The notes beneath the pieces are model-generated. The model was given only the letters and a program-made list of their open reading frames with translations. It was not told the origin of the DNA and did no database searches. A stretch of 39,266 bases of DNA from Bacteroidaceae bacterium (GTDB lineage: Bacteria > Bacteroidota > Bacteroidia > Bacteroidales > Bacteroidaceae), in contig JAFXTO010000013.1 in the NCBI GenBank assembly GCA_017535725.1, forward strand, positions 1 to 39,266, given 5' to 3'. This document shows, piece by piece, positions 1-39,266 of the stretch. The stretch's first letter is position 1. Every line of letters starts with the position of its first letter. The position numbers and the translations under genes were made by a program.

Positions 1-3000
1 AAGAGATCCATGCTGCCAGGCGCCTTGTCGTAAGCCCAAGTACCTTCGCCCTCGTTCATTGGATAGTAGTCCAGCAGTCCCGTCTCATAGCCCGTCAGTT
101 TCTTCTTGCCGTAACTGTCGAGTTCGCCGCTTGACATGGCACGGTTCCACAGGCGGAACTCCAGCATCTCACCCTTATAAAGAAGATCTTTTGTATAATC
201 GAAATCAGCACCCAGAACGATGTCCGACGAAGCACCTTCATAGCGTTCCTTCAGTTGCTTGCTGCCTATGGCCTTGCTACCGTCGTAGAACTTCACGGTA
301 GTCTTATCGCCGCTTTGGTCGAGCACGTAAGCCACCTGATGCAGCATATTGTTGAACGGCACGATGGTGTCAGACACCAGCGTCTCGCCATTGATGGTAG
401 CCGAGAGTTTCTTGTCGGCAGTCACTCCGAAGCGCATACCCTTCTCGTCGCCACCATGCGAGAAGACTGTCATCTCACGTTTGTCGACGGCTGGGTTCAG
501 CATGATATCCACCGTGAAACTCTTACCTGTTAGATTGCGTTCGCCCTGCGTAGCAGCCAATGCATTGCCGTCGAAGCTCAACGATGTAGACGTTGAGATG
601 TCGTTGCTAAGCAGCGTACCCAGCACCTCAAAGTTATTGATACTGCGCAGGTAGTTACCGGCAATAGGCTCCGAGAACTTAATCAGAATATCATCGCCTA
701 TGCCTAAGATGCCGTTGGTAGGCTCCGGAGTTCCGAAGGCCACAGGCAGGCGGGTATCCTTGATGCCTTTCAGCACCTCCGACGACCCCGTCAGGTAGCC
801 ACCACCATATCGGCAGTAGGTCACGGCGCGGATGTCGTAATACTGCTCCACGGGATCTATCTCGCCATAGAACGGGGCCACAATGACACCGCTGTTGGGT
901 ATCGTATCGGTGACGCCGCTGGCCTTGCTCTGCAGTTCCTTGTCGGCATAGTACGAGCAGACGTTCACCCAGTCTTTATCGCCTTGGGTCGAGAGTTTAT
1001 ACTGCAATTCGATATGGTCGAAGCTGGGCCAGTTCACGTCGAAGCCCTCTATGCGCACTGGCATGTAGTAAGCCTGTCGTTTGCCGTCATACGGGCTTTC
1101 GGTATTCATCACCCAGTTGTTGCTGGGCACGCTGACCTTCACCTTGCCGGCAGCAGGGATGAAGTGGGCCGAGAACTTCTGTGTGAACACACGTGCATTA
1201 TCCTCGGGGTCCATCAGGCAGATGGACAAGTCCTCATAGTCGAACGCCTTGCTGGGATAGACGGTAATCTCCTTGGTGAACACATTGTGCTTGCCGTCGC
1301 TTCCAAGGGCGGGCCACAGCACGATGTCCACTCCGGCGCCTGTGAGGGGTGCTCCGTCAACACACACCCGGACGCCGTTAGGATTACTGCCGGCCTCCAG
1401 GAAGTAGTTGAACTGCATCGTGGCTCGTTCCGGATAGTCGGTCTCGTTGGCCATGTGCAGCACAAAGCGGGCTGGCTCGTCGAACGGCACGTTGCTCACC
1501 ACCGGCTCCTCAATCCAGATATGCGGCTTGTCGGCAGGGATGGTGGCCACGTCGATTACCGTTCCTGGCTGATACCACTTCGTGACACGCTCTTTCTCGT
1601 AAGGCTGACAGGTCACACCACCAACGGTACGGAACACGAAGGAGGAATAGACCTTCACCGGACCGTTGGGCACAAAACTCACTCCAGGCTGCGGCCATAG
1701 CTTTCCTTCCCGTACATAGTCAAGCGTTTCCATTGAGACTTTATTGAATGTGTTCTGGCCATTGTAACTGGTCGTATCAACCGTATACTCAGTCTCCGTG
1801 CGATAGACATCCACTGTCAGGCTCGACTTGCTGGAAGCAGCCAGATTGAAGCCAATCTTCTTAGACTGAGTATCGGACACACCGAACTTATCATTAAAAC
1901 TACCGTCTAAGATTAACTGGTGCTTATATGAAACTTTTGATCCTGGAACTGCTACAACTATGTCACTATAATCATATCCACCAGCATTTTTATTATGTGG
2001 ATGTGCAATTACTGGTTGAAGCCCCTGTCCTTTGGATGACAAATAGGTTTCCACTGCCTTTAAAATATTCGCAACTACGGGGATCATGGCAGCACTAGAA
2101 AAATCACTGACACCAGGGTAGTGTACACTCCTAGTATTGGCTGAACTGGCAGCAAACGACTCACTGTACTGTATATTGGCTGCACCGTCGAAGTCATAGC
2201 GCTTCACCAGGTTGCTCTTCATCACGGAGATTTTCTCTTCCTCGTTGCTCGCCAGGAAGCCTACCCACGCCAGCACATTCTGGTTGATGATGGAGATGGT
2301 GTCCGTGGTGCTACCTTTGTCAGGAACAATCATGTCATACGCCACGCCGTAGTTTTCGTCATCCACCTCCACTTGGCTGATATACGTCGGCCGGCCCTGT
2401 TCGTTGGCCAGTGCCTTGGCCCTTGTCACGTCAGTACCCTTTGGCAGAATCATGGAATTACGCACCTTGTAGAGGTCGGGCAGCAGTTCGTTCTCGATAT
2501 AGTGCTGCGAATGAACGAAGGTAGCGCCGATGGCGGGTGATGCCTGCATCACTTCGTCGCGTACCAGATAGACAGGCTTACCTGTGCCGTCGGTACCCTT
2601 GGCCAGCACCTTGGTAGTACCTACTGGCACCTTCACCTTGGTGACCACCTCACCCGTTTTGTCTTTCACCTCAAAGGTACCGCCCTCGTGACCCTTCACA
2701 ATCTGATACATGCTGTCTGGGATGGCACGAACGGCCAAGGCATCCTGAACAATGACGGTCTCCATTAAGCCCATAAAGAGGTCGGCCTTACCGCCAATCC
2801 ACTTCTGGCCGCTCTTGGTCTGGATACGCTCCGTCAGTTCCATATTATAGTTATACTGCCACGAATAGGCAAAAGCGGCAGTTAAAGTTACATCATAAGT
2901 ATTATCTTTCTTTTGATGATGGATTTCACCAGCAACCTTACCGTTACCTTCCGGGGCTGCTACTATACCCTCATAAAATTCGGCACCTGATGTTACCGTT

Positions 3001-6000
3001 CTGGACAAATCGAACCCAGCCTCTGCTTCCACATTAGCATTATAGGAATAGGATAGTTTGGAACCAGCCTCCAGATAGGAGTAAGAACTGCCGCCCGGCG
3101 GGTCGCGCAGGATATCGAACAGGATGGGCTTTGATGCGGCAATCGCCTTGCGCCCTTCGGCCTTGGGTTTAGTAGCCATCACGAATCCCTTCAGGATCTG
3201 CCCGTCGAGGGGTTTGATGTCATAGTAACTGCCATCATACTCCAACGTGATATCCACCGTCTTCAGGGCATTATCACCCTCCAGCACGAACGTGGTATTG
3301 GTGGGCGTGAAGATATAGGAGGCACCGCCGTCCTCGTCAAGTTCCAGGTTGGACGTCAACTGGCTGTCGTCGTTGCCGATGAGGTAGTTCTTGATGCTCA
3401 CCTTGCCGCTGTGCAGCTTCACAATATCCACCTTCTTGCGTTTATCGTTGTTCCAGTAATACTTCTCGCAGGCCTGCAGAATCCAGCCGTATGGCGAACT
3501 GCCCATGAAGACGGGATAGTCGAAGGAGTAGTGCATGATGCTGTCCTGCGCATTGGGCGTCTCCTTTGTATAATAGACGAGGTTCACATCCGACTTGCCG
3601 CCGATGTTGTCGGTGGCTGTCACCTTCTTCACGCCGAAGTAGCGCTCACCACCCGGGTTATACTGCGTCACCTCCACATCGGGTATCGCATGATAGATGC
3701 GGTTATAGACCACGGTATCGCCCTTGCCATTGAATGTCAAATCCACGGTCTCGCCCACCTGTCCGCCTTGGAACAAGGTGGCATAGCCCTGAGCCGACAC
3801 CTCGATAACCTTGTACTTAGCGGGGTGCAATGCCACCTGATACTCACCCGTTTTCGGGTCTGGCTTGATGGTCAGCGTGTGGCGGGTGACATGCACCATG
3901 GTGGTGTCGGAGCATTCGCCTTTGGCGTTCTCCAGTCCAAAGGCTACCACGTAGTCGGCAGTCTTCACGGTCTCGTCGTCCTGCTTGCGGATGAGGTAAG
4001 AGGCATTGTCGCCCTCTAACTGCATCACAATCTTGAGCGAGTCGCCCAGGTTGTTCTTAGACAGCGACTTGCCCAGCGGCAGGGTGCCCTGGTCTTCGCC
4101 ACCCACTACACGTCCGTGCAGCACCACGGTGGTAGAGTCCCAGAGAAAGACTCCTGAGATGTTCTTCACGAAGTTCACCTTGCGCGGGTCATCGCCTTCG
4201 CGGGCATCGGCATTAAGCAGATAACCCTCGTTGGCAAAGTAGTGCCCCTTCTTCACGGCCTGCACCTTGTGGGGACCCGACGGGATGCTCAGTTCGAAGT
4301 GTCCCTGCGTGTCGGTCACTATGGGCTGTCTGGAGGCATCGCAAATCTGCTGTCCGTCGAGCAGGAAGCCTACACCCGGCACAGGAATAGAGGTGTCGCG
4401 ATAATACACATTACCCGAATAAACATAATAGGTATCCTGGTAGATGTTGTAGTTGTGTGTCCAGTTAGAACTTGTTGTAAACTTAACCAGTCCTTCTGCA
4501 TTAGGCATCGTAAACGGATCGGTTGCTCCTTCGCGTTCTACCGTTATCTGATATGAGCCTGTGCCCTGGAATGGCAGGCCACGGAAAACATAGTAACCCA
4601 CCGAGTCGGTATATGTTGTCCTGACGGTGGCACCTGCTATCTTGCCTACTGGCTCGCACTTCACACGGATCTTGGCCATGGCCGTTCCGTCGGCCAGATA
4701 GACATAACCGTCAATCATACCCGTAGGTTCACAATTGCCTTGCTTCTCAGCACCGTTTATCTTCACGCCCTCGCACTGGAAGATGCTTTCCACACGATAG
4801 TCGTAGGTCCGCTGTGCCAGCACCGTCTTGTCTTCATAGCTCGTCGGCTGCAGATTGGTGGCAATGGTATCGGTCCACGCGGCGTTGGCATCATCTGTAT
4901 GCTCGCGGCGCAGGATGCGGAAGAAATCGCTCTCACCGCCATTGGTCTTCCATTCCAATTCCACGGAACTCTGCTTGGTCTTGGTGGTCAGGTCACTAAT
5001 CTTGGCCATATTCTCATACTTGTACACCTTGTCAGCTTCTGTTTTGTCAACCTTGGTGACGGCAGTTTTGAGTGTGTCGAGGTCAGAGCCCACAAAGTGC
5101 ATGGCTGACTTGCCACGAAGCGTGAGCAGGTCGAACGAGTATTCCACGCATCTGCGGGTCAGTTCCTGAGTGAACCCGTGTTTCCTGATGGCGTCCAAAT
5201 TGTCTGTAAGCTCATAAATTCTGGAATCAATACCGTTCTCGCCATGCATGTTGACACGTAGCTGAATACGGGCTTTGGGGTCCCAGGTTACAATGTTATA
5301 GGCATTGTCTGTGGTGACGGTCATCTTGGGGAAGATCTCGTCGTCTGTCAACTCCCAGCCTTCGCCCAATTTCTCAGCCATATCACTGGCTTTGGTAGCA
5401 TAGGTGCCGCCTTGTGCTTCGACAACATTCTGTTTCTTGTAAACCTTAGGCACAACCGTATTGTCGACGACTTCCCAATCATCATCACCCAACTTTTGTA
5501 CCAGCGAAGCAGGCGCGAGGGAGCCGGCACCCATATAATCTTGGCCGAATGACGAACTCATGTAACCAAAGCCTATGTATGTCTTGTTGGAATAGTTATT
5601 GTCAATATTTGTGGTCATGCCATTCTTTATATTAGAGACTCCTCCACCAAGAACTTGTGTATAAAAGGCCAAGCCAGGATCGCTGAAATTATTGTAAATA
5701 CCGGTTTCCAGATTATTGCGGAAAATATTCACGTTGTTATTCCAAACTACCATTCCTATGAACGGACTAACGTAACTACCAGGTCCCATATTGGTAATGG
5801 TACCGTCGAAGCGGCAGTCAGAGACGGAGATAGTTGCATCAACATTGACATAACCGATGATACCAGCGGCCCTGGTGCCATAGTTGGTGATGTTGGCTGA
5901 AACGCGTGAATTGAATATAAGGTTAGTGCCTCCGATGGCTCTACCTACCAGGCCGGCTGTATAGTCCTTGCCTATCACGGTTCCTGTGACACGGACATCG

Positions 6001-8333
6001 TAGATTGACGCACCTCGTATATAACAGATAGGAGCGGTATAATCCCAGTCTTCCCAATTACAATCTACATGAATCGTGTGGCCGTTGCCGAAGAAGCAGC
6101 CTCTGTAGGGAGCGCTTTCTTTCGTTCCAATCTGCACTCTCCCTATACTGATGTCGTTGGCCAGGACTGCATGCACCTCGTTGCCAAATGCATTGTCAAC
6201 CATGGACTTTAACAGTTTCCAGTCATCAGCCGTATAGATGACGAAGCATTTTTTTGCATCTACTTCCAACATGCCGTACTGACGGGTGTAGAAACAGTTG
6301 TTGAGAGTCACCAGACTCGCCTCCTTACAGCGTGCGAACGTCTTACATTCGTCGGCCTTCGTAGAGATCTCTGCCGGTGCAAAGAGACAGTTGTCGATTG
6401 TGGCCTTGCCGCCATCGTCAACGAAGCCTATCAATCCAGCATTGTGGGAACATTCGGAACCCAGCAGGCTGCCATCGAAACGGCAGTTCTTCAGATGAAT
6501 ATTACCCTTGGGCACGTAAGCCACAAAACCAGCGTTGGTGGCATCACCGACAATAGTGCTGGATATGACTACCGAGGACTGACAGTTTTCAACGAGGTTT
6601 TCACCGCCGTTAGTCCGACCTATCAGACCACTGGAGAATTTCTTATTATTAGAGGTGACGTTACCATTGACTCTCAAATTGCGGATGGTGGCTCCATTGA
6701 CATAGCGGAAAGGAGCGGTATAATCCTCAGCATTGCTGTAATTGACGGTGAGGGTATAGCCGTTGCCATCGTAGGTTCCAGAAAACGGACGATCGGCAGC
6801 ACCTATCATCACCTGGCTTTCAACCAAATCGATATTGCTCATCTGGAGGATATTTATCATCTCCCCTCCTTCGCTGACCAGTTTGGCGATGCGTTCCCAG
6901 TCCTGACGGCTACTGACCAGGAAGATGGCCTGCGAGTAGCTGATGCCCTTGTCTTTCAGCTTCTTGATATCCTCATCGTTGCGCACGATGAAGCGACCCT
7001 GACTGTCGTTTTCTATCGTCGCCAAATCAAAGGCAATCTTAACGATGTGGGAATCATCATTCCATGTCTCTGAACGTTGCACAGTTGGATTCTGCAGCGT
7101 TGGCAACATGAACAACGAATAGATCTGATACATCTGATGACCGCTGCCTTCGGCCCACTGCCAGGTGGCTGTGGTCGAGCGGCGCACACGGTAGGCGACC
7201 TGCTTGCCGCAATACTCGTCGAGCAAGGTGGTATCAGTGAAGGCGTAGTCTTTTTTACCCTTCTGGTATGTCGTTTCCTGAGCGATGGTGCGCCAGTTCT
7301 TGTCATTGGCATCCGTAGTGCCCGTGACGTTGCGCTGGATCTCAAAGAAGTCATAATCCTCAATATCCTCCTCATTGGGTTCATCCACCTGCCAGGACAG
7401 CTTCACCTTGCCTTCTGTCGTCATCTCAGCCGCCAGGTTGCGGGGATGATGCAGCATCTTGGTGGACATCTTTTCTGAACTGATGGTGCCCGCATCCTTT
7501 CCCTCGTAGTCAATCACGGAAGCGTCGATATATACATCCTTCCACGGGCGGTCGGCAGGGATATAGGCCGAACCGGAGATGCTGCTGGTAGGAAGGTTGC
7601 GGCTATAGGCCTTACCGGTGATGGCATCGGTATAGTGAATGGCCATCGACTTGATTTTCTTGGCACTAACGCTATAGGCAAACATGAGTGAGTTCACGTT
7701 TGAGCGATCGAACGACAACATCGGCTCGAACATCGACACCGAGGTCTCCATGGTCTCAGGGCAGTCCCAGTCCAAGAGCAACTTGGAACTGTTGGCACTG
7801 GGGACATGCCAGTTGCCTGCAGCCCCCCAGTTGACTTGGGCCCAGACATAAATCTTCAGGTTCTTGCCACGCAACTCACGGGGTACTGTCCACACGACGG
7901 TGGTGGTATAATGGTCGGAATTGCTGCCGTCGGCATTCAGTTCATAGAACACCTGGCCATTGGTATTGTAGAAGGTCTTGTAGCCTCCTTTCACCGTTCC
8001 CTGCAATTCAAACTTACCACCTTGGGAGGCTTGGATATAACAGCCTTTTGTGTCCACATTCGAGTAATCTACACAGTTCCAGTCAAAGACGGTCTGTCTG
8101 GAACCGCCATCAACGATAATGGACACACGGCCCTGCTCCACACCATCGTTGGTACCGCTGATATTACCGGTAGGCAGGGTGAATCTCACCGCATCATTAC
8201 CAGCCTGGTAAGCCGTGTAATTGTCGGCATTGTAGGTGTAATTGTCGGACATCGCCTCACGACTCACTGCCAACAGGCAGGCCAGCAGGAGCAGGCGTCC
8301 GAACACGCTACTTAGATTGTATTTAGTCTTCAT
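1..8333 (-). CDS. Giant secreted multidomain protein with GLUG-like, FN3-like and LamG-type domains (3' end outside window)
   Basis: The reading frame opens with ATG at 8333 and stayed open everywhere I translated it; the frame agrees at both ends and at several internal points, giving at least 2777 residues with the C-terminus missing. It begins with a basic, hydrophobic signal peptide (MKTKYNLSS, then a Leu-rich core). In order I see a beta-rich start, an FN3-like segment near residues 290-370, two tandem copies of a region near 478-690 and 694-870 with GLUG-like motifs (GLIGRTNGG, AGLVGRAIGG, AGIIGYV) each closing on NCRFDGS or DCRFDGT, a second FN3-like part near 1105-1190, carboxypeptidase-regulatory-like repeats near 1205-1270 and 1305-1362, and a LamG/concanavalin-like domain from about 2580 (FRLWNRAMS, YYPMNEGEG). 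Such proteins are surface adhesins or carbohydrate binders; the ligand is unknown. A type IX sorting domain would lie off the left edge. Confidence 0.85.
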   Translation of the reverse strand, partial: MKTKYNLSSVFGRLLLLACLLAVSREAMSDNYTYNADNYTAYQAGNDAVRFTLPTGNISGTNDGVEQGRVSIIVDGGSRQTVFDWNCVDYSNVDTKGCYIQASQGGKFELQGTVKGGYKTFYNTNGQVFYELNADGSNSDHYTTTVVWTVPRELRGKNLKIYVWAQVNWGAAGNWHVPSANSSKLLLDWDCPETMETSVSMFEPMLSFDRSNVNSLMFAYSVSAKKIKSMAIHYTDAITGKAYSRNLPTSSISGSAYIPADRPWKDVYIDASVIDYEGKDAGTISSEKMSTKMLHHPRNLAAEMTTEGKVKLSWQVDEPNEEDIEDYDFFEIQRNVTGTTDANDKNWRTIAQETTYQKGKKDYAFTDTTLLDEYCGKQVAYRVRRSTTATWQWAEGSGHQMYQIYSLFMLPTLQNPTVQRSETWNDDSHIVKIAFDLATIENDSQGRFIVRNDEDIKKLKDKGISYSQAIFLVSSRQDWERIAKLVSEGGEMINILQMSNIDLVESQVMIGAADRPFSGTYDGNGYTLTVNYSNAEDYTAPFRYVNGATIRNLRVNGNVTSNNKKFSSGLIGRTNGGENLVENCQSSVVISSTIVGDATNAGFVAYVPKGNIHLKNCRFDGSLLGSECSHNAGLIGFVDDGGKATIDNCLFAPAEISTKADECKTFARCKEASLVTLNNCFYTRQYGMLEVDAKKCFVIYTADDWKLLKSMVDNAFGNEVHAVLANDISIGRVQIGTKESAPYRGCFFGNGHTIHVDCNWEDWDYTAPICYIRGASIYDVRVTGTVIGKDYTAGLVGRAIGGTNLIFNSRVSANITNYGTRAAGIIGYVNVDATISVSDCRFDGTITNMGPGSYVSPFIGMVVWNNNVNIFRNNLETGIYNNFSDPGLAFYTQVLGGGVSNIKNGMTTNIDNNYSNKTYIGFGYMSSSFGQDYMGAGSLAPASLVQKLGDDDWEVVDNTVVPKVYKKQNVVEAQGGTYATKASDMAEKLGEGWELTDDEIFPKMTVTTDNAYNIVTWDPKARIQLRVNMHGENGIDSRIYELTDNLDAIRKHGFTQELTRRCVEYSFDLLTLRGKSAMHFVGSDLDTLKTAVTKVDKTEADKVYKYENMAKISDLTTKTKQSSVELEWKTNGGESDFFRILRREHTDDANAAWTDTIATNLQPTSYEDKTVLAQRTYDYRVESIFQCEGVKINGAEKQGNCEPTGMIDGYVYLADGTAMAKIRVKCEPVGKIAGATVRTTYTDSVGYYVFRGLPFQGTGSYQITVEREGATDPFTMPNAEGLVKFTTSSNWTHNYNIYQDTYYVYSGNVYYRDTSIPVPGVGFLLDGQQICDASRQPIVTDTQGHFELSIPSGPHKVQAVKKGHYFANEGYLLNADAREGDDPRKVNFVKNISGVFLWDSTTVVLHGRVVGGEDQGTLPLGKSLSKNNLGDSLKIVMQLEGDNASYLIRKQDDETVKTADYVVAFGLENAKGECSDTTMVHVTRHTLTIKPDPKTGEYQVALHPAKYKVIEVSAQGYATLFQGGQVGETVDLTFNGKGDTVVYNRIYHAIPDVEVTQYNPGGERYFGVKKVTATDNIGGKSDVNLVYYTKETPNAQDSIMHYSFDYPVFMGSSPYGWILQACEKYYWNNDKRKKVDIVKLHSGKVSIKNYLIGNDDSQLTSNLELDEDGGASYIFTPTNTTFVLEGDNALKTVDITLEYDGSYYDIKPLDGQILKGFVMATKPKAEGRKAIAASKPILFDILRDPPGGSSYSYLEAGSKLSYSYNANVEAEAGFDLSRTVTSGAEFYEGIVAAPEGNGKVAGEIHHQKKDNTYDVTLTAAFAYSWQYNYNMELTERIQTKSGQKWIGGKADLFMGLMETVIVQDALAVRAIPDSMYQIVKGHEGGTFEVKDKTGEVVTKVKVPVGTTKVLAKGTDGTGKPVYLVRDEVMQASPAIGATFVHSQHYIENELLPDLYKVRNSMILPKGTDVTRAKALANEQGRPTYISQVEVDDENYGVAYDMIVPDKGSTTDTISIINQNVLAWVGFLASNEEEKISVMKSNLVKRYDFDGAANIQYSESFAASSANTRSVHYPGVSDFSSAAMIPVVANILKAVETYLSSKGQGLQPVIAHPHNKNAGGYDYSDIVVAVPGSKVSYKHQLILDGSFNDKFGVSDTQSKKIGFNLAASSKSSLTVDVYRTETEYTVDTTSYNGQNTFNKVSMETLDYVREGKLWPQPGVSFVPNGPVKVYSSFVFRTVGGVTCQPYEKERVTKWYQPGTVIDVATIPADKPHIWIEEPVVSNVPFDEPARFVLHMANETDYPERATMQFNYFLEAGSNPNGVRVCVDGAPLTGAGVDIVLWPALGSDGKHNVFTKEITVYPSKAFDYEDLSICLMDPEDNARVFTQKFSAHFIPAAGKVKVSVPSNNWVMNTESPYDGKRQAYYMPVRIEGFDVNWPSFDHIELQYKLSTQGDKDWVNVCSYYADKELQSKASGVTDTIPNSGVIVAPFYGEIDPVEQYYDIRAVTYCRYGGGYLTGSSEVLKGIKDTRLPVAFGTPEPTNGILGIGDDILIKFSEPIAGNYLRSINNFEVLGTLLSNDISTSTSLSFDGNALAATQGERNLTGKSFTVDIMLNPAVDKREMTVFSHGGDEKGMRFGVTADKKLSATINGETLVSDTIVPFNNMLHQVAYVLDQSGDKTTVKFYDGSKAIGSKQLKERYEGASSDIVLGADFDYTKDLLYKGEMLEFRLWNRAMSSGELDSYGKKKLTGYETGLLDYYPMNEGEGTWAYDKAPGSMDL

Positions 8334-8373
8334 TGCATCTATTTCTATTATAATAAGGTATGCTTGCAAAAAA

Positions 8374-8452
8374 ACGAATTATACGAATTATACGAATCCA
8401 TAAATCCCTGAAAACACGGGGGAATAGGAATTCGCTAATTCGTATAATTCGT
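8374..8452. repeat. 9-bp tandem repeat and 15-bp inverted repeat
   Basis: The word ACGAATTAT is repeated about 2.7 times at 8374-8397, and its reverse complement ATTCGTATAATTCGT stands at 8438-8452. The two arms match perfectly over 15 bp with a loop of about 40-50 nt. The element lies between the second lipoprotein gene and the giant gene, so it could form a large stem in a read-through transcript. It carries no T-run, so I do not call it a terminator. Confidence 0.75.
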
Positions 8453-8480
8453 TGTGGAATGAGGTTGTTAGCGATGTCAC

Positions 8481-8503
8481 AGCCTCACGAGCGATGTGAG
8501 GCT
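8481..8503 (-). terminator. Hairpin at the stop codon of the second lipoprotein gene
   Basis: AGCCTCAC at 8481-8488 pairs perfectly with GTGAGGCT at 8496-8503 across a 7-nt loop. It includes two bases of the TAG stop codon (8502-8504). No T-run follows on the minus strand, so it could be a weak terminator or an mRNA 3' stabiliser that still lets transcription continue into the giant gene. Confidence 0.4.
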
Positions 8504-9158
8504 ACTCAAAGAACACGCTGCCAGAATTGACAACTGTATTTCCCTGAAGATCGAGGAACTCTGCAATATGGTCGGATTCGACCCCCAGAGCAACGAACAA
8601 CGTAAGCTTTTCACTTACATGCGTGTATTGTTCACTGTTGCCCGATGTACGCACAACAGTAGGAATTACAGCAGGTCTGATGTAGTCGAAGGTCTCGCCT
8701 GTAGGCTGCTTGAAATCGCTTCTTGCCTTAGCATAACCTTTGTAAGTGATAGTCTTACCGGCCGGCACCGTCATCTTGATGTTCTTCACGATGAGGTCTC
8801 CGACGAGCTTGTCGAATTGGGCAGCTTTCTCGCCCTCCAAACCATACAGCCCTTTCACGAAATCTTTCGCATCATCATAGGTAGTCTGAGCCATTGCAGG
8901 CATCTTCTCAGACGTGTCGCCTTCCTTCACAACGACAGTTTTGGACTTGCCATCCACATCGGTATATTCCACCTCCAGCGTCATGTAGCCAGCAGCACAT
9001 TGTGGCAGCACTGCGGTGAGGGTGAACTCATAGACGTTGGAAGTCTTCTGCTCTTGGGGGGTTTGCTCCTCATCATCGTCCTTGCCGCAAGAAGCAATCA
9101 CTAAAGTGGCACCGCAGATAAGGATGGCGGCGAACATCCAATTCAAATACTTTTTCAT
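8502..9158 (-). CDS. Surface-type lipoprotein, paralogue of its upstream neighbour
   Basis: This 218-residue protein begins MKKYLNWMF and has a lipobox ending in IASC with Cys24 as the predicted lipidated residue. The following Gly-Lys-Asp-Asp-Asp-Glu matches the acidic lipoprotein export signal that places Bacteroidota lipoproteins on the cell surface. The mature part is beta-rich with no domain I can name. It shares layout with the gene at 9265-9867: the same MKKY start, CG(K/S)DDDE after the lipobox, a YMTLEVEYT/YMEVTYT segment, a GD(T/A)SEK(M/F)P motif, then an (I/L)xNxK segment, so the two look like tandem duplicates. It lies upstream of the giant secreted protein on the same strand and may be its surface partner. 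Function unknown. Confidence 0.85.
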   Translation of the reverse strand: MKKYLNWMFAAILICGATLVIASCGKDDDEEQTPQEQKTSNVYEFTLTAVLPQCAAGYMTLEVEYTDVDGKSKTVVVKEGDTSEKMPAMAQTTYDDAKDFVKGLYGLEGEKAAQFDKLVGDLIVKNIKMTVPAGKTITYKGYAKARSDFKQPTGETFDYIRPAVIPTVVRTSGNSEQYTHVSEKLTLFVALGVESDHIAEFLDLQGNTVVNSGSVFFE

Positions 9159-9173
9159 AATATACTTTTCAAC

Positions 9174-9268
9174 TTGTTTACTTGTCCGCTCGACCGTTGG
9201 TCGCTTGACACTTCAAAAACTTGTTTACTCGTTTACTTGTCAACTCGTCAACTTGTCAACTCGTTTAC
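9174..9268. repeat. 8-bp tandem array between the two lipoprotein genes
   Basis: Six clean 8-bp units run from 9221 to 9268: TTGTTTAC, TCGTTTAC, TTGTCAAC, TCGTCAAC, TTGTCAAC, TCGTTTAC. More degenerate units in the same phase extend down to 9174. Units vary at fixed positions (second base T or C; positions five and six TT or CA). The last clean unit contains the TAA stop of the upstream lipoprotein gene (9265-9267), and the array fills nearly the whole gap before the next ATG at 9158. Confidence 0.85.
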
Positions 9269-9867
9269 TCCTGAGATTGATTGGGAGAGAAAGTCAGAGT
9301 ACGCTCAATAGTACGTTTTTCGAGCCATGATTCGAACTGTTCAACTTTCAGACCCTTGGCATACTGAAGGCTGGAATAAACTACAGAATAGGAACCCGTG
9401 GCATAACCCACAACACCCGGCACTACGAAGTCACTCTTTTCGGTGTATTCGGGACGGTTCTCGGCGACGACGAACTTATACTTGAACACAGCACTTTCAT
9501 CCATCTTCAGATTCTTCAGCTGCACGTTGCGGATAATGAAGTTGTCGTCCGTATAAGTAACACCTAACTGGGAACCCGCAAAGGACAGAACCCTAACTCC
9601 AAAATTATCGGCGGTGGGGAACTTCTCTGAAGCATCACCCTTCTTCAATTGGAAGGTCTCTGTCTTGCCCTGGCAAGTGTAAGTAACCTCCATGTAGCCA
9701 TATTCAGCCAGGTTCTTGTCGAGAACGGCAGAAGCATAGACGTTAAATGTCTTGTCTCCAGACTGGAGATTGTTGGGGGTGGGAGTTTCATCATCATCGC
9801 TGCCGCAAGACATAAGCGTTACACAGGAAATGAGAACGGTGGCCAAAAGCCAAAAATACTTTTTCAT
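9265..9867 (-). CDS. Surface-type lipoprotein
   Basis: This 200-residue protein starts MKKYFWLLA and has a lipobox LMSC with Cys21 predicted to be lipidated, followed by Gly-Ser-Asp-Asp-Asp-Glu, an acidic surface-export signal of the Bacteroidota type. The rest is beta-rich with conserved GDASEKFP and NVQLKNLKM-like segments shared with the neighbour at 8502-9158, which argues for duplication. I do not recognise a named domain. A TACCTTTG promoter box lies about 65 bp upstream of the ATG, so this is probably the first gene of a unit running through the second lipoprotein into the giant secreted protein. A surface accessory or binding role is inferred only from location and signal. Confidence 0.87.
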   Translation of the reverse strand: MKKYFWLLATVLISCVTLMSCGSDDDETPTPNNLQSGDKTFNVYASAVLDKNLAEYGYMEVTYTCQGKTETFQLKKGDASEKFPTADNFGVRVLSFAGSQLGVTYTDDNFIIRNVQLKNLKMDESAVFKYKFVVAENRPEYTEKSDFVVPGVVGYATGSYSVVYSSLQYAKGLKVEQFESWLEKRTIERTLTFSPNQSQE

Positions 9868-9930
9868 AATTGATAATTAATAAAATGTTAAATACTATCT
9901 ACAAAATCGCATTGCTTTCAAAAAGCGCCG

Positions 9931-9938
9931 CAAAGGTA
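9931..9938 (-). promoter_or_regulatory. Bacteroidota -7 box TACCTTTG
   Basis: On the minus strand GTACCTTTGC matches the -7 consensus TAnnTTTG. The ATG of the first lipoprotein gene (9867) lies about 65 nt downstream. No clear TTTG -33 element is seen at the expected distance. Confidence 0.65.
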
Positions 9939-10102
9939 CGAACTTTCCGCGACATAATAATATAATAAATAGAAAATCTTCCCTTTCTCATGTCTTTTCA
10001 AATGATAAATCAATTAAATGGAAAGAAAAAGCACAAAATAGACGGACCAAATCACCCCAACGATAAGAGAAAGAGATTGACGCTCGCCCATCAATAGGCC
10101 AC

Positions 10103-10151
10103 ACCTTATATATATAAGGTTACCTCATAATATATACTAAAAGGTTACCTC
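10103..10151. repeat. 18-bp perfect palindrome plus 11-bp direct repeat
   Basis: ACCTTATATATATAAGGT (10103-10120) is a perfect palindrome. AAGGTTACCTC occurs at 10116-10126, overlapping the palindrome, and again at 10141-10151, 25 bp apart. A similar imperfect palindrome, CCTTAATATATATAAGG, lies at 36714-36730 ahead of yihY. The spacing would fit a protein-binding site, but no function can be assigned from sequence. Confidence 0.5.
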
Positions 10152-10175
10152 CCTAATGAAGATTCATAACCACAT

Positions 10176-10266
10176 GACGCTGAAAGCGTCTCCGCTCAGT
10201 AGCCGGGGGGGTGCGAAGTACCCCCGGAAAGCCCGACGACAGAGAACATGCACCCTGAAGGGGTGC
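10176..10266. repeat. Cluster of three small-loop hairpins
   Basis: Three perfect stems occur within 91 bp: GACGCT/AGCGTC with loop GAA (10176-10190), CCGGGGG/CCCCCGG around GGTGCGAAGTA (10203-10227), and GCACCC/GGGTGC with loop TGAAG (10250-10266). Strings of short hairpins with GAA or TGAA loops are typical of palindromic intergenic families in Bacteroidota genomes; that this is one of them is inference. The gap 9868-10410 shows no convincing gene. Confidence 0.55.
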
Positions 10267-10299
10267 CCCATCGGAATACTTGACAAAACGGAAGAAACC

Positions 10300-10343
10300 G
10301 CAAACAGAGACGGAAGAGAAGGCAAACAGAGACGGAAGAGAAG
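10300..10343. repeat. 22-bp tandem duplication
   Basis: The unit GCAAACAGAGACGGAAGAG plus AAG is present twice without change (10300-10321 and 10322-10343). A shorter degenerate version precedes it. The pair ends eight bases before the long hairpin at 10352. Confidence 0.8.
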
Positions 10344-10351
10344 GCAATTAC

Positions 10352-10403
10352 ATACGGATGCATAGACCGTTTGACTGCCGTCAAACGATTCATGCATCCG
10401 TAT
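10352..10403 (-). terminator. 52-nt two-tier hairpin just after the transglutaminase-like gene
   Basis: The outer arms ATACGGATGCAT (10352-10363) and ATGCATCCGTAT (10392-10403) pair over 12 bp. A symmetric 4x4 internal loop (AGAC/ATTC) follows, then an inner 8-bp stem CGTTTGAC/GTCAAACG closed by TGCC. It starts seven bases past the TGA stop (10411-10413) of the minus-strand gene. The position suits a terminator or 3' stabiliser, but no U-run follows (GTAATTGCC), so it is not a classical intrinsic terminator. Confidence 0.6.
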
Positions 10404-10410
10404 ATCATAG

Positions 10411-13275
10411 TCAAAGCTGGTGGATGACTTTCAGCAGTTGTTCGCCGAGTCCGATGGTGTAACCTTGCTGGATGAAGACGACACGGTTGAAGGAGTCGCA
10501 GATGAGGAAGATGGGGAGGGAGGAGGAAGGAAGTTGAAGCTGTTCCACGACTTCCTGCTTGATAGTTCCTTGGAGGTCTGTTCCCCAGACAACAGTGGAC
10601 GGCAGCAGGGCTGCTGCCCCAAGACCCCAGAACTCCTTGAAGTTAAAGCGGTTGGCCGACTCTGCATCATCGAAGAGGAGCACCATCTGACGCCCCCAGC
10701 GCTCGAAGTCCTGACGGACGAGGGCTATATCCCGCAGGGCATGGTTCGTGGGTTCCTGGTTGGGAGCGATGAGGCCGAGTACATAGTAGCCGCGACCACA
10801 GGTGGAAAGGAGGCTGGTCGGAGGAAGCGGGCTAGCGGGGGCTACGGCGGGGGAAGAGGGGGATGAAAGGGGGCTCGAGGGGGCTCCGGCAGGGGAGGTG
10901 GAGGGCTCGTCAGCTGGAGCGCGGAAGGACAGAGGTTGATAGAGGTTCTCGGCGTTGAGAGAACCGATGACAGCGACTGCATCGGTCGTGGTACGGAGGA
11001 CGAGAGGCAAGGTGGTCGTCTCGCTTGGGAGAATGGTAAATAGCTGAAGATGAGCGCGGACGCTGCCATCGGCCAAGCGAACGCCCGTTATCAGGCAGTA
11101 GTAGCCGGCATCAAGGGTGACGCCGTTTTGGAATGTATTGGCAAAGGTGGCTTCCTCCGGGTAGGTAAGGAGCTGCAGCTGGTTCTGCTCATCAAGGCGG
11201 GAGAGGGTGAAGTGGGTGTAGTACTTGGCGTCGGGGAGGTGGGGTGTGGGGGTGTAGGTGAGGCGGAGGGTGCCGGAGGGAGAGGGGGGGAGGGAACCCT
11301 CGGGAAAACCCTCGGGCACGGTGGCCACGGAGGAGGAGGAGGAGGCGAGAGGGGAGGTGGAGGGGGCGTCGAAGGTGACGGTGTTCCAAGTGGTGGTGTA
11401 GTACTGGACCTTGCCGTTGATTTCGTTGATACGGGCGGGGATATTGAGGGCGCGACAGGCGGCAACAAAGAAGATATCGCGGCCGAGGGGGTCCGCGGTA
11501 CGGGTGCGATAGACCCCTAAGGGTTGCATACGCAGGTGTTGCGGGTTCTGGTCATCGATGATACGAAGGCTGTCACGGGTCCAGGCGATGAGTGCAAAGA
11601 CATCAGCGATAGCAGGCTGGCCAGCGGAAGCGGAGGCAGAGATAGCGGGCTGGCAATCGGCTGCTGAGTCAGAGATAGCAGGCTGGCCAGGGGAAGCGGA
11701 GTCAGAGATAGCAGGCTGGCCAGGGGAAGCGGAGGCAGAGATAGCAGGCTGGCCAGCGGTTGAGGAGGCGGGAAGGACCTGCGAGAGGGCTTTGCGGAGA
11801 GGTATCTTGTAGGGTGTTAGGCGCTCGCGCTCGATACGGGGTGAGAGGAGGTATCGCAACATTATATCCTGATTATCAGGTGGATTTTGAAAATCTGTTG
11901 TTTCCCGCGAAGTTGCTTTTCGCGAGCCTAGGGACGAAGGAGCCGCAAGCAGGTTGTCGAGGAGCACTGGGAGGGTGATGTCCTGCAGGTCTTTGTCTGG
12001 CAGGATGGAGAGGAGGGGCTCCACCAGGGCGGCACGGCCAAGCAGGGGTGCGGTTTCACGGAAGTCGGCGATGACTGCGTGATTGCCTCGGCTGCGCTGG
12101 TCTGGCATTGTGGCCTCGTAGGCGTGACGGATGCTGTCTTCGAGTGCAAGCCGGCGATCGTTCTCTGCACGCTGTTCAGGAGAGACGATTGGAAGAGAGG
12201 TGCTGACAGGAGGAGGGGTGACGTTGAGAGAAGTTGAAACGTTGAAAGATTGAAACGTTGAAACATTGAAAGGTTGACGGGTGAGCGGGGAGGAAAGGGA
12301 AATGGTGACGAGGGTGTCGGTGGCAAAATGTGCTTCCTGAAAGGCAAAAGTGGTGGGCGTACTCACCCAGATGAGCATATCGCCGAGGCCAGCGGTGAGG
12401 GAGGCACGGCCTTCGGCATCGGTTTGCTTGCGGGCGACGGTGTAGAATTCGGCGTAGTTATAGAGCTTGAACTCTACGGTGGCTTCGGGTACTGGGCGGT
12501 CGAGGCTATCGAGGACGAGGACAGCGAGGCGGCGCGTGGGTGCATAGTTGTTGGTGACATTGATTTCCGTGAGTGCGTGGGCCCGACTGACAACCTCCTC
12601 GGGGCCGTCGTAATTGCCGAAAACCTTGGTGTGCATCAACATACCTCGCGAGGCACTCTCATTGAACCACCCTACATTCAGGACAGGCTCTGGCTCACAG
12701 GCACCCAGAAACCACCATCTGCCATCAGCCCAAGCCTCCACCCAAGCGTGATTATCATCTGTATGAGCCCAACGAGGAGTATAGACCTGACGGGCTGGAA
12801 TGCCGACACTACGGAGGGCGGCAACAAGGAACACAGACTCCTCGCCGCAACGACCGTAGGCCGTCCGGAGGGTGGCCAAGGGGCTGAGCGTTCGCGCATT
12901 AGTAGGGCGATAAGTGACGTGCTCATGACACCAATGATTGACCTCGAGGATGGCTTCCTGCATGGTGAACCCTTCGAGCCGGGGCTTCAACTCGCGGAAG
13001 AAAACAGACCTGCACGTGTCCAAATCCTCGTTGCTGACACGAGGAGGAAGGACAAAGTGGCGGAACTCGCGTTCGGGCACGCTGTTGCCCCAAGGCATCT
13101 CAGCACGGGCCTGCAAGGACAGCCGCACTTGTTCGATATAGTAATCACGAGGGTAGTCGGTGCGGTCGGGAAGCGACAAGTTCTCATACAGGAAATCGAC
13201 GTAGGTGTCAACGGAAGGGGTGTTGCAAGCCGTCAACGCCAAGGCCATAAGCAACGAGAGGAATATCTGTTTCAT
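10411..13275 (-). CDS. Transglutaminase-like lipoprotein with repeat-derived insertions
   Basis: This 954-residue protein begins MKQIFLSLLMALALTAC, a lipobox with Cys17 lipidated. The residues after Cys (NTPSVD) lack the acidic surface signal, so a periplasm-facing lipoprotein is likely. Residues about 110-215 form a transglutaminase-like papain-fold core: GRCGEES holds the nucleophilic Cys, DDNHAWVEAW the His, and the Trp-rich WWFLGACEPEP segment follows. A carboxypeptidase-regulatory-like beta domain comes next (LAVLVLDSLDRPVPEA), and a second large beta-rich region ends the protein. Three linkers are low complexity: NVST-rich near 331-347, five 11-residue GQPAIS units near 502-556, and Ser/Pro/Ala-rich stretches. 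Whether it is protease or transglutaminase cannot be told. An 8-bp array abuts its start codon. Confidence 0.85.
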   Translation of the reverse strand: MKQIFLSLLMALALTACNTPSVDTYVDFLYENLSLPDRTDYPRDYYIEQVRLSLQARAEMPWGNSVPEREFRHFVLPPRVSNEDLDTCRSVFFRELKPRLEGFTMQEAILEVNHWCHEHVTYRPTNARTLSPLATLRTAYGRCGEESVFLVAALRSVGIPARQVYTPRWAHTDDNHAWVEAWADGRWWFLGACEPEPVLNVGWFNESASRGMLMHTKVFGNYDGPEEVVSRAHALTEINVTNNYAPTRRLAVLVLDSLDRPVPEATVEFKLYNYAEFYTVARKQTDAEGRASLTAGLGDMLIWVSTPTTFAFQEAHFATDTLVTISLSSPLTRQPFNVSTFQSFNVSTSLNVTPPPVSTSLPIVSPEQRAENDRRLALEDSIRHAYEATMPDQRSRGNHAVIADFRETAPLLGRAALVEPLLSILPDKDLQDITLPVLLDNLLAAPSSLGSRKATSRETTDFQNPPDNQDIMLRYLLSPRIERERLTPYKIPLRKALSQVLPASSTAGQPAISASASPGQPAISDSASPGQPAISDSAADCQPAISASASAGQPAIADVFALIAWTRDSLRIIDDQNPQHLRMQPLGVYRTRTADPLGRDIFFVAACRALNIPARINEINGKVQYYTTTWNTVTFDAPSTSPLASSSSSVATVPEGFPEGSLPPSPSGTLRLTYTPTPHLPDAKYYTHFTLSRLDEQNQLQLLTYPEEATFANTFQNGVTLDAGYYCLITGVRLADGSVRAHLQLFTILPSETTTLPLVLRTTTDAVAVIGSLNAENLYQPLSFRAPADEPSTSPAGAPSSPLSSPSSPAVAPASPLPPTSLLSTCGRGYYVLGLIAPNQEPTNHALRDIALVRQDFERWGRQMVLLFDDAESANRFNFKEFWGLGAAALLPSTVVWGTDLQGTIKQEVVEQLQLPSSSLPIFLICDSFNRVVFIQQGYTIGLGEQLLKVIHQL
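11608..11772 (-). repeat. Five 33-bp tandem repeats inside the transglutaminase-like gene
   Basis: Units begin at 11608, 11641, 11674, 11707 and 11740, exactly 33 bp apart, each starting GATAGC(A/G)GGCTGGC on the plus strand. They encode 11-residue units of the form GQPAISxSAS plus P, D or A. Since 33 is a multiple of three, copy number can change without a frameshift. Confidence 0.93.
12233..12280 (-). repeat. 8-bp tandem array inside the transglutaminase-like gene
   Basis: Six 8-bp units lie head to tail: GTTGAAAC, GTTGAAAG, ATTGAAAC, GTTGAAAC, ATTGAAAG, GTTGACGG. They have the same length and style as the intergenic arrays in this window. The 48 bp equal 16 codons and encode an FNVST-containing linker (QPFNVST, SFNVST), so the insertion keeps the frame. 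Confidence 0.88.
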
Positions 13276-13279
13276 AACG

Positions 13280-13343
13280 GGATTTAAGGATTTAAAGATT
13301 TAAGGATTTGAGGATTTGGGAATTTGAAGATTTGAGGATTTCG
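13280..13343. repeat. 8-bp tandem array before the transglutaminase-like gene
   Basis: Eight perfect-phase 8-bp units: GGATTTAA, GGATTTAA, AGATTTAA, GGATTTGA, GGATTTGG, GAATTTGA, AGATTTGA, GGATTTCG. The array starts four bases upstream of the ATG (13273-13275), so it would occupy the untranslated leader and ribosome-binding zone of that gene. Confidence 0.92.
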
Positions 13344-13346
13344 GGA

Positions 13347-13515
13347 TAACGAAGGCGGCCACATCGTAATAACGAAATAACGGAATAACGAAATAACGAA
13401 AACAAAGGGAGCCGCAGGTCGAGATAACGGAATAACGGGACAACGAAGGCGGCCATATCGAAATAACGATATAACGGAATAACGAAATAACGAAAACAAA
13501 GGGGCCGCAAATCGA
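13347..13515. repeat. Two 94-bp direct repeats built from an 8-bp word and GCGGCC/GGCCGC ends
   Basis: GAAGGCGGCC starts at 13351 and again at 13445, 94 bp apart. After it each copy carries octamers of the type AATAACGA, AATAACGG, AATAACGA, AATAACGA, then AAACAAAGGG and a closing GAGCCGC or GGCCGC. In the second copy GCGGCC and GGCCGC are inverted repeats that would bring the octamer array into a loop. The gap 13276-13602 holds only this, the adjacent array and a terminator; I see no gene in it. Confidence 0.85.
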
Positions 13516-13575
13516 AAAAAATAACAGATTAACTCGCCATGTGATTCTTTCCTCTCCATGACCGTTAATCTGTTA
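13515..13575 (-). terminator. Rho-independent terminator of the NTF2-like gene
   Basis: On the minus strand TAACAGATTAAC (from 13575) pairs with GTTAATCTGTTA (ending 13522), a perfect 12-bp stem around a 30-nt loop, followed directly by seven T residues (13521-13515). It lies 27 bp past the stop of the gene ending at 13603. Confidence 0.85.
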
Positions 13576-13602
13576 ATATAGGTTTATCAGTAAATCTGTC
13601 AG

Positions 13603-14100
13603 TTATCCTTTCTGCAGCCACTGGTCGGCCTCCTCGTACAGCTTCGTCAGGTACTCGGGACGACTCTTTCCAGGCAGTTCTTCGAGGATTGTGGTGCAAC
13701 TGTTGATGTACCACTCGCCATTGATGCGCGTGAGTCGGTAGATGTACTGCGAGTCTCCCGTCTGGTTGAAGGTGGTTCCTGCAATCTCCGTCTTCACGGG
13801 GAAGGTAGTTTCAACGATGGAAACAGCACGATTACCATAGGTCCACACGAGGCAGGCGTGAATGTGGTAAGGGATATGGTCGGTGCGAGCTGCCAGGGCA
13901 TCTGCAAATTCCTTGGCACTACCCTTGAACCACGAGGCCTGTACGGTGGCATCTGGTAAATAGCAGGTGAGCATCTCGTCCCACAGCTGGTTGTCACGGG
14001 CAAATCGCTCGAAGGTTAGAAGACGACGTACTGATTCCTTCTCCCTGCGGGATTCGAGTGCTACATGCACAGGACGTTTAAGGATTAAGTTGGTGTTCAT
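13603..14100 (-). CDS. NTF2-like / SnoaL-type protein
   Basis: This 165-residue cytoplasmic protein has no signal peptide. The order of elements fits the NTF2-like cone fold: N-terminal helices (RRLLTFERFARDNQLWDEMLTCY), a short LPDATVQASWFKGSAKEFADAL segment, then strands HIHACLVWTYGNRAVSIVETTF and YIYRLTRINGEWYINSCTTILE. The family includes hydroxysteroid isomerase-like and polyketide cyclase-like enzymes as well as non-enzymatic binding proteins, so a substrate cannot be assigned. It is monocistronic: it has its own TATCTTTG promoter box about 38 bp upstream and a strong intrinsic terminator downstream. Confidence 0.8.
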   Translation of the reverse strand: MNTNLILKRPVHVALESRREKESVRRLLTFERFARDNQLWDEMLTCYLPDATVQASWFKGSAKEFADALAARTDHIPYHIHACLVWTYGNRAVSIVETTFPVKTEIAGTTFNQTGDSQYIYRLTRINGEWYINSCTTILEELPGKSRPEYLTKLYEEADQWLQKG

Positions 14101-14137
14101 ATTGGTAACTAATTTTGCTATCTGTAGTTTGCAACTG

Positions 14138-14145
14138 CAAAGATA
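14138..14145 (-). promoter_or_regulatory. Bacteroidota -7 box TATCTTTG
   Basis: TATCTTTGC on the minus strand matches TAnnTTTG, with the ATG of the NTF2-like gene at 14100, predicting a leader of about 30 nt. No convincing TTTG -33 is placed at the usual distance. Confidence 0.65.
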
Positions 14146-14210
14146 AGGCTTTATGCGTTCACAAGAAAGTATTTTGCCAAAGTTTTAACTTTTTTAACGC
14201 AAAGAGACCT

Positions 14211-14254
14211 AAAAATGGTGTCTCCCCTGCCCATTTTGACACAGAGGAGACACC
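14211..14254 (-). terminator. Rho-independent terminator of ppiD
   Basis: On the minus strand GGTGTCTCC (14254-14246) pairs perfectly with GGAGACACC (14225-14217), followed by ATTTTT (14216-14211). It lies about 40 bp past the ppiD stop at 14297. On the plus strand the same hairpin precedes an AT-rich but not T-rich tract, so minus is the likely working direction. Confidence 0.85.
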
Positions 14255-14296
14255 TTATTATATTATACCTGCGCGCGCGAGGCGCACTGAGTGGAC

Positions 14297-16456
14297 TTAA
14301 TAGAAGATGTAGCGGTTGTCCTTCACGTTGGCGCGCTCAAAGAGCTCCTGCATGAAGCTCGATGCCCTACGCAGCTGCTGGCTGGCCAGCTGGGAATTGG
14401 TTCTCTGCTTGGCGGCATCGTCCTGTTTGGCTGTGCCCTGCTGCTCGTTGGCAACCTGGAAGGCATAGACTCCGGCCATACCCTTGACGCCCTTGACGAA
14501 CTGACCCTTGGCGGCCTTGGCCACAGCACCACTCAGGCTGTACTCATTACCACCCACACTGCTGATGAAGACAGGTGAGCTGAAAGTGACATGCTTGATG
14601 GTATCGATAGGCTGAGCACCCGTCACCTTGGAGGCAGCGACGATATCATTGGCAGAAGCCAGACGATCCTGAAGGAGGGCGGCTTTCTTGTCGCGAAGGA
14701 CTTCACCCTCAATCACAGTCTTGACGGATTCCAGCGAACGGAACTTACCATCGTTCTTGCCATCAAGGATGACAACAAGCAGGTGGTCATTGTTACCGCA
14801 AGCATAGATTTCGGAAATCTCACCAACCTCGGTATCCTTGTTGAAGATCCAGCGGAGGGCATCGCGAGTGGAGCTGATGCCAGCCACGTTGTGCTCGCTG
14901 GCAAACATGCCCTTGCGCTCCTGAACCATATAGCCACTCTTCATGGCGTTGGCCTCGATTTCCTCGGGAGTCTTGTTGCTGGCTACGAACTGAGAGAAGT
15001 CGTTGTAAGTCTTGTTGTAGGTATCGTTGGAGAAGTCGTAGGGACGCTTGACAATGGCCACGTCATACTTCTCGACCATATTGCGACGGTCTGTGACACG
15101 TGTGATAATGATAGCAGTGGGGAGCTTCACCTGCATGGTCGTGCCCACAGCCTGTGCGCTGATAGCCTTGATAAGCAGCTGATTGGCTTCGTCCAGAGTA
15201 GCACCCTCGTACTGTGAAGAGGAAATCCAGGTCTCTTCACCTGTCTGGTTGTACTTCTTGGCAATACTGTCGAAAGGCACGCCGGCGTTGAGAGCCGTCA
15301 TGATGCTGTCGGCAGTCTTCTGAGCAGCCTCATCGACGCCGCCGATACCAATCTGACGGAACTGAACAGAGTCGGGCATCGTGGTCTTTGCGATGAGACG
15401 GATGATATTCTGGGAGTTGTCAGATGCGTTGAGGTAGGGACCCTTCTGTGTGCCCACAGCCATCGAGTCCAGCTGAGCAGCGATATCAGGAGCGATAGCG
15501 GAACGGCGGAGAGGCACGGGGCTATAGGAAATGGTGCTTCCGCTCTTGCGGACGATGGTGGCAACGTCAGCACCCTCGGCCTGCAACTGCGCTGCCACTT
15601 CAGCCATCTCGCTCTCAATCTGTTCGCGGTCTGCCTTGCTGGCGGTGATGTTCACGTCAATGTACTTGATGTCACGGGTGGGCTCATCAAGGCGGAAGAC
15701 GTTCTTCATCTCCTCATACTTAGCCTTGAGGTCACGGTCTTCGACGGTCACTTCTTCGTCCTTCACGCTGCTGTAGGGGATAGCAGCCAGGAGAATCTCC
15801 TTCTCGTTGTTGCTGGCGCCGAAGGCATTCTGAGAGCTGACAGGATTGGCGATGAAGCTCTTGGCGAGCAGGTTCTGGAACTTCTGGGACAGCTGCTGGT
15901 TGCGGATATTCTTTTCGATAAACTTCCAGTAGTTGTAAATCTGGTTGTAGTACTCCAGGGCTTCAGCAGGCTGATTGGGCTGATCCTTCATGGCCTTGTA
16001 GTTCGTGAGGAACTGGTTCAGGGTCTGAACATCGAAGGCGCCCGTCTGGGGATTGCTGAAAGGAGTCTGAGCAAGCAGGGGGCTCTGACCGTTGCTGATG
16101 ATGTCCTGAACCTCTGCATCAGTAACGCAAAGTCCAAGTTCCTCGGCTTCGTGCTGGAGGAGCTGTGTCTGAACGTAGGTCTGCCAAACTTGGTCACGAA
16201 TGGACTGGGTCTGCTCCTCGGTGAGGTTCTCCAGGCCTGATGAGAATTTCACGACACTGGTGTATTCGTCCACGAGTTCGTTAAATTCCTGAATGTTGAT
16301 GCTCTTGCCATAGACTTCACCTACACTCTGTCGGCTCTCGGTGCGAGAAGAGGAGAGTGCACGGACAACTTCTTCGGCAATGAAAGCAAACAAGGCCAAA
16401 CCTACCACGAGGAGCAGGATTGCGCCTTTGCTTCTAATCTTTTGTAATGCTGCCAT
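14297..16456 (-). CDS. ppiD: PpiD-like periplasmic chaperone / peptidyl-prolyl isomerase
   Basis: This 719-residue protein has a short basic N-terminus, one membrane anchor at about residues 12-29 (GAILLLVVGLALFAFIAEE) and a SurA_N-type helical domain that follows (VGEVYGKSINIQEFNELVDEY). Layout and length fit the Bacteroidota PpiD family, inner-membrane chaperones that face the periplasm and help newly exported proteins fold. The middle region (residues about 360-470) is where a parvulin domain is expected, but its first strand reads QFRQIGIGG rather than the usual HIL(V/I) form, so isomerase activity is uncertain. It is the last gene on this strand of the coaX-OMP-lptC-CNNM group but is separated by 141 bp, with a possible promoter of its own, and ends at a strong terminator. 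Confidence 0.9.
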   Translation of the reverse strand: MAALQKIRSKGAILLLVVGLALFAFIAEEVVRALSSSRTESRQSVGEVYGKSINIQEFNELVDEYTSVVKFSSGLENLTEEQTQSIRDQVWQTYVQTQLLQHEAEELGLCVTDAEVQDIISNGQSPLLAQTPFSNPQTGAFDVQTLNQFLTNYKAMKDQPNQPAEALEYYNQIYNYWKFIEKNIRNQQLSQKFQNLLAKSFIANPVSSQNAFGASNNEKEILLAAIPYSSVKDEEVTVEDRDLKAKYEEMKNVFRLDEPTRDIKYIDVNITASKADREQIESEMAEVAAQLQAEGADVATIVRKSGSTISYSPVPLRRSAIAPDIAAQLDSMAVGTQKGPYLNASDNSQNIIRLIAKTTMPDSVQFRQIGIGGVDEAAQKTADSIMTALNAGVPFDSIAKKYNQTGEETWISSSQYEGATLDEANQLLIKAISAQAVGTTMQVKLPTAIIITRVTDRRNMVEKYDVAIVKRPYDFSNDTYNKTYNDFSQFVASNKTPEEIEANAMKSGYMVQERKGMFASEHNVAGISSTRDALRWIFNKDTEVGEISEIYACGNNDHLLVVILDGKNDGKFRSLESVKTVIEGEVLRDKKAALLQDRLASANDIVAASKVTGAQPIDTIKHVTFSSPVFISSVGGNEYSLSGAVAKAAKGQFVKGVKGMAGVYAFQVANEQQGTAKQDDAAKQRTNSQLASQQLRRASSFMQELFERANVKDNRYIFY

Positions 16457-16514
16457 AATTGGTTTTTTTATGATTTTTTGTTATAGATTTCTCAAATATT
16501 GCTCAAAAAGCGCA

Positions 16515-16522
16515 CGAAGGTA
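16515..16522 (-). promoter_or_regulatory. Possible -7 box variant TACCTTCG before ppiD
   Basis: On the minus strand GTACCTTCGTGC differs from TACCTTTG by one base and lies 58 bp upstream of the ppiD ATG. It would allow ppiD to be expressed apart from the upstream operon, as fits a stress-related chaperone. Confidence 0.4.
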
Positions 16523-16597
16523 CGAAGAATTTGTCAAACTACCACGCGTTTCGGCAGAATTTTGTCAAAATATGGGCTTCAGAAGCCAAAAAAGCCC

Positions 16598-17872
16598 CTA
16601 TTCGTCAATAATTCGCAAGCGAACAAGCTCTATTTTGGTGCTTGTATTCTTAATTATCTTGAATTCATAGCCTCTGAACCGAACCACTTCATTGAGCTTG
16701 GGGAAACGCTGTATTTCATGAAGGATGAGTCCACCGATAGTCAGGTAGTCATCATCCTCGGGAAGTTTCAAATCCAGGAGTTCATTTGCCTTCTCAACCT
16801 CTAAGCGGCCCGACAGCTCAAATTCGCCATTGGGCAACCGCTTTGCCGTATAAGACTGTTGATCGTGTTCGTCCTCGATATCGCCAAAGATTTCCTCCAC
16901 CAAGTCTTCCAGCGTGCAGATACCACTGGTTCCACCAAACTCATCCACCACCACGGCGAGGGAGATTTTCTGCTGCATCAGGGTCTGCATCAGTTTCTGG
17001 GCATTCATGCTTTCCGGCACGATGGGAACTTCGTGGATATGCTCCTTCCAGCTGTCCCCGGCTTTCAGGCGAAACATCTCAGAAGAATGAATGAACCCAA
17101 GAATATTATCCACATCGTCGTCATACACAATAATCTTGGAGCAACCGCTCTCTATGAACTTGGCCTTCAACTGTTCCAGGCTCTCTGTGATATCTACGGC
17201 AACGATTTCTGTACGCGGCACGATGCAATCACGCACCTTGCAACTACTGAAATCCAGGGCATTCTGGAATATCTTGACATCATCGTCAATTTCTTTGTCG
17301 TTGTCGGTCTGGTCGATGGAGGACTGGATGAGGAAGTCCAAATCGACCTTCGTGAATGCCGATTCATTGTCATCCTGAACAATCTTGAGTCCAAAGATTC
17401 TCAGCAGCAACTTGGCCAATCCTCCCGTGAACTTGGCGATGGGATAGAGTATTATATAAAAAAGGTATGCCAGAGGAGCAAAGAACGTCAGGGCACGGTT
17501 GGGATTGATTTTGAAAAGTGTCTTGGGAATAAACTCCCCCGTGACGAGCACGATGAGAGTGGACAAGATGGTTTGAATCAACAGCGCCACCCATTCATTT
17601 TGAATGCCCAGCGGCTCGATGACCGTTGGCTGCAACAGCCGTGCAATGAGGATACCATAGATAACCAACGCGACGTTGTTTCCCACAAGAAGCGTGGAAA
17701 TGAAGCTGTTGGGATGATTATAGAAGGTAGCTGCCAGCCGTGCGCTGAAACTGCTCTGCGCGCGTTCCATCTCGAAACGGAGCTTATTGCTTGAGACAAA
17801 AGCTATCTCCATACCCGAGAAGAATGCCGAGAGGGCCAGGATTAAAACAATATTAATGATGAGAGCTGTCAT
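16598..17872 (-). CDS. CNNM transmembrane / CBS-pair / CorC_HlyC family membrane protein
   Basis: This 424-residue protein has a DUF21/CNNM membrane region at about residues 1-180 with an opening helix containing SAFFSGMEIAFVSSN, the family signature, and further helices near 60-80, 95-115 and 125-150. A CBS pair follows (about 205-330; VRDCIVPRTEIVAVD and SLAVVVDEFGGTSGICTLEDLVEEIFGDI), and the C-terminus is a CorC_HlyC transporter-associated domain (FELSGRLEVEKANELL, DYLTIGGLIL). Family members are linked to magnesium or cobalt efflux; in gliding Bacteroidota the related GldE supports T9SS assembly, and which role applies here cannot be read from sequence. Its ATG overlaps the lptC stop in an ATGA, so translation is probably coupled. 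Confidence 0.92.
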   Translation of the reverse strand: MTALIINIVLILALSAFFSGMEIAFVSSNKLRFEMERAQSSFSARLAATFYNHPNSFISTLLVGNNVALVIYGILIARLLQPTVIEPLGIQNEWVALLIQTILSTLIVLVTGEFIPKTLFKINPNRALTFFAPLAYLFYIILYPIAKFTGGLAKLLLRIFGLKIVQDDNESAFTKVDLDFLIQSSIDQTDNDKEIDDDVKIFQNALDFSSCKVRDCIVPRTEIVAVDITESLEQLKAKFIESGCSKIIVYDDDVDNILGFIHSSEMFRLKAGDSWKEHIHEVPIVPESMNAQKLMQTLMQQKISLAVVVDEFGGTSGICTLEDLVEEIFGDIEDEHDQQSYTAKRLPNGEFELSGRLEVEKANELLDLKLPEDDDYLTIGGLILHEIQRFPKLNEVVRFRGYEFKIIKNTSTKIELVRLRIIDE

Positions 17873-18540
17873 TGTCGATGAATAGATGAGGGTATCGGTT
17901 TGTTGGGAGCACGCACCACGGTGGTATCTGCCTTGGACACTCCCGCAGCAGGCTCGGGCGAAGTCTCTTGTTGAGGTTCAGAATCAGAGACCGGCGTGAA
18001 TCCAGAAGAAGAAGTGATGTGGTAATCTGTCATCTCCTCATTCGATCGGAAACGATCGCCTTCCAACTGCTGTTCGCTGTCGGGCTTGTTGATACGCATG
18101 AAGAGGTTGCTCCACATTTGATGTTCATTCATATCCCAAAAGAGTTCTTCGGAACGGAAAAGAGTGCCCTCACGGTTGAGGATGACCACCCTACCCCGCA
18201 ATTCCCAAATGCGGTTATCATGGCAGTAGGCAGTGTCTGCCTGAACATACCATTGCACGTGGAAAGTCGTATCGAACTTCTCCAAGAAGAGCCCTTTGAG
18301 GAACGACCACTTCTGAGGCTGGGTGTTATATATGTCCCAGTCTTCTGCAACAATCTTATAACTGATAACTCCAGAATCAGAGATAAGATTAGAAATTCCC
18401 CGACTGCTCATGAAGGGGAGCGAGTCGTTGGGATTAATGGCAGGAGCTATGTGCTCGTGAGAGTTGTCACAAGCCGCCATCCCCATCATTATCAAGATGA
18501 TAAGGAGTATTGAGTATCGAGTATGACAGGAAGTTCGCAT
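17869..18540 (-). CDS. lptC: LPS export system periplasmic protein LptC
   Basis: I place the start at 18540, giving 223 residues: a hydrophobic N-terminus with lipobox-like MAAC (MRTSCHTRYSILL, then GMAACDNS). A much longer open frame exists upstream but overlaps the preceding gene. The body matches the LptC/DUF1239 beta-jellyroll: VISYKIVAEDWDIY, FLKGLFLEKFD, VQADTAYCHDNRIWELRGRVVILN and LFRSEELFWD. LptC passes lipopolysaccharide from the inner-membrane LptBFG transporter to LptA. The Ser/Thr/Pro-rich tail after residue 185 is probably disordered. It lies 5 bp after the outer-membrane barrel gene and overlaps the CNNM gene by ATGA, so it is firmly inside this operon. Confidence 0.9.
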   Translation of the reverse strand: MRTSCHTRYSILLIILIMMGMAACDNSHEHIAPAINPNDSLPFMSSRGISNLISDSGVISYKIVAEDWDIYNTQPQKWSFLKGLFLEKFDTTFHVQWYVQADTAYCHDNRIWELRGRVVILNREGTLFRSEELFWDMNEHQMWSNLFMRINKPDSEQQLEGDRFRSNEEMTDYHITSSSGFTPVSDSEPQQETSPEPAAGVSKADTTVVRAPNKPIPSSIHRQ

Positions 18541-18545
18541 GAATA

Positions 18546-19883
18546 TCAATTGAACTTCCACTTCATGAACCACGGTTCGTTGAAGGTGAGACCTATATTT
18601 ATACAGAAGATATTCTCTGTAATCATGGAGGATGAGCTGGCAGAACGGTGCGACCATTGAACACCAACGTTGACCAGCGAACGGCTGTTCCATCGGTTCA
18701 TGATAGGCAATCCAATGCCAGCCGTAAGGCCATATTCCCTCGAGCCGTCTTGTCCATTTATCTTTAGATAGGGCGTGGAATAATAGCCGCCGAAGCGGTA
18801 GTTGATTCGCTTGAAATAGGAATTGCCATAACGGTCCGGGATAAACTCGGCTCCAGCATTCGCCTTGTAGCGATTGGAATAGCTCCCTGTACTCACCACA
18901 TACTGCGTCGCATTGGCATCGTTGCCATTGTTGACGATTTTGGGAGTGACGCAGTTGGACCATTGCTCCATCGCTACGTCTGCTGCCACGGTCAGCATCT
19001 GCTTGTAGCGCCAGGCTGCTCCGAGGCTGTAGGTCATAGGCAGCTGGAAAGCCTTATTGGCAGTACGGACGATGGTGTCCCCATTCAGTGAGATTCGCAG
19101 CATCGTAGCCTCGCCTCCTATCTTATGTCCGACTCCCACCGTAGCTCCCAGCGTCAGTTCATTCTCCTTATTGATATTAAAGGAGTATTGAACGCCAGCA
19201 TCCACTTTCCACGTCCTCAGACTGGCCGTATAAACGGTGAGGAGGCCTCCGTAGCTGGAGGTGTTCGCCGTTCCGTTCTCTGAGAATGACTGAGTTACCC
19301 CATTGCTGACGTCACCCCACAGGTATCCTCCATTTGCACCTACAGAGAAACCCTTGAAGGGAGACCAGCCAACACCTAAATAAATCTGACGCAATCCTCC
19401 AGAACCCGTATAGCCCTGGTCTTGGGTCACAATCTGGTTGGAATAGGGGTCGCGCAGGACGTAGGACTCCTTGGAGAATGTATAGCCAATCCTACTATAA
19501 GGAACGAAGCCCACACTCATTCCCAGTCCCGACAAGAGACGAAAACCTGCATTCAAGTTGTCAAAGGAAGTGTTGTTCGTGCTTTGGTGATTGCCGTTTT
19601 GAGCAAAGCGGTCACGCTGAAGGCTCATACTAATATCAAAGATAAAACTCAGAGAGTCGATGGCGGAATAGCTGGCAGGATTCTGGAAATTGACACGGCC
19701 ACCATAACGCAGGCCCTGGGCAACGCCGCCCATAGAACGATTGAAACTTTGGGATTGGTCACTTACCAGGCCTATGCCAAAACGCGAATAGGGGGAGTTG
19801 GAACCATTGGACTGAGCAACAGCCTTTGATGGTGAGAAAAGCAAGGCCGTGAGGCCTACAAGAAGATAATATTTTAACTTCAT
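18546..19883 (-). CDS. Outer-membrane beta-barrel protein (FadL/OmpP1-like layout)
   Basis: This 445-residue protein has a signal peptide ending in AVAQ (MKLKYYLLVG, then LLFSPSKAVAQ). The mature part starts SNGSNSPYSRFGIGLVSDQSQSFNRSMGG, a pattern I associate with Bacteroidota FadL-like porins, and continues as alternating amphipathic strands with many Tyr, Gly and Asn, such as GGLRQIYLGVGWSPF, GLLTVYTASLRTWKVDAGV and YRFGGYYSTPYLKI. It ends in a strand with many aromatics (FNEPWFMKWKFN). FadL-type channels take up hydrophobic compounds; the substrate here is unknown. It lies 7 bp after coaX and 5 bp before lptC, so it is part of the same transcript. Confidence 0.85.
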   Translation of the reverse strand: MKLKYYLLVGLTALLFSPSKAVAQSNGSNSPYSRFGIGLVSDQSQSFNRSMGGVAQGLRYGGRVNFQNPASYSAIDSLSFIFDISMSLQRDRFAQNGNHQSTNNTSFDNLNAGFRLLSGLGMSVGFVPYSRIGYTFSKESYVLRDPYSNQIVTQDQGYTGSGGLRQIYLGVGWSPFKGFSVGANGGYLWGDVSNGVTQSFSENGTANTSSYGGLLTVYTASLRTWKVDAGVQYSFNINKENELTLGATVGVGHKIGGEATMLRISLNGDTIVRTANKAFQLPMTYSLGAAWRYKQMLTVAADVAMEQWSNCVTPKIVNNGNDANATQYVVSTGSYSNRYKANAGAEFIPDRYGNSYFKRINYRFGGYYSTPYLKINGQDGSREYGLTAGIGLPIMNRWNSRSLVNVGVQWSHRSASSSSMITENIFCINIGLTFNEPWFMKWKFN

Positions 19884-19890
19884 TTTTGTT

Positions 19891-20646
19891 CTATTTTGAT
19901 GCTCTGATGTAACCGAGAATATAGTTTAGACCCCTCGGAACCAAAAAATCGTCTGCAAAGATGCCACTTTTTATTGTGTCGACAAAATTAAATTCGTCTC
20001 CGCCCGTTAAAAAAACCAAAAGTTGAGGATATTTAGCCTTAAAGTGGTAAATATAGCCTTCAATCTCGTGCCTCATCCCCTCAATAACGCCTGCTCGGAT
20101 AGCCGTCTCCGTATCATAACCCAACTCCGGCGTGTCTCCTTCTGCCTCCACCCGTGGAAGACGTGGAAAATAGTCATCAATGGCACGCAGCCTTGCATGA
20201 AGACCTGGCGCGATGTTTCCTCCTACATACACTCCACTGGCATCCACGAAGTCGAAGGTAATGCAACTGCCTGCATCAATGACGAGCAAAGGTCTTCCGG
20301 GATGAGCAGCCCAGGCGCCCACTGCAGCTGCCAGCCTGTCAGTACCCAACGTGGCTGGTGTACGATAACCGATGCGGAGCGGCACGGGTGTCAGCGAAGA
20401 GAAACGCACAACGGAGCAATGGAACAGTTGAATGTTCGCTTCGGCTTCCGCTGTCAGGTCCACGACAGAACTGATGATGACAGCTTCTGGATTCACGGGT
20501 TGGGGGAATCCCGATGCCCGCCCCTGGAGCAGCAGAGGGATGCACTCCAAGGTGTGTCCCTGCTCGATGACATGACCCCTTAATTGGTCGCCTTCGAACA
20601 GAAAAAACTTGCTGGCGGTATTACCTATATCAATAATTAACTTCAT
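19891..20646 (-). CDS. coaX: Type III pantothenate kinase
   Basis: CoaX phosphorylates pantothenate, the first step of coenzyme A synthesis. The 251-residue protein has the ASKHA-fold motifs: MKLIIDIGNT with the phosphate-binding Asp6, the GTDR motif at 101-104 with the catalytic Asp, VIDAGSC around 123-128, and GGNIAPG near 142-148. I choose the ATG at 20646; an in-frame TTG 12 bases earlier lies inside the TACCTTTG promoter box and is most unlikely to be translated. It is the first gene of the coaX-OMP-lptC-CNNM run, so a housekeeping cofactor gene leads an envelope operon. Confidence 0.95.
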   Translation of the reverse strand: MKLIIDIGNTASKFFLFEGDQLRGHVIEQGHTLECIPLLLQGRASGFPQPVNPEAVIISSVVDLTAEAEANIQLFHCSVVRFSSLTPVPLRIGYRTPATLGTDRLAAAVGAWAAHPGRPLLVIDAGSCITFDFVDASGVYVGGNIAPGLHARLRAIDDYFPRLPRVEAEGDTPELGYDTETAIRAGVIEGMRHEIEGYIYHFKAKYPQLLVFLTGGDEFNFVDTIKSGIFADDFLVPRGLNYILGYIRASK

Positions 20647-20655
20647 TTTCGGCCG

Positions 20656-20663
20656 CAAAGGTA
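20656..20663 (-). promoter_or_regulatory. -7 box TACCTTTG of coaX, nearly leaderless
   Basis: GTACCTTTGCGGCC on the minus strand matches TAnnTTTG and ends nine bases before the coaX ATG. With a start site 5-8 nt past the box the mRNA leader would be only a few nucleotides. It is half of a divergent pair with the box at 20716. Confidence 0.65.
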
Positions 20664-20715
20664 CATAAAAATGAAAAAATAGAAGAATGAAGAAGCGAAA
20701 ATAAAATTAAATGTG

Positions 20716-20723
20716 TACCTTTG
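20716..20723 (+). promoter_or_regulatory. -7 box TACCTTTG of the DUF4105 gene, nearly leaderless
   Basis: TACCTTTGCGCCC matches TAnnTTTG and ends nine bases before the ATG at 20733. The box is the mirror of that for coaX, with 52 bp between them, so the two promoters share one short AT-rich region. Confidence 0.65.
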
Positions 20724-20732
20724 CGCCCGTTT

Positions 20733-21974
20733 ATGAGACATTTTTCTCGCCATAGCGTTCTTTTGGCGTTATTTTTACTGCCATTTTCGCTCTTTGCACA
20801 GGTCGCAGAGAGTGCAAGACCTCTGTCAGATTCCATTCCTGCAAAGCCTGCACTGGATTCCACAATTACCATAAGCCTCATCACCTGCTCACCCGGACAG
20901 GAGACCTACGAGCTATACGGCCATACAGCCATAAGGGTGTCAGACAGCAGCAACCCTACAGGCATCGTCTATAATTATGGTGCCTTTGACTTCAATGCGC
21001 CCCATTTCATTTGGCGTTTCGTTCTTGGCGAGTGCGACTACCTGCTTTGGGCAGAGCCTTTGGAGATTTTTGCCATTCAGTACATCGACCGTGGTTCATG
21101 GGTCAGGGAACAGGTCCTGAACCTCACTCCTGAGGAAGCCACCCGTTTAAGGGACTCCCTGCGTACCGAGAGCCGGCCGGAGAACCGGGTCTATCGCTAC
21201 AACATTTTCCGAAATAATTGTACCACGCGCGCACGTGATATTATAGAGGAATGCGTGGACGGGCGAATCATCTACCCTATGCGGCACCGCAGGAACACAT
21301 TCCGCTCCATCCTTTACCAGTACACCGAGGGACACCCCTGGGCACGTGAGGGCAATGACTTGCTCCTTGGCTCGGACGTCGACACACTCATCACGGAGCG
21401 CGATGAGATGTTTGCGCCCTTGTATCTGATGCAATATGTGGACAGCGCCATGATTGATGCAGGTCGCACACACTACCGTAACCTCGTGCGCGAGAGCCGT
21501 ATTCTCATCCAGCCCGATGAAACACGCCAGCAGGCATCAGCCGATGCACAGCCTGACTTTCCACTCTCGCCAAGGGTATTGGGTTGGATTGTCTTTGCTC
21601 TTGGACTGTGTCTTGCTGCCTACGAAGCGTGGCGCCGGCGCATCTGCTGGGGTGTGGATCTTGTCTTTATGACCTTGCAGGGATTGGCAGGAATCCTGCT
21701 TTGTTTCATGGCGTTGTTCTCCGTTCATCCTGCCGTAGCGTCAAATTGGCAGGTCTGGGTTCTCAACCCCATACCTCTCTTTTTCGTCTATGCAGTCGTG
21801 CAATCAGACCGAGCCCGTCAACGCAATGTATATCACACATTTGCGGCAGCCGTATTGATTGCCTTTATCATCCTATATTTCATCATTCCACAAAAATTTA
21901 GTGAGCTGATACTGCCTATGGCATTACTTTTGCTGAGTCGTGCTGTAGTACATCTGTTCGTCTATCGAAAATAA
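20733..21974 (+). CDS. DUF4105 / Lnb N-terminal periplasmic domain membrane protein
   Basis: I choose the ATG at 20733 (413 residues); the earlier in-frame TTG at 20721 lies in the promoter box. A signal peptide (LLALFLLPFSLFAQ) is followed by a DUF4105 domain, named after the periplasmic domain of the Lnb lipoprotein N-acyltransferase. It has the paired motifs ELYGHTAIRV (His64) and NNCTTRARD (Cys163), which look like a Cys/His active site of NlpC/P60-like type. The C-terminal part from about residue 285 has five hydrophobic helices, so the protein is anchored in the inner membrane with the domain outside. A role in lipoprotein N-acylation is plausible but inferred. Its stop is directly followed by the ATG of the next gene, so the two are coupled. 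Confidence 0.82.
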   Translation: MRHFSRHSVLLALFLLPFSLFAQVAESARPLSDSIPAKPALDSTITISLITCSPGQETYELYGHTAIRVSDSSNPTGIVYNYGAFDFNAPHFIWRFVLGECDYLLWAEPLEIFAIQYIDRGSWVREQVLNLTPEEATRLRDSLRTESRPENRVYRYNIFRNNCTTRARDIIEECVDGRIIYPMRHRRNTFRSILYQYTEGHPWAREGNDLLLGSDVDTLITERDEMFAPLYLMQYVDSAMIDAGRTHYRNLVRESRILIQPDETRQQASADAQPDFPLSPRVLGWIVFALGLCLAAYEAWRRRICWGVDLVFMTLQGLAGILLCFMALFSVHPAVASNWQVWVLNPIPLFFVYAVVQSDRARQRNVYHTFAAAVLIAFIILYFIIPQKFSELILPMALLLLSRAVVHLFVYRK

Positions 21975-23594
21975 ATGAAGTCTTCCAAAACCATCAACAC
22001 GACCATAAATAAGACCTGTCTGCTGACCAGCCTGGTGGCTTTGATATCGATATCGAGTGTCGAGGTCCAGGCCGCTGAATTGCCCCGGCTAGTGGTGAAT
22101 ATTCTCATTGACCAACTGCGTACGGATTATTTGGAGGCGTTTGCTCCTCTTTACTCCGAGAACGGTTTCAAGCGTCTGTTGACCAAGTCTCAGTACTACG
22201 CCGACACCCAACAACCCTTTCAAGGTGCCGACCGCGCCTCGGCCACTGCTTGCATAAGCACAGGCGCAATCCCATACGATAATGGCATTCCTTCGCTGCA
22301 GTGGCTGTCCCGCCAGAACTTGCAGCCCATTTACTGTGTGGACGACCCCTCCTACGCTGGTCTTCAGACAACCGAAAAGACCTCACCCCGCTATCTTCTG
22401 ACAACCTCACTCTCCGATGAGTTGGAAATGGCTACAGGAGGACGTGCCATTGTGTACAGCATTTGCCCCGAACGGGATATGGCCGTTTTGTTGGCAGGTC
22501 ATGCTGCAGACGGTGCTTTCTGGGTAAACGACCAGACAGGAGCGTGGAGCGGGACTTCTTATTATGGCAAATATCCAGACTGGGCACAGACCTACGAGCG
22601 GCAAAAATCTATTTCCAGTCGCATCAGCAAGTTAGTCTGGACGCCCTATTACGATGGTGCCCTCCAGTCGTTCCATTATTACCAAAATGCCTCAGATGCT
22701 GATGGCCGCGACTTCAAGCATCAGTTCAAGGACGACCGCCGCTTTCGGCAGCTGAAGACCTCTGCACTCATCAACGAAGAGGTCGCACTGTTCATCGATA
22801 AATGCCTCTCTGCATCGGGTATCGGCAACGATGCCGTCCCCGACCTGCTCAATGTGGGCCTTTATGCTGGTAACTACGAGCACCAGAGTGTGTTCCGTGC
22901 ACCATCAGAGTTACAAGATATCTACGTGCGCCTGGATCTCGCACTGGCACATATTTTCTCCAGTGTTGAACAGATTGTCAGGCGTGAGGATGTTCTTTAT
23001 GTCATTTCTTCCACCGGCTATGCCGACAGCGATGCCGATGACATCGATTTCACGGGTAACCGCATTCCTTCCGGAACCTTCTCCATGCAGCGTGCATCGA
23101 TGCTGCTGAACATGTATTTGTCCGTCCTTTATGGTCAGGCACAATACGTAGAGGCAACCTTCAACCAGCAAATCTATCTGAACCATAAGCTCATTGAGCA
23201 AAAACAGCAGAACTTCACAGATGTCCTGGCTCGTGCCGAAGAATTCCTCTCGCAAATGGATGGTGTACGCGATGTTTATACCTCTCAGCGTCTGGCACTT
23301 GGAGCTTGGGTCAAGGGACTCGACCGTGTGCGTTCGGGCTGGAACAGCAGCCGCTCCGGCGATATCATCGTGGAGGCAAATCCTGGTTGGCGCATCGTCA
23401 GTGAGCAGGACACAGAATATGTTAATCAAGGCGAGCCCTACCTCTCGTACCCTCTCTTCTTCATGGCACCTGACATACGGGTTGAACGACTCACGGCTCC
23501 TGTCTCTGCGGCAGCCATAGCTCCCACGCTGGCCCGCTGCCTACGTATTCGTGCTCCCAATGGCAGTCGCGAGATGCCATTGGTTATCAAATAA
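21975..23594 (+). CDS. Alkaline-phosphatase-fold secreted protein with lost active-site residues
   Basis: The 539-residue protein has a signal peptide (LTSLVALISISSVEVQAA) and clear likeness to PafA-type phosphatases: LPRLVVNILIDQLRTDYLEAF, NGFKRLL, ISTGAIPYDNGI and LQDIYVRLDLALAHIF. Asp46 of the first metal site is kept. The nucleophile position, Thr in PafA, aligns with Arg87; the Asp and His of the Asp-x-x-x-His motif align with Asn300 and Gln304; the Asp-His pair of the ADHG motif aligns with Ser346-Thr347; and the late His of the THVPL motif is Ser in LSYPL. It is probably a non-catalytic pseudo-phosphatase in the periplasm. These alignments were made by eye. It starts directly after the DUF4105 stop and precedes secA. 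Confidence 0.82.
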   Translation: MKSSKTINTTINKTCLLTSLVALISISSVEVQAAELPRLVVNILIDQLRTDYLEAFAPLYSENGFKRLLTKSQYYADTQQPFQGADRASATACISTGAIPYDNGIPSLQWLSRQNLQPIYCVDDPSYAGLQTTEKTSPRYLLTTSLSDELEMATGGRAIVYSICPERDMAVLLAGHAADGAFWVNDQTGAWSGTSYYGKYPDWAQTYERQKSISSRISKLVWTPYYDGALQSFHYYQNASDADGRDFKHQFKDDRRFRQLKTSALINEEVALFIDKCLSASGIGNDAVPDLLNVGLYAGNYEHQSVFRAPSELQDIYVRLDLALAHIFSSVEQIVRREDVLYVISSTGYADSDADDIDFTGNRIPSGTFSMQRASMLLNMYLSVLYGQAQYVEATFNQQIYLNHKLIEQKQQNFTDVLARAEEFLSQMDGVRDVYTSQRLALGAWVKGLDRVRSGWNSSRSGDIIVEANPGWRIVSEQDTEYVNQGEPYLSYPLFFMAPDIRVERLTAPVSAAAIAPTLARCLRIRAPNGSREMPLVIK

Positions 23595-23599
23595 GTTCC

Positions 23600-23707
23600 A
23601 TAGGCCTTATAAGTCCCATAAAGCCCATTAAGCCTATAAAGCCTATAAAGCCCATTAAGCCCACAAAGCCCATTAAACCCATTAAGCCCATAAAGCCCAT
23701 AAAGCCG
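23600..23707. repeat. 9-bp tandem array upstream of secA
   Basis: Twelve 9-bp units in perfect phase run from 23600 to 23707, for example ATAAAGCCC, ATTAAGCCT, ATAAAGCCT, ACAAAGCCC, ATTAAACCC. Variation is concentrated at positions two, three, five and nine. The array begins six bases after the stop of the upstream gene and ends 52 bp before the secA ATG. No TAnnTTTG box is seen in the gap, so secA may be read from the upstream promoter through the array. Confidence 0.93.
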
Positions 23708-23759
23708 ACAGGCTCCCATAATCCCCCCATAACCCCCTAATAAAATCCTCATAATAAAT

Positions 23760-26700
23760 ATGGAATTCATGCAATTTCTGCGCAAGCTCTTCGGAAACAA
23801 GAGTGACCGCGATATGAAACTTATTCAGCCGCTTGTTAACGAGGTATTGCGCATCTATCCTGAGATTCAGGCTCTTTCCAACGATGAGCTACGTGCCCGC
23901 ACAAAAGAGCTGCAAGCACAAATTCGTGAAGCGGGCAAGCCCTTGCGTGCACAGATTGATGAGCTGAAAGCCACCATTGATCAGACGCCCATCGAGAACC
24001 GCAAACCCATTTTCGAGAAAATTGATAAACTGGAGAAAGATGTTCTCGAGGTTTACGAGAAAGTTCTCGACGAAATGCGTCCTGTTGCTTTCGCCATCGT
24101 CAAGTCAACTGCAGAACGCTTCACCAAAAACGAAGACATCATTGTCACAGCCACCGATTTCGACCGCGAAATGGCAGCACGCCATGACTTTGTGGACATT
24201 GATGGCGACAAGGCCATCTATCATAACCACTGGGTAGCTGGTGGCAATGAGACTGTATGGAACATGATTCACTACGACGTCCAGCTCTTTGGCGGCACCG
24301 TGCTCCATCAGGGTAAGATTGCCGAAATGGCAACGGGTGAAGGTAAAACCCTTGTGGCCACCCTCCCAGTGTTCCTCAACGCGCTGACAGGCAATGGTGT
24401 ACACGTAGTTACCGTCAACGACTACCTCGCCAAGCGTGACTCCGAGTGGATGGGACCGCTCTACATATTCCATGGTCTCTCAGTGGACTGCATCGACAAG
24501 CACCAGCCCAACAGCGAAGCCCGCCGCCGCGCCTATCAGGCCGATATCACCTTCGGCACGAACAACGAGTTCGGTTTCGACTACCTGCGTGACAATATGG
24601 CTACTTCGCCGGAAGACCTCGTGCAGCGTTCACACAACTACGCTATCGTCGACGAGGTGGACTCCGTGTTGATTGACGATGCTCGTACACCTCTTATTAT
24701 CAGTGGTCCCGTGCCCAAGGGCGACGACCAGATGTTCGAGGAGTACCAGCCGCTGGTCGAGAAGCTCGTGGGTGTGCAGCGTCAGCTGGCAACGCAGTAT
24801 CTGGCTGAAGCCAAGAAGCTGATTGCCGAGGGTCAGGCAGAGAACGACAAGGAGAAGACCGCCGCAGGCTTCCTCTCCCTCTTCCGTTCCTACAAGGCAC
24901 TGCCGAAGAACAAGCCACTCATCAAGTTCCTCTCCGAACCCGGTATCAAGAGCGGTATGCTCGCCACCGAGGAAATCTACATGGAGAACAACAACAAGCG
25001 AATGCCCGAGGCTGTGGCTCCGCTCTATTTCGTCATCGAAGAGAAGATGAACAGCGCCGACCTCACCGACAAGGGTAATGCCTGGTTGGCAGGGCAGGTC
25101 AACGATGATGACCTCTTCATCCTGCCTGACATCGCTTCGCAGATGTCTGCCCTCGAGGGCGATACCAGCCTCTCCGACGAGGAACGCATTCAGAAGAAGG
25201 ACCAGCTCTACACCGACTACGCCATCAAGAGCGAGCGCGTGCATACCATCCAGCAGCTGCTGAAAGCTTACGCGATGTTCAACCTCAATGAGGAATACAT
25301 CATCGTCGATGGCGAAATCAAGATTGTCGATGAGCAGACGGGTCGTGTCATGGAAGGTCGCCGTTGGAGCGACGGTCTGCACCAGGCTGTCGAAGCCAAG
25401 GAGCATGTGAAGGTGCAGGCTGCCACGCAGACTTTCGCCACCATCACCCTGCAGAACTACTTCCGTATGTACCACAAGCTGGCTGGTATGACCGGTACGG
25501 CTGTCACCGAGGCAGGTGAGTTCTGGGACATCTACAAACTTGATGTTGTGGAGATTCCCACGAACCGTCCGGTCATCCGCAACGATATGAACGACCGCGT
25601 TTACAAGACCCAGCGCGAGAAGTACAATGCCGTCATCGCTGAAATCGAAAAGATGCGCACCAGCGGACGCCCCACTCTTGTGGGTACTACCTCCGTGGAA
25701 ATCAGTGAACTGCTCTCCCGTATGCTCTCGCTCCGCAAGATACCTCACCAGGTCCTCAACGCCAAGCTCCACCAGAAGGAAGCTGACATCGTAGCCCTCG
25801 CAGGTCAATCGACCAACGGCCTCGGTGCTGTGACCATCGCCACGAATATGGCAGGTCGTGGTACCGATATCAAACTGTCGCCCGAGGTTCGTGAGGCTGG
25901 TGGTCTGGCCATTATTGGTACGGAGCGCCACGAGAGCCGACGCGTTGACCGCCAGTTGCGTGGTCGTTCCGGTCGTCAGGGTGACCCGGGTTCCAGTGTC
26001 TTCTTCGTTTCCCTTGAGGACAAGCTCATGCGTCTCTTCGCCTCCGAACGTATCGCCAAGGTCATGGATCGCCTGGGCTTCGAGGATGGAGAGATGATTG
26101 AACACCCGATGATCAACAGCAGCATCGAGCGTGCGCAGAAGAAAGTGGAAGAGAACCACTTCGGTGTCCGCAAACGCCTGCTCGAATACGATGACGTCAT
26201 GAACAAACAGCGTACAGTCATCTACGAGAAGCGTCGCCACGCCCTCATGGGGGAACGTCTTGGAATGGACATTGCCGATATGATTTGGGATCGCGTGTGC
26301 AGCATCATCGAAAATTGCGCCACACACGACCAGATGAAGGAACAGTTTATAGAACTCTTCGCCATGGAAGTACCTTTCACGGAGCACGACCTGGCCGAGA
26401 TGAAGCGTCCGGACCTCGAGGAGAAAGCCTATCAGGCAACCCTCGACCGCTTCCAGCAGAAGACGGGCCGCATCGCTGCTGATGTCTTCAAGGTCTTCAA
26501 GCCTATTTTCGATGGTCCCAATGGGCAAGAGTGGGCCGAGCGTCCTGTAATGGTTCCAATCCTCGACGGTCGCCGCGCATATAATATAGGTGGCGTCAGC
26601 CTTCGCGAGACCTGCGCCAGCGAGGGTCGTGCCCTCGTCACGGCTTTCGAGAAAGCCATCATGCTCCACGTCATTGACGAAGCCTGGAAGGAGAACCTCC

Positions 26701-27188
26701 GCGAGCTCGATGAACTGAAGCACAGCGTGCAGAATGCCAGCTACGAGCAGAAAGATCCGCTGCTCATCTTCAAGCTCGAATCCGTGCAGCTCTTCGACAA
26801 GATGGTGAATAAAATCAACAACCAGACCATCAGCATCCTCATGCGCGGAACCGTTCCCGAACAGCAGACCCAGGCTCCCGATGACGCCCAACAACGTGCA
26901 GCCGAGCAGGAAGCTCGTCGCCGTGCTCGTGCCGCCGCCGCTCAACGTGCTCAGTATCAGACCAGCCGTGGAGGCACTACCGCTGCTCCGCGCTACGAAC
27001 GTCCTGAATACGCACAGGGTGCGCCAGCCGACCTCAACGACCCAGCACAGCAGGCTGCCGCCGCTCAGGACACCCGTGCACAGCAACCCCGCACACCCTT
27101 CACCGCCGAGAAGTTGCCGGGTCGCAACGATCCATGTCCTTGCGGCAGCGGCAAGAAGTTCAAGAACTGCCACGGACGCAACCTCTAA
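23760..27188 (+). CDS. secA: Preprotein translocase ATPase SecA
   Basis: SecA is the ATPase that drives secretory proteins through SecYEG. The 1142-residue protein has Walker A MATGEGKT (GEGKT at 193-197), Walker B VDEVD at 297-301, the helicase-like segments [11 protein letters not shown] and [11 protein letters not shown], and a C-terminal zinc-binding SEC-C motif ([14 protein letters not shown], Cys1126, Cys1128, Cys1137, His1138). The length exceeds E. coli SecA (901) through the charged insertion around residues 55-105 and another around 340-460, both usual in Bacteroidota. The ATG at 23760 fits the family start ([15 protein letters not shown]); the next Met is three codons on. A Gln/Ala/Arg-rich linker precedes the zinc motif. 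Its transcript ends at a strong terminator. Confidence 0.98.
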
Positions 27189-27240
27189 CCAAAGATTATT
27201 CCCGCCTACTCCTTCAAGCGGCGCGAACTATAATCGATTA

Positions 27241-27280
27241 TCCCCGCCTACTCTTTTGAGCTGGCGGGGATATTTTTTTT
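27241..27280 (+). terminator. Rho-independent terminator of secA
   Basis: TCCCCGCC (27241-27248) pairs with GGCGGGGA (27263-27270), followed by TATTTTTTTT (27271-27280). A similar start, ATTATTCCCGCCTACTCCTT at 27196-27215, is a partial copy of ATTATCCCCGCCTACTCTTT just before the stem, which suggests a local duplication. Confidence 0.95.
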
Positions 27281-27305
27281 CGATGTCAAAGGAGACGGGG
27301 AATGT

Positions 27306-27968
27306 TCAGGGTTCCGCCTTTAAGGTGGGAAGACCCCATCCATACTTCACAGCCAACATACGAATAGCGATGGCCACCGTGCAGGAGAGAACAGCACTCC
27401 CTTCTGGACGCCAACCCAGATAATGCAGACAGAAAATATAGACGATGCCTCCGGCAAGACAGCAGGTGGCATAGATTTCTTTGCGGAAGATGAGAGGAAC
27501 CTCATTGATGAGGATGTCACGCAGCACACCGCCACCAGCACCCGTGATAACGCCCAAGCAGATGGCAGCCCATGTAGGCAAGCCCAGACCAAGGGCCTTC
27601 TCGATACCAATGACATTGAAGAGAGAGAAACCGATACAGTCAAAGAGGAACCACGTGTTGTTCTGACGCACCAGCCACTTGCGGAAAACGATGACCCAGA
27701 GGAGGCCAAAGAGACAGGTAAGCAAATAGATAGGATCTTCAAGCCAGAAAGGGGTCTTGCCGATGAGCAGGTCACGGGTGGTTCCGCCACCAACAGCGGT
27801 TGCAGTACCGACGATGAATGCGCCAAAGAGGTCGAACTGCTTAGCAGCAGAAAGACGTGCGCCGGACACGGCACCAGCCAACGTTCCTACCAGTTCCAGA
27901 ATAACAAAGGTCCAGGGAATACTGAGCAGGACTCCCATATTCTGAAAAAACTGCTTAATGATTTCCAT
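27306..27968 (-). CDS. TRIC / UPF0126 family membrane protein
   Basis: This 220-residue protein has about seven hydrophobic helices and the two-repeat layout of the UPF0126/TRIC family: LELVGTLAGAVSGARLSAAKQFDLFGAF then TAVGGGTTRDLL in the first half, and FSLFNVIGIEKAL then GAGGGVLRDIL in the second. The paired GGG(T/V)xRD motifs are the family hallmark. Prokaryotic members form trimeric cation channels, and some have been linked to glycine uptake; the ion here cannot be told. Its start overlaps the end of the upstream T9SS plug-domain gene by 14 bp, so the two are probably co-translated. The 5' extension MEIIKQFFQNMGVLL leaves a possible alternative start at the second Met. Confidence 0.92.
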   Translation of the reverse strand: MEIIKQFFQNMGVLLSIPWTFVILELVGTLAGAVSGARLSAAKQFDLFGAFIVGTATAVGGGTTRDLLIGKTPFWLEDPIYLLTCLFGLLWVIVFRKWLVRQNNTWFLFDCIGFSLFNVIGIEKALGLGLPTWAAICLGVITGAGGGVLRDILINEVPLIFRKEIYATCCLAGGIVYIFCLHYLGWRPEGSAVLSCTVAIAIRMLAVKYGWGLPTLKAEP

Positions 27969-29205
27969 TGAAATTGACTTTTGAGTAGCCTACAAGGGCA
28001 TCGTAACGTGCGCCCTGTGGTCGATGATAGACTAAGATAATATACTCGTTCTCTGTCTCGTAGAAGTCTCCTTCCGTACGAGCCGTCTGCCCTACCCCAT
28101 CGGCATCAACCTGACGGAATTGGTAGTTATAGTAGCCTTGTTTGAGTAAAGTGGAACATTCATAGACGCCATGTACCTCGTCGTATGCCATGAGGCATTG
28201 GGGATTGGGAAAGGCTTCGTCCCACAGGCCGGTGACATAGACGTCACCTCCTGGCAAACGTGGAGAATGAAGGACAAAGTGGACGAAGAGGTATTCTGCC
28301 TGGGTGTCTGGCGACTCATCATCGTATGCGCGAATAATATAGGCACCGTTCGCGTCTTGATCGTAAGTATAGTTACGCAGGGGAGCCATAGGGAAGAGTA
28401 TGGCATGACGATGAGGTTCCACCCACATCATGCGGTCAACCCCCATACCATTGAGCTGAACATCCAGAATTTCAAACTTATGGAATTCAGCACCAGCAGG
28501 GAAGATGAGTTCTCGGCGATGGGTCCACTCCGCACCAGTGGCTTTCTGGATATTGGGTGGCAGGTTCAGGACAGCGTTGTCCAAACGCCTGTTCTGGAGA
28601 ATAACGGTACGTAATTCCCGCTGCGGATCGACGACCCTGCGCTGTCCATAGCTCACGGAGAAGGTTACTTGCTGATGGGTCTGGTTGAAGTCTATATCCG
28701 TATTGGTGCTTACATCGACACCCACGGACATCTCAGGCTTCAACAACGAGAAACAGGCCTCGAGAACAGGTTCGTCGCTGGCGTCGCGTTCGTCGGAATA
28801 GACAAGGACACGATAGTTACCAGGCAGTAGCAAGCGGACGTCTTCATTAGGAAATCCGAAACGATAGTGTGTGTAGAGGACGGTGGTATTGAAACTCGTC
28901 TCATAATCTTCTATGGGACGACCGTTGAAGCCTTTGAGATAGTCGCTCTCGAAGACTTCACGAGCAGGAGTCCAGTCGGCATTGCAGAACTCCACCTTAT
29001 AGATATACCGCGTGTAGTCATGCGAAAGTTCATCGAAACTGATTTCCACAGGAGCACCCAAACGGGCGATGGGAGGCTGCAAAGGGTCTTCGTTCACAAT
29101 AACACGCACAGTCTTTATTTGCTCGCTGAAGGAACGAGTCAACTGAGCGTGGGCACTGAATGTGACCACCAACAGGAGGAAGATGATGGAAAAGAAGTGT
29201 TTCAT
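27955..29205 (-). CDS. Type IX secretion system plug-domain protein (DUF5103)
   Basis: This 416-residue protein has a signal peptide (MKHFFSIIFLLLVVTFSAHA) and the DUF5103 pattern: SEQIKTVRVIVNEDPLQPPIARLG, FDELSHDYTRYIYKVEFCNADWTPA, then FNGRPIEDYETSFNTTVLYTHYRF with PNEDVRLLLPGNYRVLVYSD, and a C-terminal YVTGLWDEAF...YNYQFRQVDADG part that looks like a carbohydrate-binding or Ig-like fold. The family is annotated as a plug for the large T9SS translocon pore, so it should act at the periplasmic side of the outer membrane. This links the window to a T9SS-positive organism. A TACCTTTG box ends only four bases before the ATG, so its mRNA may be leaderless. Confidence 0.9.
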   Translation of the reverse strand: MKHFFSIIFLLLVVTFSAHAQLTRSFSEQIKTVRVIVNEDPLQPPIARLGAPVEISFDELSHDYTRYIYKVEFCNADWTPAREVFESDYLKGFNGRPIEDYETSFNTTVLYTHYRFGFPNEDVRLLLPGNYRVLVYSDERDASDEPVLEACFSLLKPEMSVGVDVSTNTDIDFNQTHQQVTFSVSYGQRRVVDPQRELRTVILQNRRLDNAVLNLPPNIQKATGAEWTHRRELIFPAGAEFHKFEILDVQLNGMGVDRMMWVEPHRHAILFPMAPLRNYTYDQDANGAYIIRAYDDESPDTQAEYLFVHFVLHSPRLPGGDVYVTGLWDEAFPNPQCLMAYDEVHGVYECSTLLKQGYYNYQFRQVDADGVGQTARTEGDFYETENEYIILVYHRPQGARYDALVGYSKVNFNGNH

Positions 29206-29209
29206 GGCG

Positions 29210-29217
29210 CAAAGGTA
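29210..29217 (-). promoter_or_regulatory. -7 box TACCTTTG touching the start codon of the T9SS plug gene
   Basis: On the minus strand TACCTTTG is followed by CGCC and then ATG at 29205. At the normal 5-7 nt distance the transcript would begin at or just inside the ATG, that is, without a leader. Confidence 0.6.
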
Positions 29218-29344
29218 GGTAAAAAAGTTTAGGATTAGGGGTTCATGTTTGTAGTTTTGTTAGCGAAAGGCTAATTATGACTCATTTTTGAAGGGAAAAG
29301 ACAATTTTCACCACACTTTACACCTTAAACAATAAACTTTTCCG

Positions 29345-29388
29345 TACCTTTGCACGCACATTAAGGAGTAAAGACAAGGAGTAAAGAC
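29345..29388 (+). promoter_or_regulatory. Promoter and duplicated ribosome-binding site of the DUF1460 gene
   Basis: The -7 box TACCTTTG (29345-29352) sits in the stretch AAACTTTTCCGTACCTTTGC, which recurs exactly before rnpB. The 13-bp unit AAGGAGTAAAGAC then occurs twice, at 29363-29375 and 29376-29388. Each holds AAGGAG; the second lies eight bases before the ATG at 29390. Clear Shine-Dalgarno sites are rare elsewhere in this window. Confidence 0.75.
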
Positions 29389-29389
29389 A

Positions 29390-30277
29390 ATGATTAGACA
29401 TTTCATATCCATTATAGCAGTTGGGTTAGTGGCCTTCGTGAGCACCACCTTCCAGGCCTCAGCCATCACCTACCAGCAATCAGACAGCATCACTGTGGTG
29501 CGTCTGTTGCAAAAAAGCAAGAGTTTGCCTCAGGGAGAGAACCTCACGCTTTTCTTCGCCAACGAACTGTTAGGGAAACCCTACGTGGGCAAGACCCTGG
29601 AAGTAAACCCCAAAGAAGAACTGGCTGTAAACCTACGGGAACTGGACTGTACGACGCTGGTCGAAAATGTGTTGGCACTGGCACTGACAGCCAAGCAGCA
29701 GAGCACACGCTTCACCGACTTCTGCCAGAACCTCGAGCGTATCCGCTACCGCCAAGGGAAACTCAATGGCTACGCCTCGCGCAACCACTACTTCAGCGAG
29801 TGGATACAAAGCAACGAGCAGCAAGGCATCGTCACTGAAATCAAAGGAAAAAAGGGCGACAGCCGAGGAGAGTGCTACCCCTTCATAGAGACACAACGGC
29901 TGAACTGCACCTATATGAGCCTGCACCCCGACCGTTACCCTATGCTGAAAGATGATGCTGAGGCGCTAAAGCTGATAAAAGAGAATGAACGTCGGGTGAA
30001 CGGACAAACTGTCCGCTACATTCCCCGCCGACTGTTAGGCAAGAATCGCAAAGAACTTGCAACAGTCCACGACGGCGACATCCTGGCTATCGTCACGAAA
30101 AAGGAAGGGTTGGACATCTCGCATATTGGCTTCGCTGTATGGGGAACCGACGGCAAGCTCCACCTGCTGAATGCCAGCCAGATACATAAGAAAGTGGTTT
30201 TGGAACCAATGACTCTGGAAGAGTACATGAAGAAACATCCTACTCAGCTTGGAGTAAGGGTGATACGGGTACGATAA
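29390..30277 (+). CDS. DUF1460 N-acetylmuramoyl-L-alanine amidase-like protein
   Basis: This 295-residue exported protein has a signal peptide (MIRHFISIIAVGLVAFVST, then ASA) and the DUF1460 NlpC/P60-like papain fold. The catalytic Cys87 is in RELDCTTLVENVLALAL, His245 in LDISHIGFAVWG and the third polar residue Asn261 in LHLLNASQIHKKV. Family members cut between N-acetylmuramic acid and L-alanine of peptidoglycan or muropeptides, so cell-wall recycling or remodelling in the periplasm is likely. It is transcribed alone on the plus strand and faces the gene mtgA, which makes glycan strands. A TTAATCC/GGATTAA stem near 30300-30319 lies between the converging genes. Confidence 0.9.
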   Translation: MIRHFISIIAVGLVAFVSTTFQASAITYQQSDSITVVRLLQKSKSLPQGENLTLFFANELLGKPYVGKTLEVNPKEELAVNLRELDCTTLVENVLALALTAKQQSTRFTDFCQNLERIRYRQGKLNGYASRNHYFSEWIQSNEQQGIVTEIKGKKGDSRGECYPFIETQRLNCTYMSLHPDRYPMLKDDAEALKLIKENERRVNGQTVRYIPRRLLGKNRKELATVHDGDILAIVTKKEGLDISHIGFAVWGTDGKLHLLNASQIHKKVVLEPMTLEEYMKKHPTQLGVRVIRVR

Positions 30278-30299
30278 AGTGGGTTAATAAGACAACACC

Positions 30300-30986
30300 T
30301 TAATCCTTAATTGGATTAATGTGTTTCATCTGACGCATAATCCACGTCTGCCGCTTCAGCATATAAGTCGAAGGATTCTTACTACTGAATTTCAAGGGAT
30401 TAGGGAGTGTGGCGGCGATAAGGGCGCAGTCAGCTCGCGTCAGTTCTGAGGCTGACCGGCCGAAATGAAGTTGTGCCACCGCCTCAGCTCCATAGATACC
30501 GTCGCCCATCTCTATGGAATTCAAGTAAACCTCCATGATGCGTTCCTTGCTCCAGAATAGTTCTATCAAGAGGGTAAAATACGTCTCCAAGCCCTTCCTG
30601 ACCCACGAGGAGGTTGGCCAAAGGAAAACATTCTTGGCCGTCTGCTGACTGATGGTGCTACCGCCGCGCTGCCGCTTGCCAGAACGTCGTTCTTCCCAAG
30701 CCTCGTTGATTGCCTTGAAATCGAAACCATCATGTTCCATAAAGCGCTGATCCTCAGAAGCCATGACTGCAACAGGAAGGTATCGAGACATAGAATCCAT
30801 CGACACCCAATGATGGCGCAGGCGGACATGTTCCCCACGGCTCATCTGCTGTACACTACGGATAAGCATCAAAGGAGTCAGAGGAACGGGCAACCACCTG
30901 TAGGCCACGACAGAAAGGATGGATGTGGCGAAGAAGAGGATGACCGTCCACTGCAATATTTTCTGCAAGCGACGAAGGTACTTCAT
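30300..30986 (-). CDS. mtgA: Monofunctional peptidoglycan transglycosylase (GT51)
   Basis: MtgA polymerises lipid II into glycan strands. The 228-residue protein has one N-terminal membrane anchor (about residues 12-30) and the GT51 motifs in order: VMASEDQRFMEHDGFD with the catalytic Glu78, RGGSTISQQTAKN (GGSTISQQ at 108-115), and KERIMEVYLNSIEMGDGIYG with the second Glu at 152. Length and lack of a penicillin-binding domain fit the monofunctional class. It follows the PqqD-like gene by 7 bp and is the last gene of the rpoD group, so envelope growth is transcriptionally tied to the sigma factor and the kinase/peptidase/PqqD trio. Confidence 0.95.
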   Translation of the reverse strand: MKYLRRLQKILQWTVILFFATSILSVVAYRWLPVPLTPLMLIRSVQQMSRGEHVRLRHHWVSMDSMSRYLPVAVMASEDQRFMEHDGFDFKAINEAWEERRSGKRQRGGSTISQQTAKNVFLWPTSSWVRKGLETYFTLLIELFWSKERIMEVYLNSIEMGDGIYGAEAVAQLHFGRSASELTRADCALIAATLPNPLKFSSKNPSTYMLKRQTWIMRQMKHINPIKD

Positions 30987-30993
30987 TCAAAAC

Positions 30994-31260
30994 TTACTCT
31001 ACCAGACCTGCCGACTGCCATTCCCGCAGGATTTTGGAAGCATCTTGCTGAGCAAGCTCTTCCGACACCTCATACTCTTGCTGGAGCAGACGAGCCAGTT
31101 CCTGCTCATCGAAGTCACGCCCCTCGACCGAGGACCACAAGTAGGCTGCACTCTCGTTCAAGGATATCAGTTTGGAAAAATCCATATTTGCCCGTCCGTG
31201 GGCCACTACGACCGTCACACCACAAATGGTCAGTAGTTCAAAACCGTCTTTGATTCTCAT
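30994..31260 (-). CDS. PqqD-like (RiPP recognition element-type) protein
   Basis: This 88-residue protein matches the PqqD family: an N-terminal beta region (GFELLTICGVTVVVAHGR), the typical ISLNESAAYLWSSVEG motif, then two helices (DEQELARLLQQEYEVSEELAQQDASKILREWQSAGLVE). PqqD-like domains bind the leader of precursor peptides and present them to modifying enzymes (RiPP recognition element). Here the start overlaps the stop of the S24/S26 peptidase gene in an ATGA, so the two are translationally coupled. No precursor peptide or radical SAM enzyme is visible nearby. The family is well known in Bacteroidota, often beside S24/S26 peptidases, but its target there is not established. Confidence 0.9.
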   Translation of the reverse strand: MRIKDGFELLTICGVTVVVAHGRANMDFSKLISLNESAAYLWSSVEGRDFDEQELARLLQQEYEVSEELAQQDASKILREWQSAGLVE

Positions 31261-31802
31261 ATCGTTTGTCTATAGATAAAGAGGTACAGGCGCCGCATCC
31301 AAACGGGCAAATGTACCCATCGTTTAATCTTTCTTATCAGTTTTGGGTCATCGGCCAGCATAACATGTCCACCAGGTCGGATGTACTTGGTTACCACCGC
31401 CCTCACATCCGCCAGCGTGCAATGTTCCACACCCTGCAGATTACCATCACCCCTCAGAGTCAGCTCATTGCCATTCCGTGCGATGATACGATGAAGGACA
31501 AAATGACCGGGAGCATACTCAGCGAGCACCGCATCTCCAACCTGCACGTCAGTGCATGGCGAAAGTTCCACCTTGTCCCGTAAGTGTTCGAGGAAGGGGC
31601 GCATACTGTACCCTTTGACCCAGATAATAGCCGCTTCTCCCTTGGCCACGTAACTGCATACGACAGGCAGGAAGGCTTCGTTCGGCAGCTCCCTGCGCAA
31701 CAGGGTATCAGCTTCAGGGTCGGCATACTTCCTGCGATTAGCACGTCGCAAGGGGGTAGCCAACCAATAGAAGACTCGCGTTATGAATGCTTTCAAAGCC
31801 AT
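31257..31802 (-). CDS. S24/S26 family peptidase with ER-type Ser/His/Asp motifs
   Basis: This 181-residue protein has a signal-peptidase-like core: IIWVKGYSMRPFL with nucleophile Ser66, GDAVLAEY, GHFVLHRIIA with His104, and LTLRGDGN with Asp119. Use of His instead of Lys as general base is typical of ER/archaeal and SipW-type signal peptidases, unlike LepB. No strong membrane anchor is visible; the N-terminus (MALKAFITRVFYWLATPLRRA) is amphipathic and basic and could lie on the membrane. Its ORF ends in an ATGA overlap with the PqqD-like gene. The association with a kinase and PqqD suggests cleavage of a modified peptide leader rather than general secretion, which is inference. Confidence 0.87.
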   Translation of the reverse strand: MALKAFITRVFYWLATPLRRANRRKYADPEADTLLRRELPNEAFLPVVCSYVAKGEAAIIWVKGYSMRPFLEHLRDKVELSPCTDVQVGDAVLAEYAPGHFVLHRIIARNGNELTLRGDGNLQGVEHCTLADVRAVVTKYIRPGGHVMLADDPKLIRKIKRWVHLPVWMRRLYLFIYRQTI

Positions 31803-31863
31803 TTAATCCTCAAAAAAATGGGACACAAAAAAAACTACACACTACACACCTAAACTTCCAACG

Positions 31864-32754
31864 TTAAACAACAGACACCGCTTCGTAGCAGACACGAGCC
31901 GCTTCCTCGTCCGGGCGGCAACCTAACCAATAGATAGGTGTAAGTTCCAGAATTCGGGAAAGGCACTTACAAATACCGCGATAGACACGGCTATCCCACT
32001 TCATGGAGCTGACAGCAGGAAGCAGGGCGGCAAATGCCTCGAGCACTTCCATCCGACGAATGGTGTTTTCCGGCTTTTGTTCTATGCGGGTAATGGCACC
32101 GACGGGTGCCCAGATATTACGGTAGCAAGGTGTCTTGCCGCTCCAAGGCGAACCATAGATGCGTGTTTCCCCGTCAACAATGCGAACCACGGGATTATCA
32201 TCATTCATCAGGTCACTACCTGGAATATATTGATACCACAGATGAGTATGTGTGCTCTTACCGGTTCCGCTGGGAGCTGTGAAGAGGTAGCCATAGCCGC
32301 CGTTGCGGATGACTGAGGCATGAACGAGTAGCGTGTCCAACTCGGCTGCAGCAAAGGCGTATGCCATCATCAGGGCATTGTTCAGCCCGAACTGGTGCTG
32401 GCGAAGGGACTCACCCGTCAGGACGGCATGACACTCGCGGAAGTCAGCCGAAGCCATCAGACAACAGCTCAGATGACCGCCGTCACATGCAGGCAGGCTG
32501 ATTTCAAAGCCATAGCTGCCATTGGCAGAGCGATAGACCCCGTGATTGGCACCACCACAGTCGAACTGACCTATTTCATCCATGCCACGGAAGTCAGGAG
32601 CAGAGCCCTCTGTGACCTCCATGGAAAAAAGGACATCGCCCTCATCCTCTGCCCGAAACGGCGAGAAAGAGGGGATGACATCCTCTGCCCGAAGGGACTG
32701 AGGCAGGATTATGCGGAAGCGATGCAGGGCAACCTGATAGGATTGGACACTCAT
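31864..32754 (-). CDS. HPr kinase C-terminal-like P-loop kinase
   Basis: This 296-residue soluble protein has an HprK-like kinase core in its second half: DTLLVHASVI (His145), a P-loop TAPSGTGKSTHT (GTGKST at 163-168), DLMNDDNPVV (Asp185-Asp186, Mg2+/catalytic region) and YGSPWSGKTP. HprK phosphorylates a Ser of HPr, but short relatives of this type are found in RiPP clusters, where lasso-peptide kinases phosphorylate the C-terminal Ser. The N-terminal 130 residues are not recognised. No ptsH gene is nearby. Its start overlaps the preceding gene by ATGA. The 61-bp gap before the peptidase gene (31803-31863) is AT-rich and shows no precursor peptide. Confidence 0.85.
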   Translation of the reverse strand: MSVQSYQVALHRFRIILPQSLRAEDVIPSFSPFRAEDEGDVLFSMEVTEGSAPDFRGMDEIGQFDCGGANHGVYRSANGSYGFEISLPACDGGHLSCCLMASADFRECHAVLTGESLRQHQFGLNNALMMAYAFAAAELDTLLVHASVIRNGGYGYLFTAPSGTGKSTHTHLWYQYIPGSDLMNDDNPVVRIVDGETRIYGSPWSGKTPCYRNIWAPVGAITRIEQKPENTIRRMEVLEAFAALLPAVSSMKWDSRVYRGICKCLSRILELTPIYWLGCRPDEEAARVCYEAVSVV

Positions 32755-33263
32755 GATTTCTTGTCTTTCCTTTTACTTTTCCTGCCGTATTCTGGCGGTG
32801 CAGGCTTCGAAGCGGGCTCTTCAGATGGTACAATCTCGTCACCAATCGTGATTTCCCGATATTCCTCAGCCTTAAAGGCAAACTCACCCTCTGGGATAAT
32901 CATGTATCGCAAGTGGTTGACTCCCTCATAGCGTTTCTTTATTTTTTTCCACGTACGCTGCAGTTTGCGCAGGCTCGTGGAAAAGAAAACCGTGCAGATG
33001 GCATTGTCATAAGCCTTGTAATTTCCCATGAAATCCTGCAACTGCATACTATAGAGAGACCTGTCAACCAAAAACTTATGTTTAGGTTCTATCCAAGCGT
33101 CATCCAGTTGTTGGATGTTGGTTTGGCATGCAACGGAATCCGTGAACGAGGCACCAAAACCGAAGATATAAATCTTGCACATCTCAGGTTTCTTCTGAGC
33201 CTCAGCTTCCATGAAGCCGGCACAGAAGAAAGAGATGAGTAGCAGGGTGATGATTTTTCTCAT
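32751..33263 (-). CDS. Secreted hypothetical protein of the rpoD operon
   Basis: This 170-residue protein has a signal peptide (MRKIITLLLISFFCAGFMEAEAQ) and a small alpha/beta body: MCKIYIFGFGASFTDSVACQT, then a region with AICTVFFSTSLRKLQRTWKKIKKRYEGVNHLRYMIIPEGEF and a strongly basic, disordered tail (GRKSKRKDKKS). I do not recognise a named domain. It lies 3 bp after rpoD and overlaps the kinase gene by ATGA, which makes it the link between the sigma factor and the kinase/peptidase/PqqD trio. It is exported, so it could be a target or partner of that trio, but nothing in the sequence proves it. Confidence 0.8.
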   Translation of the reverse strand: MRKIITLLLISFFCAGFMEAEAQKKPEMCKIYIFGFGASFTDSVACQTNIQQLDDAWIEPKHKFLVDRSLYSMQLQDFMGNYKAYDNAICTVFFSTSLRKLQRTWKKIKKRYEGVNHLRYMIIPEGEFAFKAEEYREITIGDEIVPSEEPASKPAPPEYGRKSKRKDKKS

Positions 33264-33266
33264 TGC

Positions 33267-34127
33267 TTATCCCAAGTAAGGTTTCAGGAGTTTGCTCTTG
33301 GAGTTGTTGCGCAGGCGGCGGATGGCCTTCTCCTTGATTTGACGAACACGTTCGCGGGTGAGGTTGAAACGGTCGCCGATTTCCTCCAAGGTCATTTCCT
33401 GATGATTGATGCCAAAGAACATCTCCACAATCTGCTTCTCGCGCTCGCTGAGGGTACTCAGTGCGCGTTCGATTTCGCGGCTCAGACTCTCGTTGACCAG
33501 ACTCCTGTCGGCCATGGGACTGTCATCGTTGACAATGACGTCGAGGAGGGTGTTGTCCTCACCTTCGACGAAGGGAGCATCCACCGAGATGTGACGTCCG
33601 CTCACCTTCAGGGTATCGCTGATTTTATCAACGGGAATATCCAGTTCCTCTGCCAGTTCATCAGGACTGGGCTTGCGCTCGTTCTCCTGCTCGAACTTGG
33701 AGTAGGCCTTGCTAATCTTGTTCAACGAACCCACCTGATTCAACGGCAGACGCACGATACGGCTCTGCTCGGCCAATGCCTGCAGGATGCTCTGACGAAT
33801 CCACCACACAGCGTAGGAGATGAACTTGAAGCCGCGTGTCTCGTCGAACTTCTCGGCAGCCTTGATGAGTCCGAGGTTTCCCTCATTGATGAGGTCGGGC
33901 AGCGAGAGTCCCTGGTTCTGGTACTGCTTGGCGACACTGACCACAAAGCGCAGGTTGGCGCGTGTCAGCTTCTCCAATGCGGCACGATCGCCCTTGCGAA
34001 TACGCTGGGCCAGTTCCACCTCTTCCTCCACGGTAATCAGGTCTTCGCGGCCGATTTCCTGAAGGTATTTGTCGAGGGAAGCACTCTCACGATTGGTGAT
34101 ACTTTTGGTAATCTTTAATTGTCTCAT
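33267..34127 (-). CDS. rpoD: Primary sigma factor RpoD of Bacteroidota type
   Basis: RpoD directs RNA polymerase to housekeeping promoters, in this phylum to TTTG/TAnnTTTG. The 286-residue protein has region 1.2 ([27 protein letters not shown]), region 2 ([37 protein letters not shown] and [15 protein letters not shown]), region 3 ([13 protein letters not shown]) and region 4 with the helix-turn-helix [20 protein letters not shown]. The missing region 1.1 and short length are normal for Bacteroidota. It has its own TATCTTTG box about 25 bp upstream of the ATG and is the first gene of an operon ending in mtgA. Confidence 0.97.
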
Positions 34128-34151
34128 TCCTTTTAAAAGATTTTAAGCGTG

Positions 34152-34159
34152 CAAAGATA
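34152..34159 (-). promoter_or_regulatory. -7 box TATCTTTG of rpoD
   Basis: TATCTTTGCACGC on the minus strand matches TAnnTTTG and precedes the rpoD ATG (34127) by 24 bp. The upstream sequence is very AT-rich (TACTATATATGATA). No clear -33 TTTG is seen. Confidence 0.65.
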
Positions 34160-34204
34160 TATCATATATAGTACCTAACCAAAAAAAATCTATCTTTTTT
34201 AAAG

Positions 34205-34252
34205 AAAAAAAAGCAAGGATGCAAAGTTTTTTGCCTTTCTTTGCATCCTCGC
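34205..34252 (-). terminator. Rho-independent terminator of the HtrA gene
   Basis: On the minus strand GCGAGGATGCAAAG (34252-34239) pairs with CTTTGCATCCTTGC (34226-34213) with one G-T pair, followed by eight T residues (34212-34205). It separates the protease gene from rpoD. Confidence 0.93.
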
Positions 34253-34291
34253 AGGGTTTTGTGTATCTTTGGCACAAAGTTTGCAAGCCGA

Positions 34292-35842
34292 TTACTTCTT
34301 GTCGGAGCCCTTGCCGTCAGAAAGGTCGATGACAGCAGCCACGCGACGTCCACTCTGTGTCACGGCCTGAATCCAGAGGGTGCGGTCGCGGCTCTGGTTG
34401 GCCGAACGTACAGCTTCTTCAAAGTCTTCTACGGTGCGCAGTTCCTTGTCGTTGGCCTTCAGCAGGATCATGCCCTTGGTGATGCCGGCGTCCTTCATCT
34501 TACCGTTCTTCACGGCTACGACCTCGAGTCCGTTGGAGAGGGCGAGTTGGCGTTTGTTCTCATCGCTGAGCGGCTTCAACTGAGCGCCGAAGAGATCCAT
34601 ATCCAGTTCTTCCATGATTTCCGTGCCGCCCTGGATGTTGCGCAACGTTGCACTCCCTGTATAGCTCTTCTTATCACGGATATAAGTCACCTTCACCTTG
34701 TCACCAGGACGACGCTGGCTCAGGGCTTCCTGCAATTCAGCCATCTTGGAAACTTCCTTGCCGTCGATGGCTGTAATGACATCGCCCTTCTGCAATCCGA
34801 CTTCGGATGCTGTGCTCTTCTCTTCCACGCTCTGGATATAAATGCCCTTGGTGGTTCCCAGGTCTACCTCGTTGTCCTTAGCCTTCTCGCTGTCAATATA
34901 ATTGGTGACATCCATTCCTTGGACGCCCAGCAAGGCACGCTGCACAACGCCAAATTCCTTCAAATCCTTGACCACCTTGTTCATAATAGTGGTCGGGATG
35001 GCAAAGCCATAGCCAGAGTAACTGCCCGTCTGGCTGTAAAGCATCGCATTGATACCCACCAGTTCACCCCGTTCGTTGACCAGTGCACCACCCGAGTTAC
35101 CTGCGTTGATAGCAGCATCGGTCTGGATAAAGCTCTCTACGCCATTGGCTCCGAGCGAACGGGCTTTGGCAGAGACGATACCAGCAGTGACCGTCGAAGT
35201 GAGGTTGAAGGGATTGCCCACAGCCAGCACCCACTCGCCAATCTTCAGGTCGTCGGAATTGCCGATGGTGATAGCGGGCAGACCCGTAGCCTCCACCTTC
35301 ACGAGGGCGAGGTCCGTAGTCTCGTCGAGACCTATGATACGTCCCTTGTACTCCGTATTGTCATTTAGTTTCACAAGAATCTCATCGGCACCAGCTACAA
35401 CGTGATTGTTCGTGACGATATAGCCATCGGTGGTGATAATGACACCCGAGCCTGCTCCCTGACGGCGAGGCTGGGTCTCGATTTCCTGTTCACGTCCCTG
35501 ACCGCGGTTGCCATATCCGAAGAAGTCACCAAAGAAATCCTCGAACGGGTCACGGACGCGGACACGCTGACGGACCGCGTTCTGCGTCACCTTAATATAT
35601 ACTACGCTGTTCACCGACCGTTCGGCCGCTGTCGTCAAATCCACAAGTCCTGCCACGACAGGGACAGGAGCCTGGGCGGCATTGGGCATCTGCATCGATG
35701 CCGGCTGGGCACCAAAGCCGCTGGTTTCTAAATAAGATTCATCGGATTGTTTTAAACCAGTACGCATCACGGCACCCGTGATTACACTGCTGCTCAGCAC
35801 CAGCGCTGCTGCACCAAGCCATTTCTTCGTGTTCTGTGTCAT
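34292..35842 (-). CDS. htrA: Do/HtrA family periplasmic serine protease
   Basis: HtrA proteases degrade or refold damaged envelope proteins. The 516-residue protein has a membrane-anchor or signal segment (LGAAALVLSSSVITGAV), a linker rich in Ala/Pro/Met, a trypsin-like domain with His147 (VTNNHVV), Asp177 (TTDLAL) and Ser250 (INAGNSGG), and two PDZ domains (about 285-390, with GLQKGDVITAIDG, and 410-500, with GITKGMILLKAND). The Gly/Phe-rich DPFEDFFGDFFGYGNRG loop matches the Do family LA loop. All catalytic residues are kept. Its leader contains a 105-bp heptamer array between the predicted start site and the ATG, and a strong terminator ends it. Confidence 0.95.
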   Translation of the reverse strand: MTQNTKKWLGAAALVLSSSVITGAVMRTGLKQSDESYLETSGFGAQPASMQMPNAAQAPVPVVAGLVDLTTAAERSVNSVVYIKVTQNAVRQRVRVRDPFEDFFGDFFGYGNRGQGREQEIETQPRRQGAGSGVIITTDGYIVTNNHVVAGADEILVKLNDNTEYKGRIIGLDETTDLALVKVEATGLPAITIGNSDDLKIGEWVLAVGNPFNLTSTVTAGIVSAKARSLGANGVESFIQTDAAINAGNSGGALVNERGELVGINAMLYSQTGSYSGYGFAIPTTIMNKVVKDLKEFGVVQRALLGVQGMDVTNYIDSEKAKDNEVDLGTTKGIYIQSVEEKSTASEVGLQKGDVITAIDGKEVSKMAELQEALSQRRPGDKVKVTYIRDKKSYTGSATLRNIQGGTEIMEELDMDLFGAQLKPLSDENKRQLALSNGLEVVAVKNGKMKDAGITKGMILLKANDKELRTVEDFEEAVRSANQSRDRTLWIQAVTQSGRRVAAVIDLSDGKGSDKK

Positions 35843-35849
35843 ATCTTTA

Positions 35850-35954
35850 GTTTAAAGTTTAATGTTTAAAGTTTAATGTTTAAAGTATAACGTTTAAAGT
35901 TTAATGTTTAAAGTATAACGTTTAAAGTTTAATGTTTAATGTCGAATGTTTGAG
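35850..35954 (-). repeat. 7-bp tandem array in the HtrA gene leader
   Basis: Fifteen heptamers in perfect phase: mostly GTTTAAA alternating with GTTTAAT, twice GTATAAC, ending GTCGAAT and GTTTGAG. It starts eight bases upstream of the ATG (35842) and ends 34 bp before the -7 box at 35988. If that promoter is used, the whole array is transcribed as a 5' leader of TTTAAAC and ATTAAAC words. Confidence 0.93.
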
Positions 35955-35987
35955 AGTAAGAACTTACGTCCTTCACGAAATCGGACA

Positions 35988-35995
35988 CAAAAGTA
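35988..35995 (-). promoter_or_regulatory. -7 box TACTTTTG of the HtrA gene
   Basis: On the minus strand TACTTTTGTGTCC fits TAnnTTTG. It lies 146 bp upstream of the ATG, beyond the heptamer array. The rest of the gap 35955-36110 shows nothing further that I can name. Confidence 0.5.
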
Positions 35996-36110
35996 GTGCA
36001 AAAGTTTATAACTATGACGATTTGTCGTACATTTTTTCTTTCTTTTAACGTGTTTGGCAAGGAGGTTAACAGCGATTAAATTCGCAGACTGACATTTTTA
36101 CATTTCTTTT

Positions 36111-36142
36111 GCCAGGAGGCTTGTGAAGCCTGCATTTCTGGC
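36111..36142. repeat. Nested hairpin between the HtrA gene and rnpB
   Basis: GCCAG (36111-36115) pairs with CTGGC (36138-36142), enclosing a second stem AGGCTT/AAGCCT (36117-36122 and 36126-36131) with loop GTG. It is upstream of both divergent promoters and has no T-run, so it may be a protein-binding palindrome or a repeat remnant. Confidence 0.45.
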
Positions 36143-36188
36143 AGGAAGTGCAAAAAACTCTAAACTTTCGAGCTCCAAACCTCAAAAA

Positions 36189-36216
36189 CTTTAAACTTTA
36201 AACCTTAAACCTTAAA
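36189..36216 (+). repeat. 7-bp tandem array upstream of the rnpB promoter
   Basis: Four heptamers: CTTTAAA, CTTTAAA, CCTTAAA, CCTTAAA, running straight into the rnpB promoter sequence. Read toward rnpB the word is TTTAAAC/CTTAAAC; the HtrA array, read toward its own gene, has the same word (TTTAAAC/ATTAAAC). So the gap is flanked by matching words in opposite directions. Confidence 0.75.
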
Positions 36217-36224
36217 CTTTTCCG

Positions 36225-36232
36225 TACCTTTG
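36225..36232 (+). promoter_or_regulatory. -7 box TACCTTTG of rnpB
   Basis: TACCTTTGC is embedded in AAACTTTTCCGTACCTTTGC, identical to the promoter of the DUF1460 gene near 29335-29353. It ends seven bases before the predicted 5' end of RNase P RNA. Confidence 0.75.
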
Positions 36233-36239
36233 CAGCTCC

Positions 36240-36672
36240 AAAAAGCAGTGGAACGGCTTGCCGCTGGCAAATCTCCTTTGGAGACGAGCGAGAGGAAAGT
36301 CCGGGCAACACAGGGCACTCCGCTACCTAACGGGTAGAAGTCCGCGAGGGCTTGCACGTGCAGAAGAAAACAACCGCCTTCCACCGAAAGCAACAACGTC
36401 TGCTTCCGGATGGACGGTAAGGGTGAGAAGGTGGGGCAAGAGCCCACCAGCCGTATGGTGACATACGGGCTGTGTACACCGGAGGTTGAAAGTTCGCGTA
36501 TACCGGCAACGCGCCGACTGCGTCCTCCCGAGGGCGTAAGGGTGAGGGAGGGCTGCCCGCCCAAGCCGGAGGGTAGAACGATAGAGGCGTCGCGAGAGCG
36601 ACGTCGTAGATAAATGGCAGGCACCCGCCTCGGCGGGCACAGAACCCGGCTTACAGGTCCACTGCTTTCTTT
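36240..36672 (+). ncRNA. rnpB: RNase P RNA (class A)
   Basis: The catalytic RNA of RNase P, which trims the 5' ends of tRNA precursors. The conserved 5' core GAGGAAAGTCCGGGC is present near 36290, the CR-V-like GATAAATGGCAG near 36609, and the 3' core AGAACCCGGCTTACAG near 36641. P1 is formed by AAAGCAGTGGA (36242-36252) and TCCACTGCTTT (36658-36668), which sets the ends. The tail TTTCTTTT right after P1 can act as terminator. The length near 430 nt is usual. Small reading frames here are artefacts. Confidence 0.95.
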
Positions 36673-36679
36673 TCAGAAG

Positions 36680-36815
36680 CCCCAGCTCCTCCCTTGAGGG
36701 AGAGAAGCAAACACCTTAATATATATAAGGAGAGGAATAAATATCAAAAAAAGATGAAAGTATTTCAGCATTCAAAGGATACCGCTCTCCCCTCTCACAG
36801 GGAGGGGCAGGGGGG
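36680..36815. repeat. Inverted pair of REP-like palindromes around the yihY start
   Basis: The left copy (36680-36704) reads CCCCAGCTCCTCCC, then TTGAGGGAGAG. The right copy (36785-36815) reads CTCTCCCCTCTCACAG, then GGAGGGGCAGGGG. Each has a small stem (CTCCC/GGGAG; CTCCC/GGGAG) and the right copy resembles the reverse complement of the left. The yihY ATG (36754) lies between them, and the right copy is in frame inside the coding region. Confidence 0.6.
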
Positions 36816-38022
36816 AACGGTTTCTGGTGGAGGCTGGTCTATTCTCTGGACAACCGACCCCTTGCAGCTCTCACGCTGGCGTCGCATGACACTTCGCACC
36901 ATACGTCGGATAGTCATGTCCGTAGAATTATTCATCTCACGCAACCTCAGTGCCCACGCCGCTGCCCTCACCTACTCCAGCGTGCTCAGCGCCGTCCCCA
37001 TCCTGGCCATCGTCTTCGCCATCTCCCGTGGCTTCGGCTTCAGCCATCTTATCGAGGAGAAGCTGAAGGAAAACGTGCGTTTCACGCCTGAGATGACACA
37101 GACCCTCATGGATTTCATCAACTCCTATCTCGAACGCGCCAAGGGCGGCGTATTCATTGGAGTGGGACTGATCATGCTCTTCTACACCTTAATAAATCTA
37201 ACTACCAATATCGAGACGGCCTTCAACACCATCTGGCAGGTCAAGAACTCCCGCAATATCTATCGTCAGGCCGTCGACTACATCAGCGTCTTCTTTCTTC
37301 TGCCCATTATTATCGTCATCACCTCCGGCCTGCAGATTTTCCTGTTAGGCATCGGACGTTTCCTTCCCGACTTCACGTTCATCAATGCAACGGTGGAAGT
37401 ACTGGTACAACTCTCACCCTACGCCCTGGCCTCGCTGGCCTTCATCCTACTCTATAAGATGATGCCGAACACCATGGTCCACTGGCGCGCCACCTTCTTC
37501 CCAGGCTTCATCGCTGGCATCTGCTTCATGCTGCTCCAGTGGTTCTACATTCATTCCCAGCTGTGGATATCTTCTTACAACGCCATCTACGGTTCCTTCG
37601 CAGCCATCCCCCTGTTCATGCTTTGGCTGCAACTGTCGTGGACCCTTTGTCTGTTTGGCGCTCAGCTGAGCTACGCCAACCAGATGGAAGCTGACTTTGC
37701 TTTCGAGAAATTGGTTCCCCACCTAAGCAACGCCGCCCACGACCGCGCCGGAATACAGGTGATGGAATGCCTCTGCCGAGCCTTCGACAGCAGCGAAGCC
37801 CTTACCGCCCAGGACATTTCCACCCAGACAGGGCTACCTATCTCGCTCATTAACTCCCTCCTCTACGAACTGACGGCCGACGCAGACCACCCGCTTGTGA
37901 GCGAGGTATTGCGCGGCCGCCGTCAGACGCCTTATTTCCAACCTGCACGTCCCACTAACCAAATCAATGAGCAGGTAGTGCTGGAGTATTTCTACCATTT
38001 AGGCGATGAACTGCCTAATTAA
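36754..38022 (+). CDS. YihY / BrkB family membrane protein
   Basis: I choose the ATG at 36754 (422 residues); the TTG 60 bases earlier is poorly supported. The YihY core begins near residue 30 (ILWTTDPLQLSRWRRM) and has the family marks LSAHAAALTYSSVLSAVPILAIVF and FNTIWQVKNSR, with about six membrane helices to residue 315 and a cytoplasmic tail that may fold as a winged helix (LTAQDISTQTGLPISLINSLLYEL). The family was once called ribonuclease BN, wrongly; its real function is unsettled. Residues about 8-27 (DTALPSHREGQGGTVSGGGW) are encoded by a REP-like palindrome and lie outside the usual family alignment. rnpB is immediately upstream. Confidence 0.9.
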   Translation: MKVFQHSKDTALPSHREGQGGTVSGGGWSILWTTDPLQLSRWRRMTLRTIRRIVMSVELFISRNLSAHAAALTYSSVLSAVPILAIVFAISRGFGFSHLIEEKLKENVRFTPEMTQTLMDFINSYLERAKGGVFIGVGLIMLFYTLINLTTNIETAFNTIWQVKNSRNIYRQAVDYISVFFLLPIIIVITSGLQIFLLGIGRFLPDFTFINATVEVLVQLSPYALASLAFILLYKMMPNTMVHWRATFFPGFIAGICFMLLQWFYIHSQLWISSYNAIYGSFAAIPLFMLWLQLSWTLCLFGAQLSYANQMEADFAFEKLVPHLSNAAHDRAGIQVMECLCRAFDSSEALTAQDISTQTGLPISLINSLLYELTADADHPLVSEVLRGRRQTPYFQPARPTNQINEQVVLEYFYHLGDELPN

Positions 38023-38023
38023 G

Positions 38024-38053
38024 CCCAATTTGTCGGCCTAATGACCGATTGGG
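38024..38053. terminator. Hairpin between converging yihY and HAD genes
   Basis: CCCAAT (38024-38029) pairs with ATTGGG (38048-38053), and CGG with CCG inside it, leaving a TTGT bulge. It fits exactly between the two stop codons (38020-38022 and 38055-38057), so it may serve as a two-way terminator although flanking T-runs are short. Confidence 0.5.
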
Positions 38054-38054
38054 G

Positions 38055-38480
38055 TTAAAACTGCCACCACTTCTTCTTGGGCTTCTGTGCCACAGACAAC
38101 GGATCCAGTTGTTCCGTGAGCACCTGTTCGTAGGTTTTGTTGTTATGAATCATATCGTAGATGGTTCCCCAGTCCGGCAGTCCACCCACGTTGCGATCGT
38201 CTATCCACACATCAACCTTCAGCTTGCGTGAAAAATGCTGGTTCTTGGTGACATCCTCCTCTGGAAAATCGCGGTTCACAGCATAGAACTCCACGCCACG
38301 TTCGCGACACCACTCCACGGCCTGGTCTAACAATTCTCCTTCACGCACACTCCAAAGGATGAGTTTGTGGCGTTCCTCGATGAGCATTCTTAGCGTCTGA
38401 GTGGCAAAAGGGATTTCCTCGCCGATTTCGGGATAACGGTGACGGACGATGGTGCCGTCGAAATCTACTGCTATGGTCAT
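38055..38480 (-). CDS. HAD-like hydrolase (BT_0820-type)
   Basis: I place the start at ATG 38480, giving 141 residues: MTIAVDFDGTIV carries the two HAD Asp residues (Asp6, Asp8). An in-frame start 18 codons earlier adds a tail without family support and overlaps a possible promoter. LILWSVREGELLDQAVEWC carries the second motif (usual Thr/Ser, here Ser), and KLKVDVWIDDRNVGG carries the acidic pair of motif IV (IDD). The small cap-less form fits the Bacteroidota group named after the structure of BT_0820; the substrate is unknown. It ends at a shared hairpin with yihY. Confidence 0.85.
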   Translation of the reverse strand: MTIAVDFDGTIVRHRYPEIGEEIPFATQTLRMLIEERHKLILWSVREGELLDQAVEWCRERGVEFYAVNRDFPEEDVTKNQHFSRKLKVDVWIDDRNVGGLPDWGTIYDMIHNNKTYEQVLTEQLDPLSVAQKPKKKWWQF

Positions 38481-38755
38481 AAAACAATGCTTGATAACGA
38501 ATTTGGGCGCGAAGATACAACGATTTTCCTCCACAAACGAACCTTTACCGTTAAAAACTCTTAATCACACTATCCAAGACCTCAATTAGCCTTGTTCTTC
38601 CTACGCGCACGTATAAATAAATAAGGTGTAGTGGACATTGAAAGGAAAATGAGAGGTCGTTCGGAAGTGAAGAGCTAAGCGTACTATATTGTTAATTAAC
38701 CTTAACGATTCAAACTTTTAACGCTTTCGAGCATACAGCGTATCACAATTAAGTG
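38481..38755. other. Gene-free gap, possible HAD promoter only
   Basis: On the minus strand TATCTTCG (38517-38510) is one base from the -7 consensus and a TTTG lies 16 bp upstream (38537-38534), the only promoter here with a candidate -33. The rest of the gap is AT-rich and shows no gene, RNA or repeat I can support. Confidence 0.45.
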
Positions 38756-38788
38756 TACATTTGCCCGCCAAAAAGCCCGTACTGGGCT
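38756..38788 (+). promoter_or_regulatory. -7 box TACATTTG and leader hairpin of the right-edge gene
   Basis: TACATTTG (38756-38763) fits TAnnTTTG, predicting a leader near 95 nt. At its start AGCCC (38774-38778) pairs with GGGCT (38784-38788) across GTACT, followed by CTTTAA. The remaining leader is almost only A and T up to the ATG at 38865. A small 5' hairpin followed by an unstructured AT-rich leader favours stable, well translated mRNA; the hairpin could also attenuate. Confidence 0.6.
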
Positions 38789-38864
38789 CTTTAATAAGTA
38801 AAAAGTCCAAAAGGAAACTCACATTTTTATTTACTAACTATTTATTTTTTTAATTAACTGCTTT

Positions 38865-39266
38865 ATGAAACAAAAGTTACTCTCTCTCGTTGCACTTGCA
38901 GGTGCAATGTTCATGAGTACAAGTGCATGGGCTATCGACCCTCCCACAGAGGTTGAACCCGCCTTTACCACCAACTGGGTCGCTCCCGAAGACGGGGGCG
39001 TGTACTTCCTCTACAACGTCGGTGCCGACCAGTATCTCGGCGCTGGTAACCACTGGGGTACCCACACCGTCACCGCCACCTACGAAGAAGAAGGCGTTAT
39101 TCCTCTCTATTTCTGGGATGCTGGCGTAGGCCTTTCCGGCGCTTCCGATCAAATGGGTGCTGGTATGATTCTCCCCATCCAGCTCACACAGACTGAGGAT
39201 GGTACATATTACATCCAGCACATGGGTTCGAACCGCACAGATCGCTACATCACTTCTGAGGATGCT
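38865..39266 (+). CDS. Large secreted protein, N-terminal part only (3' end outside window)
   Basis: The frame opens at ATG 38865 and stays open for 134 codons to the window end. A clean signal peptide (MKQKLLSLVALAGAMFMSTSAWA) precedes DPPTEVEPAFTTNWVAPEDGG and then VYFLYNVGADQYLGAGNHWGTH, a segment I associate with beta-trefoil-like or repeated units of large Prevotella surface proteins, including RITSEDA-like edges (here RYITSEDA). The rest and any sorting domain lie off the right edge, so no function is given. The strong AT-rich leader suggests high expression. Confidence 0.8.
   Translation, partial: MKQKLLSLVALAGAMFMSTSAWAIDPPTEVEPAFTTNWVAPEDGGVYFLYNVGADQYLGAGNHWGTHTVTATYEEEGVIPLYFWDAGVGLSGASDQMGAGMILPIQLTQTEDGTYYIQHMGSNRTDRYITSEDA

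Follow-up and report, generated by a model that had tools for sequence, protein, structure and literature searches.

A conserved PqqD, S26-like peptidase and HprK-fold kinase cassette behind rpoD in Bacteroidaceae, and scattered small peptides as its probable substrates

Why should three proteins of the kind that mature ribosomally synthesised peptides (RiPPs) be encoded next to the gene of the primary sigma factor, and on what do they act? The question is raised by a stretch of 39,266 nucleotides (hereafter the window) of contig JAFXTO010000013.1 from a Prevotella-like Bacteroidaceae bacterium (assembly GCA_017535725.1), for which an original prediction, made from the letters alone, had proposed a peptide or protein modification system lying between rpoD and mtgA, with its substrate coded elsewhere. 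The genes concerned all lie on the minus strand, as follows.

33267 to 34127, minus strand: rpoD, adjoined by the cassette in the window
32751 to 33263, minus strand: exported protein of 170 residues, an rpoD neighbour family-wide and not a cassette member
31864 to 32754, minus strand: HprK/PEPCK-fold kinase, 296 residues
32251 to 32277, minus strand: Walker A motif APSGTGKST of the kinase
32197 to 32205, minus strand: NDD motif of the kinase
32134 to 32154, minus strand: GSPWSGK motif of the kinase
31257 to 31802, minus strand: S26/S24-like serine peptidase, 181 residues, the proposed leader peptidase
31605 to 31607, minus strand: Ser66 of the peptidase
31491 to 31493, minus strand: His104 of the peptidase
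31446 to 31448, minus strand: Asp119 of the peptidase
30994 to 31260, minus strand: predicted leader-binding protein of the PqqD family (PF05402), 88 residues
30300 to 30986, minus strand: mtgA, monofunctional transglycosylase, outside the system

From rpoD through the exported protein, kinase, peptidase and PqqD genes to mtgA, the successive junctions measure 3 bp, a 4-bp ATGA overlap, 61 bp, a second 4-bp ATGA overlap and 7 bp; the tight junctions pointed out originally are thus present, but the 61 bp that separate kinase from peptidase had been left out. The position between rpoD and mtgA likewise holds for the window, but not as a rule, mtgA being an inconstant neighbour in loci of the same genus. 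The PqqD gene falls just outside the range (31257 to 33263) over which the prediction extended. Patterns resembling promoters and terminators occur at the level of shuffled sequence.

The PqqD-family protein matches PF05402 above the cut-off (E 7.8e-16), which gives the cassette a predicted leader-recognition protein (RRE/PqqD) of RiPP type, and 161 of 199 family genomes gave a match to it (24 of 72 sequences were aligned). A second PqqD candidate in the genome, at C59, a weak match (17.3 bits, below the cut-off) overlapping by eye a gene resembling HU-type DNA-binding proteins, was rejected, and a further weak match lies at C2 (E 0.62). The peptidase resembles TIGR02228, the archaeal/ER-type signal peptidase, at E 1.5e-4, with a score of 21.7, below the cut-off of 51.85. 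Its Ser66, His104 and Asp119 are invariant in the 130 distinct peptidases from the retrieved loci, 137 having been labelled and identical or outside-length-range sequences omitted; the alignment comprised 30 of 89 non-redundant sequences. The predicted structure (pLDDT 92.3) has an N-terminal helix (residues 2-25) and two C-terminal helices, and Foldseek ranks LexA, lambda repressor and type I signal peptidases highest, with a single one of these matches reaching E<=0.001.

The kinase matches TIGR04352 and TIGR04249 at E 1.4e-4, below their cut-offs. In 144 of 144 kinases from the fetched loci (154 labelled, with the same omissions), His145, Gly163, Gly165, Lys166, Asn184, Asp185 and Asp186 are kept; a 21-row alignment was also made. 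Its predicted structure (pLDDT 93.2) matches the PEPCK and HprK folds, and P-loop, paired Asp and fold of this class are all present. A sequence search against solved structures gave chiefly P-loop matches, HprK and PEPCK appearing as weak ones. The resemblance to RiPP machinery proposed for the three proteins is upheld, and the modelled folds appear to fit the conserved active-site residues of both enzymes.

Order and strand of the kinase, peptidase and PqqD genes are preserved in 19 of 20 same-genus loci (the exception being L052). Kinases with the exported protein as a neighbour group in a single supported clade (97/97) that comprises 50 rows, 44 of which show this linkage. Among 80 named loci, which are the best-scoring of at least 594 matches and therefore near relatives, the peptidase follows in all 80 and PqqD follows in 76, the exported protein precedes them in 71, and rpoD lies within 4 kb in 45, as counted by tblastn (gene counts across loci and genomes come from tblastn or profile matches throughout). 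The three genes also stay together elsewhere, with ABC and nucleotidyltransferase genes. They co-occur well beyond this strain, as had been anticipated, and form a conserved cassette behind rpoD. In the window's own genome, an exporter homologue (E 1.2e-74) and a PF14907 nucleotidyltransferase (E 1.6e-29) of the cassette types are coded elsewhere, unlinked to the cassette. Among the open-licence papers searched, none was recognised as describing the cassette together with the peptides considered below.

Where the kinase cassette has retained an ABC exporter, neighbouring ORFs of 33-74 residues were found with a common leader (KKxYxxPxxEVxxVxxExx[IF]AxS) and a variable tail, the end of which often resembles WDDDW. 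These YxxP peptides are a strong candidate family for the substrate; a Pfam/NCBIfam scan of ten of them gave no model above cut-off. A first regular expression yielded 193 matches, mostly noise, and a profile search at E<0.01 retained 16 of the 2868 small ORFs and no shuffled ones, 12 of the 16 having built the profile and a 13th being identical to one of those. From 90 profile matches, 65 distinct peptides were selected with [YF]xxP required, so that their near-complete Tyr and Pro columns arise partly by construction; Ala at +17 (50/65) and Ser at +19 (55/65), counted from Tyr, lie outside this filter. Conservation extends to +19, with low information beyond, the pattern of short coded RiPP precursors with a conserved leader and a variable core. 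Because the model was built from peptides near kinases and from the window's genome, it may miss diverged peptides.

Within the window itself there is no YxxP peptide, the best match to the peptide model having E 2.1, and a hidden precursor there was rejected on this basis. The window holds 43 ORFs of at least 150 residues, many antisense, and among the 28 window proteins scanned for domains no radical SAM protein, lasso cyclase or B2-type domain was reported, in keeping with the original observation. The sole transglutaminase-core match in the window (PF01841) belongs to a 954-residue protein (10411-13275) some 18 kb away from the cassette. The window's genome, by comparison, carries 14 peptide matches, all unlinked to the cassette, and genomes with peptides have 1 to 24. 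Of the 48 placed peptide genes, 42 have on the same strand and within 250 bp an ORF of 250 or more residues, mostly exported-looking: by a crude signal-peptide rule, 19 of 22 large ORFs adjoining peptides pass, the background rates being 45 of 84 and 74 of 158 ORFs, and under a looser threshold 39 of 42 pass, at least two apparently falsely (L243, L258). The suggested action on the envelope gains indirect support from this arrangement.

There is strong support for the original guess that the substrate is encoded at other sites. Peptide candidates occur in 146 of the 163 kinase-bearing genomes of the family and in 3 of the 36 kinase-less ones (both 146, kinase only 17, peptide only 3, neither 33), giving a Fisher p of 1e-21, in a test which, like those that follow, treats genomes as independent, which they are not, and is not tree-corrected. 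With kinases restricted to E<1e-60 the same four classes count 146/10/3/40 (6e-29), seven of the 17 kinase-bearing genomes without a detected peptide having weaker kinase matches. The association recurs within genus g49 (6/2/0/20, p 7e-5) and genus g50 (15/1/1/9, p 3e-5), where it persists at p 0.004 and 1e-4 once the genomes that supplied model sequences are removed, and in the family outside these genera (125/7/2/11, p 2e-10). An order sample of 295 genomes without the family gave 10/6/6/269 at the strict kinase threshold (p 6e-11); the ten genomes with both are spread over nine families, and those with peptide and no kinase number three (loose) or six (strict). The three exceptions in the family, G411 (8 peptides), G421 (1) and G442 (1), have no PqqD match at E<=1e-6 either.

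Physical linkage was seen in several exporter-type loci, with precursors near the modifying genes. In L064, from another family, a peptide lies 38 bp from the kinase; among the matches listed, G465 has at least nine no farther than about 30 kb from its kinase, and in G516, G532 and G422 the sole match lies about 7 kb from the kinase. In L055, a radical SAM protein (PF04055) adjoins a peptide with a Cys-rich tail, as do two kinases and two PqqD proteins.

We consider it probable that kinase, peptidase and PqqD constitute the maturation machine of the multi-copy, scattered YxxP peptides. The PqqD protein would bind the strand-like YxxP leader. The S26-like peptidase may, by analogy, cut after A-x-S, a motif that fits the -3/-1 rule of signal peptidases, and the HprK-fold kinase would phosphorylate a side chain in the tail. 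The PF14907 nucleotidyltransferase, of the family to which we take the N proteins of lasso clusters to belong, may add a sugar to the tail phosphate, as in pseudomycoidin, and the cassette-type ABC exporter would release the product. In the window's genome, the last two are encoded elsewhere, with kinase, peptidase and PqqD lying behind rpoD and the exported protein.

Related systems are known. The HPr-rel-A pair (TIGR04352 kinase, TIGR04353 PqqD) and ScmC of SynChlorMet (TIGR04249) show a comparable pairing of kinase and PqqD, but scores here (21.1 of 200, 18.2 of 35 and 21.3 of 125 bits) are far below the curated cut-offs. The peptidase shares the catalytic Ser, His and Asp and the LexA/signal peptidase folds with S26B signal peptidases, but is tied to PqqD and a kinase. 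The GG-leader RiPPs of Bacteroidales (TIGR04149 type, C39 exporters), as presented in PMC10352776 and PMC8939145, likewise combine short precursors, a conserved leader and ABC export, but the leader here carries YxxP and AxS instead of GG, and no C39 domain is seen in the six exporters that were scanned, of which five are cassette neighbours and the sixth comes from the window's genome.

Other substrates and functions must be weighed. The exported 170-residue protein, which matches no Pfam or NCBIfam model, had been thought to lead the set, and its start/stop overlap with the kinase in the window, with its place upstream in most named loci, could mean that it is the substrate, modified by kinase and PqqD ahead of its export and trimmed by the peptidase. 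Yet its profile is found in 199 of 199 family genomes and that of the kinase in 163, wherefore it stands outside the cassette; it follows rpoD with no adjacent kinase in L076 and L077, none of 18 g49/g50 genomes, against 33 of 36 g187/g198 genomes, has it less than 5 kb from the kinase (counted by hand over rows listed for both proteins, not all genomes), and its tail is unconserved in a 16-row alignment. It was rejected as a substrate on distribution and tail, and this role seems very unlikely. Less credible still, and the most improbable of the readings considered, is a housekeeping kinase of HPr-type carbon regulation with a signal peptidase, brought near rpoD by chance: the folds match and core genes adjoin the cassette, but the three genes remain grouped in other settings too, alongside ABC and nucleotidyltransferase genes.

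A lasso-peptide pathway, decayed or with its cyclase and B2 protease elsewhere, deserves little credence, even though a PqqD-type B1, an HPr-kinase homologue K, a nucleotidyltransferase N and an ABC exporter D all figure in lasso clusters (PMC8498205). Paeninodin/pseudomycoidin-type tailoring modules resemble the present system in placing such proteins around short peptides. However, among the proteins scanned, whether from the window or from the surroundings of cassettes, neither an Asn-synthase-like cyclase nor a transglutaminase-like B2 protease was found, and the peptidase present instead is S26-like with Ser, His and Asp; lasso kinases use a C-terminal Ser, which ends 0 of 65 YxxP tails; and the window's genome carries many precursors, all unlinked. 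There is a modest chance that peptides and cassette share lineages or a regulatory network without being enzyme and substrate, the peptides serving, for instance, the adjacent surface proteins while the cassette has a different target. The large ORFs beside most placed peptide genes and the unlinked peptides of the window's genome would suit this, but the association persists within two genera and in nine outside families, peptides are closely linked where the cassette keeps its exporter, and leader, variable tail and enzymes are of RiPP type, all of which favour the YxxP peptides as substrates.

The orphan three-gene set has thereby become a testable enzyme-substrate hypothesis, pointing to a peptide family for ten members of which scans of Pfam and NCBIfam found no model. 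The bacteria concerned, abundant in the gut and the rumen, are related to Prevotella and Bacteroides. The chances seem evenly balanced that this is a system of the core genome in Prevotella-like and other Bacteroidales bacteria for leader-cut, phosphorylated, perhaps phosphoglycosylated, cyclase-free mini-peptides, up to about two dozen per genome and mostly beside different large exported proteins, in which one and the same machine would supply mature peptide partners to many surface proteins. If true, it would represent a cyclase-free, kinase-based branch of RiPP-like peptide maturation, would account for the failed search for a precursor beside the enzymes here, and would suggest a modified peptide partner for many surface adhesins, proteases and lipoproteins.

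The set studied here lies on the minus strand of the window, between rpoD and mtgA; the genes of this region are:

33267-34127, minus strand: rpoD
32751-33263, minus strand: exported protein of 170 residues, matched by no Pfam or NCBIfam model
31864-32754, minus strand: kinase, with related NCBIfam models below cut-off
31257-31802, minus strand: peptidase, with related NCBIfam models below cut-off
30994-31260, minus strand: PqqD, above the Pfam cut-off
30300-30986, minus strand: mtgA

In this order, the successive junctions measure 3, -4, 61, -4 and 7 bp, and promoter- or terminator-like patterns were not commoner in the cassette region than in shuffled sequence. Far from the cassette, at 10411-13275, the window also encodes a 954-residue protein that has a transglutaminase core close to the N-terminal end.

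Among the fetched loci, Ser66, His104 and Asp119 of the peptidase are conserved in 130 of 130 distinct proteins, and the P-loop Lys166 and the paired Asp185-Asp186 of the kinase in 144 of 144. The AlphaFold models of both are confident (mean pLDDT of 92.3 for the peptidase and 93.2 for the kinase). Foldseek related the peptidase to LexA, the lambda repressor and type I signal peptidases, with only one match at E<=0.001, and the kinase to PEPCK and HprK, with 62 matches at this threshold. The presumed active-site geometry of these two enzymes is judged from their folds and residue conservation.

Of the 73 genomes in the genus, the window's own included and most of them incomplete assemblies, 70 have the kinase. 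Kinase, peptidase and PqqD keep the same order and strand in 19 of 20 fetched same-genus loci; rpoD is inside the locus in 15 of the 20, and the position and strand of mtgA vary. A set of 80 named loci, the top-ranking ones of at least 594 matches (from Prevotella, Segatella, Hoylesella, Palleniella, a Bacteroides and many metagenome assemblies) has the peptidase after the kinase in all 80 and PqqD in 76, with rpoD less than 4 kb away in 45, so that the expected co-occurrence outside this strain is borne out. Four loci have no downstream PqqD: in L147 the gene lies upstream of the kinase instead, in L124 and L137 the contig ends, and the 6.3-kb L119 has no PqqD anywhere. One same-genus genome contains a second rpoD-kinase locus (L054, G048:C7), whose RpoD is only 76% identical and which may reflect contamination or a second sigma operon.

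The exported protein, initially taken as the head of the set, is a separate element, judging from its distribution. It precedes the kinase in 71 of the same 80 top-ranking named loci, and tblastn places it upstream in 19 of the 20 same-genus loci, the genome of the twentieth being matched by its profile. The profile also matches every one of the 199 family genomes (probably Bacteroidaceae, broadly defined so as to include Prevotella and Bacteroides) and 4 of 295 genomes of the order sample, all four from the family. In a hand count over genomes with rows in both profile listings, the protein lies less than 5 kb from the kinase in 0 of 18 genomes of genera g49 and g50, and in 33 of 36 of g187 and g198. 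A tree of 88 kinases places all 44 that are linked to the exported protein in a single clade of 50 rows with support of 97/97. This linkage needs four changes on the tree, at least two of them forced by starred branches; one gain followed by losses may have occurred, and the tree does not demonstrate a single clean origin. In the 3.4-kb loci L076 and L077, rpoD and the exported protein are followed by a clostripain-type gene (PF03415 in L077), with no kinase. In eight other loci, a clostripain-like gene stands between exported protein and kinase (PF03415 in L110 and L123). The PF03415 genes occupy L110:6662-7978, L123:6670-7974 and L077:251-1471, the kinase cassette being behind or absent. The clostripain-family gene may be the older partner of this rpoD neighbour.

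Candidates were found for a substrate coded elsewhere, as had been proposed. Short ORFs (33-74 residues) that begin alike, here called YxxP peptides, adjoin exporter-type cassettes; the one in L064, a locus of another family, is separated from the kinase by 38 bp. In the window's genome, a first profile, made from these ORFs, gave 11 sites, all of which read as YxxP-type peptides (with tails such as NVWDDDWSN and VNWDDDWNK), and a second gave 14 matches at E<=0.01, those on contigs C54 and C33 standing as profile matches alone. Among 65 distinct peptides, all of which had to carry Tyr/Phe and Pro to pass the filter, 50 have Ala at position +17, counted from the Tyr, and 55 have Ser at +19; conservation is weak beyond +19, and a Trp occurs within the last 14 residues in 39. 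None of ten peptides scored above the Pfam or NCBIfam cut-offs, and no paper naming such precursors was found in the open-licence literature searched.

In other Bacteroidales, kinase, peptidase and PqqD are often accompanied by a PF14907 nucleotidyltransferase and an ABC exporter, and the gene order varies. The window's genome has one such nucleotidyltransferase (contig C32, E 1.6e-29) and an exporter near the cassette type (contig C24, E 1.2e-74), both on contigs other than the cassette's; all five kinds of part are therefore present, but split. At L055:46-3924, a Cys-tailed YxxP peptide, a PF04055 radical SAM protein, two HprK-like kinases and two PqqD follow one another; this may be a variant that forms thioethers. 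In another exporter-type cassette, a papain-type C1 peptidase (PF03051/PF00112; L062:8833-9687) follows the kinase and S26-like peptidase.

Kinase and peptides occur together across the family (both, kinase only, peptide only, neither: 146/17/3/33, Fisher 1e-21; 146/10/3/40, p 6e-29 at the strict kinase threshold), in which PqqD was found in 161 of 199 genomes. The peptide model matched 3 of 36 kinase-free genomes in a false-positive check. Outside the family, the order sample gave 10/6/6/269 (p 6e-11) at the strict and 13/69/3/206 (p 9e-6) at the loose threshold. Relatedness among the genomes makes these p-values smaller than they should be as absolute figures, and the safest part of the association is that within genera: 6/2/0/20 in g49 and 15/1/1/9 in g50, or 3/2/0/20 (p 0.004) and 12/1/1/9 (p 1e-4) with the model-source genomes dropped; the family minus both genera gave 125/7/2/11. 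With regard to linkage, nine listed peptide matches of genome G465 lie within about 30 kb of the kinase, and the only match in each of G516, G532 and G422 is about 7 kb away. The combined chance of these three would be about 2e-8 if they were independent, but they belong to one genus.

Most likely, these genes form a PqqD-kinase-peptidase-ABC maturation route for YxxP peptides. PqqD would present the leader, the kinase would phosphorylate the tail, the peptidase would cut off the leader after A-x-S, and the ABC protein would export the product; the nucleotidyltransferase may add a hexose to the phosphate, by analogy with pseudomycoidin (PMC8498205). Lasso-peptide tailoring employs a leader binder, kinase, nucleotidyltransferase and exporter of the same types; however, the peptidase here is of another type, and cyclase and B2 protease are absent from the proteins scanned. 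By the tests run, the present system is not a member of the lasso-tailoring family. A rumen survey reports 153 RRE-class clusters (PMC13289728), and RRE-based mining might flag PqqD genes of this cassette type.

Of the 65 peptides, 48 could be assigned to loci no shorter than 4 kb, and 42 of these 48 have an ORF of 250 residues or more on the same strand within 250 bp; the neighbour is a radical SAM gene in L055 and the kinase itself in L064. Most of these large ORFs pass a crude rule for an export signal or lipobox, and under a stricter rule, the same for all sets, 19 of 22 adjacent ORFs pass, compared with 74 of 158 ORFs from rpoD loci and 45 of 84 from peptide loci. In G465, several units of peptide and lipoprotein (about 400 to 1100 residues) surround the kinase cassette in loci L249 and L250, an arrangement that looks like duplication. 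Large neighbours in the window's genome include a BspA-type leucine-rich protein and a C10 protease with Spi propeptide, the latter flanked by two YxxP peptides (L244:131-3767, contig C6); a similar-looking pairing was noticed in L252. That the peptide genes adjoin those of surface proteins suggests a product acting with surface proteins outside the cell.
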